A stretch of 64,000 bases of DNA. Source: Vulcanimicrobiota bacterium (GTDB lineage: Bacteria; Vulcanimicrobiota; Xenobia; Xenobiales; JADMJV01). Shown piece after piece: positions 1-64,000 of this stretch. The position numbers and the translations under genes were made by a program. The stretch covers positions 129,312 through 193,311 of the forward strand of contig JAHBVR010000005.1 in assembly GCA_019637395.1 (NCBI GenBank), given 5' to 3'. Numbering within the stretch: the first letter of the stretch is position 1; each line of letters begins with the position of its first letter. The notes beneath the pieces were generated by a model. That model searched no databases, had not been told where the DNA came from, and was given only the letters and a program-made list of their open reading frames with translations.

Positions 1-1
1 G

Positions 2-553
2 GATGAGAAGATGGGCAAGGCCTGGCAGGAAAAGCATCCCAACAACAACCTTTACGTCCCGCGCTCACCCGATTTTGTGGAGAGCCTGCCCGATAGCAGC
101 AAGGAAATGCCCCGTCTTTTGAGCGAGGAAGAGTTGCTGGCCGGAGCCTCTTACAAAGGCCAGAAGCCGACCGCCCAGCCCAGCGGCTATATGACGAGAA
201 GCGCCGACAACGGCACCTTCCGCGTCACCTTGAATGACGTAAAACTGGCCGAAGCTCTCAAGGGCATGCAGCCGCCCCTTTACCCCCGGGCGGGCAACAA
301 GTTCTGCGTGGTCAAGCTGAGTTTGCAGAACGTGACCAAAAAGCGCCAGCGGCCCGGCTGGTTTGCGGTGCGTGGCCAGGACGGCAGTCCTTATCCGGCC
401 AATCAGTATTATTCGCAGTTCTCGCAAGGCGAGATGGCTCCCAATGAAACCAACGTGGGCTTCCTGATTTTCGAGATTCCTATGTCGGTCTCTCCGGTTG
501 GTCTCGACGTGCTGGTTAGCCCGGCTCTCGGTCTCAGTCTTCTCTACCGCTAA
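2..553 (+). CDS. DUF4352-like domain protein (5' end probably outside window)
   Basis: The reading frame is open from the left window edge to a TAA at 551-553, and the first ATG (position 11) has no convincing ribosome binding site, so the gene probably starts upstream. The last 115 residues look like a DUF4352/telokin-like beta-sandwich: a strand reading FRVTLNDVKLAE, then NKFCVVKLSLQNVTKK, then a surface loop with NQYYSQF, and a closing block GFLIFEIP. In this family the domain sits on secreted or lipoprotein-anchored proteins and has no assigned enzyme activity. Five bases separate it from corA downstream, which suggests co-transcription. The domain call is by pattern only; the function is unknown. 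Confidence 0.6.
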   Translation, partial: DEKMGKAWQEKHPNNNLYVPRSPDFVESLPDSSKEMPRLLSEEELLAGASYKGQKPTAQPSGYMTRSADNGTFRVTLNDVKLAEALKGMQPPLYPRAGNKFCVVKLSLQNVTKKRQRPGWFAVRGQDGSPYPANQYYSQFSQGEMAPNETNVGFLIFEIPMSVSPVGLDVLVSPALGLSLLYR

Positions 554-558
554 AAGCC

Positions 559-1659
559 GTGGGCCGCGGGAAAAAACGGCGCAGTCCTCATTGGACGCCG
601 GCCGGCACGCTGTGCATCGACCCTAACGCGCCTTTGCCTGAAGTCGACGTTATGGCCTACGGCAACCAGACCTTCTTTGAGAAACACTTAGAAGATCTCA
701 AGTGGGTCGAGGAAAACAAGGGCAAGTACCCGGTGCTTTGGATCAATGTGGACGGGCTGGGGGATTCCCACGTGGTCAGCGAGTTGGGGCGAATCTTTGG
801 TCTGCATAAGCTGGCCCTCGAAGATGTAGTGCACGGTAACCAGCGACCCAAGGTCGACATTTACGACGGGTATCTCTTTGTGAGTCTGCGCATGTTGTAC
901 CGCCTCGAGGGCCGGGTCGAGACCGAGCAGTTGAGCATTTTCCTGGGCAAGGACTTCGTGATCTCTTTCCAGGAGGGGATTCCCGGCGATTGCTTTGACC
1001 CGGTGCGCGAACGCTTGCGCCAGGAAGCCAGCAAACTGAGGGCCGGCCGTAGCGATTTCCTGGCCTACAACTTGATTGACGCGGTGGTGGACGCTTATTT
1101 TCCCCCTCTGGAAGACCTGGGCGAGCAACTCGAACACCTGGAAGACCGCGTGATAACCGACCCTTCCCGGGAAATCATTCAGGATATTCACTCGATCAAG
1201 CGCGACCTTCGGTTGCTTCGCCGGGCGGTGTGGCCGGTGCGCGAAATGCTCAACTCGCTGATGCGCGAGGAAACTCCCCTGATCACTCATGAGACCAGGA
1301 TTTTCTTGCGCGATTGCTACGACCATTGCGTCCAGGTGGTCGACCTGCTCGAGAATTATCGAGAGATCGGCTCCAGCCTCATGGATATCTATTTGAGTTC
1401 CCTCAGCAACAAGATGAACGAAGTGATGAAAGTGCTCACCATCATTACCACTATTTTCGTGCCCTTGACCTTTGTGGCCGGGGTTTACGGTATGAACTTC
1501 AATACCGAAAAATCTCCCTGGAACATGCCGGAGCTGAACAACTACTACGGCTACCCCTTTTGCTGGTTGGTCATGCTGATGATCGCCGGCGCCGAAATTT
1601 ACTACTTCTGGCGTAGGGGTTGGATCTGGGAGCGCAAGAGAGCTAACGTATCCAAATAG
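559..1659 (+). CDS. corA: CorA-family magnesium/divalent cation transporter
   Basis: A 366-residue CorA family protein, the pentameric inner-membrane channel for Mg2+ (also Co2+ or Ni2+). The N-terminal cytoplasmic alpha/beta domain carries the family block LEDVVHGNQRPKVDIYDGYLF (around residues 92-112). A long helical stalk follows at about 180-300. Two C-terminal membrane helices flank the selectivity signature YGMNF (about residues 311-315), the hallmark GMN motif, and the C-terminus is basic (RRGWIWERKR), as is usual. The GTG start at 559 keeps the whole conserved N-terminal domain. Its 3' end overlaps the convergent chromate-transporter gene by 17 bases. Confidence 0.95.
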   Translation: MGRGKKRRSPHWTPAGTLCIDPNAPLPEVDVMAYGNQTFFEKHLEDLKWVEENKGKYPVLWINVDGLGDSHVVSELGRIFGLHKLALEDVVHGNQRPKVDIYDGYLFVSLRMLYRLEGRVETEQLSIFLGKDFVISFQEGIPGDCFDPVRERLRQEASKLRAGRSDFLAYNLIDAVVDAYFPPLEDLGEQLEHLEDRVITDPSREIIQDIHSIKRDLRLLRRAVWPVREMLNSLMREETPLITHETRIFLRDCYDHCVQVVDLLENYREIGSSLMDIYLSSLSNKMNEVMKVLTIITTIFVPLTFVAGVYGMNFNTEKSPWNMPELNNYYGYPFCWLVMLMIAGAEIYYFWRRGWIWERKRANVSK

Positions 1660-2164
1660 CCCCGATCAGAGCGCAGGCCGCCACCATCCAGATGGGGTTC
1701 CACCTGGGCCGCAAGACCAACCAGAGCAATCCGCTCAGACTCAAGCCCCATTGGGCCGCCGGCAGGGCGAAGCTGGTGGCCGTGCTCATGGCTCCGGCCG
1801 TCAGCATTCCCGCCACGATAGGGACCAGGGCTTTGCGGGTGGCCTTCATCCAGGCGGGCGCCTGAGTCGAGCCGGTGCGGCCGATTTGATGGAGTAAGAA
1901 GGTGGTGGGTAAGGCCCAGGCCAGACCGGCCAGGCAGGCGCCCGGCGCTCCGGCCAGGCGGTATCCCAGCAGACTGAGGAAGATGGCGTTGGGCCCGGGC
2001 GCTCCCACCGCCAGCGAATAGGTGCGCGAGAAATCCTCGTTGCTCAGCAAGTGGTGCTGGCTGACCAGGCTGTTTTGCAGGGAGGACAACACCGCCGCCA
2101 GCCCGCCAAAAGACAGCGCTCCGGCCATGAAGATATCCAGGAACATCTGCAGTTCAGGTCTCAC
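1643..2164 (-). CDS. chrA: Chromate transporter, second half-size subunit (CHR domain)
   Basis: A 173-residue hydrophobic protein with one CHR (chromate transport) domain: an N-terminal FMAGALSFGG motif, then the conserved loop AVGAPGPNAIFLSLLGY, then several membrane helices. It starts at GTG 2164, overlapping the TGA of the upstream half-size gene by four bases (GTGA), so the two are translationally coupled. Short-chain CHR proteins are known to work as heteromeric pairs that replace the fused long-chain ChrA. The substrate may be chromate or another oxyanion; the sequence does not decide. The 3' end overlaps corA on the other strand. Confidence 0.85.
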   Translation of the reverse strand: MRPELQMFLDIFMAGALSFGGLAAVLSSLQNSLVSQHHLLSNEDFSRTYSLAVGAPGPNAIFLSLLGYRLAGAPGACLAGLAWALPTTFLLHQIGRTGSTQAPAWMKATRKALVPIVAGMLTAGAMSTATSFALPAAQWGLSLSGLLWLVLRPRWNPIWMVAACALIGAIWIR

Positions 2165-2703
2165 GGACGGCCTCCCCAGCGGCGCAGGGCCAGGCTGAGC
2201 AGAGCGCCGCCAGGCAGTACCGTCCACAGGGGCGCTTTCAGGAAAAAGATGGCCAGACAGGCTCCGAAAGCCAGCAGGTAGTCCGCGAAAGTCCATTGGC
2301 TCAGGTTCAACTTGGTGGCCGAGTAGAGAATCAGGGCGGTGGCGGCGCATTGCAAGCCTTGCAGGGCGCCGCGCACGGCCGGCTCGTCCTGATAATACTC
2401 GTAGGTGGTTCCCAGACCGATCATGACCAGCGAGCCAGGCACGACCAGGCACAGATAAGCTGTTACCAAACCGGCCAGACCGCGCAGGCGGCGGGCAATC
2501 TCCAGGCCTACGTTGGAGGCATTTCCCCCTGGAGCAAGGCTGGCGGTAGCGTTGATGTCGGCGAATTCTTCTTCGTTCAGCCAACCGTGTTTGGAGACGG
2601 CCAGATGATAGAAGCGGCCCTGCAGTCCTCCTCCGAAGCCGGTGATGCCGATTAGAAAATACTCACGAAGAATCAGGCTCAAAGCTACCTTGGCGGGCTG
2701 CAT
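2161..2703 (-). CDS. chrA: Chromate transporter, first half-size subunit (CHR domain)
   Basis: A 180-residue integral membrane protein with one CHR domain. Visible marks are the N-terminal motif GITGFGGGLQGRFY (about residues 19-32), the loop SLAPGGNASNVGLEIARRLRG matching the conserved family loop, and four or more hydrophobic helices. It is the first gene of a two-gene minus-strand operon encoding the amino-terminal-type half of a split chromate transporter. The ATG at 2703 lies only 6 bases from the ATG of the oppositely oriented gene at 2710. That spacing is one reason to suspect that the divergent gene starts further downstream. Confidence 0.87.
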   Translation of the reverse strand: MQPAKVALSLILREYFLIGITGFGGGLQGRFYHLAVSKHGWLNEEEFADINATASLAPGGNASNVGLEIARRLRGLAGLVTAYLCLVVPGSLVMIGLGTTYEYYQDEPAVRGALQGLQCAATALILYSATKLNLSQWTFADYLLAFGACLAIFFLKAPLWTVLPGGALLSLALRRWGGRP

Positions 2704-2709
2704 AGCAGT

Positions 2710-3507
2710 ATGTTAGCCTTGACGACGGAGTTTCCCGGACATTTTCAGGGAAATTTATTTGCGGCTCGTTTAAATAACAACGTGACCAAACTCCAGGCTC
2801 CTGCCGGCCCTCAGATACCCAAGACCACTCTGCGCAGTGCCGCTCCACCTTCCGAATCGGAAACTCCACCGCCCGCCGACGGCGACAGCCTCGAACTTGG
2901 AGTCCACAAAACCGTTTCCCAGCACCTGGGCAACGCCGGCTTTGGAATCAGCTCGGTGGCCGCCTTCGGAGACGGACTTAACGCGCTGATGAATACTGCC
3001 GCCCAAATTCCCGGGTCCGAACTGGTTCCTGGTTTGAACGTGGGCGTGGCGGCGGTGGAGGGTTACAACTCCATCAAAAAGCTGCGCGAGCACGAGCCTA
3101 TCGTGGCGGCCACCTCGGCCGGCAACGCCCTGGGCACCATGGGGACCTTCCTGGGTCAGGTGGCTGCCGGCCACGCCCTGGTGGGTTGGCAGGTGGGCAG
3201 CAGCACGGCCGTGCTGGGCGTGGGCGCCGGCTTCGGAGTGCTGGCCGGCAGCCTGGGTATCGCCGCCGGCGTGGCCGAAATCAAGAAGGGTCACGAAACC
3301 CACAGCGCTCGAACCAGCGCCATGGGTTGCCTGGATATCAGTTCGGGCGTGGTCTCGCTGACCGGCGCCGCCGCGATGGCCGGCGGGGCCGCTCCTCTGG
3401 GAGTCGGTTTATTGATGCTGGCCAACCTGGTTGACCTGGCCGGCATTGGGGTTGACTATCTATGGAAAAAATGGACCCGCCCGAAGCAGACACACGTGGA
3501 TTACTGA
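2710..3507 (+). CDS. Gly/Ala-rich hydrophobic protein with Pro-rich leader, unknown function
   Basis: A 265-residue protein I do not recognise. From the ATG at 2710 the first 24 residues are unlike the rest. A GTG at 2782 would give a start reading MTKLQAPAGPQIPK, which fits the leader style of other genes here and leaves about 78 bases for a promoter (TTGACG at 2719-2724); I prefer it, though its ribosome binding site is weak. The leader contains LRSAAPP, also present at the N-terminus of the convergent SecA-like protein. Residues about 90-255 form long Gly/Ala/Val-rich amphipathic or membrane stretches with small-residue spacing, ending in a basic WKKWTRPK tail. There is no Sec signal peptide. 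It resembles in composition the protein at 34014-35063. The 3' end overlaps the SecA-like gene by 7 bases. Confidence 0.6.
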   Translation: MLALTTEFPGHFQGNLFAARLNNNVTKLQAPAGPQIPKTTLRSAAPPSESETPPPADGDSLELGVHKTVSQHLGNAGFGISSVAAFGDGLNALMNTAAQIPGSELVPGLNVGVAAVEGYNSIKKLREHEPIVAATSAGNALGTMGTFLGQVAAGHALVGWQVGSSTAVLGVGAGFGVLAGSLGIAAGVAEIKKGHETHSARTSAMGCLDISSGVVSLTGAAAMAGGAAPLGVGLLMLANLVDLAGIGVDYLWKKWTRPKQTHVDY

Positions 3508-5999
3508 GGCGGGGGCGGAGCCATCGGGCGAGCCGAGAGGAATCCGTGCAAAGTACGCGCGGCCACGCCGTCGAGCATCGACTCAAAGGCTTCGTGGGCC
3601 TTCTTCTCGTACATCTGCAGCGGGTTTTCTTCTTGCGAAGCCTCCCAGCGATTGCCTTCACGCAGTTCGTCTAGCCTGGAAATCTGCTCCATCCACTCTC
3701 GGTCCAGGGCGCGCAGGTAAACGGCCGAGAGAATTTGCGGCAGCACAGAGCCCATTTGCCTGCCCTGCTCAGACACCGCTTTCTCCAACTCGACTTTGAG
3801 CCAGCCTTTCTGGGTCGACGCTTCTATCGGGGGCTGCGGATAGCCCAACAGGTAATTGGCTTCCTGATTGCGCTTGGACGGATCCACGTCATTCATGCGA
3901 GACTCATAACGTTCGACCGCCTTGTCGATCCATTCGGGAAGTTCGTCCTTGAGTTCGATTCCGTCCAGAGCGGCGTCGCGGGCCGCGTAAACCAGCCCGC
4001 GTTGCTTATTCACCACTCCATCATACTTGAGGCTAAATTCGCGGAGCTCCAGGCTCTTGTCGTCGGCGTGCTGCTGGGCGCGGCGCACCATCTCCTCCGG
4101 CTCCAGCTTCGCCTTGGAGTCCAGGTGTAGGCGGAAAAGTTCATCTTCTTTACTCAGATAGAACTGGCTGGAGCCCGGGTCGCCTTGGCGACCGGCGCGG
4201 CCGGCCAGTTGCTCGTCGATGCGGCGCGCTTCGTGGCGCTCACTGCCGAGCACGGCCAGGCCACCGAGGGCAACCACCTGAGCCTTCTGGTTGGCGTCGG
4301 CACCCAGTTTGATATCGGTACCGCGACCGGCCATGTTGGTGGCTACCGTGACCGCTCCCAGATGGCCGGCCCTGGCGATAATATCGGCCTCGGCCGGGAT
4401 ATTCTTGGCGTTGAGCACCTGGTGAGGAATACCCCGCTCCTTGAGCATGCGCGAAAAGTCTTCGGAGCGCTCGATAGAGCGGGTTCCCAGCAAGACGGGC
4501 CGCCCTGACTTGTGGAGTCTGGCCACTTCATCGGCCAGCGCTCGATCGCGCTCTTTACCGGTATTGAACATCAGATCCGGCAGATCTTGACGAATCACAG
4601 GCTTGTGGGTAGGCACCGTCTGCACGTCAAGTCCATAGACCTGTCCAAATTCCTGGCGTGAGGACAGGCCCGTGCCCGTCATGCCGGCCAGTTTTCCATA
4701 CATGCGCAGGTAATTCGGATAGGTGATCGAGGCCATGGTCAGCATTCCGTCGCCCGGAACCAATCCTTCGGAGGCTTCAATGGCCTGGTGCAGCCCTTCG
4801 GAGAAACGATGACCCGGCTTGGGACGGCCGGTGAATTCGTCGATGAGGACGACTTCCTGGCCGGTGTTGAGGTAGTGTACGCCGGGCTGGAACAGAGCCC
4901 GCGCCTGCACGGCCGACTGCAAATAGGAAACGAGTTCTTCGTTCTTGGCGCTGTAGAGGTCGCCCAGGCCCAAGATTTTTTCGACTCGGTCCAGGCCTTC
5001 TTCGGTCAGCCAGGCCTGACGGGTCTTCTTGTCCGACTGAAAATCCACGCCTTCCTTCAGATGTTTGACCACGGTGGCCATGACGCGGGCGGGCTTGGGG
5101 TCCTCGGGCAGGTTGGAGGAAATCACCAGCGGTGTGTTGGCTTCATCCAGCAGCACCTTGTCGGCCTCGTCCACCAGCGCGAAGACCTTCGAAAGATCGC
5201 GGCTGACGCGCTGGTCGGGATTTTGGGTAAGGTGGTCCTCCAGGTATTGGAAGCCGAACTCCGAGGCGGTGCCGTAGACCACGTCGCATTGGTTGGCCGC
5301 CTGGCGCTGACCGTCGGGAAGGTCTCGGGAAACCACGCTGCTGCTCAAGCCCAGCCGGATGAAGACCGGCTCCAGCGTATCGCGGTCGCGTTGCGCCAGA
5401 TAGTCGTTGGCCGTGATGATATGCACCCCATCACCGCTCAGGGCGTGCAAATAGGCGGGCATAACCTCCATCAGGGTCTTGCCCTCGCCCGTCTTCATCT
5501 CCACGATGCAGCCCTGATGGGCCAGGGCGGCGCCCAGCACCTGCTTGTCATTGGCGCTCAGCCCGGTGGCGCGGCGCGCCGTTTCACGGGCCACCGCATA
5601 GGCTTCGACCAGCAGGTCGTCCAATGAGGCTCCGGCTTTCAGGCGCTGGCGGAACTCCTGAGTTTTGGCCTTGAGTTGCTCGTCACTGAAGGCCTGTATG
5701 GAAGTGCCCAGCGCCAAAACGTCTCGGGCTGCTCGTTGGGCTTTCTCAAGCTGGGAAGTGCGGCCGCTTAACCAATCGACCAGGCTGCCGCCCAGACCGG
5801 TCAGCTTGCCCAGCGTTTGGCTGAGGGTGCTGACCAGCCCCTGAGTCGGTGAGGCTTGCGTGATCGCCGGAAAGGCAGGCGCGGAGGTCACCGTGGGAAC
5901 GGTGCCTCCGTAACCATCTGCTGGCTTCGAAGGAGCCGCCGCCTGTTTGACGGGCGGCGGGGCCGCCGAGCGCAACCGACTCTGCGGATTGATTTTCAA
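3501..5999 (-). CDS. secA: SecA-like preprotein translocase ATPase, divergent (SecA2-type?)
   Basis: An 832-residue SecA-family DEAD motor. It has the Walker A-type motif MKTGEGKTL (about 168-176), the nucleotide-domain motif VDEADKVLLDEANTPL, the second motor block TDIKLGADAN, and GRAGRQGDPGSSQFYLS with Arg fingers. The C-terminal scaffold is present but altered (LDREWMEQISRLDELREG). Two features set it apart from housekeeping SecA: about 75 extra N-terminal residues, disordered and Pro/Ala/Ser-rich, and no C-terminal zinc motif, the protein ending in APPPPQ instead. The start is TTG 5999, with AAGGA 7 bases upstream. It lies 10 bases after the surface-type gene 6010-6594, so the two form an operon, suggesting an accessory SecA dedicated to that substrate. 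It could instead be the only SecA of a divergent lineage; the window cannot tell. Confidence 0.85.
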   Translation of the reverse strand: MKINPQSRLRSAAPPPVKQAAAPSKPADGYGGTVPTVTSAPAFPAITQASPTQGLVSTLSQTLGKLTGLGGSLVDWLSGRTSQLEKAQRAARDVLALGTSIQAFSDEQLKAKTQEFRQRLKAGASLDDLLVEAYAVARETARRATGLSANDKQVLGAALAHQGCIVEMKTGEGKTLMEVMPAYLHALSGDGVHIITANDYLAQRDRDTLEPVFIRLGLSSSVVSRDLPDGQRQAANQCDVVYGTASEFGFQYLEDHLTQNPDQRVSRDLSKVFALVDEADKVLLDEANTPLVISSNLPEDPKPARVMATVVKHLKEGVDFQSDKKTRQAWLTEEGLDRVEKILGLGDLYSAKNEELVSYLQSAVQARALFQPGVHYLNTGQEVVLIDEFTGRPKPGHRFSEGLHQAIEASEGLVPGDGMLTMASITYPNYLRMYGKLAGMTGTGLSSRQEFGQVYGLDVQTVPTHKPVIRQDLPDLMFNTGKERDRALADEVARLHKSGRPVLLGTRSIERSEDFSRMLKERGIPHQVLNAKNIPAEADIIARAGHLGAVTVATNMAGRGTDIKLGADANQKAQVVALGGLAVLGSERHEARRIDEQLAGRAGRQGDPGSSQFYLSKEDELFRLHLDSKAKLEPEEMVRRAQQHADDKSLELREFSLKYDGVVNKQRGLVYAARDAALDGIELKDELPEWIDKAVERYESRMNDVDPSKRNQEANYLLGYPQPPIEASTQKGWLKVELEKAVSEQGRQMGSVLPQILSAVYLRALDREWMEQISRLDELREGNRWEASQEENPLQMYEKKAHEAFESMLDGVAARTLHGFLSARPMAPPPPQ

Positions 6000-6009
6000 G
6001 AAGAGATCC

Positions 6010-6594
6010 TTACCAGGTGCGGCACTGGTAGTGATCGGTGGAGACGTACCAGCCGCCCTGCGAGTTGGGACAGATCAGTCTTCCATAGTTATCGTAGAAG
6101 GGCTGCTGCACCTGCTGCGGATATTGCGGGTACTGGGGCTGGGTGGGCGGATAGTAGACGGGCGGGGGAGCCTGGTTGGCGATGGCGCCGCCGATGATGG
6201 CTCCGAGAATGACGCCGCCGATAACGGCCCCGGCGTTGTTGCCACCGCCGCGATGGTGGCGATGATTGTAGCCGTGGTTGTAACCGCCGCGGGGGCCATA
6301 GCCGCCGTTGCGATAGCGAGTTTGGGCCTGGGCGCTGCCGGCGCCGAACAGACTGACGGCGGCCGTGGCCAGGCCGGTGGCGGCCAGAACGGCTTTGCTG
6401 GTGCCGGAGAGGCCGGTTTTGACCTCCTTGGACTCGGCGGCGGGGGCGTTTTCCTCGGCGCGAGCTTCGATGGTGCTCAGGTCCGGCAAAGAATCAAGGG
6501 GAGATTGAGGAGCTTCGGCCGGCGCGGCGGCGGGCTTGCCGGCCGGAAGCGAAGTCGTCCGAAGGGTGGGCTGGGAGTTAAGGGCGCTCAACAT
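6010..6594 (-). CDS. Putative exported glycine-zipper protein with long pre-signal leader
   Basis: A 194-residue protein in operon with the SecA-like gene. The start is ATG 6594, preceded by GGAGGT about 11 bases away; the longer upstream frame lacks this. The architecture is odd. About 60 residues of Pro/Ala/Ser-rich leader (LNSQPTLRTTSLPAGKPAAAP near the start) precede a signal-peptide-like hydrophobic stretch (KAVLAATGLATAAVSLFG) that ends in a signal-peptidase-like AQAQ site. Beyond that come a Gly/Tyr/His/Arg-rich region, a glycine-zipper-like helix (VIGGVILGAIIGGAIA), a Pro/Tyr/Gln-rich linker and a conserved-looking tail with two cysteines (NYGRLICPNSQGGWYVST). I infer an envelope or surface protein. 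The long pre-signal leader recalls the extended signals of SecA2 substrates, but no known substrate family is recognised. Confidence 0.7.
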   Translation of the reverse strand: MLSALNSQPTLRTTSLPAGKPAAAPAEAPQSPLDSLPDLSTIEARAEENAPAAESKEVKTGLSGTSKAVLAATGLATAAVSLFGAGSAQAQTRYRNGGYGPRGGYNHGYNHRHHRGGGNNAGAVIGGVILGAIIGGAIANQAPPPVYYPPTQPQYPQYPQQVQQPFYDNYGRLICPNSQGGWYVSTDHYQCRTW

Positions 6595-6702
6595 AACTGC
6601 GTGTGACCTCCAAACAGGTTCTATGTGTGTATGCTGGCAGTTTAGTCTCAGGAGCGAAAAAAGAGCTGAAGAACTTGTGAACAAACAGACGGGGGTGGAT
6701 GT

Positions 6703-7842
6703 TCAGTCCTTCAGGGCTTCGCGCAATGCATAGATGTTGGGTGTGACCATTTCGATGCCGGCCTCGTGGCAGCAGTCCAGGATGCGGCGGCGCAGGGCGG
6801 AGTAGATGTCGAGCATGCGCTCAGGACGGTTCACCGCCACATTGAGTTCATAGAGTACCCAGCTTCCTTCGAGTCTTTCGTGGAGCACGAAGGGCGCCGG
6901 CTGGAGGAGCCAGCCTCCCTCTTCGCCGGGCTGGCTGGCTGCCTGGAGCAGCACGTCCACCACTCGCTGAGCGGGGACCTCGTATCCCAGAGTGATGCCG
7001 ATGTGGAAGAGCAGGCCTCCTTCGCGGGCGCTACTGCTGTAGTTGACCACGTTCCCTCGCATGACGGTCTGGTTGGGAATGGTGATTTCCTCATTTTTGA
7101 AGTTGCGGATGCGGGTGACCAGCAGGGTGCGTTCCATCACCACTCCGGTGAACTCTCCGATCTTGACCACGTCCTGGATGTGAAAGGCGTTGCTGTAAGT
7201 GAGCGACAGACCACTGATGAGATTGGTCATGGCCTGCCCCGACCCCAGCGAGAGCAGGACGCCTACCAGGAACGAAGCTCCCCGGAAGACCGGAGAGGCG
7301 GCTCCGGGCAAAAGCGGGAGAATGATGGAGAAGGTCACCAGTAGCGTCAGGGCCAGCACGATCTGGCGGGTGGGCTGGGCCCAGTGGCGGCTAAAGCCGG
7401 GCAAGGTGACGTCTCCTCGTTCCACGGCGGAGAACAACAATTGATTGAGCTTCAGGACTCCCCGGGTCAGCAGCAAGGTAACCAGAATAGTGAGTAGATT
7501 CGGAAGATAGTTCCAGCAAGAGAGGAGAACGGAGAGCAGCCGTGTCTTGAGCCATTCAAGGGCCTGCCGGGCGATCTGGTCGGTTTCTGGATATTGGGTG
7601 CCGAGCAAAGTAAGCGCTACGCTCAACAAAGTCAGGCGTAAAGTCCAGTGCACCACCCGGAAACAGCCGCGCAGGCAACTGCGCAGCCAGCTGCCCGACA
7701 GTAAGGTTACTTTTTGCAGACGCAAGTCCTGAAGTCTGGGCTCGATCCGAGCCCGCAGGCGGCTGGAGAAGACGATGAAGCTCAGGTCCAGCACCAGCAA
7801 TGGTACCAGGGCCTGCAAAAGCAAGCGGGTGGCGGAATTCAC
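6703..7842 (-). CDS. mscS: MscS-family mechanosensitive channel
   Basis: A 379-residue small-conductance mechanosensitive channel homologue. N-terminal helices (about residues 1-190) are followed by the pore-lining helix, rich in Gly/Ser (LVGVLLSLGSGQAMTNLISG), and the cytoplasmic beta domain beginning FHIQDVVKIGEFTGVV, with the strongly conserved IPNQTVM block around 255-261. A C-terminal alpha/beta domain ends at residue 379. Such channels release solutes on hypo-osmotic shock. It is longer than E. coli MscS (286 residues) because of extra N-terminal helices. It has its own upstream region of about 130 bases and lies 108 bases before the surface-protein/SecA-like operon on the same strand. 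Confidence 0.93.
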   Translation of the reverse strand: MNSATRLLLQALVPLLVLDLSFIVFSSRLRARIEPRLQDLRLQKVTLLSGSWLRSCLRGCFRVVHWTLRLTLLSVALTLLGTQYPETDQIARQALEWLKTRLLSVLLSCWNYLPNLLTILVTLLLTRGVLKLNQLLFSAVERGDVTLPGFSRHWAQPTRQIVLALTLLVTFSIILPLLPGAASPVFRGASFLVGVLLSLGSGQAMTNLISGLSLTYSNAFHIQDVVKIGEFTGVVMERTLLVTRIRNFKNEEITIPNQTVMRGNVVNYSSSAREGGLLFHIGITLGYEVPAQRVVDVLLQAASQPGEEGGWLLQPAPFVLHERLEGSWVLYELNVAVNRPERMLDIYSALRRRILDCCHEAGIEMVTPNIYALREALKD

Positions 7843-7972
7843 CGGACGTGATTTCCAACTCCCGCCGGGGTCTCATTTTTTCAAACGAGAAAAAGTCGAC
7901 TACCATGCATTCGAGATCGTCTCCGAGACGGGGATATTTTGTTGGGAAGCGCTCCCACGCGAACCTTAATTC

Positions 7973-9394
7973 CTAATAATAAGTCCACCAATTCCACCAG
8001 GTTTCTTTGACTCCATAGCGTCCCGGCGTGCGGTAGACGGTTTGATATTTTTCCAGGCCTTGCGCGTTGCGCCAGAACAGATCGAAGCGATAGTTGATGT
8101 TACCGATGATATTGGTCCAGAATATATCGATGTAGGGTGTGGCCTGATCATAAGTGTACCATTTCGTATAACGCTGGGTGTAGTCGTTGACCGCGTAGAC
8201 GTCTACTTTGTAGAGTCGGTAGCCGTCGAGCGGGTCCATGACGCGCACATTGATGACCGAGCGCGGGCCGTACATCTTGGCCGTGGGATGGGAACTGTTG
8301 CCCACCACCGTCCACCCAATGTCCAGCGGGGAAAAGTCGCGGTAGCGAAGGCTGACCTTGTGTTGCCCCGCCGATAGCTGATTGATGTAGATAAGGCCAT
8401 ACTTATCGGTGACTCCGGCGTACTTGCCGTCTACCCAGGCCTGAGCCCGCGCCAGTGGCTGATTGTCCTCGGACACAACCTTGAGGGTGTAGGGCACTCT
8501 GGTTCCCGGGGCGGCGATCCAGGCGCCCCCCGAGGCGCCGGCCGCGGTGGCGGCGCGCATCGGAATTCGCGGGGTGGCGGCGCCGCTGGCGACCAGGATC
8601 AGCGAGTCGCCCGAAACATTGGCGGGAAGAAGGAAACGGATGCGTTTGTCGGTCCACTCCTGAATGGAGGCGGCGGGAATCTCCTGGCCTCCCACCAACA
8701 GCCGGCCCTCCTCGGCCGGACCAAAGTTGCTTCCCGACAAAACCTGCTCTTGCTTGTTGTTCTGGGTCAGTTGCTGGACCACCGGCACGTCGCCGGGCCG
8801 ATTGACGCGGAGGCGCACGGGGCGCTTGGCGAAGACCCAGTAGGCCGCTCCCGGGTCCCATTCTGAACCGGGTCCCAGCGCCTTGATCTGATCGCCCTGA
8901 AGCATTTTGGAATCGATCCAGTCGGGACTGATTTCCTCCCAGATGCGGTTGAATTCGGTGTCGTCGCTGGCGGTCACTTGGGACAGTAGTAACGGTTGCG
9001 TGTCCGGCGAGCCGACCATGTTCCAGCCTTTGTCTAGAGAAATCGTACAATCCGTGTCTTGCAGTTGACCCCAGGCCCAGGCCTGCCCGTCCTCGCGGGC
9101 GTAAGTCCAATAGGCTTTGCCTGGCTGGCTGTCGACGGGACTGAGCGTCTTGCCGGAAGCGGGGTCTACCAGCGCCTCCAGGCCCTGGTAGGCCACTACT
9201 TTTTGAAAAGGAAAGGAGAGACTGTTCCAGCCGGCCTTGAGGTCATAACGTTGCGCCAATCCCGTCGAGGGGATACTCACGCGCAGCGGTAGCGGCAACG
9301 CGGCGGGTGGCTGAGCGGGCGGCTGAGGCTGTCCCGAAGCCGCCAACTGCAGCGAAATCCATGTGAGGGCGACCGTGCAACCGCGAAAAACCAT
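7973..9394 (-). CDS. Secreted multidomain protein with TIG-like and carboxypeptidase-regulatory-like domains
   Basis: A 473-residue protein with an N-terminal signal (CTVALTWISLQLAASGQP). Two Trp/Gly-rich repeats follow, each containing a GWN motif (AGWNSLSFPF and KGWNMVGSPD, about residues 53 and 123). Next is an IPT/TIG-like Ig domain (VLSGSNFG, then GGQEIPAASIQEW, about residues 218-285). A carboxypeptidase-regulatory or PEGA-like beta sandwich (about 310-370) carries the pattern ARAQAWVDGKYAGVTDKYG. The C-terminus is very Tyr/Trp-rich. The predicted location is extracellular or on the cell surface; no enzyme motif is seen. The start is ATG 9394, with a purine-rich GAGGAAAAGAGA upstream. 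Domain names rest on pattern recognition only. Confidence 0.72.
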   Translation of the reverse strand: MVFRGCTVALTWISLQLAASGQPQPPAQPPAALPLPLRVSIPSTGLAQRYDLKAGWNSLSFPFQKVVAYQGLEALVDPASGKTLSPVDSQPGKAYWTYAREDGQAWAWGQLQDTDCTISLDKGWNMVGSPDTQPLLLSQVTASDDTEFNRIWEEISPDWIDSKMLQGDQIKALGPGSEWDPGAAYWVFAKRPVRLRVNRPGDVPVVQQLTQNNKQEQVLSGSNFGPAEEGRLLVGGQEIPAASIQEWTDKRIRFLLPANVSGDSLILVASGAATPRIPMRAATAAGASGGAWIAAPGTRVPYTLKVVSEDNQPLARAQAWVDGKYAGVTDKYGLIYINQLSAGQHKVSLRYRDFSPLDIGWTVVGNSSHPTAKMYGPRSVINVRVMDPLDGYRLYKVDVYAVNDYTQRYTKWYTYDQATPYIDIFWTNIIGNINYRFDLFWRNAQGLEKYQTVYRTPGRYGVKETWWNWWTYY

Positions 9395-9544
9395 GGAAAT
9401 CTCTTTTCCTCAGCGGGCAGGCGCTCCTTGCCAAGAGGGAAAATGTCACAGACGGTCAACATCAATGCTGTCACATTGAGGTGGTCTAGGATGCCCGAAA
9501 AAGGCTCAGGACTTCCCAGAATGTGATGCTTGGAGGACGTGACG

Positions 9545-12500
9545 GTGTCGGGTGCGCTACAAATGGAAGCTAATGCCGCTTTTGAGCAGGGCGACTGGGA
9601 TCAAGCCATTGAGGGCTATACCAAGGCTTTAGAAGCCGATCCGAACGATGCCGAGTCCTGCCGTCGCCTGGCCGATACTCGGGCCATTCGCGGCAACCTC
9701 AACCTGGTTGTCGATACCTACCTTCAGTTGATGGATATCCTGTGCGCCCAGAGCAATTATCAAGCCGCGCTCCAGGTGGCTGACTGGGTCAAGTGCATCA
9801 AGCCCGAGTCCGACGCGGTCCGCGCCAAGACCGTCGATATTTATATCAAGCTGGGCGACATGGCCAAAGTCGTGCAGCACTCTATGGAATTGGCCCGTCT
9901 CTACATCGAACTGGGACAGGGCGAAAGCGCTATCTCTCTGCTTATCGAGGCTCAGAAGGCCGATCCGGGCAATCTGGAAATCGGTCTGGAGCTGGCCGAG
10001 ACCTACGTCAGTCAGGGACATATGCAAGAAGGCGCCAAGCAGTACCGGCATATGGGTCACGTGCTGGTCGATCAGGGAAATCTGGAACGCGCCTCGGAAG
10101 CCTTCCGCCGCCTCAAATTGATCGCTCCGGACGATGCCGGCATTTTGCTTACGCTGGGCAATATTTACGTGGAGCTCAAGCGCTACAATGAAGCCGAGCA
10201 GGAATATCGTTCCATCCTGCGCCACAACCTCAATCACGAGGAAGCTCTGTTGGCGCTGGGTCGCGTCTGTCAGCTCAAGTGTCAATGGCGCGACGCCATC
10301 CTCGCCTTCAATCGAATCCTCAACATTAACCCTGGCGAAGTCACGGCCAAAGAGCGCCTGGGTGAGCTCTATCAGCAGCAGAGTCTCATTCAGGACGCCA
10401 TCAAGTACTATTTGTTGGCCGCTCAGGCCTATTTTGAAATCGAAGAGCGCGATCGCGCCATTCGCCTCTATCAGATCGTGTTGGGCCTGGATCCCTCTCA
10501 TCCTACGGCTGTCCGGGAACTGACCAATCTCGAAGCACCGCTGGTGGGCATTCGCAACGAAGCCATCGAGCCTCCCACGCCGCGCCCCGAGAAGGTTTCC
10601 GCTAGCGAGGCGCCGGCTGCGGGTGCGCGTGAAGGTGGCTCTCTGGCTGCCGGTCTGGTGGCCAGAGGGGAAGAGGGCGGCGGTGGCGGCCGCAGCGGTA
10701 TGCTGCGGCGTACGGCCGGTGCGGCCAAGACTCCCGGTAAAGCTCCTTTGGCCGGCAAACCCAAGCTGGGTGAAGGCAAGCCGCAACTCGGCGGCGGTGG
10801 CGCTACCAAACAAGGGCTTTTCCGTTCGGGTGCGGGCGGAGGCGGTGATAAACCGATGCTCAGTCGCCGTGGTGCTAAAAAGGTCGAAGATACCATTGAA
10901 GACTCGGTGGGAGCGTCTTCCAATGAAATGGTCATGCCGGCCGCTCCCCAGCGGTCCATGATGGCTCCTTCGGGTGGGGAGGGACTGGGTTCTCCGCCTG
11001 ATGACGCCGCCTTTGCCCCCGCGGGCGGCCACGACCCCTTCGCCGCCGCCGGTAGCCACGATCCTTTTGCCTCGGCCCACACGGTGGATCCGTTCGCCGC
11101 TGCGGAGAGCGGCGGCTTCGGCGTGGCCGCAGACCCCTTTGCTGGCGAGGGAGATCCTTTTGCTGCGGCTGACCCCTTCGCGGTCGGCAACGATCCCTTC
11201 GCCGCTGCTGGGGATCCCTTCGCCGCTGCTGGGGATCCCTTCGCCGCTGCCGGCGATCCCTTCGCCCCCGGCAACGATCCTTTCGCTGCCCAGGCCGCGC
11301 CAGTCGATCCTTTTGCCGCTCAGGCGGACCCTTTCGCCAACGCGGCGGATCCCTTCGCGAGCGCCCCAGCGGCGGGTGATCCCTTCGCCGGCCAGTCCGC
11401 TCATGATCCCTTTGCGGCGAGTTCCGCGGACCCATTCGCGGCGCCCGCCGAGCCGTTCGCTGTTCAGGCGGACCCTTTCGCTTCCGCGGGCCAAGACCCG
11501 TTTGCAGCCCCTGCTCACGACCCGTTTGCGGCTCCGGCGCACGACCCGTTCGGAGCTGCGGCCTCCGACTCGTTGGCCGCTTCGGCCCAAAACCCGTTCG
11601 GCACACCGGCCGCGTCTCCGGCCAATCACGATCCGTTCGCTGCCTCGGCCGACCCTTTTGGATCTCCAGCGGCAGATCCATTCGCAGTCCCGGCTGCTGA
11701 CCCGTTTGGCGCTCCCGCCCAGGACCCTTTTGCTGCCCCTGCGGACCCGTTCGCTGCGACCGCCGACCCCTTTGCGGCTCCGGCCGCCGATTCGTTTGCC
11801 GCCCCCGCTCAGGACCCGTTCGCCGCAACCAACGACCCGTTCGGGGCCCCGGCCAGCGACCCGTTTGCGGCTCCGGCTGCCGACCCGTTCGGCGCCCCCG
11901 CCCAGGACCCGTTCGCCGCGACCAGCGACCCGTTTGCGGCTCCGGCTGCCGACCCGTTCGGCGCCCCTGCCCAGGACCCGTTCGCCGCGACCAGCGACCC
12001 GTTTGCGGCTCCGGCTGCCGACCCGTTCGGCGCCCCCGCTCAGGATCCGTTCGCCGCGAGCACCGACCCGTTTGCGGCTCCGGCTGCCGACCCGTTCGGC
12101 GCCCCCGCTCAGGATCCGTTCGCCACGACCGCCGACCCGTTTGCGGCTCCGGCCGTGGACCCATTCGGCGCCCCCGCTCAGGACCCGTTTGCCGCGACCA
12201 GCGACCCGTTTGGTGCCCCGGCCAACGACCCGTTTGCGTCTCCGGCTGCGGACCCGTTTGCCGCGACCGCCGACCCGTTTGCGGCCCCGGCTGCGGACCC
12301 GTTTGCCGCGACCGCCGACCCGTTTGCGGCTCCGGCTGCGGACCCGTTCGCCGCGACCGCCGACCCGTTTGCGGCTCCGGCTGCCGACCCATTCGGCGCC
12401 CCCGCTCAGGATCCGTTCGCCACGACCGCTGACCCGTTTGCGGCTCCGGCTGCGGACCCGTTTGCCGCTCCAACTGTTGACCCGTTCGCCGCGACCGCCG

Positions 12501-15500
12501 ATCCCTTTGCAGCGCCGGCAGCCGATCCGTTTGGCGCCCCCGCCCAGGACCCGTTCGCGGCCCCGGCTGCGGACCCGTTTGCCGCGACTGCCGATCCCTT
12601 TGCAGCGCCGGCCGCCGACCCGTTCGGCGCCCCCGCCCAGGACCCGTTCGCGGCCCCGGCTGCGGACCCGTTTGCCGCGACTGCCGATCCCTTTGCGGCC
12701 CCGGCCGCCGATCCGTTCGCAGCCACCTCTGACCCGTTCGCGGCTCCTCCCGCGGCGGCGGTCGATCCCTTTGCCGCCCCTGCCGGGGACCCGTTTGCGG
12801 CTCCGGCTGCCGACCCGTTCGCCGCTCCGCCTCAATCCGACCCCTTTGGCGCTTCCGGCGAGCCTTTCAGCTCTGCCGTCTCTGACCCGTTCGCCTCGGC
12901 TCCCGATCCGTTTGGCACCAGTCCCGAATCCTATGCCGCCGCTCCCGCTCAGGATCCTTTCGCTGCGCCGCCCGCCAGCGATCCATTTGCCTCCTCTCCG
13001 GTCCAGGACCCGTTTGCCGTGGCCGCGCCCAGTCTGTCACTGCCCGGCGATCCGTTCAGCGCTCCGCCGACCCTGGAACCGCCTCCCAGCGCGGAGCCAT
13101 TCTCGGCGGCCAGCCTCCAGGTCGGCGATCCCTTTGCCGCCCCGGTGGCGGCGGCTCCACTGGACCCGTTCGGCGCCCCCCCGGCCCTCGACCCCTTCGC
13201 CGCTCCGGTCGCCCTCGATCCGTTTGCTTCTACTCTGTCAGCCCCGCCCCAACTGGAGCCGATAGCTGAGCCCGTGAGTGCCGGATTGCAGGCTCCGCCC
13301 GCCTTCGACCCTTTCGCTCCCACCATGGAGGCTCAGCCGCTACTGGCCCCACCGCCCGACCTCGGGCCGCCTCCTTCGCTGGAGTTGTTCTCAGCTCCGC
13401 CGGCGGAAGCCGCTCCCTCCTTGGAAGAGTCTCCCTTCGCCCTGAGGGTGGAGGCTCCGCTGGCTCCGCCGGCTTTTGATTCGGGCGAAGCTCCCTCGCT
13501 GAACCTGGGAGCGCCCGAAGCCGATCGCGGCGGCGCCCCGGTCGAATCGACCTTCGGTGCCTCGCCTTCGCACTTCTTTGATAAACTCAAGCAGGGCGCC
13601 CAGGCCGAGGCCTCACCCCCCGCCGCTGGTGGGGGAGCTGATTCACTGGCCGAGCGGATTGCTCGTCGTAATAAGTCCAAACAAGAGGAGATCGAAGTCC
13701 CCGGCGATCTGCCCATCCTGGAGCTCCCTCCCTTACAGGCTGACCTGCAGCCGCTCCCGCCACCTCCGGCGGCGGCCTGGGAGGAGCCGGTGGTGGCGCC
13801 CGTGGCCTTCGCTCCGGTCATCGAGGCCAGCAGCGAGCCTATCGCGTCGGAACGGACTCATTTCGAGCCGGTACCGGCCGAGCCGCCCGCTTTCCAGGAG
13901 TCCATGCAGCTCGAGACCCCGCCCGTGGTCGAGCCGGAGCCCGAACCCGAGCCCGAGCCCGAGCCGGAACCCGAGCCCGAGCCGCTGCCTCCGGAGCCGA
14001 TTTTCGGCCGCCCGCGTAGCAGCTTCTCGGTCGAGTCGGAAGTTTCGGGGGACCAGGTGCAGCAGGCTCGCGAAGTCCGCGAGAAGAACGAAGGAGCGGA
14101 CGTGGCCTCCTTGATTCGGGCTTATCGGCGCTCCATCGAGGAGAATCCGGACAACCTGTTGCTGCGCACCAACCTGGCTGACCTGCATCTCAACTACGGA
14201 CTGCTGGAAGACGCGGTGGTGCAATACCGTCAGATCATCAAGCGCAATCCCAACAGCGTAGGTCTGCACCACCGCCTGATTCAGGCCCACCTGTGGAACG
14301 ATAATTACGAAGAGGCCGCGGCCACTCTGATGGAGCTTTCCCAGTTGCATGTCAGCCGGGGAGAACTACAGGATGCGCTCGACGGTATGCAGACGGTGCT
14401 CAGTCTGGATCCTCACCACTTCCAGGCGCGCCGCCAGTTGGTCGACCTGTGTTCGGCCCAGGGCGAAGCGCGCCTGGCCACCCATCACCTGCGTCAACTG
14501 GCCGAAGCCGCCCTCACTAAGGGCAGCGTAGAGGAGGCCATCGAGGCCTTCTCCCGCCTTATGGAAATCAGCGACGATCCCAGCTTCCAGGACCGCCTGG
14601 CTCAAGTCTACGAGAGTCAGGGCCGCACCGAGGAAGCGCTTCACCACTATCGCCAACTGGTAGAACGTTATTGGCAGGCCGAGAAGTGGGAAGAAGCCGC
14701 CTCGGCCACCGAGCGCATCGTCACCTTGATGCCGGAAGACTTGACGGTGCGGCGCAGCCTCACCGAACTCTATCAGCGTCTCGGCCTGACCGAACGCGTG
14801 TTGGAGCAGCGTTACCAGTTGGGTTGTCACTACTTCAGCGTGGGCGATGTCAACGCCGCCGCCGAGTTGCTCGAGCAAGTCCTGCATGAGCAGCCGAGCC
14901 ACAACCAGGCCCGCCGCGTTCTGCTGGACGTCTACCTGGCTCAGGGACGGATCGAGGAGGCTCTGAAGCAGTCGGAGTCGCTGACGGCCCACTACATTCA
15001 GGAAAAAGACCACCAGAACGCCATCGATCTCTACCTGAAGCTGGTCGAAGCCCAGCCCGAAAACGCCGAGTTGCGCAAGAACCTCATTCGTTTCTACGAG
15101 ATGGCCGAGGATTCCGAGCAGGCGTCCGAGCAATGGCTGGCTCTGGCTCAGCTTTACTCTCGCTTCGAATCCTGGGAAGAATCCGTGGGTGCCTATCAGA
15201 AGGTGTTGGAGCTGGACGAGAATCGCTCCGAGATCCACTACCAGTTGGCCCGCATCTACCTGGAGAAGCTGGGCGACCCGGCTCAGGCTCTGCAAGAGTT
15301 CCACCGCGTTTATGAACTCGATCCGGGCAATACCCAGGCGATGGGCAAGTACATCCGCATCCTGTTGCGCCTGAGCAAAGCCGACAGCGCCGCCGAAGTG
15401 TTGCGCCGCCTGGCTGAAGTCAACCCGGATGCGGCCGAAGTCAAGGATTCGGTGATGAAGGACTTCAAAGGCCGTATCGAGAGTGAGCCGGGCGATCTGC

Positions 15501-15904
15501 GCGCCCGCTTCGTCTTCGGTGAACTCTCCTACCACCTGGGCGAGCTGGACCTGGCCATCGAGCAGTTTCAGCAGACTCGCCGCGATCGGGCCTTCGAACT
15601 CAAGTCCTACAACATGCTGGGGCAATGCTTCGCCGAAAAGCACGGTTTCAACATGCTCGACCTGGCCATCCGCCAGTTCCGCCGCGGTCTGGAGACCCCC
15701 GGTTTCTCTGAACAAGAGTACCTGGAGCTACGCTATAACCTGGCCATGCTGCAGTACAAGAACAACCGTCTGCAAGAAGCCCTGCAGGAGCTCAAAGACT
15801 GCTACGCGGTGGACATCGCCTACCGCGACGTGCGCGAATGGATTCGTCGTATCGAGAACGAGATCGCCGGTGGGCCCAAGGTCAACCGCGGACCGCAGAA
15901 GTAA
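9545..15904 (+). CDS. Giant TPR protein with about 80 DPF motifs in a disordered centre
   Basis: About 2,119 residues. I start it at GTG 9545, eight bases after GGAGG, rather than at the upstream TTG (9530), which lies at the ribosome site itself. Three parts are visible. Residues about 1-330 are TPR repeats (W/Y-x2-A-x3-Y style helices such as GDWDQAIEGYTKALEADPN). Residues about 360-1500 are disordered: a Gly/Lys-rich linker, then about 80 copies of DPF in contexts such as DPFAAPA and DPFGAPAQ, then Pro/Glu-rich sequence with an EP dipeptide run. Residues about 1510-2119 are a second TPR solenoid. No signal peptide is seen, so it is probably cytoplasmic. It lies 17 bases upstream of another giant TPR gene. 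Inference: a scaffold in which two TPR arrays are joined by a multivalent linker. Confidence 0.9.
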   Translation: MSGALQMEANAAFEQGDWDQAIEGYTKALEADPNDAESCRRLADTRAIRGNLNLVVDTYLQLMDILCAQSNYQAALQVADWVKCIKPESDAVRAKTVDIYIKLGDMAKVVQHSMELARLYIELGQGESAISLLIEAQKADPGNLEIGLELAETYVSQGHMQEGAKQYRHMGHVLVDQGNLERASEAFRRLKLIAPDDAGILLTLGNIYVELKRYNEAEQEYRSILRHNLNHEEALLALGRVCQLKCQWRDAILAFNRILNINPGEVTAKERLGELYQQQSLIQDAIKYYLLAAQAYFEIEERDRAIRLYQIVLGLDPSHPTAVRELTNLEAPLVGIRNEAIEPPTPRPEKVSASEAPAAGAREGGSLAAGLVARGEEGGGGGRSGMLRRTAGAAKTPGKAPLAGKPKLGEGKPQLGGGGATKQGLFRSGAGGGGDKPMLSRRGAKKVEDTIEDSVGASSNEMVMPAAPQRSMMAPSGGEGLGSPPDDAAFAPAGGHDPFAAAGSHDPFASAHTVDPFAAAESGGFGVAADPFAGEGDPFAAADPFAVGNDPFAAAGDPFAAAGDPFAAAGDPFAPGNDPFAAQAAPVDPFAAQADPFANAADPFASAPAAGDPFAGQSAHDPFAASSADPFAAPAEPFAVQADPFASAGQDPFAAPAHDPFAAPAHDPFGAAASDSLAASAQNPFGTPAASPANHDPFAASADPFGSPAADPFAVPAADPFGAPAQDPFAAPADPFAATADPFAAPAADSFAAPAQDPFAATNDPFGAPASDPFAAPAADPFGAPAQDPFAATSDPFAAPAADPFGAPAQDPFAATSDPFAAPAADPFGAPAQDPFAASTDPFAAPAADPFGAPAQDPFATTADPFAAPAVDPFGAPAQDPFAATSDPFGAPANDPFASPAADPFAATADPFAAPAADPFAATADPFAAPAADPFAATADPFAAPAADPFGAPAQDPFATTADPFAAPAADPFAAPTVDPFAATADPFAAPAADPFGAPAQDPFAAPAADPFAATADPFAAPAADPFGAPAQDPFAAPAADPFAATADPFAAPAADPFAATSDPFAAPPAAAVDPFAAPAGDPFAAPAADPFAAPPQSDPFGASGEPFSSAVSDPFASAPDPFGTSPESYAAAPAQDPFAAPPASDPFASSPVQDPFAVAAPSLSLPGDPFSAPPTLEPPPSAEPFSAASLQVGDPFAAPVAAAPLDPFGAPPALDPFAAPVALDPFASTLSAPPQLEPIAEPVSAGLQAPPAFDPFAPTMEAQPLLAPPPDLGPPPSLELFSAPPAEAAPSLEESPFALRVEAPLAPPAFDSGEAPSLNLGAPEADRGGAPVESTFGASPSHFFDKLKQGAQAEASPPAAGGGADSLAERIARRNKSKQEEIEVPGDLPILELPPLQADLQPLPPPPAAAWEEPVVAPVAFAPVIEASSEPIASERTHFEPVPAEPPAFQESMQLETPPVVEPEPEPEPEPEPEPEPEPLPPEPIFGRPRSSFSVESEVSGDQVQQAREVREKNEGADVASLIRAYRRSIEENPDNLLLRTNLADLHLNYGLLEDAVVQYRQIIKRNPNSVGLHHRLIQAHLWNDNYEEAAATLMELSQLHVSRGELQDALDGMQTVLSLDPHHFQARRQLVDLCSAQGEARLATHHLRQLAEAALTKGSVEEAIEAFSRLMEISDDPSFQDRLAQVYESQGRTEEALHHYRQLVERYWQAEKWEEAASATERIVTLMPEDLTVRRSLTELYQRLGLTERVLEQRYQLGCHYFSVGDVNAAAELLEQVLHEQPSHNQARRVLLDVYLAQGRIEEALKQSESLTAHYIQEKDHQNAIDLYLKLVEAQPENAELRKNLIRFYEMAEDSEQASEQWLALAQLYSRFESWEESVGAYQKVLELDENRSEIHYQLARIYLEKLGDPAQALQEFHRVYELDPGNTQAMGKYIRILLRLSKADSAAEVLRRLAEVNPDAAEVKDSVMKDFKGRIESEPGDLRARFVFGELSYHLGELDLAIEQFQQTRRDRAFELKSYNMLGQCFAEKHGFNMLDLAIRQFRRGLETPGFSEQEYLELRYNLAMLQYKNNRLQEALQELKDCYAVDIAYRDVREWIRRIENEIAGGPKVNRGPQK
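11030..13325 (+). repeat. Tandem DPF-encoding repeat tract inside the giant TPR gene
   Basis: About 2.3 kb of imperfect tandem repeats encoding DPFAAPA, DPFGAPAQ and DPFAAT units (roughly 7-14 residues, 21-42 bases). The unit around 11,880-12,130 (ADPFGAPAQDPFAAT-S followed by DPFAAP) is almost identical from copy to copy, which indicates recent expansion. The strong codon bias opens very long frames on the opposite strand and in other plus frames; these are by-products of the repeat. Confidence 0.93.
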
Positions 15905-15921
15905 GCCAGGGGATTTAGAGA

Positions 15922-18900
15922 ATGTCTGACCAGCAAATTATTCAACAGTGGCTTACTTACGCCAGCAAACTGGCCCAGCAGGGCCGTCTCGACGAAGCGA
16001 TCCAGGCGCTGCTCAAAGTGGTCGAAGAGGACCCGCAGAACCTTGAGGTGCGCAACGCCATCATCAAGTTCGCTTCCCAAAAGGGCGACTACACGGTGGT
16101 GGTTTATCAGCACATGGATTGTGCCGAACTTTACGTTTTGGCGGGCGACAAAAAATCGGCCATGGAGCGCTACGAAACCATCCTGCGCCTGGAAGAAACC
16201 GTCCAACTGGGTCCGCACAGCCGCGCTGACGCGGTCATGCAGGTTCGCCAGTTGGTGGCCACCGTCAAGCCGGAAATCTACCTGCGCATCGGCGAGTTCC
16301 GCCTGGAGCACAATCAGGTCGACCAGGCGCTGCAGTACCTGAAGAAGTCTCAGGAACTGAAGCCGGGTATCTGGGATACTCACATGGCCCTGGGCCGCGC
16401 TTTCATGATCAAGGAAGCTTACAAGGACGCCATCGGTGAGTTTCAAGAGGTGCTCCGACTGACTCAGGAAGACGGCCAGGAAGCTCAGGCCCAGGCTTAT
16501 GAAATGCTGGGCGAGGTGTTCGTGCGCCAGGGCCGTCCCCCGGCCGCCACCATCACCTGGTTCGATCGCGCCGCCCTGCTTTACGTGCAAAAGCAGATGT
16601 TCAACGAGGCCTGCCGGGCTTACGGCCGCATCGTCGAGGTGGACGGAACCAACAAGGAAGCCCTCAACAGCCTGGGCGAGCTCTACAGTCGCCTCAATAT
16701 GAAGGAAAAGGCCGTCCAGGTCTACAGCCGGCTGGCTGATATGTTCGAAAAAGAGGGAACGGCTCTCGATAAGGTCATTCAGCTCTACGAAACCATCATC
16801 CAGTTGGAGCCGCAGAATCGGCCCGTCGGCGAAAAGCTGGTCGGCATCTACGCCAATATTCTGCAGCGTAGTCCCAACAACGTCTCCATCCGCGGCCGTT
16901 TGGTCGAACATCTGGTCCGCCAGCAGCGCAACCAGGAATTACCTCCTCACTATCTGGCCATGGCCCAATATCAGATGGAGCGCGGCATGACCGACGAGGC
17001 CGTCAAGGCCCTGCGCCGTCTGCTGGAGATCGATAGCCAGTATCTGGAAGCCCGCGAAATGCTGGGCGATCTCTATCTCAAGCGCGAGATGAAGACCGAA
17101 GCCAAAGACGAGTTCCAGCAGGTGATCAAGATCTATCGCTCTCAGGGCAAAGAAGAAGCCGCTCTGGAGCTGCAGCAGAAAATGGTGCAGCTTTTCCCCG
17201 AGGATATCGAGCTGCCTTATCAGGTCGCCGTTGGTTTGCGGGACCGCGGGGACTTCGCGGGAGCGCTCCACGAACTCGACCGGCTGGTAACTCAACGTCC
17301 CGATGACCTGCGCGCCCTGGTCTATCGCGGCGAATGCCTGCTGGCCCTGGAGCGCCACAGCGAGGCCGCCCAGAACTACGAAATGATTCTGCGTTTGGAA
17401 CCTGATCAGCTAGAAGTGCGGCGGGCCGCTATCGCTGCCTACCTGCAACTCAACCAACCGCAATACGCCGCCCACCATCTGCATCAATTGCCCCAGGATG
17501 ACCCTAAGAAGGGGGCACTGCAGCGCCGCCTTATCGCCCAGCTCCTGGAGGCCCGCCAACTGGACGTGGCCGAACAGGAAATGGCCCACCTGCCCAGCGA
17601 CGACGAGCAGTTGCTGTCGATGCGCAAGGAGTTGGTCAAACTCCACCTCGACGCCGGCAATCTGGAAAAAGCCTTTGAAGGGCTTCCCCAGATTCCGCGT
17701 TCGGAGCGGGAACGCAACAGCCTGGTCACGCGCCTCTTAGAAATTCCCCTGAGCCAGGGCGACCTGGAAACGGCCGCCCGCACCATTCATCGCCTGCCCG
17801 AGGACGATCCGCTCAAGGTCACCTTCCACCGCCGCCTCATCACCGCCTACCTGGAAGCTGGCCGGCTTAACGACGCCGCTCACGACGTGGCCCGCCTGCC
17901 TCAGGATGATGAAGGACGCTCCCGGCTCATCAGCCAGGTCATCAGCGGCTACCTGAACGCTCATCAATATCGCGAAGCAGCCGACCAGATCTATCGCCTG
18001 AACGACACCGATCCGTTGCGCAACTCCTTTATGGGCCAGCTCATCGAGGCGCTGATCGGCGTCGGGGAATTGGAACGGGCCGCCCAGGAAGTGAGCCGGT
18101 TGGGGGAGAGCGATGAAATCAAGCCGCGCTATCATCGCCGCCTGATTCAGGCCTACCTGAACGCCAGCCGTTTTGAGGAAGCCGAAAAATCCATCGTCAC
18201 CTTAAACGACGCCGACCCGGAAAAGCGCTCGTTCTTGCGCCTGCTGGTGCAGAAATTCTTGACCATGGGCCAGTTCGACCGGGTGCGCGACCTGGTGGCT
18301 CATATGCCCGAGGATATGGAGGAGCGCTCCCAATACCTCGACGGTCTGGTGCACAACTACCTCGACCTCGGCGAATTAGGCAAGGCGCGCAGCCAGGTTT
18401 TCTCCATGGCCGACATGGCCTCGCGGGCCGGCAACCACCTGGAAGCCGAGCGCCTCTATCGAGAAATCCTGGCCTATCAGCCGTCGGACGTCGACATCCG
18501 CCTGCACCTGTGCCAGGCCCTGGCTTCGCAGGGCCAGGCGGAGCGGGCCCGCGAAGGGATGCTGGTGCTGGCCGGGCGTTTCCATCGCGAAGGCAACGCC
18601 ACCTCAGCGGCTGACGTCTACTCGCGCATGCTCGACCTGGATAGCCATAATCTCAACGCTCGCTACCGCCTGGGCAGCCTCTGGGCGGAACAGGGCCAGA
18701 CCGCTCAGGCGCTGGAGCAGTTCGCGCAACTGGCCAAGGTCTACCTCGAGCAGAACCTGCCCGAGGTCGCCCAACGAGTTCTCAAAAAAATCCTGGAGCT
18801 CGATCCCAAGGATATCGACCATCGCCGTCAGGCCATTCGCCTGCTCATTCGCAACCTGCGCTTCGAAGAAGCCACCGAGCACTACCGCATCCTGCTGGGT

Positions 18901-20292
18901 ATCCACCTGGAGCGCGGCGAAGTGGATGAAGCCCTGGAATGCGTCAAGGAAATCGTCAACCTGCAGCCGCTCAACCTGGAGTTGCGCCAGCAACTGGGTG
19001 CTCTTTTCCTGAAAGCCGGCTTTCTCGAGCACGGCCAGAGCCTGCTCGAATCGCTGGCCGAAGACTGCCGGGAAAAGCGCGATACCGACCGGATGTTGCG
19101 CGTGCTCAATACCCTGGCCGAAAGCTTTGCCGCCAACGAACAGTGGGAAACCTCGCTGGAATATCGCGAGCGCATCGCCGATGTCATTCGCGACACCGAA
19201 GGCTGGCCCAAGGCCCAGGCGGCTTACCTGGAAATCGTGCTCGGTTATCTGGAGCACTCCCAGAAGGAAAGTGCCGACGCCATCTTCGTCAAGTTGGTGG
19301 ACGGCTTCTTCCGTTACAAGGTCGTCCTGGAAGGTGTCGAGCAACTGGAAATCCTGCAGCAGCAACTGGCCGACATGGGCAAGCCGACCATGGCCTTGAG
19401 TGTGCGCGAACGCATCGCCTCAATTCTGGAGCGCCAGGACCAGTGGGATCGCGCCATTCAGACCTTGCTGGAGATTTCCCACAGTTACCTGGTGCTGCAA
19501 GAAGTGGAGCGGGGCGTGGAATTCCTGCGCCGCGCCGCTGATCAGGCTCTCACTCACGACCGCACCGAGCAGGGCATCGAGATTCTCTTCCAGTTGGCCG
19601 ACAAGCTGATTCAGCACCGTTCGCTGGAGCACGCTCGTCCCGTGCTCGACGAATTGCTGCGTATCGCCCAGGATAACCCGGCCTTCCTGGAGCGGGTGGG
19701 CGACGTCTTGTTCCACCAGGGCAAGTTCGAAGAAGCTCGTCCGATTTATGCCGAGGTTTTGGAGAAGGAGCCGGGACGACCCGAGTCTTTGTCTCGCGTG
19801 GCCATCATTTACGCCAAGGAGTCGCGCTGGGAAGACGCCGCCGATATCGCCCGCCAGATCTTCTCCAAGGGCCTGGTCTCCAAGATTATTCGCGAATATC
19901 GGGCCGTTACCGGCTTCCGTCCGGGTGACGCCGGTTCTCATCTGCGCTTGGGCCAGTTCTACCAGCAGCTCGGCTTCGTCGAAGAGGCCATCATCGAGTA
20001 CGGATTGGCCGCCAAGGACCCGTCCAAGTTCCTGATGGCCTGCAATCAACTGGCCCTCTGCTTTTCCCAGCAGGGTTACAGCGATCTGGCCGTGCGCCAG
20101 TTCCAAATTGCCCTGGAAACCCCCGGTTACCAGGACGAGGAGCAACTCGACCTGCGTTACTTCCTGGGCCGTACCTTAGAAGATTTGGGCCGCTACAAGG
20201 AAGCCATGCACGCCTACCAGGAGTGTTTCGTGGTCGATATCCGCTATCGAGATGTGGCTCAACGTATTGAAGGTCTCGGGGATAAAATGTAG
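15922..20292 (+). CDS. Giant TPR-repeat protein
   Basis: A 1,456-residue protein made almost wholly of tetratricopeptide-type helix pairs, recognisable by repeated patterns such as GRLDEAIQALLKVVEEDP, NQVDQALQYLKKSQELKP and GQTAQALEQFAQLAKVYLE. Between about residues 500 and 830 the repeats switch to a shorter variant with a LP-x-DD(E/P) pattern (RLPEDDPLK, RLPQDDEGR, HLPSDDEQ), possibly a distinct superhelix. No signal peptide or catalytic domain is seen. It begins 17 bases after the DPF/TPR gene and ends at a probable terminator, so the two form one transcription unit. The C-terminal helices of both proteins share matching phrases (AFELKSYNMLGQCF versus FLMACNQLALCF; LETPGF/Y; ALQELKDCYAVDIAYRDV versus AMHAYQECFVVDIRYRDV), so the two arose partly by duplication. 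Probably a scaffold. Confidence 0.93.
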   Translation: MSDQQIIQQWLTYASKLAQQGRLDEAIQALLKVVEEDPQNLEVRNAIIKFASQKGDYTVVVYQHMDCAELYVLAGDKKSAMERYETILRLEETVQLGPHSRADAVMQVRQLVATVKPEIYLRIGEFRLEHNQVDQALQYLKKSQELKPGIWDTHMALGRAFMIKEAYKDAIGEFQEVLRLTQEDGQEAQAQAYEMLGEVFVRQGRPPAATITWFDRAALLYVQKQMFNEACRAYGRIVEVDGTNKEALNSLGELYSRLNMKEKAVQVYSRLADMFEKEGTALDKVIQLYETIIQLEPQNRPVGEKLVGIYANILQRSPNNVSIRGRLVEHLVRQQRNQELPPHYLAMAQYQMERGMTDEAVKALRRLLEIDSQYLEAREMLGDLYLKREMKTEAKDEFQQVIKIYRSQGKEEAALELQQKMVQLFPEDIELPYQVAVGLRDRGDFAGALHELDRLVTQRPDDLRALVYRGECLLALERHSEAAQNYEMILRLEPDQLEVRRAAIAAYLQLNQPQYAAHHLHQLPQDDPKKGALQRRLIAQLLEARQLDVAEQEMAHLPSDDEQLLSMRKELVKLHLDAGNLEKAFEGLPQIPRSERERNSLVTRLLEIPLSQGDLETAARTIHRLPEDDPLKVTFHRRLITAYLEAGRLNDAAHDVARLPQDDEGRSRLISQVISGYLNAHQYREAADQIYRLNDTDPLRNSFMGQLIEALIGVGELERAAQEVSRLGESDEIKPRYHRRLIQAYLNASRFEEAEKSIVTLNDADPEKRSFLRLLVQKFLTMGQFDRVRDLVAHMPEDMEERSQYLDGLVHNYLDLGELGKARSQVFSMADMASRAGNHLEAERLYREILAYQPSDVDIRLHLCQALASQGQAERAREGMLVLAGRFHREGNATSAADVYSRMLDLDSHNLNARYRLGSLWAEQGQTAQALEQFAQLAKVYLEQNLPEVAQRVLKKILELDPKDIDHRRQAIRLLIRNLRFEEATEHYRILLGIHLERGEVDEALECVKEIVNLQPLNLELRQQLGALFLKAGFLEHGQSLLESLAEDCREKRDTDRMLRVLNTLAESFAANEQWETSLEYRERIADVIRDTEGWPKAQAAYLEIVLGYLEHSQKESADAIFVKLVDGFFRYKVVLEGVEQLEILQQQLADMGKPTMALSVRERIASILERQDQWDRAIQTLLEISHSYLVLQEVERGVEFLRRAADQALTHDRTEQGIEILFQLADKLIQHRSLEHARPVLDELLRIAQDNPAFLERVGDVLFHQGKFEEARPIYAEVLEKEPGRPESLSRVAIIYAKESRWEDAADIARQIFSKGLVSKIIREYRAVTGFRPGDAGSHLRLGQFYQQLGFVEEAIIEYGLAAKDPSKFLMACNQLALCFSQQGYSDLAVRQFQIALETPGYQDEEQLDLRYFLGRTLEDLGRYKEAMHAYQECFVVDIRYRDVAQRIEGLGDKM

Positions 20293-20315
20293 CCTTCGGG
20301 GTTGGTCTGCTTGGA

Positions 20316-20350
20316 GAGGGGTTGGCTTGGGCCAGCCCCTCGCGCTTTCT
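20316..20350 (+). terminator. Probable intrinsic terminator after the TPR operon
   Basis: An 11-bp stem, GAGGGGTTGGC (20316-20326), pairs through a TTGG loop with GCCAGCCCCTC (20331-20341), with one G-T wobble. It is followed by cgcgctttct, a poor T tract. It lies 24 bases after the stop of the second TPR gene. Confidence 0.5.
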
Positions 20351-20464
20351 CCAACTTCTCTCGCTCTCATCATGCAGGAAATCAAATCAGCATGATTGCA
20401 ATCACAGGGTAGGTTTGACATGTCGGGCCAGCGAATACCTGAGGATAGTGGAAAGGAAGGTTCC

Positions 20465-21445
20465 GTGGACGTTTTGAGGTGGCGAAAATCCTTGGCTGGT
20501 CTGGGTATGGCCTTGTCTACGACTTCGCTGGCCTGGGCCGCACCGCCTGACGCATTGGTCCAAAACCAGGGCGCCCTGTTGGGCAGTTTCGTGGTGCTGA
20601 CCGTAGTGCTGGGTGGGCTCGGCCTGGCTGAAATGAAGGCCAACAAGGGCCGCAGCTTCGACCTGGAGATCGATCGCCTGGCCGCCGCCGCCGCTCAGCG
20701 TCAGGCCAAGAAGAGTGGAGATGTCTCCGGGCTTCTGGACGAAGAAGACTCCGGCAATCCTTCTTTGATGGCCGCTCGCATGCCGGAAAAGGCCCCTCCA
20801 CCGCCTCCCACGGCCGGAATGCCCCCGCCCCCGCCGCCTCCCACGCGTGCCGCCGTTCCGCCGCCGCCCCCGCCGCCGCCTTCCGACAGTGGAGATAGCT
20901 TCGGTGCTCGCCTGGCAGCCGCTGACGACCTGGCCAAGCCGGCCGCCAAAACCGCTCCCATCTCGTTTGGAGGCGCCAGCCCGGTCCCTCCCCCGCCTGC
21001 CGAGAGCGGCTCCGGTAGTGGTGGTGGCGGCGGTTGGGCTGATCTGCTTCAGCGCGTTCGCTCCAATGAAAATGACCAGCCCAATCCTTTCAAAGGCGGG
21101 GGACCTTCGGCCATCCCCAGCACGGAAGAAGATAGCGCTCCCGCCAGGACCCCTTCCGGTTCCGGTGGCGATGCCTGGGAAGCTCTGTTGCGCAAGACCG
21201 CCGGCGCGGCTTCCGGTGAAGTTCCCGCGGCCATTCCACGGCCCGGCGTAGGTCTTCCCTCGAGCGGGTCTTTTGCAATTGGCAATACAGGGGGAACCGG
21301 GTCCGACCCAGAACCAGGGCGAGCGCCCTCGGGAGAGTCTGACGAGTCGCTGCCCGACTTCATCAAAAAGTCGGGTCGCACCATCTCGCTGGACCTGAAC
21401 AAAGGCGGAGCCGCTTCGAATCCGTTTCAGAAGCCGCCTCAATAA
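20465..21445 (+). CDS. Pro-rich exported or membrane protein of unknown function
   Basis: About 326 residues from GTG 20465, with AAGGAAGG just upstream. This start gives a clean signal peptide (basic LRWRK, hydrophobic core, LAWA cleavage-type site); ATG 20420 is the alternative, adding 15 residues. A second hydrophobic helix (LLGSFVVLTVVLGGLGLA) follows within 40 residues. The rest is disordered: proline runs (PPPPPPP, three clusters), Gly/Ser stretches, and two similar short acidic/aromatic modules, GGWADLLQRVRSNE and GDAWEALLRKTAGA, which may be docking peptides. The C-terminal KKSGRTISLDLNKGG and NPFQKPPQ are also motif-like. It lies between the TPR operon and the PATAN/roadblock genes. 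I infer a membrane-anchored linker; the orientation is uncertain and no family is recognised. Confidence 0.7.
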   Translation: MDVLRWRKSLAGLGMALSTTSLAWAAPPDALVQNQGALLGSFVVLTVVLGGLGLAEMKANKGRSFDLEIDRLAAAAAQRQAKKSGDVSGLLDEEDSGNPSLMAARMPEKAPPPPPTAGMPPPPPPPTRAAVPPPPPPPPSDSGDSFGARLAAADDLAKPAAKTAPISFGGASPVPPPPAESGSGSGGGGGWADLLQRVRSNENDQPNPFKGGGPSAIPSTEEDSAPARTPSGSGGDAWEALLRKTAGAASGEVPAAIPRPGVGLPSSGSFAIGNTGGTGSDPEPGRAPSGESDESLPDFIKKSGRTISLDLNKGGAASNPFQKPPQ

Positions 21446-21503
21446 GTATTCTTGTTAACTAACGGAGGACTGGCAGATTAATCTCCCCAAGGGCAACCCG
21501 CTG

Positions 21504-22382
21504 ATGCCGGAAGGTGTACTTCTGACGGGTTCAGACTTGCGAACGATGGTGGACAACCTGTGTGCAGATGGGTTTTCTGGCTATGTCAAGTTTGAGCTTT
21601 CGCCGGGAAAACACGCCTATGTTTTTGTGGCCAATGGGGATCAGGTCCGCGCCTTTGAAATGACCGAGGCCCGCGGCGATGTCAAGGTCGCCAAGCCGGA
21701 CCGCCTTATGAATATGGCCGGCGGCAACGGACGGGTGCTGGCCTGGTCCTATATTCTGTCGGGCCGTTTGGCCAATGTCCTGGGTAATTCTTTTGCTTTC
21801 AAGCCTCTCTATCGAGACTATCAGGTCAAGAAGAAAGAGCTGAAAAAAGTCCTGGACAACATGACTCACGACAACCATTCCGGCTTCCTCCAGTTCGACT
21901 TGAGCGACGGCCGGGCCGTGGTGGTGCTGGAAAAGGGAGAACCGATCCACGACCAGTTCATTTCCCAGTATGGCGAAGTGCTCTGTGGCCGTGAAGTGAT
22001 CACCAATCTCTTCGACTATGTCTACTCCCAGGGCGCCGTGGTCCACGTCTTTGCCGAGAAATACCATGAGCTGGAGAATCGCTCGCGCCGCGCCAACGAC
22101 GACCTGGATAAGATGATCCAGCTGACGGTCAAGCCGGTCGGCGGTATGTTTGCCAGCAAAGACACTCTCAACCTCGACCTGGAGTATGCCCGCGGCTGGG
22201 GCTATAACGCCAAGTCCACCTTCCAGATCGCCGTTGAGGATATGGATGGGCGCATGCTGGGCACCTACAAAGCCAAGGGCGTATCCAAGAAGAATCTCAA
22301 TCTGGAAATCCCCCAGAAGATCGTCAACGAACTCGGTCTGCAAGAAAGCCAGGAAGTGACCGTTTATCCCTATGGTGAGTAA
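21504..22382 (+). CDS. PATAN/DUF4388-like double-domain protein
   Basis: 292 residues from ATG 21504. Two copies of a similar alpha/beta unit are visible: LRTMVDNLCADGFSGYVKFE followed by AYVFVANGDQVRAF, and LKKVLDNMTHDNHSGFLQFD followed by AVVVLEKGEPIHDQF. This is the pattern of PATAN/DUF4388 domains (helix, then SG-x-(L/V)-x-(V/F), then a strand with G-x-(I/V)). Such domains occur in two-component and MglA-type regulation of motility, pili and development. The best ribosome site (GGAGG, 21464-21468) is 35 bases upstream, 8 bases before an in-frame ATT at 21477, so an unusual start is possible. The C-terminus (about residues 200-292) is an extra beta-rich domain. It precedes a roadblock gene by 6 bases. 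Confidence 0.7.
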   Translation: MPEGVLLTGSDLRTMVDNLCADGFSGYVKFELSPGKHAYVFVANGDQVRAFEMTEARGDVKVAKPDRLMNMAGGNGRVLAWSYILSGRLANVLGNSFAFKPLYRDYQVKKKELKKVLDNMTHDNHSGFLQFDLSDGRAVVVLEKGEPIHDQFISQYGEVLCGREVITNLFDYVYSQGAVVHVFAEKYHELENRSRRANDDLDKMIQLTVKPVGGMFASKDTLNLDLEYARGWGYNAKSTFQIAVEDMDGRMLGTYKAKGVSKKNLNLEIPQKIVNELGLQESQEVTVYPYGE

Positions 22383-22388
22383 ACCGAA

Positions 22389-22745
22389 ATGACCGATCTC
22401 AAGCGCATTCTGGAAAACTTTTGTCGCGTCGACCTGGTGCGGGGCGCCTTGATTTTGGACGATCAAGGTCTGCTGATCGAGGAGTATTTCAACGACGAAC
22501 CGTATAGTGACGCCATCGGCATGCTGGTCTTGCGCTCTGTGCAACTCGGGGCGCAGTTGGTGGATGAATTGGGCAAGAGCCCGTTGCATCAGCAATACAT
22601 CGAGTTTGCCGACTGCCAGATCACGGCCGAGCAGTTGGCCAACGACTGTGTGCTGGTGGTGGTGGCCCGCGCCAACGCCAATCTGGGCCGCCTGCGTCTG
22701 GAGATCCGTAAGTCCAAATCAGCCGTGGAGGCGATGCTGGCATGA
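22389..22745 (+). CDS. Roadblock/LC7-domain protein (MglB-like)
   Basis: 118 residues, the size of a stand-alone roadblock/LC7 domain. The pattern fits: an N-terminal helix (LKRILENFCRVDLVRGALI), the strand VRGALILDDQGLLIEEYF, the long central helix SVQLGAQLVDELG, and strands ending in DCVLVVVARANANLG followed by a C-terminal helix. Roadblock proteins dimerise and act as GAPs or partners of small Ras-like GTPases such as MglA, setting cell polarity. No MglA-type GTPase is encoded in the window. The gene overlaps the response-regulator gene by four bases (ATGA) and follows the PATAN-like gene by 6 bases. Confidence 0.8.
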   Translation: MTDLKRILENFCRVDLVRGALILDDQGLLIEEYFNDEPYSDAIGMLVLRSVQLGAQLVDELGKSPLHQQYIEFADCQITAEQLANDCVLVVVARANANLGRLRLEIRKSKSAVEAMLA

Positions 22746-23131
22746 AGTCCAAACGCATTCTCGTCATCGAAGATGATGCGGTGACTTCCGAAGTCATTCA
22801 GGTCGTGTTGGAAGACTTCGGCTTCGAAATGATGACGGTGCAGGACGCCGAGCAGGCTCTACAGGCCGCCCGAGACGCACCCCCGGATTTGATTCTGCTG
22901 GATCTTACCTTGCCGGACAGTGATGCCGTGCAGCTCTGCTCGCGCCTCAAACAAGAGCCATCGACCCGAGACGCCGCGGTGGTTTTGATGACTCATCAGC
23001 TCAGTGAAGAGGAATTGGCCAGAGTCGTCAACTCCGAAGCGGACGCTCAGGTCTCCAAGCCTTTCAGCCCTCTAGGGCTTTTAGCCATCGTCCACGAATG
23101 CTTACAGCGCCAGGGGACTCCCGCCGGCTAA
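22742..23131 (+). CDS. Single-domain response regulator (CheY-like)
   Basis: A 129-residue stand-alone receiver domain. The acidic pair is at D11/D12 (VIEDD), the phospho-acceptor is D54 in LILLDLTLPD, the switch Thr is T84 (VLMTHQ) and the conserved Lys is K106 (VSKPFSP). There is no output domain, so signalling is through protein contacts. Start ATG 22742 overlaps the roadblock stop, indicating translational coupling. The context (PATAN-like, roadblock, TPR-roadblock) suggests input to a polarity or surface-assembly module. No histidine kinase is adjacent; the nearest is at 28553. Confidence 0.93.
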   Translation: MKSKRILVIEDDAVTSEVIQVVLEDFGFEMMTVQDAEQALQAARDAPPDLILLDLTLPDSDAVQLCSRLKQEPSTRDAAVVLMTHQLSEEELARVVNSEADAQVSKPFSPLGLLAIVHECLQRQGTPAG

Positions 23132-23157
23132 GATCTGAATCGAGAGGATGCGCGCGC

Positions 23158-24792
23158 ATGCGGGGCACCGAACAGAAGACCACTCTAGAACTCAAGCTAG
23201 AGAAGCTGCGTTCCATTTGCGAAAAGTCTCCGGACAACCACATCGGTTTGCTGGCTCTGGCCGAAACGGCTTTCCGGCGTGGTTTGCGCCTGGAAGCGCT
23301 GGAAGCCTACCAGAAAGTCCTGAAGGACGAGTCGGTGGCCGAAGCCCATCTGTGCATGGCCCAGATGTATCGCCACCACGGCCTCTACCAGGAAGCCATC
23401 AGCGAGCTTCGCGTGCTCTTCGAAATGGAGCCCGGCTATCCGGAAGCTCATGTTTTTGCGCGGGAGTTGTCCAGCGCCACTACCTTGCCACAGGATATTG
23501 AAGAAATTCTCCTGGCCGGCTGCGGTAACGACGAACTGGCGCTGGCGCGGGTCCGTCTCAGCATCGCTCGCTCTCTGGTTTTACGTGAGGGTCAAGAGTT
23601 GGTGGCCATTCAAGACGCCAACGCGGGCGATCCGACCTTTGGTTACTATATCTTTGAAACGCGCAAACGTCTGAGCTATTGCGAAGAAGTCCTCTCCCAA
23701 TTGACGGTGCTGGAAGACGCCCGCAAGGCCTATCTGGCGGACCTGGATCGCCAGCGCCAGATCGAACGGGAGCGCCAGCGAGCCGCCGAAACGCCGGTCG
23801 TCGAGGCCCAGGCTGGTGAGGAGGCTCCGGTGGTGGAAACCCGGCCGGTTGAACCTCTGGAGGGGAGTTCTGAATACCCCGCGGTGTCGGTCGGTCAGTT
23901 CAACGAATTTGCTGGGGCGGAAGAACCGGTTTCCGAGGAAATCCATTCCGCTGTGGACCTTTCTCAGGAAATTGAAGCGGTCGAAGTGGAGGAGCCGGCG
24001 GAAGAGATCGGGCTGGACGAGTCCGTTCGGGCGGTTGAGCCCGCTCTTTGGGATGACCATCCCACCTATGTCGCTCCCGCCCACGATTCGGGCGAAAGCG
24101 GGAACAGGTATCCGCACCCCGACCTCCCTATCGACATCACTCCCACTCTGGAAGGCGCCCTTCCGGAGCCCGGCGCGCTCTGGGACGACGAGCCCGCTGC
24201 CCAGCGCTACGACCCTGCGGGCGCCCATCCTGGTCTTCCCGGACCCGACACCTATGACTCCGGTCTGGGCGATGACCTGGAGGTTTCCTCTCATCCAGTG
24301 GCTGACCAGCCCACCCATTTGAATCTGGAGCCGGAGGAAGTGCCCGTGCTGGAAGCACTTCCGCCCGAGCCGCCAGCCCCGGTGGCCGTGATGGAGCCGG
24401 TGCAACGGGACTTCGCCAGCCTCTACGCGCCCTTGCTGGCCAGCCTGGACGGATTGATTCAGACTCTGGCCAAGACTCGCAGCGTCTCTTCGGTCTTTCT
24501 ACTCAACCGCGAAGGTTACGCCGTGGTGGAACAGGTGAAGGATTCGATCGGGCGGGAGCGCCTGTCCGAATTCATCATTGAAACGGTCGCTTTCTTGGAG
24601 GCCTTCGCCAATGCTCCTCAGTACTGGGTCTTGGAGTGCGCCGGCGGTATCGTGGTGATCCAATCGGTCGACTCCTACCATTACCTGGTCACGATTGGGC
24701 AGACCGGAGCCAACTTTGGCGCGCTGCGCTACACCATGGATCGGGTGCGCCCTAACTTCGAACAGGTTCTCCAGCCTGCCTGTCCCGCCTGA
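23158..24792 (+). CDS. TPR plus C-terminal roadblock-domain fusion protein
   Basis: 544 residues from ATG 23158, placed 10 bases after GAGAGG; an upstream in-frame ATG (23098) lies inside the previous gene and is unlikely. Residues about 20-110 carry TPR helices (GLRLEALEAYQKVLKDESV, GLYQEAISELRVLFEMEP). A helical region and a coiled coil follow (about 190-225), then an acidic, Pro/Glu-rich disordered linker (about 225-415). The C-terminal 125 residues have the roadblock pattern: LLASLDGLIQTLAKTR, SVSSVFLLNREGYAVVEQV, SEFIIETVAFLEAF, then GGIVVIQSVDSYHYLVTI. It is the second roadblock in the cluster and could heterodimerise with the first. Confidence 0.82.
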   Translation: MRGTEQKTTLELKLEKLRSICEKSPDNHIGLLALAETAFRRGLRLEALEAYQKVLKDESVAEAHLCMAQMYRHHGLYQEAISELRVLFEMEPGYPEAHVFARELSSATTLPQDIEEILLAGCGNDELALARVRLSIARSLVLREGQELVAIQDANAGDPTFGYYIFETRKRLSYCEEVLSQLTVLEDARKAYLADLDRQRQIERERQRAAETPVVEAQAGEEAPVVETRPVEPLEGSSEYPAVSVGQFNEFAGAEEPVSEEIHSAVDLSQEIEAVEVEEPAEEIGLDESVRAVEPALWDDHPTYVAPAHDSGESGNRYPHPDLPIDITPTLEGALPEPGALWDDEPAAQRYDPAGAHPGLPGPDTYDSGLGDDLEVSSHPVADQPTHLNLEPEEVPVLEALPPEPPAPVAVMEPVQRDFASLYAPLLASLDGLIQTLAKTRSVSSVFLLNREGYAVVEQVKDSIGRERLSEFIIETVAFLEAFANAPQYWVLECAGGIVVIQSVDSYHYLVTIGQTGANFGALRYTMDRVRPNFEQVLQPACPA

Positions 24793-24835
24793 TTCCCCGG
24801 AGGCCGTCCTTGAGCCGGGCCTGACCAGTTCTACC

Positions 24836-27223
24836 GTGCCACCCCCGACTCCGTGGGCGGCCGGCCCGGTCAGTGCCCCGCAGAGATGGGTGGACTTTAT
24901 CTTCGATCGCGTGCTGGTTAATCTGCTGCGCGCCTTGTTTATCTTTATTCTGACCGCTCCGGGATGGGCCGGACTGTGCGTGTGGATTTTCAAGGACGTG
25001 CCGGTGTCCATGCCGCCGATTGTGGCCATGCTCGGGCAAATCGACTCGGGCTTCCAGTTGGCATCGAACAGCTACCTGTTGCGCTTTGCCCTGCTGGCGC
25101 TGGGTGGCCTGGCTGTTTTACTGGGCCTACCCGTGCCTCCGCAGGGGCGCTGGATGTGGCGCTGTTCCTGGCTCTTCATGGCCCTGGCCGCCCTCTCGGC
25201 CGTGCAAAGCTCCCATAAGTTTGAGGCCTTACTGACGGTGGTCGATACCGCCTTGCTCAATCTGGTGGTGCTGGTGGCCTTTCATTTTCGCCCCCGGGGG
25301 ATCGGCCTGGCCTACAGCCTGGCGGCGCTGGCTGTGGCGGCGTCATCGTTGTTCAAGTTTTTCGGCGAGGAACTGTTTATCAACGATGATGGTCGCCTCA
25401 ATGGGACGTTTTTTCAGCCCAACGTTACGGCCGCCTTTCTGGCGGCGGCTCTTCCCTGGGTGCTGAACCAGTATTTTGCGGCCAGGGCCAATCCCCGTCT
25501 CCAGGTATTAGGACTGGTAGCGGTGATTCCCATCTACTTCGCCTTCTTTCTGACGGGCACGCGCGCCGCCTTACTGGCTGCTTTGCTGGTTATGGTGGGA
25601 CGCTGGTGGTGTGGCGCCAGTTTGCGCCGGGGCCGGTCTCTCTTCATCGCGTTGCTCGGCTCTCTGTTTGCCTGCGCCGCCATGCTGGCGGTGTGCTGGT
25701 TGGCTGTACACAGTTCGTGGGGCCTGGTGTTGGGTCTGTTCCTGTTGGGCCTGCTGGCCTATCGCTCCGGTTTGCCTCTTTGGGGCGTGGCCGTTTTGTC
25801 CGCCATGTGCGTGGGAGGTTATAAGGCGCAAATCGAAGTCGCCCGCTTCAAAAATGACCCCTACAGAAACATTACCAGGCGCACGGCCGACCTGCAGCAG
25901 GGTAGCGACGCCAGCCTTACCTCGCGCAAGGAGTTCTGGCGGGCGGCGCTGCTCATGGGAATCGAGCATCCCTGGCTGGGCGTGGGCCCGCGTGGCTTTC
26001 ACCGCTACTACCCGAGTTATCAGTCAGACGTGCGCTGGTTCTCCAAGTTCTGCCATTCGTCATGCTTGAGTTGCTTTGCGGAACTGGGTTTCCCGGGAAC
26101 CGCGCTGTTAGGAGTGCTGGGAATACAGTGGCTGCTGGTGGTGGGCAGAGGACTGAAACAGCCCGAACCCAACCCACCGGTTCTGGATGCGGCCGCATCC
26201 GCCATCATCCTGTCCGTCTGTATGACGGTTGACGTGCAGTGGCAGTTTCCGGCTCTGCCGGTGGTTTGGGCAGCCTGGCTGGGAGCCAGCCTTGCCTATG
26301 TCTGGCCGGAGGTTCCGCCACTTCCGCCGCCGGTGGACGAGGAAATCAGTCCCTGGACTCTGCGTCCTCAGGTCGTCCTGACCTATTTCCTGCTGGCCGC
26401 CCTGGGCATCGCCGCCGCCTTTGACATGGCCTTCGGGATGGCCCAGGCAGCCAATGAAAAGTCCGAGATCTGGCTGCGCCGGGGCGAAGTGGCCCGGGCC
26501 CTCAAAGAGGACCAGATCAGCATCGAACTCAATCCGTTCCAAGGCTCCTATTTTCACCACTACGGGCTGAGTTATTCGGCCGCCCTGGCCACCAAGCTGG
26601 ACAAGGTCAAACCCGAGGAGTTCCTGCGCATTGCCGAGCGGGCTGTGGTGCTTGACTCGCACCGTGCTGTTCACTGGGACCTCTTGCACAAGGCCCTGGT
26701 ATCCAATAAGAACAACCAGCAGGCTCAGGTGGCTTTGCAACGAGCACTGGAGTGCGATCCGGTCAACTATCCCTCCTTTTATGTCAATCTGGCCGAGTTA
26801 TTGAGCGCCCCCGAGCAGCGCTCCCAGCGCGAGCGCCTTTTGCTCAGTTGCGCCCAGCGCTTTCCGGTGGACGCTCTCAGTTCCATGTTCGAATTTCGTA
26901 GTAACGATATCGTCCGCCAATTGAGCGAGGTGTACATGCTGCTGGCCGACCAGACCGACCACAACCATCCTGAACTGGCCTTGAGCTACTACGACCAGAT
27001 TCTCAAGCTCAGCCCCGACGAGCCTAACGCCCGCCTGGGACGTATCGTCTCTCTGGTCAACCTGAACCGGTTGGCCGAGGCGCACCGAGAGGTACTGGCC
27101 CTTTACAAGAAGCTACCTCAAGCGGAAGTGGTGGATGCTATCAAGCACATCTTCGCAATGGAGCATCTGCCTTTCAACCCTAAGGATTACCCCGTCGCCA
27201 AAGCCCAGCCAAAGCGTCCGTGA
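24836..27223 (+). CDS. O-antigen ligase/polymerase-like membrane protein with TPR tail
   Basis: About 795 residues. The frame is open from 24695, inside the previous gene; GTG 24836 is my best start, with no good ribosome site. Residues about 30-560 contain 10 or more membrane helices with Wzy_C/O-antigen ligase marks: NGTFFQPNVTAAFLA, FLTGTRAALLAAL and the periplasmic loop GVGPRGFHRYYPSY. The final 230 residues form a TPR-like tail (ERAVVLDSHRAVHWDLLHKAL, YYDQILKLSPDEPNARLGR), an arrangement known in this superfamily. The likely role is polymerising or transferring surface glycan, or glycosylating protein, outside the inner membrane. It closes the roadblock cluster, linking that cluster to surface polysaccharide. 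Its 3' end overlaps dprA by 37 bases on the other strand. Confidence 0.85.
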   Translation: MPPPTPWAAGPVSAPQRWVDFIFDRVLVNLLRALFIFILTAPGWAGLCVWIFKDVPVSMPPIVAMLGQIDSGFQLASNSYLLRFALLALGGLAVLLGLPVPPQGRWMWRCSWLFMALAALSAVQSSHKFEALLTVVDTALLNLVVLVAFHFRPRGIGLAYSLAALAVAASSLFKFFGEELFINDDGRLNGTFFQPNVTAAFLAAALPWVLNQYFAARANPRLQVLGLVAVIPIYFAFFLTGTRAALLAALLVMVGRWWCGASLRRGRSLFIALLGSLFACAAMLAVCWLAVHSSWGLVLGLFLLGLLAYRSGLPLWGVAVLSAMCVGGYKAQIEVARFKNDPYRNITRRTADLQQGSDASLTSRKEFWRAALLMGIEHPWLGVGPRGFHRYYPSYQSDVRWFSKFCHSSCLSCFAELGFPGTALLGVLGIQWLLVVGRGLKQPEPNPPVLDAAASAIILSVCMTVDVQWQFPALPVVWAAWLGASLAYVWPEVPPLPPPVDEEISPWTLRPQVVLTYFLLAALGIAAAFDMAFGMAQAANEKSEIWLRRGEVARALKEDQISIELNPFQGSYFHHYGLSYSAALATKLDKVKPEEFLRIAERAVVLDSHRAVHWDLLHKALVSNKNNQQAQVALQRALECDPVNYPSFYVNLAELLSAPEQRSQRERLLLSCAQRFPVDALSSMFEFRSNDIVRQLSEVYMLLADQTDHNHPELALSYYDQILKLSPDEPNARLGRIVSLVNLNRLAEAHREVLALYKKLPQAEVVDAIKHIFAMEHLPFNPKDYPVAKAQPKRP

Positions 27224-28176
27224 GCATCCCGCCGCATGGCGCCGCTGCGTTCTCTCTCGCTGAGCAAAACCATGGTGGCTACCAGTGGCATGCCCCAGCG
27301 CTCGGCCCAGGTTTCCGGATGAGCCGGCCCTTCACCGCAGTCGCCGGCTTGCACCGTATGTCCCGGAAGCTGTTCCAATACATCGCGCGGGCTGGTGACG
27401 AGGATGGCTCCGTCTTTCAGATGTTTTAAATTGCCCTGATAGTTGGCGTGATCGACCGGTCCAGGCAAGACAAAAACGGTTCGGCCCATTTCCAGAGCAT
27501 GTTCCACCGTGAGCATAGCCCCGCTCCGCGCCGGCGCCTCGACCAGCAGCACGGCCGTTGCCAGGGCCGCCAACAGGCGATTGCGTTCAGGGAAGTGATG
27601 GGGGAGCGGCGGCTGGCCCGGTGGATACTCGCTGAGGATCAGGCCCTGCTCGGCGATCTGCCGGAACAGTTGTTGGTTCTCCGCGGGATAGCAATAGTCG
27701 AGACCGCAGGCCAGCACCGCCATGGGAGGGCCGCTTGTGTTCAATGAGCCCCAATGAGCCGCGCTGTCGACGCCGCGAGCAAATCCACTGATGATGCTGA
27801 TTCCGGTTTGCGCCAGACAATGGGCGAAACGCCCCGCCAACTGCCGGCCGCTGGCGCTGGATCTGCGCGTTCCCACGATGGTTACCGCCGTCTTGACCTG
27901 GGCCCAGCGAGCCGGGTCGCCTTCATAGAAAAGCACATCGGGCGGTTCCTGTAGATTCTTGAGGCCGGCCGGATAGTAGGGGTGGCGCCCGGTCATCCAG
28001 CGGCTGCGCAAGGCTCGCTCCATCAGGTCGAAAGGAGGGCCGGGATGGCCCTGACTTTGGAGAAACAGGCGGGCGCCCATAGCCCCCTGTCGGGCACGGA
28101 TGAGAGCCTGACGAGTCTTGATCGAGAGTGGCCGGCACAGGCTCAGCCAGAGCAATGCTTTATCTTCCTCATCCAT
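27187..28176 (-). CDS. dprA: DNA processing protein DprA (Smf)
   Basis: 329 residues. DprA loads RecA onto incoming single-stranded DNA during natural transformation. The Rossmann-like core is clear: VTIVGTRRSSASGRQLAGRF (about residues 97-116), SGFARGVDSAAHWGSL, VLACGLDYCYPAENQQLF, SEYPPGQPPLPHHFPERNRLLAAL and GPVDHANYQGNLKHLKDGA. The N-terminal helical domain is short, and the C-terminal winged-helix region (from about 285) is weakly conserved. Start ATG 28176 overlaps the stop of the small SpoVG-like gene by 8 bases, so the pair is coupled. Other competence genes are not in the window. Confidence 0.95.
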   Translation of the reverse strand: MDEEDKALLWLSLCRPLSIKTRQALIRARQGAMGARLFLQSQGHPGPPFDLMERALRSRWMTGRHPYYPAGLKNLQEPPDVLFYEGDPARWAQVKTAVTIVGTRRSSASGRQLAGRFAHCLAQTGISIISGFARGVDSAAHWGSLNTSGPPMAVLACGLDYCYPAENQQLFRQIAEQGLILSEYPPGQPPLPHHFPERNRLLAALATAVLLVEAPARSGAMLTVEHALEMGRTVFVLPGPVDHANYQGNLKHLKDGAILVTSPRDVLEQLPGHTVQAGDCGEGPAHPETWAERWGMPLVATMVLLSERERSGAMRRDAHGRFGWALATG

Positions 28177-28405
28177 GGCGCAACCTCAGCGATTCCAATA
28201 GCTGCTGTTCCAACCGGCGGTCCTGGATGCTGAAGAGACTCTGCCACATCCCCTGGATACGCCTTCCCGGCGGAGAGATGCGCCAGCCGTCGGCGTGCTG
28301 CTCCAGGCGGATGCCGCGCAGGCGTATCCCATACCAATCCACTTCGGCCACCGCCCGGACCCAGGGGTGACCACTGATTTTTTCCATTTTTCGAACCAAA
28401 ACCAT
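28169..28405 (-). CDS. Small SpoVG-like protein
   Basis: 78 residues from ATG 28405, chosen because GGAGGT sits 7 bases upstream (it overlaps the alternative ATG at 28420). The sequence resembles SpoVG in layout: an N-terminal strand (MVLVRKMEKISG), AVAEVDWYGIRLRGIRL matching the SpoVG 'I-V-x-V-D-x-x-x-V-x-x-I-R-V' strand pair, GWRISPPGRR matching the G-x-x-I-x-x-P-S/P-R-R turn, and a C-terminal helix with LEQQLLESL. SpoVG binds nucleic acid and affects septation and gene expression. The match is moderate and by eye. It is translationally coupled to dprA. Confidence 0.6.
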   Translation of the reverse strand: MVLVRKMEKISGHPWVRAVAEVDWYGIRLRGIRLEQHADGWRISPPGRRIQGMWQSLFSIQDRRLEQQLLESLRLRHG

Positions 28406-28425
28406 CGTGTTTACCTCCATGTTGT

Positions 28426-28502
28426 GCTAACGCGCCCCCCCTAGGACCCCCTACTCGGTGATCTAGGGGGGGCTAACGCGCCCCCCCCTAGGACCCCCTA
28501 CT
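28426..28502. repeat. C-rich direct repeat with nested inverted repeats
   Basis: Two near-identical copies (28426-28455 and 28472-28502) of a sequence starting GCTAACGCG, then a C tract (7 in the first, 8 in the second), then TAGGACCCCCTACT. The copies are 46 bases apart. Between them, CTAGGGGGGGC (28463-28473) is the reverse complement of GCCCCCCCTAG in copy 1, so a strong hairpin can form. The repeat lies between the divergently transcribed SpoVG-like/dprA pair and the histidine kinase gene. Possible roles are a REP-like element or a regulatory hairpin. Confidence 0.85.
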
Positions 28503-28552
28503 TATCTAAGCACGCGGGCTGTCGGAGGTGTTGAACTGGCCATGTCCATAGC

Positions 28553-30502
28553 ATGTCCAAAGTTTTTCGTGGCCAGGGGGTGGCGGGTAAATTTGTCGAA
28601 ACGGTGTGGGCCTTGAGTCCCTCGGTCTATCGTCGTTCCACCGCGCGTGGTTTGCAGTTGTTGTTGGTGCGCGTCGCTCTCTTTCCGTTTGTGTGTACTC
28701 TGGCCTCGCTCTTCTGGATGGGCTACGTGGAGGAGAGCGTGGTTCATCCCGCATGGATGGCCGACATTACCCATGCTCTCATGGCTGCCATTCCAGCTTG
28801 TTGGGTGGCTTCGCTGTGGTGGGGATGGCGCCGGGCGTTGCACCTGTCCAAGGCCCTGGAGGTTTTGCGTGGCGGCCAGGCCGCCGCTCTGCCCAATGAG
28901 TTTTCGGGGCTGGCCGAGCATCTCAACGTGCTGCAAGCCAGCTTGCGTGAAAAGGAGATGGCGGCCGCTACCTATGAGGCCGCCGTACAGCGCGTCGATG
29001 TGCAAAGGCGCTTGCTTCAGTTGCTGGCCCGGGAGGGGCTCAATGAAGTGGACCTGGAGGGCTGGGCCGACAGTCTGCGCAAAGCGCTCGAGACCGTTCA
29101 TCCCAAGACCCTTTCCTTATGGGTTCAAGATGGCCAGGAGTTTGTCTGGAGCGCCGGTGACAATGCTCCGGAACAGCGCCGGCGGGCTTTTGCCGGTTTG
29201 GCGCCCTGTTGGATCGAAACCAATGCTCAGGGAGAACACCATTTCTTCGTCAAGGTGGAGGCCGGCTACGAAGCCTCCGCCGACTTGCCGCCGCCGGTTC
29301 TGCTGGTGGTGGAGCTATGGTTGGAGCCGGGTCCGGATCGGCTCGAGGAGATGCGCGAACGTCTGCTGGGCATCAGCCCCTTGCTCTCGATTTCCTGGGC
29401 CAGTTGGACTCTCTACCACGAACTTTTCTCGCGCATGCGCATGCATGGCAGTGTCATCCAAAGCCTCGAGGATGGGGTGCTACTGGCTGACCGGAGCGGC
29501 CTGGTCCTCAGTTGCAACCGGGCCGGTTCCCGCATCCTGGGATTGCCGGTCGAGAAAATTCAGGGCCAGCCTCTGGAGGTTCTGCTGGAACACTCCTGGT
29601 CACGACCTTCGCCCTCCTTTGAGATCCATATCCAGAGGCCCAATCAATCACCGCTTGATGTGCTGGTGATCAACTACCTGGCTTCGAGCCGGCTGGCCGT
29701 GTCCAGCGGCCTGGGCATTACCGTAGTGCTGCGCGACATCACCAAGCAGCGCGAATTGGACAATTTGCGTAGCGACTTTACGGCCACCCTGTCGCACGAA
29801 TTGCGCACCCCCTTGACCAGCATGAAGGGATACTTGCAAACCCTCATGCACCGCAAAGCCCGCACCTTTGACATGGACAAGGTTCAGAGCATCGTGAGTG
29901 TCGTCAACGGGCAGGCTGACCAACTGCAGAGACTGATTCAGGAACTCTTAGAAGCAGCCAAGATGCGCTCTCAGGATTTGGAAATTCGCCCACGGCCCGT
30001 GGATATCGGTGCGCTGCTGCGCGAGTGCCTGGAGGACTATTCAAATCCCAAAGTGGCGCAAAGCGCGGTGTGTTCCGAGGAATGTTGGGCCCTGTGTGAT
30101 CCGGAAAGAATTCACTCGGTGCTCGAGCACCTGCTCTCCAACGCGCAGAAGTATTCCCTGCCGGGAGGAGCTGTGGAACTCGGCTGTCGCCGCGCGGGAG
30201 CTCAGGTAGCCGTTTGGGTGCGGGATGAAGGAGTAGGCATCCCACTCGATCAGCAGAGCAAAATCTTCGAGATGTATCATCGTCTGGATACAGGCAATCA
30301 GCGGACCCATTATGGTGTCGGAGTAGGCCTCTACATTGCCCGCAAAGTGGTCGAGGGGCATGGAGGCACGATTGCCGTGGATAGTGCGCCCGGTTGCGGG
30401 GCGACCTTTTCGTTTACCCTGCCCCTCTGCCCCGCCGAGCCCGAAGGCTCGGTCAGGGAGGGGCAGCTCGAGGTCAGGGATGGAGGAGAAAAAGAGGCTT
30501 AA
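28553..30502 (+). CDS. Membrane sensor histidine kinase with PAS domain (orphan)
   Basis: 649 residues. Two N-terminal membrane helices are seen (about residues 32-58 and 75-95), then a helical linker and coiled coil (100-165), a degenerate GAF-like region (about 170-290), and a PAS domain (VIQSLEDGVLLADRSGLVLSCN, about 303-360). The HisKA dimerisation helix carries the phospho-accepting His in SHELRTPLTSMKGYL, and the HATPase has an N box (HLLSNAQKYS), a G1 box (RDEGVGIP) and a G2 box (GVGVGLYIARKVVEGHGG). No partner response regulator is adjacent. The start is ATG 28553 with no strong ribosome site. The 3' end overlaps the acidic-protein gene by four bases on the other strand. Confidence 0.93.
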   Translation: MSKVFRGQGVAGKFVETVWALSPSVYRRSTARGLQLLLVRVALFPFVCTLASLFWMGYVEESVVHPAWMADITHALMAAIPACWVASLWWGWRRALHLSKALEVLRGGQAAALPNEFSGLAEHLNVLQASLREKEMAAATYEAAVQRVDVQRRLLQLLAREGLNEVDLEGWADSLRKALETVHPKTLSLWVQDGQEFVWSAGDNAPEQRRRAFAGLAPCWIETNAQGEHHFFVKVEAGYEASADLPPPVLLVVELWLEPGPDRLEEMRERLLGISPLLSISWASWTLYHELFSRMRMHGSVIQSLEDGVLLADRSGLVLSCNRAGSRILGLPVEKIQGQPLEVLLEHSWSRPSPSFEIHIQRPNQSPLDVLVINYLASSRLAVSSGLGITVVLRDITKQRELDNLRSDFTATLSHELRTPLTSMKGYLQTLMHRKARTFDMDKVQSIVSVVNGQADQLQRLIQELLEAAKMRSQDLEIRPRPVDIGALLRECLEDYSNPKVAQSAVCSEECWALCDPERIHSVLEHLLSNAQKYSLPGGAVELGCRRAGAQVAVWVRDEGVGIPLDQQSKIFEMYHRLDTGNQRTHYGVGVGLYIARKVVEGHGGTIAVDSAPGCGATFSFTLPLCPAEPEGSVREGQLEVRDGGEKEA

Positions 30503-30798
30503 TCGTCGTCTTCTTCTTCGTCCTCGTCGTCATCCTCGTCATCGTCGTCGTAATCGTCATCTTCTTCATCGTCGACGTCGTCGTCGTCATCCCAATCTTC
30601 GTCGTCTTCGTCGTCGTCCCAGTCGTCCTCGTCGTCCTCGTCGTCGTCGTCTTCATCGTCGGCGTCGTCTTCGTCGTCGTCGTCGTCGTCCCAGTCGTCG
30701 TCGTCCCAGTCGTCTTCGTCTTCATCGTCATCTTCTTCTTCGTCTTCTTCGTCTTCGAAGATAGGGACCGACAAGAAAAATTCTTCATCCAATTCCAT
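30499..30798 (-). CDS. Extremely acidic Asp/Glu/Trp repeat protein
   Basis: 99 residues. After a normal-looking start (MELDEEFFLSVPIFEDEED) the remainder is almost only Asp and Glu, with regularly placed Trp in DDW-D contexts (DWDDDDWDDD, EDDWDDDEDDEDWDD) and one Tyr. A real ribosome site supports it: AAGGAG lies 10 bases before ATG 30798. The predicted pI is extremely low and the protein is disordered. Possible roles are a Ca2+ or other cation buffer, a DNA/RNA mimic, or a chaperone-like acidic tail; none is shown. The GAC/GAT/GAA codons make the DNA a trinucleotide-like repeat prone to length change. The opposite strand reads as a Val-rich or basic frame only as a by-product. Confidence 0.7.
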   Translation of the reverse strand: MELDEEFFLSVPIFEDEEDEEEDDDEDEDDWDDDDWDDDDDDEDDADDEDDDDEDDEDDWDDDEDDEDWDDDDDVDDEEDDDYDDDDEDDDEDEEEDDD

Positions 30799-30900
30799 CG
30801 CCAGCGGCTCCTTCCAGTACCTGGTGATCAGCCGGCCGCTGCGCGGACCAGCCGAAAGACCTCACGGCGCGCCTGTTAACCGTGCACCTGGAGGTTTCCT

Positions 30901-31356
30901 TCAAGCTCTTTCTTCCTTATTCTCGGAATTTCCAGGAGACTCCGAGAGCACGAAGGTGTACTCGGCAAAAGCGATGCGCTCGTCGGCGTCATAGCAAGAA
31001 ACTTGGGTTTTGCCGGACTGCCCGCGGAAGCGCAGCAACTGGCACTCATAACGGAGGCTCTGACCGGGGGTGGGGGCCCGCTGCACCTCGACCAGGTCCA
31101 TGCCGGCTAAAAAAAGCAGTTTCCCCTGGTTCTCCGGACGGCTCAAGATGGCCGCCGCGCCCGTCTGCCCCATGCTCTCGAGCAACAGGCTGACCGGCAT
31201 CTCGGGCTCGTCGCCGAAGTGTCCTTGAAAGAACCATTCGTTCTGGCTCAGCTGCTTGATACCGGTGGCCCGGTCATCGTGCACATCCGTGAGGCGATCA
31301 ATCAGCAACATGGGATCGCGGTGGGGCAAATAGTTGAGAATTTCTCGAGTGTCCAT
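30901..31356 (-). CDS. fabZ: FabZ-like 3-hydroxyacyl-ACP dehydratase
   Basis: 151 residues from ATG 31356 (MDTREILNYLPHRDPMLLIDR), the standard FabZ start; the in-frame extension upstream is unlike the family. The hotdog-fold active-site helix is present with His in FFQGHFGDEPEMPV and Glu in LLLESMGQTGAA. FabZ dehydrates 3-hydroxyacyl-ACP in fatty acid elongation. Differences from the consensus (FGDEP instead of FP-x-x-P, and MPVSLLLES instead of MPG-x-L-x-x-E) suggest a diverged or accessory copy. It stands alone, divergent from mutS with about 90 bases between the start codons. Confidence 0.85.
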   Translation of the reverse strand: MDTREILNYLPHRDPMLLIDRLTDVHDDRATGIKQLSQNEWFFQGHFGDEPEMPVSLLLESMGQTGAAAILSRPENQGKLLFLAGMDLVEVQRAPTPGQSLRYECQLLRFRGQSGKTQVSCYDADERIAFAEYTFVLSESPGNSENKEERA

Positions 31357-31448
31357 GCAGAGCGGTTCGCCGCTCTCGCGCCCGGATCCCTGTGGCAAAC
31401 AAGGTTTCGAGGGGGATACATTTGCCGGAGTCGAACGGCCGACTGTCT

Positions 31449-34013
31449 ATGGACCGCAGTCAACTCACACCGCTATTTCATCAGTATTATACGCTCAAAG
31501 ACGAGCACCCCGGCTGCCTGATGCTCATGCGCGTGGGGGATTTCTTCGAAGCTTATGGTCAGGACGCCGAGACTATGGCTCGCGACGCCGATATCGTGCA
31601 AACCGCCAAAGAAGCCGGCGGCGGCCAAAAGTTGGCCATGGCCGGCGTGCCTCACTTCGCGCTGGATGCCTACTTGAGGGCCTTGATCGAAAAAGGCCAC
31701 CGCGTAGCCGTGGCCGATCAGATGGAAGCGGCGGCTCCCGGCAAGGGTTTAGTCCGCCGCGAGGTCACCCGCGTGGTGACGGCCGGCACCGTGCTCGACC
31801 CGCAGATGCTGGATGAGCAGAACCACAATTATTTGCTTTGCCTGCTGGCTGACGGGGAAGAAGTCGGCCTGGCCGCCTGCGACGTGACCACCGGCGACTT
31901 CGTGTGCACCGAGTTGCCCAATGAAGAAGTGCGTCTGGCTGAAGAGATTTACCGTTTTCGCCCTTCGGAGCTGTTGCTGGCCGGCGAGGGAACCCCCAAC
32001 GTCGGCGATCTGCTCAACCTGGCCCGCGCCGATGGTCTGGCCGTCTGCCAGAGAGCCTTTACTCTGTCCCCGCGGCAGGCGGAGGATTCGCTTAAAAAAC
32101 GGTTTAATCTGAAATCGTTGCAACCGTGCGACTTGACCGGTCGCCGGGCGGCCACCATGGCTGCCGCCGCGCTCATGGAATACCTTCTGGAGACCACCGG
32201 GCGCGATCAGCAGAGCGTGGAGCCGCCGCGAGCCTACTCGCTCTCGGAAATCATGACGCTCGACACCACCAGCCTGCGTAATCTCGAAGTGTGCGAGACA
32301 TTGATGGGACGAGAGCGCCGCGGCAGCCTGCTCTGGTCCATGGATCACACCATCACGGCCATGGGCGCCCGCCTCTTGCGCTCCTGGTTGACTCGCCCCT
32401 TGCTCGACCGGCCGGCTATTCTGGCCCGCCAGGATTCCCTGCAGGCCCTGGTGGACGACTATTACGCCTGCCAGCAGGTTCGGGCGGCGCTCAACCCGGT
32501 CAAAGACATCGAGCGTTTGTTGGCCCGCGTCGTCTACCAAAGCGCCAATGCCCGCGACCTTTTGGCCTTACTGCGCTCCCTCTCGGTGTTGCCCGAGCTG
32601 CGCCGCCAGTTGCCGGAGGGCGGTAACTGGCCTCGTCTGCTCGAGCATTTGCAGGTGGACGCCAGCCTGGTGGAGCTGCTGGGCCGGGCCATCGCCGAGG
32701 ATCCTCCTCAAGGCCTGCGTGAGGGCGGCCTGATTCGCTCCGGCTATCATGAGGGATTGGACGAGCTGCGCACCGCCTGCTCTTCGGCCAAAAGCTGGAT
32801 CGCCGCCCTGGAAGAAAAGGAGCGCGAGCTCAGCGGTATCCGTAGTTTAAAGGTCGGCTACAATCAGGTGTTCGGCTACTACCTGGAGGTCACCAAGACC
32901 CATATGAAGTTGGTTCCGGAGCACTACATCCGCAAGCAGACTCTGGCCAACGCCGAACGTTACTTCACGCCGGAACTCAAAGAGATCGAAACCAAGGTGT
33001 TGGGCGCCGAGGAGAAGATTCGTGAGTTGGAATATGATTTGTTCGTCAGCCTGCGCAATCAAGTGGCGGAGCATCTGGAGGGTTTACGCCGGGCTGCCCG
33101 GGCCGTGGCCGAGGTGGACGTCTACGCCGCGCTGGCCGAAGCGGCCGTGCGCTACCATTGGGTGCGACCCGAACTGGTGAACGACGAAGTGGTGGATATT
33201 CGGGGAGGGCGACACCCGGTGGTGGAGCGCAGTCTCTCGGGGGGCTTCGTGCCCAACGATTGCCAGTTGGATGCCCATAAGCGTCTGGTGGTGTTGACGG
33301 GCCCCAATATGAGTGGCAAATCCACCTATTTGCGCCAGCAGGCCCTGATCGTGCTGATGGCCCAGACCGGCTCCTTCGTGCCCGCCGCTTCGGCTCGTCT
33401 GGGAATCCATGATCGGGTTTTCACCAGAGTGGGCGCCTCGGACGATTTGCACTTGGGCCAATCCACTTTCATGGTGGAGATGAGCGAGGCGGCCAATATT
33501 TTACGCCATGCCACTCCGCGATCGCTGGTGATTCTCGACGAGATTGGCCGTGGCACTTCGACCTATGACGGCCTGGCGCTGGCCCGCGCCATTGCTGAAT
33601 ACCTGTATCTGACCTGTAAATGCCGGACGCTTTTCGCCACCCATTTCCATGAGCTGACCAGCCTGGCCAAGGATTATTCAGGAGTCACCAATCAGCGGGT
33701 GGCCGTGCAGGAAACTCGCGACCAGGTGGTCTTCCTGCACAAGATTGTGGCTGGCGGCGCCGACCGCAGCTACGGCATCTACGTGGCCCAACTGGCGGGT
33801 TTACCGGGCTGGGTTTTGGAACGCTCGCAGAAGTTGCTCACGCAACTGGAGAAAGAAGCACGCTCGGCCGGACCGCGCAAGGACGGACGCACGCAGATGA
33901 GCCTGTTCTTTGATCCTGGCGAGCTGGTGGAGGAACTGGGCAACCTGCCGCTGGACCGCCTGTCGGCCGAGCAGGTAAAGGCCTGGGTGGAGGGCTGGAA
34001 AGCCCGGCTGTAG
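31449..34013 (+). CDS. mutS: DNA mismatch repair ATPase MutS
   Basis: 854 residues from ATG 31449. That start matches the usual MutS N-terminus (LTPLFHQYYTLKDEHPGCLM), whereas GTG 31392 would add 19 unlike residues. The mismatch-reading Phe-x-Glu motif is present in RVGDFFEAYG (about residues 32-41). The connector, lever and clamp domains follow, then the ATPase with Walker A LTGPNMSGKSTYLRQ (about 615), the motif STFMVEMSEAANIL, Walker B VILDEIGRGTSTYDGLALA and FATHFHELTSL. The length is typical of MutS1. MutL is not in the window. The stop directly abuts the stop of the convergent gene at 34014. Confidence 0.98.
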   Translation: MDRSQLTPLFHQYYTLKDEHPGCLMLMRVGDFFEAYGQDAETMARDADIVQTAKEAGGGQKLAMAGVPHFALDAYLRALIEKGHRVAVADQMEAAAPGKGLVRREVTRVVTAGTVLDPQMLDEQNHNYLLCLLADGEEVGLAACDVTTGDFVCTELPNEEVRLAEEIYRFRPSELLLAGEGTPNVGDLLNLARADGLAVCQRAFTLSPRQAEDSLKKRFNLKSLQPCDLTGRRAATMAAAALMEYLLETTGRDQQSVEPPRAYSLSEIMTLDTTSLRNLEVCETLMGRERRGSLLWSMDHTITAMGARLLRSWLTRPLLDRPAILARQDSLQALVDDYYACQQVRAALNPVKDIERLLARVVYQSANARDLLALLRSLSVLPELRRQLPEGGNWPRLLEHLQVDASLVELLGRAIAEDPPQGLREGGLIRSGYHEGLDELRTACSSAKSWIAALEEKERELSGIRSLKVGYNQVFGYYLEVTKTHMKLVPEHYIRKQTLANAERYFTPELKEIETKVLGAEEKIRELEYDLFVSLRNQVAEHLEGLRRAARAVAEVDVYAALAEAAVRYHWVRPELVNDEVVDIRGGRHPVVERSLSGGFVPNDCQLDAHKRLVVLTGPNMSGKSTYLRQQALIVLMAQTGSFVPAASARLGIHDRVFTRVGASDDLHLGQSTFMVEMSEAANILRHATPRSLVILDEIGRGTSTYDGLALARAIAEYLYLTCKCRTLFATHFHELTSLAKDYSGVTNQRVAVQETRDQVVFLHKIVAGGADRSYGIYVAQLAGLPGWVLERSQKLLTQLEKEARSAGPRKDGRTQMSLFFDPGELVEELGNLPLDRLSAEQVKAWVEGWKARL

Positions 34014-35063
34014 CTATTTCGGATCGGGCGGTTTCTCTTCGCCATGCTGCCAGGGGGAGTGAGTGTCGATCCATTTGCGTAGATTGCTGAAGATCGGGTC
34101 GACCACGGAATCCACCGCTCCCATCCCTACCTTCATGGGCACATTGAAAAAGTCCAGTGTGGCATTGGTGGCTTTCTCGAAACGGGGCAAAACTTTGTAG
34201 GCCAGATGAATGGCTGAACTGGCCACGGTGACGGCCATGCCGGGCACCATCAGTCCGTTAAAGGTTAGAGTCAAACCCACCGCTGTGCCCAGGTCGGCCA
34301 GGCCGGCCACCTGCCGGGCCTGATCGTCTTTCTTGAGCCCCTGGCTCAAGGATACGTAACCCCGCGACCCCTGCACCACGGCCGCCACTGGACCGAGGAT
34401 TTGGGCGAAAATCCTGGCTCCCGGGTGAGTGTAGCCGATCAGAGTGGCCATCACCGCCGCCGAACGGGTGCCATCCATAAAGGCCTGCACCTCTTCGGCC
34501 GGCCTGGCCTGCTGATAGGCTTTGACGGCCCGCACCGCGCTACGGGCGATGCCCAGACCGCCAGCGATCGGTCCTAAAATCAGCGGCAGGGAGCCGGTGC
34601 CCATGATGGTGGCGGCGATGGCGGCCCCGGAAGTGAGATCGAGGGCGCCTTCGAGAATGCGACTCTTATTGCCGTGACGGACTCCGGAAATGATACGGGC
34701 GGCCCCGGCCAGGCCTTCGATACCGGCCATACCATAACCGAGGGCACCGGCGCTATACATGACCGCCCCTTCGATGTGGTCGCCGGCTTGGGGGAAGCGC
34801 CCATCCAGCAGGGGGTGTCCCATGACCTTTTCCACCTGACTCCTCAAGTTCGGCCAGGAGATAGCCACCGTCTTGCCCAGGTCGCGAGCGCTCTCCACGG
34901 TGGAGTTGATACGCTCCGGCGTCAGGTGAAGCTTTTCTTGAAGCAGGCCGCCCAGGCCGACTTCATGCCACCAACCCTCCTGCTGGTGCTCAGGAGTGGG
35001 CTTCTCGGGAGGCTTGGCCAGTGGCAGGGGAACCAGTGCCGGCCGGCTGGGCTGGAGTTTCAC
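34014..35063 (-). CDS. Gly/Ala-rich hydrophobic protein with Pro-rich leader, unknown function
   Basis: A 349-residue protein I do not recognise. It begins with a Pro-rich leader (MKLQPSRPALVPLPLAKPPE) and has no Sec signal. Residues about 95-300 alternate Gly/Ala-rich hydrophobic helices (LEGALDLTSGAAIAATIMG, LILGPIAGGLGIARSAVRAV, FAQILGPVAAVVQG) with short polar links. The C-terminus is polar (RKWIDTHSPWQHGEEK). Composition, and phrases such as LDLTSGA versus LDISSGV, make it a likely distant relative of the protein at 2710-3507. Such Gly/Ala-rich hairpins occur in pore formers and in type III translocators; this is an analogy only. A 13-bp palindrome (35075-35087) lies just upstream of the start. 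Confidence 0.62.
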   Translation of the reverse strand: MKLQPSRPALVPLPLAKPPEKPTPEHQQEGWWHEVGLGGLLQEKLHLTPERINSTVESARDLGKTVAISWPNLRSQVEKVMGHPLLDGRFPQAGDHIEGAVMYSAGALGYGMAGIEGLAGAARIISGVRHGNKSRILEGALDLTSGAAIAATIMGTGSLPLILGPIAGGLGIARSAVRAVKAYQQARPAEEVQAFMDGTRSAAVMATLIGYTHPGARIFAQILGPVAAVVQGSRGYVSLSQGLKKDDQARQVAGLADLGTAVGLTLTFNGLMVPGMAVTVASSAIHLAYKVLPRFEKATNATLDFFNVPMKVGMGAVDSVVDPIFSNLRKWIDTHSPWQHGEEKPPDPK

Positions 35064-35074
35064 ATGGGCAATTT

Positions 35075-35087
35075 AGGGCCTGGCCCT
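35075..35087. promoter_or_regulatory. 13-bp palindrome upstream of the Gly/Ala-rich gene
   Basis: AGGGCC-T-GGCCCT, a perfect inverted repeat, lies 12 bases before the ATG of the gene at 34014-35063, in the space shared with the divergent yebC-like gene. It could be an operator or a 5'-UTR hairpin. No other copy was noticed. Confidence 0.3.
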
Positions 35088-35170
35088 GAAAAATCGCTTA
35101 TTTCGAGCCCAGGACACGGCTCGTCTCTGCAAGAACCCCTTCCTGAGATCGAAGAGGAGAGACCGTCGCC

Positions 35171-35851
35171 GTGGGTTCACAGTGGAAAGCCAAGCATCGA
35201 GACGCAGCCGCCAACGCCAGGGGGCGCTTGTTCGGCAAGTTGTCCAAGGAGATTTCCATTGCCGCCAGGAACGGCAATGACCCGGATATGAATCCACGCC
35301 TGCGTTTGCTGGTGGAACAGGCCAAAAAGGCCTCGATGCCGCGCGAGACTTTGGAGCGGGCTCTCAAGAAGAACACGGAGAAAGACGGGGTCAACTATGA
35401 GGCGCTCACTTATGAGGGCTTCACGCCGCACCGCGTGGCCCTGATCGTGGAATGCCTGACCGACAACGTCAACCGCACCGTTTCCGAGATGCGCGTTCTT
35501 TTCCGCAAAGGCCAGCTGGGCAATAGCGGTTCGGTGGCCTGGGATTTCGACCATGTAGGGATGATCGAAGCGCAAGGAACGGCTGACGCCGAAACCGCCG
35601 CCATCGAAGCCGGTGCTCAAGATTTCGAGGCCGGCGAAGAAGACCTGACCCTGTTCTACAGCGATCCCACCGACCTTGACCTGGTCTGCAAAGCCCTGCC
35701 CAACTTCGGCTTCACCGTGGTCTCCGCCAAGCTCGGCTACCGGCCCAAGAATCCGGTTTCGCTGGGGGAAACGGAGCTGGCCGAAGTGGAAGCCTTTTTG
35801 GCCGCCATCGATAACCACGACGACGTGCAGAACGTCTACGTGGCCCTGTAA
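35171..35851 (+). CDS. YebC/PmpR-family protein
   Basis: 226 residues, slightly short for the family (about 240). The N-terminus has the family signature: [26 protein letters not shown] (canonical WA-x-IKHRKAA-x-DAKRGKIFTKL-x-KEI, here somewhat degenerate), then [14 protein letters not shown]. The centre has [18 protein letters not shown] and [33 protein letters not shown], and [13 protein letters not shown] follows. YebC proteins act as transcriptional regulators, and some family members have recently been linked to translation. The start is GTG 35171. The 3' end overlaps the convergent YndJ-like gene by 16 bases. Confidence 0.93.
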
Positions 35852-36672
35852 TTCCAGGCTGTCAGGCCTATGGTTACAAAGCCCAGGGCATTGACCAGAC
35901 CATGATAGGGAATCATCCAGGCCAGTTCCAGGTGGTTGAGGGGAAACCAGCGGCCCCAGGCGTAGTCCAGAGCCAGGCCCATGGTCAGCAAAGAGCACAG
36001 GGCCGACACGGTCAGGACCGGGTTTGGGGAGCCGCGAACCAGCCACAACAGGCTGATTCCCGAAGTGGCTGTGACCTGGGCCGTCACTCCCAGGCATTCG
36101 ACCAGGGTGACACGGCCGAGATAATGGCTGAGCGTGATTCCCAAGGCCACAAAGGCCGGGCTGATCCAGAGCAGGCGGATGAGCCACCGGCCCGACTGGC
36201 CCAGTTGGCTTTGGGCCTGACTGGCCCAGACCATGGCTCCTAAGGTGACGTAGCAGAAGTGGTCGGCCGTCAGTAAGGTCATGAGCGGGTCAAAGCCCAT
36301 CAGTCCGTGTTGCCAGGCCGAGGCTACCGCCCAGATTCCGCCAATCGGCGCATACAGAAAAGCCAGTTTGAGGGTCGCGTCACCGGGACGGCGCAGGACC
36401 TGAACGGCCATGGCCAGGGTGGCGGCCAGCCAGAGGGCGCTGGCGAAGGTCAGCCAGTTCCCTTCGAAATAGTAGCCCAACAGCATGAAAAGGCTGGTTA
36501 ACGCCAAGGCTACTTGTAGTCGCGGATAATGCCCGGCCAGGCGCAGAGCCAGCGGAGCCACCAGGCTCACTCCCCAGAGCAGGAGCCATTGAGCGCACTG
36601 CAGGCTGGCCGGATGGGGTAGGCCTTTGAGAGCCAGCGCGGCCAGCGGAGGCAGCAGGCCGAGGGCATTCAA
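35836..36672 (-). CDS. YndJ-like integral membrane protein
   Basis: 278 residues with about 8 membrane helices. The start is probably TTG 36672, overlapping the stop of the upstream 111-residue gene (TTGA); the longer frame upstream runs through that gene and is not real. Patterns shared with YndJ-type proteins are [18 protein letters not shown] in the middle and [20 protein letters not shown] near the end, where His and Asn sit in or near membrane segments. The function of the family is unknown. It forms a two-gene minus-strand operon with 36669-37004. Confidence 0.72.
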
Positions 36673-37004
36673 AACTGATACCCCATCTTGATCAGTTTGT
36701 GTTCGAACCACCAGTGGAAAGCAAAGGCCGGGGCCAGGATGATGAGCAAGATCAAGAAGCCCGTCGGGGTGAGTTGACGGGTCTCCGGATTGCGGAAACG
36801 AGGACTTTCGACGGCGGGCCCGGCTGCCACCATGGCCAGGCCGCCCAGAATGGTGGCGATCGACAGCACGACCCCCTTCATATGTAGGGAAAGGCTGGGA
36901 GAGCCGGCCCGGGCCTGTTGCCAGACGTCGTAGATGGTCAATTTGGCCAGGAAGGCGCCGATGGCCGTCAGGACCAACCCACCCAAACGTGGATACTGTC
37001 GCAT
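36669..37004 (-). CDS. Small membrane protein, three predicted helices
   Basis: 111 residues. Three hydrophobic segments are visible: LGGLVLTAIGAFLAKL (about 7-22), GVVLSIATILGGLAMVAAG (about 44-62) and GFLILLIILAPAFAFHWWF (about 82-100). The polar loop between segments 2 and 3 contains FRNPETRQLTPTG, and the C-terminus is basic with two aromatic residues (KMGYQF). No family is recognised. It is translationally coupled to the YndJ-like gene by a TTGA overlap. The start ATG 37004 is 54 bases from the divergent NlpC/P60-like gene, so a shared promoter region is likely. Confidence 0.65.
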   Translation of the reverse strand: MRQYPRLGGLVLTAIGAFLAKLTIYDVWQQARAGSPSLSLHMKGVVLSIATILGGLAMVAAGPAVESPRFRNPETRQLTPTGFLILLIILAPAFAFHWWFEHKLIKMGYQF

Positions 37005-37058
37005 CGCTGGCTATTGGCCATTGGAGGGCGCTCCCCTCCGGAGCGGGAATGGTCCTCG

Positions 37059-37859
37059 ATGTTCCGCCACCTGTTCTGTGTTGGCTTGCTCCTCTCGGTG
37101 GCCTGGGCTGAAGCGCCCTTCTACCTGTCGTCTCGGCAACTGGCCGGCGGAGTCCATCATCAGCGCCATCTGGAGCTGCTGGCTGGCAACACCGTCGGTT
37201 ATAATGCTTACGTTCTGCAGGCCATCGACAAAGTGCAGGCCAGCGCACCCGACGGGGGCGGCTATTTTATCGGGGTCAAAGCCGTGCCGGCCGAGTCTCC
37301 CATCGGCTACGGGCTGCGGTTATTGGGAGCGCCGCTGCTGACACCCCCGCGCACCACCAGCTACTGCTCCGGGTCCAGCTACACCGTGCTGATCGAGGCT
37401 CTGAATGCCATTTTCCCGGGCCGCCAGCTCGACGCCCGGCGACTGGAACTGATGCGCATGCAGGAACCCGACGGCGGCCGCCGCGAGGATCGGGTCAAAG
37501 CCTGGGGTTGGTGGAACGCCGATGGTTACGGCAGCCAATTTTGCCTGGTCCAGTACCTGGGGCTGGGAGAGGAAGTGGCGCCGCGCGACGCCTTGCCCGG
37601 AGACTTCGTCAACATCAGCTGGAAAAGCGGCTTGGGACACAGCGTGGTTTTTCTCGGTTACAGCCGCAATACCCGGGATGAGCCGCAGGTCTCTTTTTTC
37701 TCCAGCCAGGCCAGCACCAAGGGTCTGGCCGATCATACGGTTTCCGCCGAGACGATTGCCGATGTAAAATTCGTGCGCCTGACCTATCCCGAACGGCTTT
37801 TCACTTTTGAGCCGGGCCCGGTCCGCGAGCAGGTGATCAAGGACCACCTGGACTTCTAA
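37059..37859 (+). CDS. Secreted NlpC/P60- or CHAP-like cysteine amidase (putative)
   Basis: 266 residues from ATG 37059, which gives a clean signal peptide (RHLFCVGLLLSVAWAEA). A papain-like amidase arrangement is suggested by Cys103 in TTSYCSGSSYTVL and His194 in the strand GHSVVFLGYS, preceded by the typical turn PGDFVNISWK. The N-terminal part includes NTVGYNAYVLQAIDKV and GGGYFIGVKAVPAESPIGYG. In this family the enzymes cut or modify peptidoglycan or other envelope substrates. The catalytic assignment is by pattern and no third residue is firmly identified. The 3' end overlaps the MarR-type gene by 4 bases on the opposite strand. Confidence 0.65.
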   Translation: MFRHLFCVGLLLSVAWAEAPFYLSSRQLAGGVHHQRHLELLAGNTVGYNAYVLQAIDKVQASAPDGGGYFIGVKAVPAESPIGYGLRLLGAPLLTPPRTTSYCSGSSYTVLIEALNAIFPGRQLDARRLELMRMQEPDGGRREDRVKAWGWWNADGYGSQFCLVQYLGLGEEVAPRDALPGDFVNISWKSGLGHSVVFLGYSRNTRDEPQVSFFSSQASTKGLADHTVSAETIADVKFVRLTYPERLFTFEPGPVREQVIKDHLDF

Positions 37860-38329
37860 TCCCAGACTTCTTGGGATTCCAGGCCGCGGTCGGGAATTTT
37901 CATGAGGCGGCGACAGATCTGGCGCAAAAATTCGCGGTCAGGAGCATCAAGGGTGTGCCCCAGCCAGTGTTCGACGCAGGCCCGGTAGGTAGGCCAGGCC
38001 CGGCGCACCGCTTCGCGTCCCGGCTCATTGAGGTGGGCGTTGATGCCGCGGCCGTCCAGCGGGGACCGATCACGGCGCAGCAGACCGTCTTTTTCCAGAC
38101 GGTCCACCATGCGGGTCAGGCCACTGCGTGAGAGACCGACGCGATCCGCCAGGTCGCTCAGACGAAGTTGCTGGCCTTCGGCCTGCATGAGTGCCACCAG
38201 TACTTCGTAACTGCGGTAGCCCAGCACTCCGGCTTTATCGAATTCGTGCTCGACCTGAAGCAGGATCTGCGTCTGCAAACGCATGAGCAAGTTCCAGGTC
38301 TCGATTTGTTCCCGCGTGGAGGGGTCCAA
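37856..38329 (-). CDS. MarR-family transcriptional regulator
   Basis: 157 residues from TTG 38329. The winged-helix core is typical: EVLVALMQAEGQQLRLSDLADRVGLSRSGLTRMVDRLEKDGLLRRDRSPLDGRGINAHLNEPGREAV, read in pieces at about residues 42-108, with recognition helix SRSGLTRMVDRLE and the wing D-x-R-G-x-x-x-x-L-x-x-x-G. MarR dimers repress nearby genes and release DNA on ligand binding. Seven bases upstream is the stop of a small likely gene (38336-38476), so it may be the second gene of an operon. Confidence 0.92.
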   Translation of the reverse strand: MDPSTREQIETWNLLMRLQTQILLQVEHEFDKAGVLGYRSYEVLVALMQAEGQQLRLSDLADRVGLSRSGLTRMVDRLEKDGLLRRDRSPLDGRGINAHLNEPGREAVRRAWPTYRACVEHWLGHTLDAPDREFLRQICRRLMKIPDRGLESQEVWD

Positions 38330-38335
38330 GGAGGC

Positions 38336-38476
38336 TTACGCAGGATCCTCTTCACCTAAAACCCACTGATGGTTCAGCATCAACTGGGCCAGCAGGCGCA
38401 GGCATTCGGCGGGATTGTGATTGTCTTGTTCCCGCCCGGGGTTGTGGGGGAGATCATGGTGTGTGAAAGTGTACAA
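38336..38476 (-). CDS. Small hypothetical protein upstream of the MarR gene
   Basis: A 46-residue reading frame starting at TTG 38476. The support is a perfect AGGAGG (38487-38492) 10 bases upstream, a stop 7 bases before the marR start, and a protein-like helix (AECLRLLAQLMLNHQWVLGEED). The N-terminal half is His/Asn-rich (FTHHDLPHNPGREQDNHN) and could bind metal. Six-residue identity to a known family is not recognised. It could be a leader peptide or a small partner of the regulator. Confidence 0.45.
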   Translation of the reverse strand: MYTFTHHDLPHNPGREQDNHNPAECLRLLAQLMLNHQWVLGEEDPA

Positions 38477-38595
38477 TGGTAAATCGCCTCCTCAGGATTT
38501 TCTTTTCCCTCTCGGGGGATGTTTATCTAGCAACGTTTCGTTAACGTTTGGCTGCGCTTGCGTTAACAATTTGCGACGCGATTTTTCCAGGATTT

Positions 38596-38898
38596 TTAGA
38601 GAAAGCTCAGCGGACCCGGCTGCCACTGGTATTTTTTCAGACTGATGCGGCCGCTTTGCGTGACGACTCCTTCGCCCCGCAGCAACTCGAGCTGCCTTTG
38701 CGGAGGGTCGACGCGCACGCTGCCGCCCGCTCCCAGGACACGATGCCAGGGGACGTCCTGGGGACAGTCTCGCAGAGCGTGGCCCACGTGACGTGCCCGG
38801 CGTGGATAGCCGGCCAGCGCGGCTACCTGACCGTAGGTTACCACTTGACCGGGGGGCACTGCTCGGATGATGTCGAGCACACGATCGGCAAAATTCAT
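38596..38898 (-). CDS. Alkyltransferase-like protein (ATL), MGMT DNA-binding fold
   Basis: 100 residues from ATG 38898 (TTG 38904 is also possible). It has the O6-alkylguanine alkyltransferase C-terminal fold: VLDIIRAVPPGQVVTYGQVAALAGYPRRARHVGHAL in its first half, including the Tyr and the DNA-binding Arg finger (RARHVGHAL), then the active-site motif as PWHRVL, where the acceptor Cys of PCHRV is Trp. That replacement defines ATL proteins. They bind O6-alkylguanine but do not transfer the alkyl group, and they route the lesion to nucleotide excision repair. It stands alone in a region of about 120 bases on either side. Confidence 0.92.
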   Translation of the reverse strand: MNFADRVLDIIRAVPPGQVVTYGQVAALAGYPRRARHVGHALRDCPQDVPWHRVLGAGGSVRVDPPQRQLELLRGEGVVTQSGRISLKKYQWQPGPLSFL

Positions 38899-38959
38899 GC
38901 ACAAGTGTTATACCATTTCGCTTCAGGGATATTTCAAGGGTCTGTGGCTTGATAGGTGT

Positions 38960-40012
38960 ATGCAAATCACCTCCCTTTTCAAGACTCCGGTCGCCGCCGC
39001 CCTCAACCAGCGCAAAACGGCCGCCGAAATCTGTGACCAACTGGGTCCTGGCGTCGAACCGCTGCCCGCCATCATCCAGCCCGAACTGGCCCTGGAGTTG
39101 CAGGCGCCTACTCTAAGGCGCCCGGTACTGCTGGTGCATGGCCTGGCTCAGCAAGCCGACACCTGGGTGAATATGAAGAACTACCTTTGCTCGAATCCTG
39201 AGAATCATTATGGCGGCGTCTACCGGCCGGGTCAGGAAATCGAATTTTATACTCAGCAGATGGCCAACTCTTGGGAGGGCAAAGTGTTTGTGCTCAACCT
39301 CTCCAACAATCTGGCCTCGCCGGCCGATACCGGCAAAGAAGTTTCCGAGGCTATTTCTAAGATTCGCGGCGCTACCGGCGCTGGCCAGATCGACGTCGTT
39401 ACCCACAGTATGGGCGCTTTCCAGGCCCGCCAGGCTTTGCAAGACGGTGAAGACGGCATGGCCAACCTGGTTATGATTTCCCCACCCAATCAGGGAGCCT
39501 ACGGCGCTGATTTGCTGCTCAAGGCCGACAAGCTGGGCCTGGGCCGTTATCCCGAGAACGGCGCACTGGAAGCTTTGCGTGCCGACGGCGAGTACGTGGA
39601 GGGTTTGAATGCGACCTGGGCCGAGGACCGCCAGCGTCTGCATTCGGCCACCATTATTACCGGTGTCGGACTGCCCACCCCCGACCGCACCTGGAAGCTG
39701 GCCTCCAACGGCGATGGCATGGTCGCCCTGGAACGGGCTCAACTCGAAGACACCCCGATGTATGTGGCCGCCGACAACGGCCTGCCGGCCGGCGACCCGA
39801 ATTTCCGGGATTTCCAGATGTTCCGCTATAACCACCTGCAGATTGTCAGCGAAGCCGAGGTTTATCAAAAAGTCGGACAGATCATCAGCCAGCCGCTGCA
39901 CAAGGCCCCCGCCGATTCATGGGGCGAGCAGATGTGTCTCAGCGAAGTCGACGCCAGCTTTGCTCGGCCTGCCCCGGTCGAGTGGGACTCGCGCCAGGGG
40001 AGCCTGTTCTAA
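38960..40012 (+). CDS. Alpha/beta-hydrolase, lipase-like, with signal-less leader
   Basis: 350 residues from ATG 38960 (MQITSLFKTPVAAAL); upstream in-frame sequence has no good start. The lipase core shows RRPVLLVHGLAQQADTW (oxyanion HG, about residues 54-70), the nucleophile Ser150 in VVTHSMGAFQAR (G-x-S-x-G replaced by T-x-S-x-G), SNGDGMV carrying the probable acid Asp, and NHLQIV giving the probable His. It resembles bacterial lipases of the PGAP1/LipA class that act outside the cell. There is no Sec signal peptide, only the short leader. The first gene of a possible leader-protein pair, it is followed after 95 bases by a CARDB gene. Confidence 0.8.
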   Translation: MQITSLFKTPVAAALNQRKTAAEICDQLGPGVEPLPAIIQPELALELQAPTLRRPVLLVHGLAQQADTWVNMKNYLCSNPENHYGGVYRPGQEIEFYTQQMANSWEGKVFVLNLSNNLASPADTGKEVSEAISKIRGATGAGQIDVVTHSMGAFQARQALQDGEDGMANLVMISPPNQGAYGADLLLKADKLGLGRYPENGALEALRADGEYVEGLNATWAEDRQRLHSATIITGVGLPTPDRTWKLASNGDGMVALERAQLEDTPMYVAADNGLPAGDPNFRDFQMFRYNHLQIVSEAEVYQKVGQIISQPLHKAPADSWGEQMCLSEVDASFARPAPVEWDSRQGSLF

Positions 40013-40107
40013 AGGTAACATCGTTTTAGCCAACTCCCCGCCTCCGCCATCTATACTCTGTTTACACACAGATAGAAGAGAACGTGCAGAAGAGGGAACC
40101 CAAAAAG

Positions 40108-40554
40108 ATGACCATTCAACCGACTTTGGCGCGGCCTTTCACTTCGCGCCCAACCCAACCCGCCCACGGACCTGATCTGATTGTCGAGGACGTCATTCCC
40201 AGCAACGCCTTTCCGTATGGCGGAGATAAAGTCACTTTCGACGTGATTGTCAAGAATCAAGGGGACCAGGCCGCCGGCGCCTTCCAGGTGCGCCTGACCG
40301 CCGAGCAGTTGGACAAGACCGTGCGCGGGCAGGGCCTGGCCGCGGGTGCTTCGTTGACCTTCCGCCAAATCGGACCCCTCTATACCCACGCCGGCCAGCA
40401 GTTGATCTGGGTGGACACCAATGTCGACACCCGCAACGAGGTGGCCGAAAGTCGCGAAGACAATAACTTCCTGACCACAACTTTGAGCGTGCAGGACCCT
40501 TTCCCGCCACCGCCCGGACCGCCCGGGGGTCCTAATCCGCCCTTTCCGCACTAA
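40108..40554 (+). CDS. CARDB-domain protein with signal-less leader
   Basis: 148 residues from ATG 40108 (MTIQPTLARPFTSRPTQP); GTG 40084 is a less likely alternative. The centre is a CARDB (cell adhesion-related, Ig-like) domain: PDLIVEDVIPSNAFPYGGDKVTFDVIVKNQGDQAAG read in pieces, then the typical close WVDTNVDTRNEVAESREDNNF (about residues 105-125). The tail is Pro/Gly-rich. CARDB domains are normally found outside the cell, yet no Sec signal is present. A -10-like TATACT (40052-40057) and a 13-base string TACTCTGTTTACA (40054-40066), which recurs upstream of 58585, lie in the 5' region. Confidence 0.8.
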   Translation: MTIQPTLARPFTSRPTQPAHGPDLIVEDVIPSNAFPYGGDKVTFDVIVKNQGDQAAGAFQVRLTAEQLDKTVRGQGLAAGASLTFRQIGPLYTHAGQQLIWVDTNVDTRNEVAESREDNNFLTTTLSVQDPFPPPPGPPGGPNPPFPH

Positions 40555-40572
40555 GGGAACTTTTGTTTTCTG

Positions 40573-40601
40573 GTGACAATTGAATCCCTTGTTGCTACAC
40601 T
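40573..40601 (+). promoter_or_regulatory. Promoter of the tmRNA gene
   Basis: A -35 box GTGACA (40573-40578), a 17-base spacer and a -10 box TACACT (40596-40601). This is a good sigma70-type match, ending 12 bases before the mature tmRNA 5' end at 40614. Confidence 0.75.
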
Positions 40602-40613
40602 GGCAATCCGCTT

Positions 40614-40970
40614 GGGGGTGACCGGTTTCGACGGGGAACGACTGGGCCTGAGAGGCGAGTCGAGTTGGCGAAAGCTCGTTAATAAGTCGCAACTTCGTAT
40701 AAACGCCAAGAGACAGCCACAGCTGGCTCTCGCGGCCTAGGCCGCGTGTTCTAGTTCGTTTCGCCGTTAGAGCGAGTTAGAGCATCAAACCATAACGGCT
40801 GCCTATGAGATGATCGGTCTTTGTCGTCTCGGGGAGAAGATAGAAGACATGGCCTGCCGTGATCCCGCTCCGGGGAGCGCTGCAGGGCGAGAGTAAAATC
40901 GGAGCTACACTCGTAGATTCTCAGGTAGGGTCTTTTCCGGACGCGGGTTCAACTCCCGCCACCTCCACCA
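40614..40970 (+). ncRNA. ssrA: Transfer-messenger RNA (tmRNA), one-piece
   Basis: The 5' end GGGGGTG (40614-40620) pairs with CACCTCC before the encoded ACCA 3' end (40970), forming the alanyl acceptor arm. The near-universal 5' block GACCGGTTTCGACGGGG follows, and the 3' T-arm reads GGGTTCAACTCCCGCC. The tag frame ends CTG GCT CTC GCG GCC TAG (stop 40738-40740), giving a C-terminal LALAA. If GCC at 40705 is the resume codon, the encoded tag is AKRQPQLALAA, tagging stalled products for proteolysis. The length of about 357 nt and the single-piece layout are normal. It has its own promoter and terminator. Confidence 0.97.
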
Positions 40971-40973
40971 CCC

Positions 40974-41002
40974 GAGCCGGTCCGCAAGGACCGGCTCTTT
41001 TG
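40974..41002 (+). terminator. Intrinsic terminator of the tmRNA gene
   Basis: A perfect 10-bp stem, GAGCCGGTCC (40974-40983), with loop GCAA and GGACCGGCTC (40988-40997), followed by TTTT. It starts 3 bases after the mature tmRNA 3' end. Confidence 0.9.
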
Positions 41003-41020
41003 CTAGAAGGAAGGGACTTT

Positions 41021-41356
41021 ATGATGAACATCCGCCATCTTCGAGCCGACGGCTACGAGGGGATCTACTTTGAGGACGAGGATGGCAACACGCTCGGCAT
41101 CGAACGCGCCGATGCGTTCGATGAGCAGGACGTGGCCGCGGGAATGAACGCCTACTGCGTCGTCCTTGGCACCGGTCAGTCGGTCTACGGCGGTATCGAC
41201 CACTGGAGGATCGACCGCCCCGGCCATGCCCTGCTTGTGCTCACCCAGGTGGCCGCCGATGAGCTGGGCACCGAATTTGACGCCTTCGAAATTGATGCCG
41301 ACCCTGCGAAACTCGCCACTGCCGATTTGATCGTGCAACGGCTCATCGCGGACTGA
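41021..41356 (+). CDS. Imm10-like immunity protein (orphan)
   Basis: 111 residues from ATG 41021, preceded by AAGGAAGGG. The sequence follows the Imm10 immunity-protein pattern: GIYFEDEDGNTLGIERADAF, then DEQDVAAGMNAYCVVL, GQSVYGGIDHWRI, a strand HALLVLTQVAADELG, and the closing acidic helix FEIDADPAKLA. Imm10 proteins protect against toxins delivered by contact-dependent or polymorphic toxin systems. No toxin gene is adjacent, so it looks like an orphan defence gene. It lies directly after the tmRNA terminator, a position where acquired genes often accumulate. The family call is by eye. Confidence 0.7.
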   Translation: MMNIRHLRADGYEGIYFEDEDGNTLGIERADAFDEQDVAAGMNAYCVVLGTGQSVYGGIDHWRIDRPGHALLVLTQVAADELGTEFDAFEIDADPAKLATADLIVQRLIAD

Positions 41357-41394
41357 CAGTAGGGAGACGGCGGCCGGGGCGGAATTTCATCGTT

Positions 41395-42051
41395 ATGTGG
41401 AAACGACTTCTCTTTTTGGTCCTGGCCGCCCGTTGCGCCTGGGCCGATCCTCTGGCCGACGAAATGCGTGGGCTGTCCGATGTGATTTTCTCCGGCAACG
41501 GAACCGTGGAGATGGTGGAATGGGAGAACTTTACCTTTCAAGTCACTCCCGACATCGAACCGGTGGACATTGCGGCCTTGTTTCGGGACAACAAGGTTCC
41601 CCAGGAACAGCGGGAAATGGCCGAGACGCTTTTCCTGAAAGCCCAGGTGGTAGCCAACCTGGAGCGCGGCGGCAAAACCATGACTCAGTTCCTTGAATCC
41701 AAGGGTTTCACCATGTCCATCTATGAGCACGAATTCAATCCCGCTCTTATGTACTCCAAAGTCGGAGAGCCGAATCGACGCTTTGATTTCGTGCGCCGGG
41801 AGGGAAAACTCAAGCTGGCGCGCGTTTCGCTGCAGCAGCCGTCACAAAACGGTTTCCTTCGGTACCAGCCGGTGGTTGTCCAGGATGTGCTGGTCCACGC
41901 TGCAAAGCGGGAGGCGGCGGGCCAGGCTGTGGGCGGCCAGCAGGCGGTCGAAGGGGTCACGCGTCCAGGCCAGCTCCAGGGAGGACAGAATCAGCGCATG
42001 AGAGGGAATATCATCCAGGAGGAATCGCGGATCCTGGCTGAGGAGCGGTAG
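41395..42051 (+). CDS. Secreted hypothetical protein; 3' part antisense to a toxin gene
   Basis: 218 residues as read. The signal peptide is clear (KRLLFLVLAARCAWADP). Residues about 19-148 look like a normal folded domain (DVIFSGNGTVEMVEWENFTF, EQREMAETLFLKAQVVANL, KTMTQFLESKGF). From about residue 149 onward the frame runs across the end of the vapC gene on the other strand (41842-42225) and turns Gln/Gly/Ala/Arg-rich, as antisense frames do. The natural 3' end may therefore have been replaced when the toxin-antitoxin pair arrived, giving a truncated or chimeric protein. Function is not recognised. Confidence 0.55.
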   Translation: MWKRLLFLVLAARCAWADPLADEMRGLSDVIFSGNGTVEMVEWENFTFQVTPDIEPVDIAALFRDNKVPQEQREMAETLFLKAQVVANLERGGKTMTQFLESKGFTMSIYEHEFNPALMYSKVGEPNRRFDFVRREGKLKLARVSLQQPSQNGFLRYQPVVVQDVLVHAAKREAAGQAVGGQQAVEGVTRPGQLQGGQNQRMRGNIIQEESRILAEER

Positions 42052-42225
42052 AAAGGCCTCGGTATTCAACTGGATTTTTCCGCACTCCGCCAGAAACTGC
42101 ATCTCCAGCAAGGAGATGGGGGAGAGGCCCCAGGGCCGGTAGCGGTCAAGCCAACGATAGGATTTGAGACGAGTGGAGTTCGACAGGATCCAGATGAGGA
42201 AATGGGTGTCGAGGATGCACTTCAC
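41842..42225 (-). CDS. vapC: VapC-type PIN-domain toxin
   Basis: 127 residues from GTG 42225, overlapping the antitoxin stop by four bases (GTGA). PIN-domain marks are MKCILDTHFLIWIL with the first metal-binding Asp at position 6, SPISLLEMQFLAECGKI with the conserved Glu, and TRDPFDRLLAAHSLARR with the third acidic residue, then LCSVDQHI with a fourth. PIN toxins of this class are Mg2+-dependent RNases that cut tRNA or rRNA when not neutralised. It belongs to a two-gene toxin-antitoxin operon. Confidence 0.9.
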   Translation of the reverse strand: MKCILDTHFLIWILSNSTRLKSYRWLDRYRPWGLSPISLLEMQFLAECGKIQLNTEAFLPLLSQDPRFLLDDIPSHALILSSLELAWTRDPFDRLLAAHSLARRLPLCSVDQHILDNHRLVPKETVL

Positions 42226-42467
42226 GGAGTGTCTCGTAGCTTCAGCCCGGAGTCCGGCTCCCAATCCCAGGTCCACCGATCGGCCTCGTCGGGGCTGTCC
42301 ACCAGCAGGATCCCGTGATAATCCGGTATGGAAAGAGGCGCGGTCTCCTCGCAGCAAAGCAGAATGCGCCGGCCATTTCGATCGACAGCCACGGTTTCTC
42401 CAGCGGCGACTTCATCGAGAATCTTAAACCAGTGAGTCCTGGCTTCGCTGGATGTGTAATGTTTCAT
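42222..42467 (-). CDS. Phd/YefM-like antitoxin
   Basis: 81 residues from ATG 42467 (MKHYTSSEARTHWFKILDEV). The N-terminal half follows the Phd/prevent-host-death pattern: S-x-x-E-A-R-x-x-x-x-x-I-L-D-E-V-A-x-G-E-x-V-x-V-x-R-N-G-R. The C-terminal half (PDYHGILLVDSPDEADRW) would wrap the toxin. It is encoded immediately upstream of vapC with a four-base overlap. A perfect palindrome (42467-42485) covers its start codon, so it probably represses its own operon. Confidence 0.85.
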   Translation of the reverse strand: MKHYTSSEARTHWFKILDEVAAGETVAVDRNGRRILLCCEETAPLSIPDYHGILLVDSPDEADRWTWDWEPDSGLKLRDTP

Positions 42468-42485
42468 GTTGTACAATGTACAACA
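42467..42485. promoter_or_regulatory. Operator palindrome of the toxin-antitoxin operon
   Basis: TGTTGTACAATGTACAACA, a perfect 19-bp inverted repeat (9-bp arms, single A centre), overlaps the antitoxin start codon. Autoregulatory operators of Phd-type modules are typically placed here. Confidence 0.75.
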
Positions 42486-42520
42486 TTTGAATCCTGAGTG
42501 TCAAGCAGGCGCAGGTTTCC

Positions 42521-44548
42521 CTACGGGGCACTGACACCACCGTTTATGAGGATTTCCTGACGCTTCCAATCGGGGGCTCGATTGCCTTCGTGGGAGCTTT
42601 CTTTGACCACCCACTGGCCGCCCTGAAGGCGGGCCCGGAAGACGGAGCGCCGGTAGTCGCCCTGGCGATAGCCAAAGCCATCTCCGGCATCCCAGTAGAA
42701 TTCACCGGTGGCGCCTGAAGCATCGGGCGCCACGCTCAGGGTCAGCGGCAGCAGGGAATCTTGCTCGGTGTTCTCCACCACGCGCCCCAGCGGGATAATG
42801 GAGCCGGCCCTCTGCAGCAGGCGTGCCTGGAACGGTCCGTCGTCCCCGGGCACCAGGCGCAGTTCTTTCCAGGTGCCCTTAGGCAGACGCGGATGTTGGG
42901 CCCAGGCCGGCACCACGATCAGGTCAGGACCGAGCATAAAGGCCTGTTGCTCTTGACGTAGACCGGCATCTTTGGGATCGGCGAAGAAGATCGGTTGCAT
43001 GATGGCTTCGCCGGTGCGCGAAGATCGTTCAAATAAGGTGTAGAGATAAGGAAGCAAGCGGTAGCGGCGACTCAATGCGATGCGCGCCGCGCTTTCCGTC
43101 TGGCTGCCGAAGACCCACGGTTCTTTGCGATCGGTTCCCTTGCTGCCGTGGGCTCGGCAGAAGGGAAAGAAGGCTCCCGAACCCACCCAGTTGGCCCACA
43201 AATTGGGCGAAGCGTTCAGGGCGAAGCCGCCCAGGTCGGGGCCATTGAAAGGCTGGCCGGACAGGCTCAAGGTCAGCGACATGGGCACCGACATTTTCAG
43301 GTCTTCCCAGGTGGAAGCGTTGTCTCCGGTCCAGGTGGCGGCATAACGTTGCCCGCCCAGATAATTGGCGCGGGTCAAGACAAACGGGCGCTTTTCCGGT
43401 CTGGCCGCCAGCAGACCCTCGCGCGTAGCGCGCGCCATCAACATGCCGTAGACGTTGTGGTATTGCAGATGCGGGCCCGGAGCCAGTTCGCCACCTCCTT
43501 CGTGGCGATTGTCGACCGGCATGCTCTTGTCGGTGCCCTCAAAAACGGCCGGTTCGTTCATGTCGTTCCAAACTCCGTCCACGCCGACCGCCGCGAACGG
43601 TTTGTAGAGGTCGGCCCACCACTGGCGCACGTCCGGGCGAGTGAAGTCGGGGAACTGGCATTCTCCCGGCCAGACCTTGCCCACATAGGGCTGTCCGGAA
43701 GCCGTCTTGACCCAAACATCGCGCTGGTTGCCGGACTCGTAGACGGAATAGCCCGGGTCTTTCTTGACGCCGGGGTCGATCATCCAGATGCTTTTGAAGC
43801 CATGCTGATGGAGAAAGTTGTTGGTCCGGGCGGGATCGGGGAAACCCTGCGGATCGAAGGTGAAGATGCGATAGCCATCCATGTAGTCGATGTCCATCCA
43901 GATCACGTCGCAGGGAATGTGGCGTTTGCGAAACTCGCCGGCTACTTCTTCCACCTCCCGCTCGGGAGCATAGGAGTAGCGGCACTGGTGATAGCCGATG
44001 GCCCAGCGCGGCGGCAGCGGAATGGTGCCGGTCAGTTGGCCTAATTTCGCCACCACCTGCTGCGGGCTGCTTCCGCGGATGACGTAAACCGGCAGCGCGG
44101 GGGCGGTCGACTCGAGCGTGACCGAACCATTTTGCATACTCAAAAAAGAACGGTAGGTGGTGTCGAAGAGCACGCCGGTGGCCGTGCCGTCTTTGGCCAC
44201 CCCCAGCGCCCAGGGATGAGACTGGTAGAGCCGCTTGCCGCCGTGGTCCAGGTAGCGCCAGTTATCGTGGTTCCAGAGTTCGATGCGGGTGCCGTTGCGG
44301 CGGAGTGGGCCGGTGACTTCGCCGCCCCCGTAAAGGTCGGTGGCATCCAGGTCAAGGGTTACGGTCATACCCTTGTTGGTGCGGGTAAAAGTGGGTCCAC
44401 CGATTTCGCCCAGGCGAGCCACCGGCTGGACCAGCGCCATACTGGGCGGCAGCTCCTGGGGGTCAACCCCGGGCGGGTTGTAGCGAGTCACTTCCTGGGC
44501 GAAAGCGGGGAGGGTGCAAAGCGAAAGGACGGCAACGAGTTTACGCAT
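42521..44548 (-). CDS. Secreted glycoside hydrolase family 31 (alpha-glucosidase/xylosidase type)
   Basis: 675 residues with a signal peptide (KLVAVLSLCTLPAFAQ). The N-terminal beta-sandwich (about 20-180) contains DLYGGGEVTGPLRRNGTRIELWN. The barrel carries PPRWAIGYHQCRYSY, PCDVIWMDIDYMDGYRIFTFD, the nucleophile Asp (about 328) in DGVWNDMNEPAVF, and the acid/base Asp in WTGDNASTWEDL. The DMNEP motif is diagnostic of GH31, whose members release alpha-linked glucose, xylose or sulfoquinovose. The substrate cannot be told from sequence. It stands alone; no transporter or sugar regulator is adjacent. Confidence 0.95.
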   Translation of the reverse strand: MRKLVAVLSLCTLPAFAQEVTRYNPPGVDPQELPPSMALVQPVARLGEIGGPTFTRTNKGMTVTLDLDATDLYGGGEVTGPLRRNGTRIELWNHDNWRYLDHGGKRLYQSHPWALGVAKDGTATGVLFDTTYRSFLSMQNGSVTLESTAPALPVYVIRGSSPQQVVAKLGQLTGTIPLPPRWAIGYHQCRYSYAPEREVEEVAGEFRKRHIPCDVIWMDIDYMDGYRIFTFDPQGFPDPARTNNFLHQHGFKSIWMIDPGVKKDPGYSVYESGNQRDVWVKTASGQPYVGKVWPGECQFPDFTRPDVRQWWADLYKPFAAVGVDGVWNDMNEPAVFEGTDKSMPVDNRHEGGGELAPGPHLQYHNVYGMLMARATREGLLAARPEKRPFVLTRANYLGGQRYAATWTGDNASTWEDLKMSVPMSLTLSLSGQPFNGPDLGGFALNASPNLWANWVGSGAFFPFCRAHGSKGTDRKEPWVFGSQTESAARIALSRRYRLLPYLYTLFERSSRTGEAIMQPIFFADPKDAGLRQEQQAFMLGPDLIVVPAWAQHPRLPKGTWKELRLVPGDDGPFQARLLQRAGSIIPLGRVVENTEQDSLLPLTLSVAPDASGATGEFYWDAGDGFGYRQGDYRRSVFRARLQGGQWVVKESSHEGNRAPDWKRQEILINGGVSAP

Positions 44549-44596
44549 GCCGCCCCGGGTTCGCCCTGAAAGGGGGATTCTCCCACCGTGGGGGGC

Positions 44597-44625
44597 TTGA
44601 CTAAGTGACAGTATGAGCTGATAAA
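44597..44625 (+). promoter_or_regulatory. Putative promoter of the calpain-like gene
   Basis: A TTGACT box (44597-44602), a 17-base spacer and GATAAA (44620-44625), 30 bases before ATG 44656. The spacer holds CAGTATGAGCT (44609-44619), a string that recurs at 58545-58555 upstream of the Pro-repeat protein gene. Confidence 0.5.
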
Positions 44626-44655
44626 GTCGGAGCGGAGTGTCAGAGGGAGAAAGCC

Positions 44656-46659
44656 ATGCGCGTAGGGGACTCAGGAGCGATTCAAGATCTGCGAAGCACG
44701 GGACGGGCCCGCCGGTTGCAGGAGGCTCGGCTCGAGCAGAACCGCCAGTTAAGTCCGGCCCAGGTGGCCGGACTGCAGAAGTTCTTCCAGCAGAACCTGA
44801 ACGATATCAGCGGACTGCGGAGCGGGGCGGTGGGGAATTTGCAGCGCTTGAGTGAGGCCGATCTGGCCAGGCTCTTCCCCGACCAGGCCGATTGGCAGGC
44901 GGTGCTGCGGGCCACCGCTCCCAACCGCAACGACAACGGCGACGCCCGCCAGTTGCGCAGCGATTATCGAAACTTGCTGCGCGATTTGCGCCGCGAGGAA
45001 ACGCGGGCTTCCAACAGTCAACAGTCGACCCGCACCACCGCCGACGGAGAAGTGCGCAAAAGTTCCTGGCGTGCCGATGATGCCGATTACTTTCGCGTGG
45101 ACGTGGGCGATCAGACGCGCTTGGAGCGAATGGGCACGACCGTGCGCCGCACCCGGAGCCAGCTGGGTTCGACTCAGGTCGAGCAGTTCCGGCTCGACGA
45201 GGAGGGTAACCCCAGTCACGAATTGCTGTTAGCATATGACGGTTCCATTCCCCAGCGAGTCATCGCCAAACCGGATGGCAGCGCCGAGTTGCAACAGCTC
45301 ATCGGGCACGACGCCGAGGGCAATCCAATTCATCAGGACCAGCAACTGGCGCCCGGCGGCAAACACGCGGAAACGAAACTGGACAGTCCCTGGTGGCGGG
45401 AAAGAAATGCTGCCGAGGATTGGGAGGACGAGACCACCCCGGTGCGGTTTCATCCGCCCGAAGCACCGCGCGAACCCGGGATCGGAGGCCTGAGCCCAAA
45501 TCAGACGCGGGTGGTCGCCAGGCATTACCAGGAAGAATTCGCCGGCGACCTGCGCGCCGACGCCAGGCGCGATCCCAAGGTCGGCGAGGCGATCGCGGCT
45601 TTTACCAAGCGCGTGGGAGAACCGGCGCCGGCCATTCCCGCCAACCAGGTACGCACCGATACCAAAGACTTCTGCTCCATCATGGACCGCCTTTTCGACA
45701 AGCTCGACAAGGATCACGACGGTAAGATCAATATGTCGGAGCTCAAAGCCGCCATGCATGACGCCGGCTTCAAGGGCGCCGACGCGGCCGCCGTGGCCAC
45801 CGTCTACCTGGCCGTGCAGAGTGAAAAGGCGACCAGGAACGGGTTTACCAAGGACCAGTTGGCCGGGCTCAAAACCGGGGAGGCGGGCGCCAAACTGAAC
45901 GACTTCATGGGCGGCATTTTTTCTCTGGAAAAAGACCGGCTCAACGGAATCAGCCGTCAAGTCTTCAACGGCGAGCCGGATCCCAATAAGGTGAAGCAAG
46001 GTTCATTCGGCACCTGCTACTTCATCTCGGCGCTGGTGGCTAAAGCCCAGGCCGACCCCGACGGTGTGAAAAAGATGATCAAGGACAACGGCAACGGCAC
46101 TTTTACGGTCTCCTTTCCTGGAGCCAAAAGCGTGACCGTCAATGCGCCCACCGACACCGAATTGCTGATTCACGCCGACACCGGCGACAACGGAATGTGG
46201 GTCACCATCATTGAAAAAGCCTTCGGCAAGATGAAGAATGACGATGCCTTTTTCTCCAAGACCGAATCGATGGACAAAGTCGAGGGAGATACGCTCGCGG
46301 CCGGAATCAATCCGCTCACCAGAAAAGGCGTCGACACCGATGAGCTCATCTTCACTTTGGAAAGCACCACCCGCTCGAAAATCCAGAAGGCGCTGGCCAA
46401 TCACAAAATGATCACCGCCGCCATCAACAAGGACCTCATTTTTACCAGTGATGCCCAGGACGGCCACGCCTACACCATCATCGCCTTCGATCCCAAGACC
46501 GACCGCGTCACCATACGCAACCCCTGGGGCCAGGGCGGCCAGCGGGCTGAGCCCCAGAATTCGGATGGAACCGCTAAAGATGGCAAGATGGACGGTGTCT
46601 TTCAGTTGACGATTAAAGAATTTGACAGCATGTTCAGCACCATCGCCTACGAGGAATAG
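44656..46659 (+). CDS. EF-hand plus calpain-like cysteine protease
   Basis: 667 residues without a signal peptide. The first 300 are helical then Asp/Arg/Gly-rich. An EF-hand loop lies at about 351-362 (DKDHDGKINMSE), a textbook 12-residue Ca2+ site. The C-terminal 230 residues match the calpain (C2) catalytic core: Cys454 in KQGSFGTCYFISAL, His604 in GHAYTIIAFD and Asn622 in IRNPWG. Together these suggest a Ca2+-responsive protease. Calpain-like proteins are known in several bacterial phyla and are rare overall. It could act on an external substrate; the non-Sec leader is part of a recurring theme here. It converges with the transglycosylase-like gene. Confidence 0.9.
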   Translation: MRVGDSGAIQDLRSTGRARRLQEARLEQNRQLSPAQVAGLQKFFQQNLNDISGLRSGAVGNLQRLSEADLARLFPDQADWQAVLRATAPNRNDNGDARQLRSDYRNLLRDLRREETRASNSQQSTRTTADGEVRKSSWRADDADYFRVDVGDQTRLERMGTTVRRTRSQLGSTQVEQFRLDEEGNPSHELLLAYDGSIPQRVIAKPDGSAELQQLIGHDAEGNPIHQDQQLAPGGKHAETKLDSPWWRERNAAEDWEDETTPVRFHPPEAPREPGIGGLSPNQTRVVARHYQEEFAGDLRADARRDPKVGEAIAAFTKRVGEPAPAIPANQVRTDTKDFCSIMDRLFDKLDKDHDGKINMSELKAAMHDAGFKGADAAAVATVYLAVQSEKATRNGFTKDQLAGLKTGEAGAKLNDFMGGIFSLEKDRLNGISRQVFNGEPDPNKVKQGSFGTCYFISALVAKAQADPDGVKKMIKDNGNGTFTVSFPGAKSVTVNAPTDTELLIHADTGDNGMWVTIIEKAFGKMKNDDAFFSKTESMDKVEGDTLAAGINPLTRKGVDTDELIFTLESTTRSKIQKALANHKMITAAINKDLIFTSDAQDGHAYTIIAFDPKTDRVTIRNPWGQGGQRAEPQNSDGTAKDGKMDGVFQLTIKEFDSMFSTIAYEE

Positions 46660-46669
46660 AAAGCGAGGA

Positions 46670-47455
46670 TTATCCCACCGCTTGTGTGACCTGTTTGTAC
46701 ATCCGGTCCACTCCGTTGTGCCAGTTGGGATCGCTGGCCCAACCGGCCTTGTTGACGGCGGCGGTTTGTTTTTCGATGGGATCGGAGGCGCTGGCCCCAC
46801 CTTTCTTGCGTAAATTGGCGAAGGTTTCGGCGCCCACTTTGAGTTGCTGTTCCACGCCCGAAAACTTCGAGTTGCGGGTGGAGTTGTTAGGATCGCTATC
46901 ATAGGCGCCCACGCCCAAAAGTCCATTCAGACCGACGCCGGTGGTGCCGAAACGGGTTTCGTGGCCGGCGATGGCCAGGAGAATCATCGGATCGACATCG
47001 TATTGCTGGCCGTATTTGATGGCCAGTTCGCCGAATTGGGCGTTACCGGCTTTAGAGCCCTGTTTGGAAAGATATTTGTCGATGGCCTGTCCGTCGGCGG
47101 TGCTGGCCAGGCGCGGGACAGTCGTGCCACCGGTGGCACCGGCGCCCGGGGTCTGGGAGGCCTTTCCACCGCCCTTCGCCTTCTTTTTCTTCTTCTTGGG
47201 TTTGTTTTTCATCAGCTTGAGCAGCATCTTCATAAGCTGCGTGGTAATTTGAGCCATCTGGGCGGTGGCATCCAGTCCACCGCCCGGTGGGGCGGAGGCG
47301 GGAGCGTAGCTGATGGGCGCGAGGGCGGTCGGCTGGGGTAGTCTTTGCAGGGCCAGCGTATCGAAGCCGCTGCCGAAGCTACCCAGGCCTGGAAATCCGG
47401 CCGGTTGTTGGGGACCCAGATTGATGTTGATGTTGGTGATATTGAGAGTATCCAC
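46670..47455 (-). CDS. Lysozyme/transglycosylase-like protein without signal peptide
   Basis: 261 residues from GTG 47455, with GGAGG 6 bases upstream. The N-terminus is an Asn/Ile/Pro-rich leader (MDTLNITNININLGPQQP). A Lys-rich stretch (KNKPKKKKKKAKGGGK, about 84-100) follows. The C-terminal 130 residues resemble the lysozyme-like/GH73 or SLT fold: FGELAIKYGQQYDVDPMILLAIAGHETRFG, where Glu in GHETRFG is the probable catalytic acid, and NGLLGVGAYDSDPNN. The enzyme should cut peptidoglycan yet has no Sec signal, so it either is exported by another route or acts on lysis. The family call is by fold pattern. Confidence 0.7.
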   Translation of the reverse strand: MDTLNITNININLGPQQPAGFPGLGSFGSGFDTLALQRLPQPTALAPISYAPASAPPGGGLDATAQMAQITTQLMKMLLKLMKNKPKKKKKKAKGGGKASQTPGAGATGGTTVPRLASTADGQAIDKYLSKQGSKAGNAQFGELAIKYGQQYDVDPMILLAIAGHETRFGTTGVGLNGLLGVGAYDSDPNNSTRNSKFSGVEQQLKVGAETFANLRKKGGASASDPIEKQTAAVNKAGWASDPNWHNGVDRMYKQVTQAVG

Positions 47456-47634
47456 GCGAGCCTCCAGTGGGGGGATACTCTGATGCTAGAGCGGTGGCCG
47501 CAAGAGGCGGATAAAAGGCCGGCTAAATCCGGGTGGTTTTGTGACCAATTTTGTTCAAGGATTGAAAACCTGGTTAAATTTTTTACCAGCCTGTAGTGGG
47601 GGGTTAGGGGGGCGTTCCCGAAAGCCTCTTTGCT

Positions 47635-48567
47635 ATGGAATATCCCAACCTCCCGGGTTACGAGATCACCGGCATCGTGGGCCAGGGCGCCATGGGATGC
47701 GTATACCGCGGACGCCATCGCGAGGACGGACAGGATGTGGCCATCAAGACTCTGCTGGTCGACGATCCTTCCTTACAGCGTGCCCTGGCCAACGAATGGG
47801 AGGTTTTGTCGCGGGTCGAGCATCCTTATCTGATCAACGAACGAGAGATTTTGGAGTACGGAGGGCGAGCCTATCTGGTCATGGAGTACGTCCAGAGTCA
47901 AACGCTCACCCGTTGGATCGAGGCGGCCAGTCCTCGCCAACGCATGGAAGAAGGCGGTCAGATCCTGGAAAAGCTTTGCGAAGTGCTGGCCTATTTGCAC
48001 GCCCAAAACCCTCCGGTGATCGTGCGCGATCTGAAGCCCGACAACATTCTTGTGCTACCGGATGGCACCATCAAGCTGATCGATTTCGGCATTGCTCGAG
48101 CCCTGGAGGGGGGCGCCAAAACGGAGGTTGCCTTGAAGGGTTTCGCCAGCGCCAACTACGCGCCGCTGGAGCAGTATTCCACCAACGCCACCACCGGGAT
48201 TGCCTCGGATGTCTATTCCCTGGGGGCGACAACCTACCACCTGGTGTCGGGCCAGGCTCCTATGGCGGCCATCGATATGCTGACCGGCTCGAAGGACCCG
48301 GAGCAAATGCTGCTGGCTCTCGGGATTGACCAGGACTGGGCTGAGCTGGTGGGAGCCGCCATGCGCTCGAAACCGAATCAACGGGTCAGTCTCCCGACCT
48401 TCCGAGTGCGTATTCCCAAGCCTAAAGCTCCGAGCGAAAACGTAGTGCCCCCCCCGCCGCCTCTGCCTTCGCCCAGGGCCGCGGCGCCCTCGAGTTCCGG
48501 GCTGGTAGGCTGGCTGGTGCTGGCTTTGGTCTTATTGGCAATCACTCTTTTCTTCCCCTTGAAGTAG
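47635..48567 (+). CDS. Membrane-anchored Ser/Thr protein kinase (Hanks type)
   Basis: 310 residues. It has the Gly loop GQGAMGCVYRG (about 16-26), catalytic Lys in VAIKTLL, the catalytic loop VIVRDLKPDNIL (HRD appears as VRD), DFG in LIDFGIARAL, and the activation segment ending in NYAPLEQY. A Pro-rich linker and one C-terminal helix (LVGWLVLALVLLAITLFFPLK) anchor it, with no external sensor domain. A possible promoter is TTGTTC (47551-47556), 17 bases, TTAAAT (47574-47579). It is followed 27 bases later by a CRP-like regulator, a plausible regulatory partner or target. Confidence 0.93.
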   Translation: MEYPNLPGYEITGIVGQGAMGCVYRGRHREDGQDVAIKTLLVDDPSLQRALANEWEVLSRVEHPYLINEREILEYGGRAYLVMEYVQSQTLTRWIEAASPRQRMEEGGQILEKLCEVLAYLHAQNPPVIVRDLKPDNILVLPDGTIKLIDFGIARALEGGAKTEVALKGFASANYAPLEQYSTNATTGIASDVYSLGATTYHLVSGQAPMAAIDMLTGSKDPEQMLLALGIDQDWAELVGAAMRSKPNQRVSLPTFRVRIPKPKAPSENVVPPPPPLPSPRAAAPSSSGLVGWLVLALVLLAITLFFPLK

Positions 48568-48594
48568 AGTTCTGGATATAGTTAGATATACTTT

Positions 48595-49437
48595 GTGAGC
48601 GAAGAGGTTCTTTCCACCCAGGAGGCCGCGGAGCTGCTGGGGGTCAGTCGCAGCACGCTTCTGCGCTGGTTCCGCCAGGGACGAATTCGAGCCGTCGGGC
48701 GTGACCGGAACGGCTGGCGCCAGATTCATCGCACCGACCTGGAGCGAATTCGCCGGGAACTGGGCGAGCCGCGGCCGGTGGCCAGCGGGCAGACCAATCC
48801 CCGTTTGCGCAGCTATTTACGCAATGTGCCCACCTTCCGTAACCTGCCGGATCAGGTCATTGACCAGTTGGCCGAGGATGCGCGCTTTCAGGGATTCTTA
48901 CGTGGCCAATCGGTGTTTGTGCCGGGTGATCAGAGTCGCGGCCTCTACATTGTGGTCAAAGGGCGAGTGCGCGTCCACCGCATTTCGCTGGAGGGCCGGG
49001 AGCAGACTCTGCGCGTGGCCGTGCCCTTTCAGACTCTGGGCGAGTCGCTGCTTTTTCGGCCGGGACAGCGGCACTCCAACCATGCTCTTTGTCTCGAAAG
49101 TTCCACCACTTTGATTTTACCGCTGGCCCGGCTGATCGCCCTGACCGACGCTTTCCCGGTGCTGGCCCAGGCCTTTTTGCGCGAGTTCTCGCAGCGCATT
49201 CAGGACCTGGAAGAGCGTTTGGAGGAAACCGCCTTGCTTACGCTGGAGCAACGGGTGGCCCGCCTGCTGTTGGAGGACGAGTCGGTCGAATCGAGTCCAC
49301 GCGAAATGGCCGCTTATCTCGGGGCGGCTCGCGAAAGCGTCAGCCGCGTGCTGCTCCGGTTCGCCAAGGACGGCCTGGTGCGCAAAGAGGGGCGGGTCTT
49401 TGAGATTCTTGACCGCGGTGGTCTGAATTCCGTGTGA
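48595..49437 (+). CDS. CRP/FNR-type regulator with extra N-terminal MerR/excisionase-type HTH
   Basis: 280 residues from GTG 48595. Residues about 5-60 are a MerR/HTH_17-type DNA-binding domain (LSTQEAAELLGVSRSTLLRWFRQGRIRAVGR, with wing RQIHRTDLERIR). Residues about 85-190 are a cyclic-nucleotide-binding-like beta-roll (FLRGQSVFVPGDQSRGLYIVVKGRVRVHR), followed by the dimerisation helix (VLAQAFLREFSQRIQDLEERLEE). The C-terminal winged helix is that of CRP (SSPREMAAYLGAARESVSRVLLRFAKDGLVRKEGRVFEILD). Two DNA-binding domains around one sensor domain are unusual. There is no FNR-type Cys cluster, so the effector may be a cyclic nucleotide or none. Confidence 0.9.
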   Translation: MSEEVLSTQEAAELLGVSRSTLLRWFRQGRIRAVGRDRNGWRQIHRTDLERIRRELGEPRPVASGQTNPRLRSYLRNVPTFRNLPDQVIDQLAEDARFQGFLRGQSVFVPGDQSRGLYIVVKGRVRVHRISLEGREQTLRVAVPFQTLGESLLFRPGQRHSNHALCLESSTTLILPLARLIALTDAFPVLAQAFLREFSQRIQDLEERLEETALLTLEQRVARLLLEDESVESSPREMAAYLGAARESVSRVLLRFAKDGLVRKEGRVFEILDRGGLNSV

Positions 49438-49519
49438 GAAGTCTCCGGGATGGGGTCACAGTTTCCGCGTCCTACCCGGGCTACACTGGGCAAAGTAATT
49501 TTTGAGGAGCCCTGATCAA

Positions 49520-49759
49520 ATGACTCATATCATCGCCGAGCCCTGCGTGGGCGTCAAAGACGCTTCCTGCGTAGAGGTTTGTCCAGTCGACTGTATTCAC
49601 ACCGGCGAAGGAGCCGACAGCTACTATATTAATCCGGATGAATGCATTGATTGCGGCGCTTGCGTGCCGGTTTGCCCGGTGGAAGCCATCTTCGCCGAGG
49701 AAGATATGCCCGAAAAGTGGGCCAAATACAAGGAGTCGAACGCCAAGTTCTTCCAATAA
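49520..49759 (+). CDS. fdxA: 7Fe-type ferredoxin (3Fe-4S/4Fe-4S)
   Basis: 79 residues from ATG 49520, with GAGGAG 10 bases upstream. The cysteine pattern is C-x7-C-x3-CP in EPCVGVKDASCVEVCP and C-x2-C-x2-C-x3-CP in CIDCGACVPVCP, the arrangement of the Bacillus/Thermus-type 7Fe ferredoxins. It carries electrons between reductases and oxidoreductases in the cytoplasm. An acidic C-terminal segment (AEEDMPEKWAKYKESN) is usual for the family. A hairpin GCGCAAA-CCC-TTTGCGC (49767-49783) after the stop lacks a T tract but may protect the 3' end. Confidence 0.95.
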   Translation: MTHIIAEPCVGVKDASCVEVCPVDCIHTGEGADSYYINPDECIDCGACVPVCPVEAIFAEEDMPEKWAKYKESNAKFFQ

Positions 49760-49845
49760 GGCGCGGGCGCAAACCCTTTGCGCAGGCCTGTAACAAATGA
49801 GATTTATACTGGGAGAGCCCCTCGATCTTCAGCCAGGAGGTTGTC

Positions 49846-51537
49846 GTGCTCTTTACCCACCTCGGACGCAAACGTGCGCTCATCCACCTGAGCCTCACGC
49901 TCAGCTTGTTGCTGCTGGCCTTGAGCGCCTGGGCCTTGGCCAGGGCTTTTCGCCTCCACCAATCCACTGACATTCAAAGCCTGGAGGGCTCCTCCGCCGA
50001 CTTCTTACATCAGCTCTGCCCGGGTTCCCACCTGGAGGTGGTGCAGGAATTCCCGCTGCACCTGGTCGTTACCGCCGATACCGATCCGGCCACCCTGGAA
50101 CAGTTGAAGCCGGCTTTGACCTATTTCTACAACCTCGAGGAGTCCCGAGGGGAGCAATTGCTGGTTGTACCTGGGCAAGCGCCATTCTACTGGGTAGACC
50201 ATGGCCTTCTGGCCGTGGCCATCACCCTGGCCGGGTTGCTGCTGACATTGCCCGGGCTTATCTATCTTCTACCGCGACGCCGGATCCAAGTCGAACGTCC
50301 GGTGCTGAGCAAAGTGATTCTCACCTTGACTCTGGCCGCCACGGTCTCCTTCGGCCTGGTCCGGCACGGCCGGCCACAGCCGAGTTTAGCTCGCTGGCTG
50401 GAAGACGATCTGGGCGGGCTGACCAACAACCGTTCGGTGGTGGTGGCGGTGCTCGAACGCGACGGGCGGATCCGTGCTTTGGCCGCGGCTGATCCAGGTC
50501 TGCATCCGCTCATCCAGGTGCGGGCCAAAACCCTGGGTCTTGACTCTATCTTGTGCCTGGCTCCGAGCAGTCGTCAGGTCCGGCTCTGGCCCTGGGCGGG
50601 CCTGGCTCTACTGGTGCTGCCGGCGGGAGCCTGTTGGTCCCGAAGAGCCCGGCGGGCAGCGCCGCTGACCCCGGTAAAGATCAGGCCGGCTCCTCCGATT
50701 CGTGATTCGCTGCGCGTTGAAGAATTACAGATAGATATCGGACGAGGGCTTTTGGGCCTGATCGATCCTGACCAGGGCGCCGAATTGCTGGAACGCCTGT
50801 CCTCGATGCGCCGCCACATAGCCCTGGAACTGGGTGTGCTCGTTCCCCACCTGCACTTTCGCGACCAGTTCGGCATCAAGCCTAACCGTTATCAGATCTA
50901 TGTTCGGGGAACCGAGGTGGCCAGCGGGGAAGTTTGGGTCAATCAATTCCTGGCAATCGGGCCTGAGTACAAACTGAAAAACATGCGCGGCACCAGAGTC
51001 GTCGACCCGACCTGCGGTATGCCGGGTGTCTGGATCTCACCCGAGCAACGCGGTGACGCCGAGCGTCTCGGCTGTATGCTCTTTGACTCCGTTTCGGTGA
51101 TGGCTACCCATATCAACGAAACAATTCGCCGTTTCAGCGCCGATTTGCTCACTTTTCAGATGGCCAACGAGCGGTTGGAGAACTCCAACTTGAGCGTCGT
51201 GCTGGCGCAACTGGACGGGCGCGGAATCAACCGCATCCGTCTCTGGAAGACGCTGCGCGCACTACTCCAAGAACGGGTCAGCATCCGAGACTTGCAGTGT
51301 ATCTGTGAGGGCTTGCTGGCCGTGTCTCACCTGGGCCTGGATGATGAAGGTCTGCTGGATTACGCTCGCCGTGCCCTCGGGAAATATAAGAACAACGAAG
51401 ATTTGCAACACGATGTCTTGGCTGGCCAAAGCCTGGAAGAAGAGACTCGACGATTGGAGCAGTCTGCCGCGAGAATCGAAGCTCGCCGCCAGCGGATTCG
51501 CCGCCGGCGGGCGCTGCTTCTCGAGCGGGGCGAATAG
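49846..51537 (+). CDS. Orphan FlhA/SctV-type export-gate cytoplasmic domain on a novel membrane module
   Basis: 563 residues from GTG 49846, with AGGAGG 5 bases upstream. Residues about 287-520 match the FlhA/SctV (type III export gate) cytoplasmic domain in order: LLGLIDPDQGAELLERLSSMRR, ALELGVLVPHLHFRDQ, PNRYQIYVRGTEVASGE, LAIGPEYKLKNMRG, VVDPTCGMPGVWI, SVMATHINETIRRFSADLLTFQ and ERVSIRDLQCICEGLLAV. The N-terminus differs from FlhA: only about three or four membrane helices (near 8-30, 120-143, 150-168 and 243-260) with two soluble loops, and no eight-helix FHIPEP domain. The C-terminus is a basic coiled coil. Followed 44 bases on by a giant coiled-coil gene. In T3SS the domain forms a nonameric ring that receives chaperone-substrate complexes. 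The homology is clear; the function without a T3SS in view is unknown. Confidence 0.85.
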   Translation: MLFTHLGRKRALIHLSLTLSLLLLALSAWALARAFRLHQSTDIQSLEGSSADFLHQLCPGSHLEVVQEFPLHLVVTADTDPATLEQLKPALTYFYNLEESRGEQLLVVPGQAPFYWVDHGLLAVAITLAGLLLTLPGLIYLLPRRRIQVERPVLSKVILTLTLAATVSFGLVRHGRPQPSLARWLEDDLGGLTNNRSVVVAVLERDGRIRALAAADPGLHPLIQVRAKTLGLDSILCLAPSSRQVRLWPWAGLALLVLPAGACWSRRARRAAPLTPVKIRPAPPIRDSLRVEELQIDIGRGLLGLIDPDQGAELLERLSSMRRHIALELGVLVPHLHFRDQFGIKPNRYQIYVRGTEVASGEVWVNQFLAIGPEYKLKNMRGTRVVDPTCGMPGVWISPEQRGDAERLGCMLFDSVSVMATHINETIRRFSADLLTFQMANERLENSNLSVVLAQLDGRGINRIRLWKTLRALLQERVSIRDLQCICEGLLAVSHLGLDDEGLLDYARRALGKYKNNEDLQHDVLAGQSLEEETRRLEQSAARIEARRQRIRRRRALLLERGE

Positions 51538-51581
51538 ACTTTTCCCCGCACAGGGCCGGCCCCGGGAGGAAGCCATGGCCT

Positions 51582-53984
51582 GTGTCGAAATTTTGTTCGT
51601 TCATGCAAGACGATTACTGGCACTGGAGAGTCCAGGCGGCCGCTCGGCGCGAACTCTTGAAGCTCGCCCAGATGCTGGGCGGCTCGGCTTGCTTCAGCCT
51701 TTCCCAGGTGGTGGGCTCGCAATCGCTGGTGCAGGTGCTGGGGCATCTGAATCAGCCCCCGCTGGCCGATCCCCTGCACCAGGTCGTGCAACGGCTGGGC
51801 AAGCTGGAAGCCCTGCCTTCCGAATTGCTGGCTGCCGAAGAAACGATCCTGCCGGTCCAGCAACAGCGGCGTCTGGCTGAACTGGTGGTGCAGTTGCTGG
51901 CGCTGGCCGTTTCGGCGCTGGAGTATCGTGAGGAATTGCTACAACGGTTGCGCGGCGAGTTGTCGCAAGTGGGAGAGGAGCTGGAAGAAGCTCGCCGATT
52001 CGAGCCGATGGAGATCGTGGCCGCGGAACCAGCCCAACTGCCGGCTCTGACCGGTCTCTTTTCGCAGCAGATCGAGTGGGCGCAAGCACAGCTACGTTCT
52101 CAAGAACTTCGCCTGGATGAGGCCCAAAAACAAGCCCGCAGCCTGGAATACTCGCTGCTTGACAAGCAGAACGAGATGCGTTTTCAAGAATTCAAGCTCA
52201 CCCGCCAACGCCAGCAGTTGCGCAAACTCAGCCAGCGTTCCGACCGGTTGCGCCAGGTCAGCCGGGAACTGCGCCAGTCGCAACGTCAAATGGCCACGGA
52301 ACGCGAAGAACAGAAATTGGAGATCAAGTCCTTACAGAGCAAGGCCGAAGGTCTTCAGCAAGAACTCGAGCAGAAGCGGCGCAGCCTGCAGGATCGCGAA
52401 CTGAATCTCCAGTCGGTGCGCCAGGAACTGCAGAAAAGTCTGCAATCCATCGAGGTCTTCCAACGCGAGAGCGAGGCCATGCGGCAGCACGTGCAGGTGT
52501 CCGAGCGAGTTCCGCTGCTGGAGCGCAAGCTGGCCAGGGCCAGGGAGACGATTCAAAAGCTTCAGGAGCAATCAAGCCTGGCGCTACAACAGCGCGACCA
52601 GCAGTTGACCGCCCTCGACGAAGAGGTGGTGCGCTTGCGCCAGCGGTTGTTGGATCAGGCCCGCGAATTGGCCTCCGCCGACATCGGCGGGCTGCGCCAG
52701 GCCCTGGCCCTGGCGCAAGAGGGGGAGGCCGCCGCTCGCCAGGAATTACTGGAGGCGCGGGCTTCCGAATCGAGCCGCCACGAGTTGCTGCAAGCCCAAC
52801 TGGGCGAGGCCCAAGAACAGTTGCGCCAACTGCGCTCTCAGCACAGCCAGCAGATAACCGAACTGGCACAGAAGCATCAGGAGGAGTTGGTGGCTCTGCG
52901 CGAGGAGGCCGAGGGTCGCGAGCAGCTCTTGTTGGCCCGCCTGCAGCAGGACTACGAGCAGCAACAGGCCCAACTCGAGGAAGCTCGCCAACAGCACCTG
53001 TCCGAACTGGACGATTTGCGCCGCCAGCACGACCAGAGCCAGGCCGAACTGCAGGAGCAGTTTCGCGCGGACCTGGTTGCCCGGACCGAGCAGCACCAGA
53101 GTCAGCTCGAGGCCCAACGGCAGCAACTGGAGCGTGAGCACCGCCAGCAGATGGGTGCGCTGGCCGCTCGTTTACAGGAACAGGTACAACGCAAAGTCGC
53201 CCAACTGCACCTTCAGCAGCAGCAGCAATTTCAGCAGCAACTGGCCGGACTGCAGGAAGAGCACCAACAGGAGCTGGCTCGTCTGCAGCAAGAACACCAG
53301 CGCGGCCAAGAGCAGCAAAGCGCCCGGCAGGCCCAGGAATTGGAAAGGCTGGCGGAAGAGCAGCAAAGGGCGCGGGCCGAGCTGGAAGCTCAACTGTCCG
53401 AGATGCAGCAACAGCACCGCGCCCAACTGGCTCGCCTCGACCAGCAGCGCCAGAGCCAGTTGGAGTTGGTGCAGGCGCAACAGGCCATCCAACTGTCCGA
53501 GCTGGCGGGAGTTCTAGAAGAACAGCAGGCTCTGCGCGCGGACCAGGAGCGCGAGGCCGAGTCTTTACGAGACCAGCTCGCCGAGTTGCGCTCAGAGCGC
53601 GGCCAGCAAGAAGTCGAGCTGCAGCAACAGCTGCAGTCCCTGCAATCGCAGAAGGCCGACCTGGAGGCCCAGCTCGAGGCGGAGGAAGCGGCCCGGGCGC
53701 AGCTTGAGCAAAAAGCTCTGCGCCTTCAAGAAACCTCCCTGAAGTTGCGCGAAAGCGCCTCGGCTCAATTGGAGGAAAAGAATCAGCAGTTGGCCGAGAT
53801 CACCGGAAAACTCGAACAAACCCTGGGCAAAGCCCGGGCTTTCAAGGCGCGCGCCGAGGAAGCCCGGGAACAACTGCGCCTGCAACGCCTGGAAAACGAG
53901 GAACTGCGCGAGGAACTGGAAACGCTCATTCACGCCACCGCCGAGGACTTGATGCCGGTTCAGGCTCCCAAGGAGCTATTTTGA
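51582..53984 (+). CDS. Giant Gln/Glu-rich coiled-coil protein
   Basis: 800 residues from GTG 51582, with GGGAGGA 11 bases upstream. Residues about 1-150 are a helical, non-repetitive head. From about 160 to 775 there is an almost unbroken heptad-type coiled coil of Gln, Glu, Leu and Arg (QLRKLSQRSDRLRQVSRELR, LRRQHDQSQAELQEQF), with a Q-rich QQQQQFQQQLA stretch. The C-terminus (ELEQTLGKARAFKARAEEAREQ) ends in a short polar tail. No signal or membrane helix. It follows the FlhA-like gene by 44 bases on the same strand, so a structural or filament-like partner is likely. No family is recognised. Confidence 0.85.
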   Translation: MSKFCSFMQDDYWHWRVQAAARRELLKLAQMLGGSACFSLSQVVGSQSLVQVLGHLNQPPLADPLHQVVQRLGKLEALPSELLAAEETILPVQQQRRLAELVVQLLALAVSALEYREELLQRLRGELSQVGEELEEARRFEPMEIVAAEPAQLPALTGLFSQQIEWAQAQLRSQELRLDEAQKQARSLEYSLLDKQNEMRFQEFKLTRQRQQLRKLSQRSDRLRQVSRELRQSQRQMATEREEQKLEIKSLQSKAEGLQQELEQKRRSLQDRELNLQSVRQELQKSLQSIEVFQRESEAMRQHVQVSERVPLLERKLARARETIQKLQEQSSLALQQRDQQLTALDEEVVRLRQRLLDQARELASADIGGLRQALALAQEGEAAARQELLEARASESSRHELLQAQLGEAQEQLRQLRSQHSQQITELAQKHQEELVALREEAEGREQLLLARLQQDYEQQQAQLEEARQQHLSELDDLRRQHDQSQAELQEQFRADLVARTEQHQSQLEAQRQQLEREHRQQMGALAARLQEQVQRKVAQLHLQQQQQFQQQLAGLQEEHQQELARLQQEHQRGQEQQSARQAQELERLAEEQQRARAELEAQLSEMQQQHRAQLARLDQQRQSQLELVQAQQAIQLSELAGVLEEQQALRADQEREAESLRDQLAELRSERGQQEVELQQQLQSLQSQKADLEAQLEAEEAARAQLEQKALRLQETSLKLRESASAQLEEKNQQLAEITGKLEQTLGKARAFKARAEEAREQLRLQRLENEELREELETLIHATAEDLMPVQAPKELF

Positions 53985-55265
53985 GACCAGATCAACATCC
54001 ACGACGTGTGCGAACTCGGCTTTGAACTGCTCGGGGGTCATGGTCGTGACCTGAGCGATTTTGCGTAGCTTGTCCATGTCCTCGAAGTCTGACCTGTCGA
54101 GACGAATCATATATTCGCGGGCAATCTTGAAAGACAGCGATTCCGTGTCCACCATACGCACTTTGGTCTTGCCGGTATCGGGGTCTTTGAGAGCGTCGAA
54201 CTGCATGGGCACGATTTTGTCGCCCTGGATGGTAATCATCGCATTCGATCCGCCCGACTCCAGGTAGTCGACGGCGCCAAAGCCGAGGTTGCGAGTGTAG
54301 TCGATGTCGAAGGCACAGGGGTCAACGCAGCGCAGCTCATAGCCGATTTCCTGGTCATTGACGCGCAAAGCCACGCCCAGCTCTTTCAGCCGTTTGTGAA
54401 GCACATATTTGATGACGTCAGGGAAGTTCAGTTCCGAGAGGCGCAAATGGCCGTGTTCGTCATAGTCGATGGCCTGGTGATCTGTCACCAGGGCTTTGAG
54501 TTCCTCGGCTTCCAGGAATTCCAGAAAGCCCTCGGCCACCACGGCCACACCGTAGTTGCGCCCTTCGGAGAGGCGTTTAACGATGGAACCGGCGATGGTG
54601 TCCACCACCAATTTGAGCGAATGGCGCCCGGCCGGGAATTCTTCGGGGATGAGGGTCAGCGTGGCCGAAGCCGATTTGCCGATACCCAGCGCCAGATGGC
54701 CGGTCTTGCGACCCATGGCCACCACCACGAACCAGCGGCCGGTGGTGCGGGCATCGCCCTGGAAGGTGGAGACGAGACGCGAGCCCTCGGAGCGAGCCGT
54801 CTCGAAGCCGAAGGTGGGAATACCGGCCGGCAGGGGCAGGTCGTTATCGATGGTCTTGGGCACGTGGGCGAAGGCCAGGTCGTGATCCAGGTATTTCTTG
54901 GAATAGGCCGCCACCGTGGTGGCGGAAAACAAGGTGTCGTCGCCGCCGATGGTGACCAGGTGGGTGATTCCCAGATCCTTGAGCGTCTCCACGGTGGCCC
55001 GCAAGTCCCCATCTTTTTTTGTGGGATTGGCGCGAGCGGTGCGCAGAATACTGCCGCCCAGCCGGTGAATACCGCTGATTTTGGGGATGGTCAAGAATTC
55101 GATTTTGGTCTGGCCGGCCATCAAGTTCTTGAAACCGTCGTAGATGCCGATGACGGTGTGACCGCGTTTGGTCGCCTCGATGGTGACCGAGCTGATTACC
55201 GAGTTGATGCCGGGAGCCGGACCACCGCCGACCAGGATTCCGTATTTGTGGGCTTTCTTTGCCAT
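53976..55265 (-). CDS. pfp: 6-phosphofructokinase, pyrophosphate-dependent type
   Basis: 429 residues. It has the nucleotide/PPi-binding start GILVGGGPAPGINSVISSV (about 9-27), GGDDTLFSA (about 107-115) and PKTIDNDLP (about 136-144), then MGRKTGHLALGIGK and PEEF. The Asp after GGD in GGDDT and the Lys of PKTIDND mark PPi- rather than ATP-dependent phosphofructokinases, which instead have GGDGS and PGTIDND. The enzyme interconverts fructose 6-phosphate and fructose 1,6-bisphosphate reversibly. ATG 55265 follows GAGGT by 6 bases. The 3' end overlaps the coiled-coil gene by 9 bases. Specificity is inferred from these residues. Confidence 0.92.
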   Translation of the reverse strand: MAKKAHKYGILVGGGPAPGINSVISSVTIEATKRGHTVIGIYDGFKNLMAGQTKIEFLTIPKISGIHRLGGSILRTARANPTKKDGDLRATVETLKDLGITHLVTIGGDDTLFSATTVAAYSKKYLDHDLAFAHVPKTIDNDLPLPAGIPTFGFETARSEGSRLVSTFQGDARTTGRWFVVVAMGRKTGHLALGIGKSASATLTLIPEEFPAGRHSLKLVVDTIAGSIVKRLSEGRNYGVAVVAEGFLEFLEAEELKALVTDHQAIDYDEHGHLRLSELNFPDVIKYVLHKRLKELGVALRVNDQEIGYELRCVDPCAFDIDYTRNLGFGAVDYLESGGSNAMITIQGDKIVPMQFDALKDPDTGKTKVRMVDTESLSFKIAREYMIRLDRSDFEDMDKLRKIAQVTTMTPEQFKAEFAHVVDVDLVSK

Positions 55266-55293
55266 CAGTTACCTCGAATTGCGGGTTCGTGTC

Positions 55294-55299
55294 ATTATA
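55294..55299 (-). promoter_or_regulatory. -10 box of the pfp promoter
   Basis: On the minus strand this reads TATAAT, a perfect -10 box 28 bases before ATG 55265. No good -35 match is seen at the expected spacing (the position reads about GTCGGG), so the promoter may need an activator. Confidence 0.5.
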
Positions 55300-55375
55300 A
55301 CGCTTTGTGCTTCTTGGCCCGACCGACCTCCTCCTGTCGGAGGGGTTAAGGGCGTGAGCGAGAACCGGACGGCCG

Positions 55376-56032
55376 ATGCTCCACTTCGAGTACTATGCCC
55401 ATGCCTGCTTTCTCTTTCACTTTGGGGAAACCAGGATCTTGATCGACCCCTACAGTCCCGAAATCGGGCACAAGATGCCCATTCGGCCAGCCGACTACGT
55501 ATGCGTCAGTCACGAGCATTTCGACCACAACTACACGGCGGCCGTTTCCGGACGCACCACCATCGTGCGCGGTTCCGTGAACCGCCAGCTGGGGCCGGCT
55601 CGCCTGACGGCGGTCCTGGCGGAGCACGACGATGACGGCGAACGCGGTCTGGTGACCCTTTTCAAATTACAGGCCGGAGAAGGTCCGGCCGTGGTGCATC
55701 TGTCCGATCTGGGGGCTCCTTTGGATGCCGAGCAGTTGGCTGAAATCGGGGCTTGCGACGTGTTGCTGGCCCCTGTCGGGGGCGGCGGCAATACCCTGGA
55801 CGGGGCCGCAGCCCTGCGCGTGGCGGCCCAGTTGAAGCCACGCCTGCTGATTCCCATGCACTACCGCACCCCTTTCCTGAGCCGCACTCATTTTCCGCAA
55901 TGCGACGGCCTGGAAAAATTTTTGCAGCTGGCTAAGGGCCACTATCAGACGGAACGGGCCTCCGAAGGCGTGGTGCGTCTACCACACCTTCCCGAGAAGC
56001 CGACCGTCCTGGTCGTCCCCCACCTGTACTGA
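55376..56032 (+). CDS. Metallo-beta-lactamase-fold hydrolase (UlaG-like)
   Basis: 218 residues. The MBL-fold marks are HACFLFHFGETRILIDPY (N-terminal strands), SHEHFDHNYT (the H-x-H-x-D-H zinc motif, residues about 46-51), VVHLSDLGAP with Asp as a metal bridge, and LLIPMHYRTPF, giving the last His. This layout matches the UlaG/L-ascorbate-6-phosphate-lactonase-like branch of small MBL proteins. The substrate is unknown. The gene is divergent from pfp, with a 110-base spacer. The upstream sequence contains CCTCC and GGAGG that could pair (55329-55345). Confidence 0.88.
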   Translation: MLHFEYYAHACFLFHFGETRILIDPYSPEIGHKMPIRPADYVCVSHEHFDHNYTAAVSGRTTIVRGSVNRQLGPARLTAVLAEHDDDGERGLVTLFKLQAGEGPAVVHLSDLGAPLDAEQLAEIGACDVLLAPVGGGGNTLDGAAALRVAAQLKPRLLIPMHYRTPFLSRTHFPQCDGLEKFLQLAKGHYQTERASEGVVRLPHLPEKPTVLVVPHLY

Positions 56033-56136
56033 ACGGCGTTCATGGATCTCTAACGTTCCGTTCACATTTTTCCGTTTTGGTAGAGATTTGGTAGAAATGC
56101 CCCCGTTAGTTTCTCCTCCGTGGAGGAATCAAACAA

Positions 56137-56652
56137 ATGATACAAGTCTATGCGTACGAACAGACCTTTGTTTGGGATGGTAAGACCTGGGTGGGCAGAA
56201 TGGGACGACCCTGTCCGGAAGGGCGCAAGGCAGAGGTGGCCGACCTCTTCTTAGACGAGTTTTTTGCTGAGCACGGCTGCGACTGGCAGGTGCTGAGCGC
56301 GCGCTGGGCGGCGGCCGGGATGAATATCTGCCACAAAGCTTCGCTCAAGATGCTGGGCGATGCGGCTCTCAGCAGGGTGCAGAAAAAGGATGACGTGAGA
56401 GCGCTGACCTTGCTCTGCCACTGTGCCAGAAACTCCGGAAAGCCCGAGATCGCTTTGGATTTGGCTCAGCGCAATGTGCACCTGGATGATCCCGAATTGT
56501 TGACCTGCCAGGCCGCCGCTCTGTGTGACCTGGGGCGCTGGCGCGAGGCGGATTGGTTTGTGCAGCGCGCTCTTCAGCGTGGCGGCAACCACCCGGCTAA
56601 ACAGGTGCGCTTTCGCATCCTGGCCTACCGGGCCGCAGCCGGCAAGTTGTAG
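56137..56652 (+). CDS. Hypothetical protein with TPR-like helices
   Basis: 171 residues from ATG 56137, with GGAGGAATC as ribosome site. The first 60 residues include [20 protein letters not shown] and an acidic helix ([15 protein letters not shown]). Residues 85-165 form helix pairs of TPR type ([51 protein letters not shown]). Several cysteines lie on these helices. There is no signal peptide. It is followed by a strong terminator and is probably a single-gene unit. No known family is recognised. Confidence 0.65.
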
Positions 56653-56657
56653 TTGGC

Positions 56658-56690
56658 AAGGGAGACTCCGAGCTCGGAGTCTCCCTTTTT
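56658..56690 (+). terminator. Strong intrinsic terminator
   Basis: A perfect 30-base palindrome, AAGGGAGACTCCGAG paired with CTCGGAGTCTCCCTT (56658-56687), followed by a run of T. It ends the gene at 56137-56652. Confidence 0.92.
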
Positions 56691-56759
56691 CTCCTTCCCC
56701 CGATTCAAAGTCCCCCGTCCAGGGAAAAGGCAAGACTTGACATACCGGAGGAGAAACCC

Positions 56760-58328
<1,569 letters not shown>

Positions 58329-58472
58329 GTTCTTTCGATTCCGTGGTGTCTGGAACCCAACGAGGAGCGGCTCAAAGCTGCTGGGATAGTAGCCGGAGTT
58401 GTCCGAATTCTTCAGAAGTTCGCGAACACGCTTGAGGCGCTTCCAGGGTCATATTCAAGATTTAGCAAAGGT

Positions 58473-58501
58473 TTGACAATAAACCTGTTACTCTGTTTAC
58501 A
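58473..58501 (+). promoter_or_regulatory. Putative promoter region of the Pro/Gly-repeat protein gene
   Basis: A perfect TTGACA -35 box (58473-58478), a 17-base gap and TTTACA (58496-58501) as a weak -10. The string TACTCTGTTTACA (58489-58501) also occurs at 40054-40066. A second shared string, CAGTATGAGCT, follows at 58545-58555. Confidence 0.45.
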
Positions 58502-58584
58502 AGCTATTTCCATTTTTACTTCGGCCGGCAACCTTGGGGCGTGGCAGTATGAGCTCAACAGATTAGCAAGGAGCAAATTTAGCG

Positions 58585-59187
58585 ATGCAGATTCAAAGCA
58601 CCAATAACCAGCCTGTTACGAGTTCCCGAAAGTCGTCCAGCAAGAACAAGATTCAATCTCAATCCAAGTCGACCCTTAAGATCCCGCCGGCCCCCAAAGA
58701 CCTGAGCAGCCTGAGCAAGGAGCCCAAGCTCAGCGGGGCCAACTCGCAACTGTTGAATGGCTTCAACCAAAATTTCGGTTCCAAGGCACTCCCTGCGATT
58801 CCCGACCCCAGCAACAAGGGAATTGGTCTCCAGCCAGATCCCAAGGCCGCCTTTGGCACCCCTTATGTGCCCAAAAAAAATAGTGGAATTGGTCTCGAGC
58901 CGCCGCCCACGAGCAGCATTGGCGTCCCGTATCAGCCGAAGAGTGGGGCGGAAGGAACCGGCGGCCAATCGCCCATCAACGGCCCCATTCCGCTGCCCGG
59001 CGGCCCGGTCGAGCCGATGCCCCCTGTCCCCGGCTTCCCCAGCGGCGGCGGAGGTCCGATTCCTCTGCCCGGCGGCCCGGTCGAGCCGATGCCCCCTGTC
59101 CCCGGCTTCCCCAGCGGTGGCGGAGGTCCGATTCCGCTGCCCGGCGGCCCGGTCGAGCCGCTGCCGAAAGGCCAACCTTGGCTTTAA
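58585..59187 (+). CDS. Pro/Gly tandem-repeat protein with Ser/Gln/Lys leader
   Basis: 200 residues from ATG 58585, with AAGGAG 12 bases upstream. The N-terminal 35 residues are Ser/Gln/Asn/Lys-rich (MQIQSTNNQPVTSSRKSSSK). The middle carries SNKGIGLQPDPKAAFGTPYV and a related NSGIGLEPPPTSSIGVPYQ, a duplicated short motif. The C-terminal 70 residues are about 2.5 copies of a 24-residue unit (GPIPLPGGPVEPMPPVPGF then PSGGG). No hydrophobic signal or membrane segment. It is certainly disordered and resembles structural or surface-filling proteins; the function is unknown. Confidence 0.68.
   Translation: MQIQSTNNQPVTSSRKSSSKNKIQSQSKSTLKIPPAPKDLSSLSKEPKLSGANSQLLNGFNQNFGSKALPAIPDPSNKGIGLQPDPKAAFGTPYVPKKNSGIGLEPPPTSSIGVPYQPKSGAEGTGGQSPINGPIPLPGGPVEPMPPVPGFPSGGGGPIPLPGGPVEPMPPVPGFPSGGGGPIPLPGGPVEPLPKGQPWL
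58987..59163 (+). repeat. 72-bp tandem repeat, about 2.5 copies
   Basis: Units start at 58987, 59059 and 59131 (ATTCC[GT]CTGCCCGGCGGCC...). They are almost identical at DNA level, with isolated silent changes, which implies recent duplication. Each encodes GPIPLPGGPVEPMPPVPGF plus PSGGG. Confidence 0.92.
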
Positions 59188-59481
59188 TCGTGTTGAATGG
59201 CCAAAGTGGGCCGGGCCATCGCCCGCTATTCCGACTTCGCCGATACCCCTGAGCAGACTGGTCAAACTCAAAGCAAGATTGGCAATAATTGAGGGCGGTA
59301 GAAGTTGGACCGCTCCACATCAAGCCTTACGAAGCCGTGGGCCGTAAATATTTGAGGACACTTGCAGAAACTTACGGCTTCCTTTGCTGCAAGCGGTTTG
59401 GGCAAGATCGCGGTGTAGATCTCGGCCAGTTCTGCCCCACGCGCAAAAAGTTAGGCCTTTGGACCTATGGCAAACAAGCAT
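59188..59481. other. Non-coding stretch, nothing identified
   Basis: Nearly 300 bases between the Pro/Gly-repeat gene and the tetR operator. Short frames exist (for example 59202-59297, 31 residues, and the frame ending at 59498) but none has a convincing ribosome site or protein-like sequence. No tRNA-like or terminator-like fold was noticed. Confidence 0.5.
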
Positions 59482-59499
59482 TTCAAACGCTAGTTTGAA
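59482..59499. promoter_or_regulatory. Putative TetR operator
   Basis: TTCAAAC-GCTA-GTTTGAA, a perfect inverted repeat with 7-bp arms and a 4-base centre, ends 3 bases before the GTG of the tetR-type gene. The location and form fit autoregulation of the TetR-RND operon. Confidence 0.65.
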
Positions 59500-59502
59500 T
59501 CG

Positions 59503-60114
59503 GTGGATAACCGTGTTGCCTCTACTCGCATGCGCATTCTCGAAGTGGCCGGGCCCATCTTCGCGGAGAAAGGGCGCCGTGAGACCACCATTCGGGACAT
59601 TGTGCAGGCGGCCGGAGTGAATCAGGCCGCCGTCAACTACCATTTTCGCGACAAGGATGGTCTCTACGCCGAGGTCCTCCGCCTGGCCACCCACACGGCC
59701 CGGGAACAAGAACCGGCCGAGGACGCGCCGGCCGAGCAGCGCCTGCGCGATCTCGTGCGCACCAGCGTGGAGCGTCTGCTGGGCCACCAGCGTCAGGCCT
59801 GGCATACCCGGCTGATGCTGCGCGAACTGGAAGAGCCTTCGCCGGCTTTTGTTTCTTTGGTGGATGAAATTGTGGGCCGCATCATGCCGCGGGTGGAGCG
59901 CATCGTAGCTGAACTCAACCCTCGTCTCGGTGAGGAAGAGCGCTGGCTCTGCTGCCATAGCCTGATGTCCCACTGCAACGGAATGCCCAAGGCAGAGTTT
60001 TTCCTGGAAAGGAGCCGCCCCGGCTGGGGGGAGCGAGCGGCTGAGGAGCGGATACGCATTATGACAGATCACATCAGCCGGTTTTGTTTGGCAGCCATCG
60101 GAGGCTTAGAATGA
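59503..60114 (+). CDS. TetR-family regulator (CerR/CecR-like) of the RND operon
   Basis: 203 residues from GTG 59503. The N-terminal HTH is typical: RMRILEVAGPIFAEKGRRETTIRDIVQAAGVNQAAVNYHFRDKDGLYAEVLR, read in parts (about 9-62), with recognition helix NQAAVNYHF. The C-terminal ligand-binding half is helical (LMLRELEEPSPAFVSLVDEIVGRIMPRV), of the DUF1956/CecR type. Its stop overlaps the start of the adaptor gene (ATGA), so it is the first gene of a tetR-adaptor-pump operon. A perfect inverted repeat just upstream is the likely operator. Confidence 0.93.
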   Translation: MDNRVASTRMRILEVAGPIFAEKGRRETTIRDIVQAAGVNQAAVNYHFRDKDGLYAEVLRLATHTAREQEPAEDAPAEQRLRDLVRTSVERLLGHQRQAWHTRLMLRELEEPSPAFVSLVDEIVGRIMPRVERIVAELNPRLGEEERWLCCHSLMSHCNGMPKAEFFLERSRPGWGERAAEERIRIMTDHISRFCLAAIGGLE

Positions 60115-61529
60115 GCGATTTAACCCACGATAGCAGGGGGGTCCAAGGGGCGGACCCCTTGAGCCATGATTTACGTGAATACAAAAAGACCGGCCGCAGC
60201 ACAGCCATGACCTGGGCCCTGGTGATTGGCCTGGTGGTGCTGGCGGTGGTCGGCCTCAAGCTCTTCGCCGCCAGCCGCAACGCTGCCAAAAAGCCCACCA
60301 CCAAAGCCACTCCCAAGGCGGTGGTAACCGTCAGCACGGCCACGGCGAATTACAGCACGCTGCCCGATACGGTAGTGGCCACCGGTAGCGTGGCCGCCAT
60401 CGACCCGCTGGCGGTGGGAGCCGAAGTCAATGGTCTCAAGGTCGAGCAGATCATGGTGGAAGAAGGGGACCGCGTCTACGCGGGTCAGACTCTGGCCGTG
60501 CTCAATCGCTCGCTGTTGGAAGCCCAGTTGCTGCAGGCCCAGGCCCGCCTGCGCTCCAGCCAGGCTCAGGTCTCCCGGGCCGTGCAGCCCAATCGGCCCC
60601 AAGACCTGCTGAGCCTGCGGGCGGCTTACGAACAGGCCAGGGCCCAGGCCACCCAGGAACGGGCCAATCTGAAGCAGGCCGAAGTCAACTACGCCAGCGC
60701 CCGCAAAACCGCCGAACGCTATAACAAGGTGCTGGACGAAGGCTTCGTCACCTTACAGGAAGCCAGCGATCGCCAGGCCGAGGTGGACCGTAATCAGCAG
60801 CTGGTGAACGCGGCCCGGCAGCGTCTTCAGGCTGGAGAGTTCGCGGCCGAACAGGCGCGCCAGCGCATGCTGCTGGGGCAGGCCGGCGGCCGGGCCGAAG
60901 ACGTGGATATCGCGCGTGCCTCCAGCGACGAAATTTCCGGGATGATCGCCATGATTTCTGCCCAACTGGAGCAGACCGTCATTCGCGCGCCAGACTCGGG
61001 CACCGTGCTCAAGCGCGATGTCCACCTGGGAGAAATCAGCAGCAGCAGCAAGCCTATGTTCACACTGGCTCGACGGGGTGAATTGGAGCTTCAGGCTCAG
61101 ATGCCGCAGGTCGACCTGCTCAAGATGCGCGAGGGTCTGAAGGCCCAGGTCTCTTATGGAGGCAAAAAGGTCGGCGGCCGGATCTGGCGCGTTTCTCCAC
61201 AGGTGGAAAGCAGCAGCCGGTTGGGCACGGCCCGCATCAAGCTGGATCCGGGCTCCAGCCTGCGACCCGGCATGTTCGGCGAAGCCCGCGTGGATGTGGG
61301 CGATCACCGGGCTCTGACGGTGCCGGCCGAGGCCGTGCTGGGCGAGGGCGGCGACTATTTTGTCTTCAAACTGGAGGGCACCACGGCCGTGCGCACCCGC
61401 GTGACCACGGGCGTGCGTACCAATCAGCGGGTGGAAATTACCGAGGGCCTCAAAATCAACGAGACGGTGGCGGTGGCGGGGGCGCGCTTTCTGGCTGACG
61501 GCGATAAGGTCCGGATCGAGGAAAAATAG
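60111..61529 (+). CDS. RND efflux periplasmic adaptor (HlyD/MFP family)
   Basis: 472 residues from ATG 60111, four bases overlapping tetR, with GGAGG upstream. One N-terminal membrane helix (AMTWALVIGLVVLAVVGLKLFA, about 32-53) anchors it. The biotinyl-lipoyl halves are GLKVEQIMVEEGDRVYAGQTLAVLNRSLL and VIRAPDSGTVLKRDVHLGE, on either side of a long helical hairpin (about 135-290). The beta-barrel and membrane-proximal domain follow (ALTVPAEAVLGEGGDYFVF, VTTGVRTNQRVEITEGLK). The adaptor joins the inner-membrane pump to an outer-membrane channel, which is not encoded here. It abuts the pump gene. Confidence 0.94.
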   Translation: MSDLTHDSRGVQGADPLSHDLREYKKTGRSTAMTWALVIGLVVLAVVGLKLFAASRNAAKKPTTKATPKAVVTVSTATANYSTLPDTVVATGSVAAIDPLAVGAEVNGLKVEQIMVEEGDRVYAGQTLAVLNRSLLEAQLLQAQARLRSSQAQVSRAVQPNRPQDLLSLRAAYEQARAQATQERANLKQAEVNYASARKTAERYNKVLDEGFVTLQEASDRQAEVDRNQQLVNAARQRLQAGEFAAEQARQRMLLGQAGGRAEDVDIARASSDEISGMIAMISAQLEQTVIRAPDSGTVLKRDVHLGEISSSSKPMFTLARRGELELQAQMPQVDLLKMREGLKAQVSYGGKKVGGRIWRVSPQVESSSRLGTARIKLDPGSSLRPGMFGEARVDVGDHRALTVPAEAVLGEGGDYFVFKLEGTTAVRTRVTTGVRTNQRVEITEGLKINETVAVAGARFLADGDKVRIEEK

Positions 61530-64000
61530 ATGAATATCTCGGCCTGGGCGATTCGTAACCCGATCCCCTCGATCGTCCTCTTCCTGGTGCTGACGGTAGC
61601 CGGCCTGGCTTCTTTCGCGGGTCTGGGCATTGACGAAAACCCCAATATCGACCTTCCGCTGGTTTCGGTTTCGATCACGCAGATCGGCGCCGCTCCCTCC
61701 GAACTGGAAACGCAGGTGACCCGCAAGGTGGAAGACTCCATCAGCGGCATTTCCGGCGTCAAACACATCACCTCGGCCGTCAACGAAGGCCTTTCCGTCA
61801 CCACCACCGAGTTTGAACTGGGCACCGATACCGACCGGGCCGTCAACGACGTGCGCGACGCCGTCTCGCGCATACGCCAGCAATTGCCCGGTCAGATCAA
61901 TGAGCCTCAGATCACCCGCGTCGATTTCATCGGCGGTCCGCTGGCCACCTATACCATCGCCCGCAGCGGCGCCACCATCAGCGAGCTTTCCTGGGAAATC
62001 GACAACACTATCTCACGGGCTCTGCTGGCCGTGCGCGGAGTCGGCCAGGTGCAGCGCTCCGGCGGCGTGGACCGCGAGATCCGCATCAACCTGGACCCGG
62101 AGAAAATGGATGCCTACGGGGTCACGGCCGACGCCGTCAACTTGCAGGTGCGCTCCCTGAATATCGACATGCCGGGCGGGCGCTCGCTGGTCGGTGGCCA
62201 GGAAGAGTCGATTCGGACCTTGGGTTCCGCGCCAACTTTGGAGAAGCTGAGCCAGACGCGCATCGCTTCTCCCCAAGGCGGCTGGGTTCAGTTGGACCAA
62301 TTGGGGACCATCGAGAACGGCTTCTCCGAGCCACGCCAGCGCGCTTTGCTCAACGGCGAGCCGGTGGTGGCCTTCCAGGTGGTGCGCGCCACCGGCTCCA
62401 ACCTGGTGGACGTGGCTGCCCGGGTGGACGCCGCTCTGAAGAAGATGCAGGATACTCTGCCGGCCGGCACCGAGATCAAGAAGGTGCGCACCAACGCCAC
62501 CTATGTGCTCGAGTCTTACGAAGCTTCTATCGAACACCTGTGTTTGGGCGCCGGCCTGGCCGTCATCGTGATTTACTGGTTTTTGCGGGACTGGCGTGCG
62601 GCGGCTATCTCCGCTCTGGCCATGCCGCTCTCGGTCATCCCGACTTTCTTCGTGATGAAGGCCGTCGGCTTCACTCTCAACAATATGTCGCTACTGGGCC
62701 TGGCCCTGGTCATCGGTATCCTGGTGGACGACGCCATCGTGGAAATCGAGAACATCGTGCGCCACATCCAGATGGGCAAAGACCCTTATCACGCGGCCCT
62801 GGAAGCGGCCGACGAGATCGGCCTGGCGGTAGTGGCCACCACCGCCTCGATTATCGTGGTCTTCGTGCCGGTGGCCTTCATGGGAGGCATTCCCGGCCAG
62901 TTCTTCCGCCAGTTTGGGCTGACGGTGGCGGTGGCCGTGTTTTTCTCCCTGGTGGTGGCGCGTCTGCTTACACCCATGATGGCCGCCTACTGGATGGTGG
63001 ACATTCCGGCTCACGAAGAAAAGAAGAGCTGGCTCACCGCTACTTACGACAAGATTTTAGGCTGGGCTCTGGCCTACCGCGTACCCACGCTGATTCTGGC
63101 GGTCACCTTCTTCGTCTTCAGTCTGGGCCTCTTCGGAATGATCCCGAAGAACCTGATTGGAACGGTGGATCGTGGCGAAACGGTGCTGACCGCGGAGCTG
63201 CCGCCGGGCACCAGCATCGACACCACCACGGCCGTGGCCAAAGAGCTGACGCGCATTCTGATGACTCACAAAGAAGTCAAGCAGGTCTTCACTTCGGTGG
63301 GCACTCCCTCGCAGAGCGGGCCCGGTCGAGCCACCCAGGGGGCGGTGAATAAAGCGAGCCTCTACATCGTGCTGGTGCCGCGCCAGGAGCGCCAGCTCAG
63401 CCAGAGCCAGTTGGAAGAGCTGATCGCCCCGGAACTCCAGAAGGTCCCGGGCGTGCGCCTCTCTTTCGGTGCCGCCGTAGGGCTTTCGGGCCGCCTCACG
63501 CTGGTGCTGTCCAGTGAGAACGGCCCCGAGCTGACGGCTACCGCCCAGAAACTGCTCGGCGAAATGCGCGGCATGCAAGGCCTCTATGACATCAACACCT
63601 CGGCCGCTCTGCAGCGCCCGGAAATTCTCGTCAAACCCAACTTCGACCTGGCCGCCGAGCAAGGCGTCTCGGTCAGCAGTATCGCCCGCACCGCCCTGGT
63701 GGCCACGCTGGGCGACAATGACCAGAATCTGGCCAAGTTCGACTTGAGCGATCGCCAGATCAACATCCGCGTCCAGATCGACCCGCGCTACCGCGATGAC
63801 CTGGCCACTATCCGTAATCTCAAGGTGCTGGGGGCCGGCAACCGCCTGCTGCCCATCTCCTCGGTGGCCACTATGGAAATGGGCCAGGGTCCCTCCCAGA
63901 TCGACCGCTACGACCGCAAACGCAAAGTCACCATCGAAGCGGCCATGCGCCGCGGCTACGCGCTCGGCGACGCTCTCAGCGATATCCACAAGCTGCCCGC
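61530..64000 (+). CDS. RND-family multidrug/solute efflux pump (3' end outside window)
   Basis: The ATG at 61530 follows the adaptor stop directly, and the frame is open to the right edge (823 codons). It starts [26 protein letters not shown], a typical AcrB/MexB-type first helix. The porter domain has [21 protein letters not shown] (about 170-190). The transmembrane helix 4-type motif [22 protein letters not shown] carries the two essential Asp residues of the proton relay, and [36 protein letters not shown] follows. The second half begins [24 protein letters not shown]. It is driven by the proton-motive force. TetR is likely to regulate it; the substrate is unknown. Confidence 0.95.

What the first reader, a model, noticed from the sequence alone, without database searches (positions are those of the whole stretch)
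3501..6594. Operon of a SecA-like ATPase with a disordered N-terminal extension and a surface-type protein with a 60-residue pre-signal leader
The genes are 10 bases apart on one strand. The SecA lacks the C-terminal zinc motif and has about 75 extra N-terminal residues. The partner protein carries a leader before its Sec-like hydrophobic stretch (SLFGAGSAQAQ), as extended SecA2-substrate signals do. Both, and the convergent protein at 2710-3507, carry similar leader motifs (LRSAAPP in two, LRTTSLP in the third). This looks like an accessory Sec system with its dedicated substrate, outside the known SecA2 families.
Basis: partly seen in the sequence, partly recalled or inferred. Interest (0 to 1): 0.78.

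Follow-up and report, generated by a model that had tools for sequence, protein, structure and literature searches.

The report
Accessory SecA with long-signal partner protein
An uncultured bacterium with two membranes carries a spare copy of the protein-export motor SecA in a two-gene operon with one small envelope protein that has an unusually long export signal; the pairing recurs in its relatives, and the two probably form a private export route of a kind so far studied mainly in Gram-positive bacteria.

Summary
Window 3501-5999 (-) encodes a SecA with an intact motor, no zinc tail and a 78-residue N-terminal extension. Ten bases upstream, 6010-6594 (-) encodes a 194-residue protein with a 67-residue hydrophilic leader before a Sec-like signal ending in A-x-A. 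The genome has a canonical SecA, a third SecA (~1,180 aa) and only one SecY, so this SecA is accessory. It forms a strongly supported clade apart from the known SecA2 proteins sampled and fails the cut-offs of all four SecA2 families in NCBIfam. The pair recurs in six genomes across two families. The leader is translated, under purifying selection and carries a conserved LP[DN]-x(6)-R motif, and all nine relatives keep A-x-A. In a 1.29-Mb survey no other gene combined such a leader with a credible cleavable signal. In the related genome G005, each of four accessory SecAs lies next to, or one gene from, a long-leader protein. Best reading: a lineage-specific accessory SecA that sends a dedicated substrate through the housekeeping SecYEG. 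The claimed shared 'LRSAAPP' motif is weak and not conserved, and the SecA's own extension evolves almost freely. Dependence of export on this SecA is untested.

The parts
3501..5999 (-). Accessory SecA ('SecA2'), 832 aa, TTG start; motor, cross-linking, wing and scaffold domains; no SEC-C zinc tail
   Evidence: Pfam SecA_DEAD 2e-93, P-loop_SecA, SecA_PP_bind, SecA_SW; below every NCBIfam SecA and SecA2 cut-off; Walker-A MKTGEGKT and QLAGRAGRQGD present; model matches B. subtilis SecA Z 41.3 and C. difficile SecA2 Z 40.4
5766..5999 (-). N-terminal extension of the SecA (residues 1-78), Pro/Ala/Ser-rich, probably disordered
   Evidence: No SecA homology; pLDDT under 50 at residues 1-78, with no alignment depth there; dN/dS 0.21-0.82 against 0.07-0.16 for the body
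6007..6011 (-). AAGGA ribosome site of the SecA, overlapping the partner's TAA stop (translational coupling, inferred)
   Evidence: TGGTAAGGA conserved in G000 and G001, near-identical in G003 and G004
6010..6594 (-). Partner: 194-aa exported/envelope-type protein, probable substrate
   Evidence: no Pfam or NCBIfam family reaches its cut-off
6394..6594 (-). Hydrophilic leader of the partner (residues 1-67)
   Evidence: dN/dS 0.16-0.26, conserved start context; conserved across two families
6460..6489 (-). Leader motif LPDLSTIEAR (residues 36-45), LP[DN]-x(6)-R in 8 of 9 relatives
   Evidence: absent in the G017 relative
6325..6393 (-). Sec-like hydrophobic core and signal-peptidase-I-type site SAQA|Q (residues 68-90)
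   Evidence: A-x-A after the core in 9 of 9 relatives
6013..6324 (-). Mature part: His/Gly/Tyr-rich stretch, glycine zipper AGAVIGGVILGAIIGGAIA, Pro/Tyr-rich stretch, C-terminal two-Cys segment
   Evidence: Read from sequence; conserved in congeners, C-terminal segment in G005, G006 and G017
6607..6611 (-). GGAGG ribosome site of the partner
   Evidence: Conserved in four congeners
2710..3507 (+). Convergent 265-aa protein with Gly/Ala-rich hydrophobic stretches; stop overlaps the SecA stop by 7 bases; probably not part of the system
   Evidence: Next to the SecA in G000, G001 and G003, elsewhere in G004, absent from G005 and G006

Best explanation
The SecA is an accessory motor that arose by ancient duplication of SecA within this phylum and is used with the housekeeping SecYEG, the only SecY found. 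Its main client is the neighbouring envelope protein, made just before it from the same operon. The client is marked by a bipartite signal: a disordered leader of about 67 residues with an LP[DN]-x(6)-R motif, then an ordinary Sec signal peptide. The leader probably binds the accessory SecA (or a chaperone) and keeps the client off the canonical SecA/SRP route; signal peptidase I then removes leader and signal together, releasing a small His/Gly-rich, glycine-zipper protein into the envelope. Shown: gene pair, accessory status, separate clade, translated and constrained leader, conserved A-x-A, single SecY, recurrence of the pair. Inferred: SecA-leader binding, use of SecYEG, dependence of export, cleavage, location of the product.
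For: Three SecAs and one SecY in a 97.9% complete genome; the C36 SecA is canonical, passes the secA equivalog cut-offs and has SEC-C. Orthologous SecAs at 73-88% in three congeners and about 55% in G005 and G006. Partner adjacent on the same strand in G000, G001, G003, G004 and G006, and divergent 114 bp away in G005. The partner family occurs in 6 of 8 genomes with this SecA clade and 1 of 50 without (Fisher p 5e-6, not corrected for relatedness). Clade support 99-100 SH-aLRT; joining it with C. difficile SecA2 rejected, AU p 0.017. Leader constrained although it precedes a conserved cleavage site and so is absent from the mature protein, hence probably acts before cleavage. Profile of leader plus signal finds no second hit in the whole own genome at E up to 1. 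In G005 the other accessory SecAs lie by further long-leader proteins: a 1,412-aa protein 100 bp downstream of the C283 SecA, a 318-aa protein 51 bp downstream of the C106 SecA, and a 644-aa protein one gene away from the C23 SecA.
Against: No biochemical or genetic evidence. Two deeper-branching members of the SecA clade (G026, G033) have no partner homologue, and G017 has the partner without this SecA. The core and A-x-A alone would make an adequate Sec signal, so canonical SecA might export it. The SecA's own extension is weakly constrained. Hydrophilic leaders starting M-x-I also occur on unrelated proteins of the lineage, some without a signal, so the first ~25 residues may not be specific to this system. 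The G005 comparison was made after seeing the cases, with loosened filters.
Confidence: 0.6

Rival explanations
1. The small protein is not a client but a membrane-anchored cofactor of the accessory SecA: the leader stays in the cytosol as a docking tail, the hydrophobic segment is an anchor, and the SecA exports other, unlinked substrates.
For: Tight 1:1 linkage and translational coupling fit a complex subunit; a second glycine-zipper hydrophobic stretch follows.
Against: A-x-A directly after the core in all nine relatives; the mature part diverges strongly between families (27-30% identity) and unlinked paralogues exist in G003 and G004; in G005 other long-leader proteins of quite different mature sequence sit by other SecAs, as expected of clients.
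Confidence: 0.2
2. The leader is a lineage-wide N-terminal element (for example a type III-like export or localisation signal) unrelated to the SecA; co-location reflects conserved neighbourhood only.
For: M-x-I hydrophilic leaders occur on unrelated proteins; the genome has two full-length FHIPEP export gates and many shorter FHIPEP matches; weak leader similarity with the SecA and the convergent protein.
Against: In the survey, long leader plus cleavable signal is confined to this gene; the profile finds no other in the whole own genome; a Sec signal with A-x-A is not a type III feature; the adjacency persists over family-level divergence while most other neighbours change.
Confidence: 0.15
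3. Housekeeping redundancy: the second SecA is a diverged duplicate with overlapping function and the partner is an ordinary Sec substrate with a tolerated long n-region.
For: Intact catalytic motifs and near-canonical fold; canonical SecA also present.
Against: Long retention across families as a distinct clade; zinc tail lost; two-helix-finger Tyr changed to Ser in the genus while kept in G005 and G006; leader under purifying selection.
Confidence: 0.05

Closest known systems
Accessory Sec (SecA2/SecY2/Asp) of streptococci and staphylococci with serine-rich-repeat adhesins such as GspB
   Same: A second SecA encoded with a dedicated substrate that has a very long signal peptide (GspB: 90 residues, PMC3297441)
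   Different: No SecY2, no Asp or Gtf genes seen beside it, small non-SRR substrate, diderm host, separate SecA clade, below TIGR03714 cut-off
SecA2-only systems (C. difficile, Listeria, Bacillus, mycobacteria)
   Same: Second SecA without C-terminal tail; one SecY; slightly shortened wing region (own reading; compare PMC7503281)
   Different: Not within those families by cut-off or tree; a linked partner with an extended bipartite signal; Lpt-bearing lineage
Extended signal peptides of autotransporters and YSIRK/GS signals
   Same: Conserved extension in front of a normal Sec signal that affects targeting (YSIRK/GS: PMC3297441; autotransporter extension: own knowledge and PMC5796085)
   Different: Those use the canonical SecA (own knowledge); the extension here is longer (~67 residues), different in motif and linked to its own SecA

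Membership tests
SecA superfamily | SecA motor, preprotein cross-linking, wing and scaffold domains | tested here: met
   Pfam hits, invariant motifs, fold match
Housekeeping SecA | Passes NCBIfam secA equivalog cut-offs | tested here: not met
   752.5 against 814 and 725.1 against 800; the genome's other SecA passes with 1158.6 and 1064.4
Housekeeping SecA | C-terminal zinc (SEC-C) tail | tested here: not met
   Absent in P0001, present in the C36 SecA
Streptococcal accessory Sec (SecA2/SecY2) | TIGR03714 cut-off | tested here: not met
   655.7 against 930
Streptococcal accessory Sec (SecA2/SecY2) | Dedicated SecY2 | tested here: not met
   One SecY in the genome, 97.9% complete
Streptococcal accessory Sec (SecA2/SecY2) | Substrate with an unusually long signal peptide encoded in the locus | tested here: met
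   function as a signal not tested
SecA2-only systems | NCBIfam cut-offs NF012136, TIGR04221, TIGR04397 | tested here: not met
   524/1100, 517/725, 663/1085
SecA2-only systems | Groups with known SecA2 proteins in a tree | tested here: not met
   Separate clade; AU p 0.017 against joining C. difficile SecA2; the actinobacterial and aSec rows are long branches and less certain; Listeria and B. anthracis SecA2 were not in the tree
SecA2-only systems | Second SecA beside a canonical SecA, without C-terminal tail | tested here: met
Accessory SecA (functional sense) | Required for export of specific substrates | not testable with these tools
   Needs genetics

The most novel reading that the evidence does not exclude
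This lineage runs several parallel Sec routes, each accessory SecA paired with its own long-leader preprotein, forming a leader-to-motor code on one shared SecYEG. G005 carries four accessory SecAs, each next to or one gene from a different long-leader protein (318, 644, 1,412 and about 200 aa).
Probability: 0.3. Interest if true: 0.8.

Novelty: new variant of a known kind. Interest (0 to 1): 0.62.

Why it matters
Accessory SecA systems are known mainly from Gram-positive bacteria and mycobacteria, and how a second SecA picks its clients on a shared SecYEG is still unclear. Here the putative client lies in the same operon, its leader is short, conserved and separable from an ordinary signal, and the pair recurs in diderm relatives, so the selection rule can be tested by leader swaps.

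Tried and rejected
Misassigned start of the partner: rejected by conserved ATG context, lack of alternative in-frame starts in three congeners and selection on the leader. A shared targeting motif in three genes: weak and not conserved. Leader as a genome-wide substrate mark: no other own-genome hit. FHIPEP gene beside the third SecA as a conserved partner: found only in G000 among the SecA3 loci checked. Structure prediction used a shallow alignment (25 rows) without coverage of the extension, so low confidence there is not independent proof of disorder. Literature searches for a third SecA or accessory SecA in this lineage found nothing relevant, in an open-access library only.

Full report
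What is there. On the minus strand the window encodes a 194-aa protein (6010-6594) followed 10 bases later by an 832-aa SecA (3501-5999); a 265-aa protein (2710-3507, plus strand) converges on it with a 7-base overlap of the stops. The SecA has all motor, cross-linking, wing and scaffold domains, keeps the columns that are invariant in an alignment with 24 diverse SecAs, and its model matches SecA structures best (B. subtilis 3jv2 Z 41.3, C. difficile SecA2 6sxh Z 40.4). It lacks the SEC-C zinc tail and has 78 residues before the homology starts.

Accessory status. The genome (7.66 Mb, 97.9% complete) has three SecA genes and one SecY. The one at C36 lies beside a gene that reads as prfB, carries SEC-C and passes the housekeeping cut-offs. 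The one here and the third (~1,180 aa, C1) pass none of the SecA or SecA2 cut-offs. LptC and LptF/LptG genes beside the canonical SecA show a lipopolysaccharide-type diderm; the name of the lineage was not determined.

Phylogeny. The SecA here, its orthologues in G001, G003-G006 and two deeper relatives (G026, G033) form one clade (SH-aLRT 99-100); the ~1,000-1,300-aa SecAs form a second (100); both lie apart from the phylum's own canonical SecAs and from the known SecA2 proteins included. Joining the clade with C. difficile SecA2 is rejected (AU p 0.017). Branches of the streptococcal-type and actinobacterial SecA2 rows are long, so their exact places are uncertain, and Listeria and B. anthracis SecA2 were not included.

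The partner. Start ATG with GGAGG upstream in four species; leader dN/dS 0.16-0.26; no alternative in-frame start between codon 40 and the core in G000, G003 and G004. Across nine relatives the leader runs 54-73 residues to the last basic residue, eight of nine carry LP[DN]-x(6)-R, and all nine carry A-x-A after the core. The mature part varies: a His/Gly-rich stretch, usually a glycine zipper and a C-terminal Cys segment in the genus, and a DG-x(3)-HFD-x-YG-like segment in G005, G006 and G017. A leader that is conserved though it would be cleaved off most likely acts before cleavage, that is, in targeting (inference).

Specificity. At the strictest filter 3 of 1,092 genes in 1.29 Mb had a low-hydrophobicity leader and a later hydrophobic core; two were doubtful gene calls and the third is this gene. 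Looser filters passed 7 of 1,126 each; the others read as membrane segments, mispredicted starts or non-signals. A profile of leader plus signal finds no second copy in the whole own genome. The partner family is found in 7 of 58 relatives, in 6 of the 8 with this SecA clade. The pair is adjacent on one strand in G000, G001, G003, G004 and G006 and divergent, 114 bp apart, in G005.

Extension to other SecAs. G005 has three further accessory SecAs. A 1,412-aa protein lies 100 bp downstream of one, a 318-aa protein 51 bp downstream of another, and a 644-aa protein one gene away from the third; each has a long hydrophilic leader before a signal-like core ending in A-x-A. In 553 other G005 genes four passed a loose version of the filter, none of them a convincing long-leader signal on inspection. 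This was noticed after the fact and needs a planned survey. The third SecA in the window's own genome has no such neighbour.

What does not hold. The three-way leader motif is weak: shuffle p 0.010, 0.001 and 0.29 in the own genome and not significant for the same-genome pairs in relatives. The SecA's own extension evolves nearly freely (dN/dS 0.21-0.82 against 0.07-0.16 for the body), so it is probably a disordered tail rather than a conserved signal. The convergent gene is near the SecA in three species only.

Mechanism. The best reading is an accessory motor acting on the shared SecYEG with a leader-marked client, as the known SecA2 systems do in outline; GspB has a 90-residue signal and needs SecA2/SecY2 (PMC3297441), and C. 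difficile SecA2 lacks the C-terminal tail (PMC7503281). A change of note: in the four congeners the tyrosine at the tip of the two-helix finger (E. coli Tyr794 by own knowledge) is Ser, while G005 and G006 keep Tyr. Binding, dependence and cleavage remain to be shown.

Noticed in passing
Window 49846-51537 (+); whole own genome: Nineteen FHIPEP (FlhA/SctV) matches in one genome: two full-length and many covering only the cytosolic part, one of them in the window (match at residues 283-531 of a 563-aa protein). Striking expansion of free FlhA-like cytosolic domains.
   Followed up: partly
L006:6769-8328 (G000:C1): FHIPEP gene directly downstream of the third SecA, not found at the SecA3 loci checked in relatives.
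   Followed up: yes
L056, L057, L058 (G005): Three further accessory SecAs next to or one gene from long-leader preproteins of different mature sequence; the 318-aa one ends in Phe like an outer-membrane barrel.
   Followed up: partly
G003:C116, L047:1477-1845 (-): 122-aa protein with a hydrophilic leader before a lipoprotein-type signal and a glycine zipper, so the leader idea may extend to lipoproteins.
   Followed up: no
Window 9530-15904 (+): 2,124-aa TPR protein with a long low-complexity DPFAAPA repeat region.
   Followed up: no
Lineage-wide, e.g. L268:13586-14050, L305:5394-6698, G000:C32:187896-188498 and C32:289147-292137: Many unrelated proteins begin M-x-I followed by a hydrophilic Ala/Pro/Ser-rich stretch; purpose unknown.
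   Followed up: no
L061:222-4307 (G026): Canonical-clade SecA of 1,361 aa, much longer than usual.
   Followed up: no

Follow-up and report, generated by a model that had tools for sequence, protein, structure and literature searches.

An FlhA cytoplasmic domain joined to a FliF-like membrane module in an uncultured Candidatus Eremiobacterota bacterium

In the genome of an uncultured bacterium of Candidatus Eremiobacterota, we found a chimeric gene whose 563-residue product joins a cytoplasmic domain of the FlhA type (FlhA-C) to a membrane half that resembles RBM3 of FliF flanked by transmembrane helices, twice. We tentatively read this protein as a membrane-anchored accessory docking platform made of basal-body parts, which would sit at the flagellar base or be copied from it and would tune export (probability about 0.42). 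The gene occupies positions 49846..51537 of the window, by which we mean the whole stretch of 64,000 nucleotides analyzed; this and all other features given below lie on the plus strand. ORF and domain searches gave the layout TM1 - RBM-a - TM2 - TM3 - RBM-b - TM4 - FlhA-C (D1-D3) - basic tail. Among open-licence PMC papers on orphan FlhA-C, FlhA paralogues, FliF-FliG fusions and Eremiobacterota flagella, we found no earlier account of such chimeras.

An earlier note, made from the DNA sequence without database searches, had assigned residues ~287 to 520 to FlhA/SctV-C, and profile searches bore this out. Residues 283-531 (50692..51438) matched positions 322-573 of the 657-position Pfam FHIPEP profile (E 3.5e-48), and the solved FlhA-C structure 3mix matched over D1-D3 (6.5e-40). 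The NCBIfam model for FlhA scored 179.6 bits (8.7e-53), compared with 48.3 bits (5.4e-13) for SctV, which rules out an injectisome origin. Chance similarity was likewise ruled out by E-values of 1e-40 to 1e-53 in three libraries. The domain is 48-52 % identical to the flagellar FlhA of the lineage over ~240 residues. Judged by sequence, it is a genuine FlhA-C, FlhA-like rather than SctV-like, and it shares D1-D3 with the known FlhA cytoplasmic domain (PDB 3mix, 3a5i). The protein differs from the FlhA export gate in that the N-terminal multi-helix channel half of FHIPEP is absent (profile positions 1-321 found no match), D4 is missing, and the gene is not encoded with an export apparatus. The FHIPEP match stops at profile position 573, and in place of D4 the sequence has an Arg/Glu-rich basic tail of 32 residues (532-563; 51439..51534). 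FlhA binds FliJ through the D4 cleft; the window copy, lacking D4, would therefore be unable to bind FliJ in this way. The chaperone dimple, defined in Salmonella FlhA as D456/F459/T490 (PMC8166844), reads D/C/T in the window copy and D/Y/T in the flagellar FlhA of the lineage.

Hydropathy and an AlphaFold2 model revealed four hydrophobic helices in the N-terminal half, with two soluble alpha-beta-beta-alpha-beta domains between helices, in agreement with the three or four helices and two soluble loops that the earlier note had described in place of the FlhA membrane half. TM1 (residues ~11-35; 49876..49950) was called by hydropathy and corresponds to a helix at residues 2-34 of the model. RBM-a (residues 41-109; 49966..50172) was modeled with a pLDDT of ~84-94 and ends in a FliF-like 'NLEESRGEQLLVV..PF' stretch. 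TM2 (residues ~116-141; 50191..50268) was supported by both model and hydropathy, and TM3 (residues 153-171; 50302..50358) is hydrophobic in a region of low model confidence. The second alpha-beta-beta-alpha-beta domain of the model, RBM-b (residues 179-238; 50380..50559), is followed by TM4 (residues 249-270 in the model, with a hydrophobic helix at ~249-270; 50590..50655).

To compare RBM-a with RBM3 of FliF, we used hhalign, which gave a score of 33.5 and a probability of 90, whereas the best of 100 column shuffles reached 11.9. The profile similarity is to the end of RBM3. A single-sequence HMM for FliF RBM3 was not significant for the window copy; its sole, weak hit was the G004 paralogue (E 0.012). 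Foldseek with the N-terminal half of this copy alone brought up generic KH/BON-like folds and nothing below E 0.001. The FliF leader TG[LM]RTGS, searched in ~5000 ORFs of the fetched loci, was confined to FliF proteins and members of the chimera families, plus one 79-aa minus-strand frame. Some paralogues in the genus retain this leader, and some carry an inserted FliG N-terminal domain (FliG_N), which explains the odd membrane half. The idea that this half is unrelated to flagella was dropped on the basis of the leader, the hhalign score against shuffles, the model, which places an RBM3-like topology between two transmembrane helices, and Foldseek matches of a paralogue. The module is indeed not from FlhA, but it is probably flagella-related after all. 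With FliF RBM3 and SpoIIIAG it has in common the TM - alpha-beta-beta-alpha-beta - TM layout and an 'RGD/RGE' ending. Unlike FliF, it lacks RBM1, RBM2, the beta-collar insertion and the FliG-binding C-terminal tail, none of which was present in the 563-aa sequence or the model, and instead has two tandem RBM-like domains, each between helices.

FlhA is usually seen as a core component, present in few copies, of a machine whose parts have co-evolved tightly. The genome studied here encodes two full-length FlhA proteins, one of them the normal FlhA of the flagellar operon, and 14 ORFs with FlhA-C-type domains only, the window gene included. The domain in the window is detached, as the earlier note had proposed, but it is not a lone copy. 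Some paralogues of the genus have FliG_N (Pfam 1.9e-9 and 1.9e-10) directly behind the FliF-like module, resulting in FliF-FliG-FliF-FlhA chimeras. FliG_N is present in C21, G002 C95, G003 C70 and G004 C11; in the C21-type paralogue it sits between TM2 and TM3, which are joined by a short link in the window copy. Foldseek with a paralogue model retrieved the FliFc:FliGn complex 5tdy (probability 1.00), the MS ring 8z5v (0.94), the C ring 8wiw (0.93) and FliF-FliG 5wuj (0.93). Engineered FliF-FliG fusions are laboratory-made and lack FlhA-C (PMC11481574); the genus paralogues likewise join a FliF-like module to FliG_N, but naturally and with FlhA-C added. The window-type membrane module also occurs in the lineage with FliG_N and a complete FlhA-C. 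Compared to its G003 counterpart, the window copy has lost FliG_N, a zinc finger and D4, and it is a reduced family member without FliG_N and D4.

Another ORF consists of FlhB-C fused to FlhA-C. That the cytoplasmic domain of an export-gate protein can exist on its own has a precedent in FlhX, a stand-alone, FlhB-C-like flagellar protein. FlhX is FlhB-derived and non-chimeric, whereas the chimera lineage has FlhB-C fused to FlhA-C. It is listed among fT3SS proteins (PMC10746217). In the lineage studied here, FlhA-C was repeatedly fused to domains of basal-body contacts (FliG_N, FlhB-C and the FliF-like RBM). Fusions to TPR, ankyrin, HTH, C2H2 and DUF4419 domains were also detected and point to uses of FlhA-C beyond the basal body. 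A clade with more than 12 detached copies of the FlhA docking ring, fused to its own basal-body contacts (FliF-like, FliG and FlhB), amounts to a natural domain-swap test of the contacts that matter, and clearly exemplifies how a molecular machine is dismantled and reused.

The window was annotated in part, and among the window proteins that we scanned no flagellar or T3SS family turned up besides the chimera, in line with the earlier note; elsewhere in the genome, however, there is a complete flagellar operon, whose FlhA is normal. No ATPase, FliP/Q/R-type pore or FlhB-type switch is encoded with the window gene, and nothing links it genetically to the flagellar operon. One full FlhB and two FliP are encoded in the genome, all of them away from the window gene. 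The second FliP stands alone on contig C10, and the genes around it and around the second FlhA contained no sign of a second T3SS. No separate export machine was evident alongside the orphan FlhA-C proteins, and the suggestion that the chimera forms a ring for such a machine found no backing.

Since the FHIPEP channel half is missing and no pore subunits are encoded alongside, the chimera would have no conducting part of its own and would be poreless, which makes an accessory docking platform the most likely role. The two RBM-like domains would be periplasmic, and FlhA-C would be cytoplasmic. RBM and FliG parts would confer affinity for a ring or the basal body, while FlhA-C would present a chaperone-cargo or FlhA-contact surface and so tune export. 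We counted in favor of the platform the identity of FlhA-C, its tree, the signs of a FliF origin for the membrane half, the Foldseek matches of the paralogue model, the fusions to basal-body partners, purifying selection and, in near-complete genomes, the co-occurrence of orphans with full-length FlhA. Against it we counted the missing link to the flagellar operon, the Foldseek and single-HMM results for the N-terminal half of the window copy, the Cys at the aromatic position of the dimple, and the fusions to TPR, ankyrin, HTH, C2H2 and DUF4419 domains. A further point against it is symmetry: RBM3 of FliF forms rings of 34 subunits and FlhA-C rings of nine (PMC8786727, PMC8166844), and a single polypeptide is therefore unable to close the two rings simultaneously.

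A bolder and rather unlikely reading is that a lineage within Eremiobacterota made FliF RBM3, FliG_N, FlhB-C and FlhA-C a recombining domain kit, and that the single-polypeptide MS-ring/C-ring/export-gate chimeras of the genus form a novel ring complex in the membrane, which would derive from the flagellum, lack a pore and have a function of its own. Among 149 genomes of the phylum, MS-ring-type chimeras were restricted to this genus, and orphan FlhA-C proteins had a broader spread. The paralogues offer single-chain constructs linking MS ring, C ring and export gate, in which the mismatch of 34 to 9 is a structural question.

It is unlikely that the chimeras work independently of the flagellum by building a small membrane ring of their own, like SpoIIIAG in sporulation, with FlhA-C as a cytoplasmic collar and the coiled-coil protein encoded downstream as a filament or spacer. 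RBM-type domains are indeed combined with an oligomerizing FlhA-C, and isolated RBM3, which is related to SpoIIIAG, forms rings (PMC8786727); however, minimal RBM domains that lack the beta-collar may fail to do so, and no conserved set of partners was seen around the other orphans of the genome. The coiled-coil gene (51582..53984; 800 aa, rich in Q/E/L/R/A) begins 44 bp downstream of the chimera on the same strand, and the spacing is 44-54 bp in G000 and G003. Its N-terminal 156 aa are 59-91 % identical within the genus. All five genomes of the genus keep this gene, but only in two of them does it lie next to the chimera, which is absent from this position in G001 and G002. The partnership proposed in the earlier note is therefore weak.

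We also doubt that the orphans are decoys that regulate flagellar export by titrating FlhA linkers or the chaperone-cargo complexes of the flagellum. A membrane part is missing from many orphans, or they contain HTH or zinc-finger domains, and the dimple is retained as D-Y-T, or nearly so, in several of them (C12, C17b, one C2 copy and C21-type members), as decoys would have it; many others have lost it (C10, C12b, one C2 copy and C5), and the window copy has its Cys.

In the tree, orphan FlhA-C sequences lie on long branches radiating from a near-invariant FlhA, and those of G020 group with that genome's own FlhA. One orphan type persists as a single clade, comprising 11 of the sequences tested and drawn from different lineages. 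The dN/dS of the window gene is ~0.31-0.43, above that of FlhA; values were ~0.27 between C21 and its orthologue in G002, 0.08 for the C10-type and 0.03 for the C17-type. A history in which flagellar genes were duplicated and fused time and again into weakly constrained, soon-lost proteins would fit the long branches, patchy presence, elevated dN/dS, lost domains and chimera-free loci of G001 and G002, but is improbable given long intact ORFs, ratios well below 1 and the persistent clade. A standard FlhA exists, as one would expect if this copy were a decayed paralogue; with its intact ORF and such a dN/dS, the window copy is divergent and reduced rather than dead. A scan of viral contigs with a G003 chimera as the query found no relative; a PHROG of unknown function matches FlhA-C.

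Residues 283 to 531 of the window protein (49846-51537, + strand, 563 residues) form FlhA-C, the cytoplasmic docking-ring domain of FlhA (Pfam FHIPEP, 3.5e-48, profile positions 322-573 of 657). NCBIfam gave 8.7e-53 for FlhA versus 5.4e-13 for SctV, and the PDB match was FlhA-C 3mix (6.5e-40). The block-by-block FlhA/SctV-C alignment of the earlier note was correct. Domain D4, the end of the profile, is absent, and a short Arg/Glu-rich tail is found instead. Hydropathy, together with an AlphaFold2 model of mean pLDDT 75, revealed, in order, TM1, a soluble domain (residues 41-109), TM2, TM3 (a hydrophobic segment by hydropathy), a second soluble domain (residues 179-238) and TM4. Both domains were modeled as alpha-beta-beta-alpha-beta, in agreement with the helix count (three or four) and the pair of soluble loops described previously. 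PHROG 12657, of unknown function, matched the window FlhA-C (8.6e-44, profile positions 241-489 of 579); a virus-assigned protein thus carries this domain.

The window gene is not alone in its genome, G000 (7.66 Mb, 36 contigs). From ORF reading we identified a complete flagellar operon on contig C34 (flgB, flgC, fliE, fliF, fliG, fliH, fliI, fliJ, fliK, hook genes, fliN, fliP, fliR, flhB, flhA, fliQ). An FHIPEP search returned two full-length FlhA proteins, one from the operon and the other encoded on C21, as well as a FlhA-like ORF with a degenerate C-terminal part on C1 and 14 ORFs, including the window gene, with FlhA-C-type domains alone. The standard gate is therefore present, and the window domain is not a lone orphan. 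A second FliP (264 aa, C10:108894-109688, locus L033) stands alone about 8 kb from an FlhA-C plus FliG_N ORF at C10:99500; the pair recurs 6 to 9 kb apart in congeneric genomes (G001 C1, G003 C11, G004 C72). C23 carries a solitary FliF paralogue (518 aa, L053:4393-5949, - strand) with no other flagellar genes nearby and, also without flagellar neighbors, a 153-aa protein (L052:10462-10923, - strand) that starts with a hydrophobic helix and has an end resembling RBM3, a FliF ring-building motif.

The odd layout of the membrane half is explained by its closest paralogues, C21:48924-51521 (865 aa) and C12:512277-514631 (784 aa), which have the N-terminal module in common with it, as do their counterparts in G001 to G003. 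Among named relatives, a "Candidatus Eremiobacterota bacterium" MAG and isolate SZAS-1 carry the C21 type. Several chimera paralogues open with the leader STGLRTGS; a 393-aa ORF of G004 begins MATGNQTGMGTGSRAGMSAGRG, and FliF of these same organisms begins MATGIQTGMRTGSRAGMTAGRG. Among about 5,000 ORFs of the fetched loci, the FliF-type leader was confined to FliF and chimera-family members, except for one 79-aa minus-strand frame. The first soluble domain of the module ends in YNLEESRGEQLLVVPGQAPF, and the matching FliF stretch of the lineage reads IGIDENRGDVIQATSLPF. Profile-profile alignment of this domain with FliF scored 33.5 (probability, 90), and the highest score among 100 column shuffles was 11.9. 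In C21-type proteins, FliG_N lies between TM2 and TM3 (Pfam, 1.9e-9 in G000 and 1.9e-10 in G002). Foldseek matched a model of the C21-type N-terminal half to the FliFc:FliGn complex 5tdy (probability, 1.00), the flagellar C ring 8wiw (0.93), FliF-FliG 5wuj (0.93) and the MS ring 8z5v (0.94; rmsd, 1.4), with EscJ 1yj7 lower; E values were weak, since any one domain makes up little of the model. The window's own N-terminal half gave only generic KH/BON-like Foldseek matches, and a search with a single FliF HMM did not pick it up. Its assignment as FliF-like consequently leans on paralogues, profile comparison and topology. Among 149 genomes of the phylum, the FliF-type module with FlhA-C was found in this genus only; the remaining matches of that search cover the FliG stretch alone.

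A counterpart in G003 (C103, 755 aa) occupies the same location, upstream of the same coiled-coil gene (51582-53984, + strand, 800 aa, in the window) and phosphofructokinase-like gene, and pairs with the window copy in the tree (support, 80). It retains a FliG_N-equivalent segment, a C2H2 zinc finger and D4, all three lost from the window copy. The coiled-coil gene and the gene that follows it are present in G001 and G002, which lack the chimera; in G004 the coiled-coil gene lies in different surroundings. At high divergence, dN/dS between the window copy and its G003 counterpart was about 0.37 overall and 0.31 in FlhA-C. Values were about 0.27 for C21 versus G002 C95, 0.08 for the C10 type, 0.03 for the C17 type and about 0.04 for FlhA itself. 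Judged from these ratios and losses, the window gene is divergent and reduced yet under constraint.

In a survey of 58 relatives, from which copy numbers were taken because another scored at most seven candidates per genome, ORFs with FlhA-C alone occurred in families f1 to f11, f13 and f14, with up to more than 10 per genome; in f12, f15 and f16, the matches listed are full length. Wherever a near-complete genome had a match, its best one was nearly always full-length FlhA; G136 (f12) has only one weak match. The 11 sequences of the 435- to 490-aa type (G000 C17), from across the phylum, fall into a single clade (support, 100). Outside the C17-type clade, births look independent, in that the G020 copies cluster with G020's own FlhA (support, 99). 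FliG_N plus FlhA-C occurs in G019, G020, G023, G026, G027, G033 and the genus C10 type. Other architectures join FlhA-C to TPR, ankyrin (with FliG_N), HTH, zinc finger or DUF4419 domains; in the DUF4419 protein of G003 C22 (L135:5411-7456, + strand), FlhA-C is appended C-terminally. One G000 protein (C36:57529-58839, L028:9530-10840, - strand, 436 aa) joins FlhB-C to the latter half of FlhA-C, with counterparts in G001 C45, G003 C117 and G004 C106 and, by FlhB profile, an FlhB-C plus FlhA-C ORF in G033 C41. The FlhB-C domain of the G000 fusion lacks an intact NPTH motif.

Since the window protein is a FlhA paralogue through one domain and fails tests for FlhA, FliF, FliG and T3SS as such, it is called a chimeric derivative, a new combination of known families; we found no earlier description of such a chimera in the open literature searched. 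Export by the protein itself is unlikely, as the FHIPEP channel half is absent and no pore genes are adjacent. The best-supported reading has the protein as an accessory platform that works at the base of the flagellum or copies it, because FlhA-C is repeatedly fused to basal-body partners (FliG_N, FlhB-C, FliF-like) and ORFs with FlhA-C alone track full-length FlhA. Such a platform would likely tune export. Three main rivals were weighed. FliF RBM3 forms 34-subunit rings and can oligomerize alone (PMC8786727), and the window protein may instead build a separate scaffold ring. In Salmonella, FlhA-C serves as a nonameric docking platform; chaperone-cargo complexes bind at its dimple (Asp456, Phe459, Thr490) and FliJ binds in its D4 cleft (PMC8166844). 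The dimple positions are D, C and T in the window copy, which has no D4. A chaperone decoy is the second rival, and relaxed paralogues on their way to loss are the third.

Elsewhere in the window, two giant TPR proteins lie side by side (9530-15904, 2,124 aa; 15922-20292, 1,456 aa), and 44656-46659 encodes, in this bacterial genome, an EF-hand-containing calpain-like C2 peptidase.
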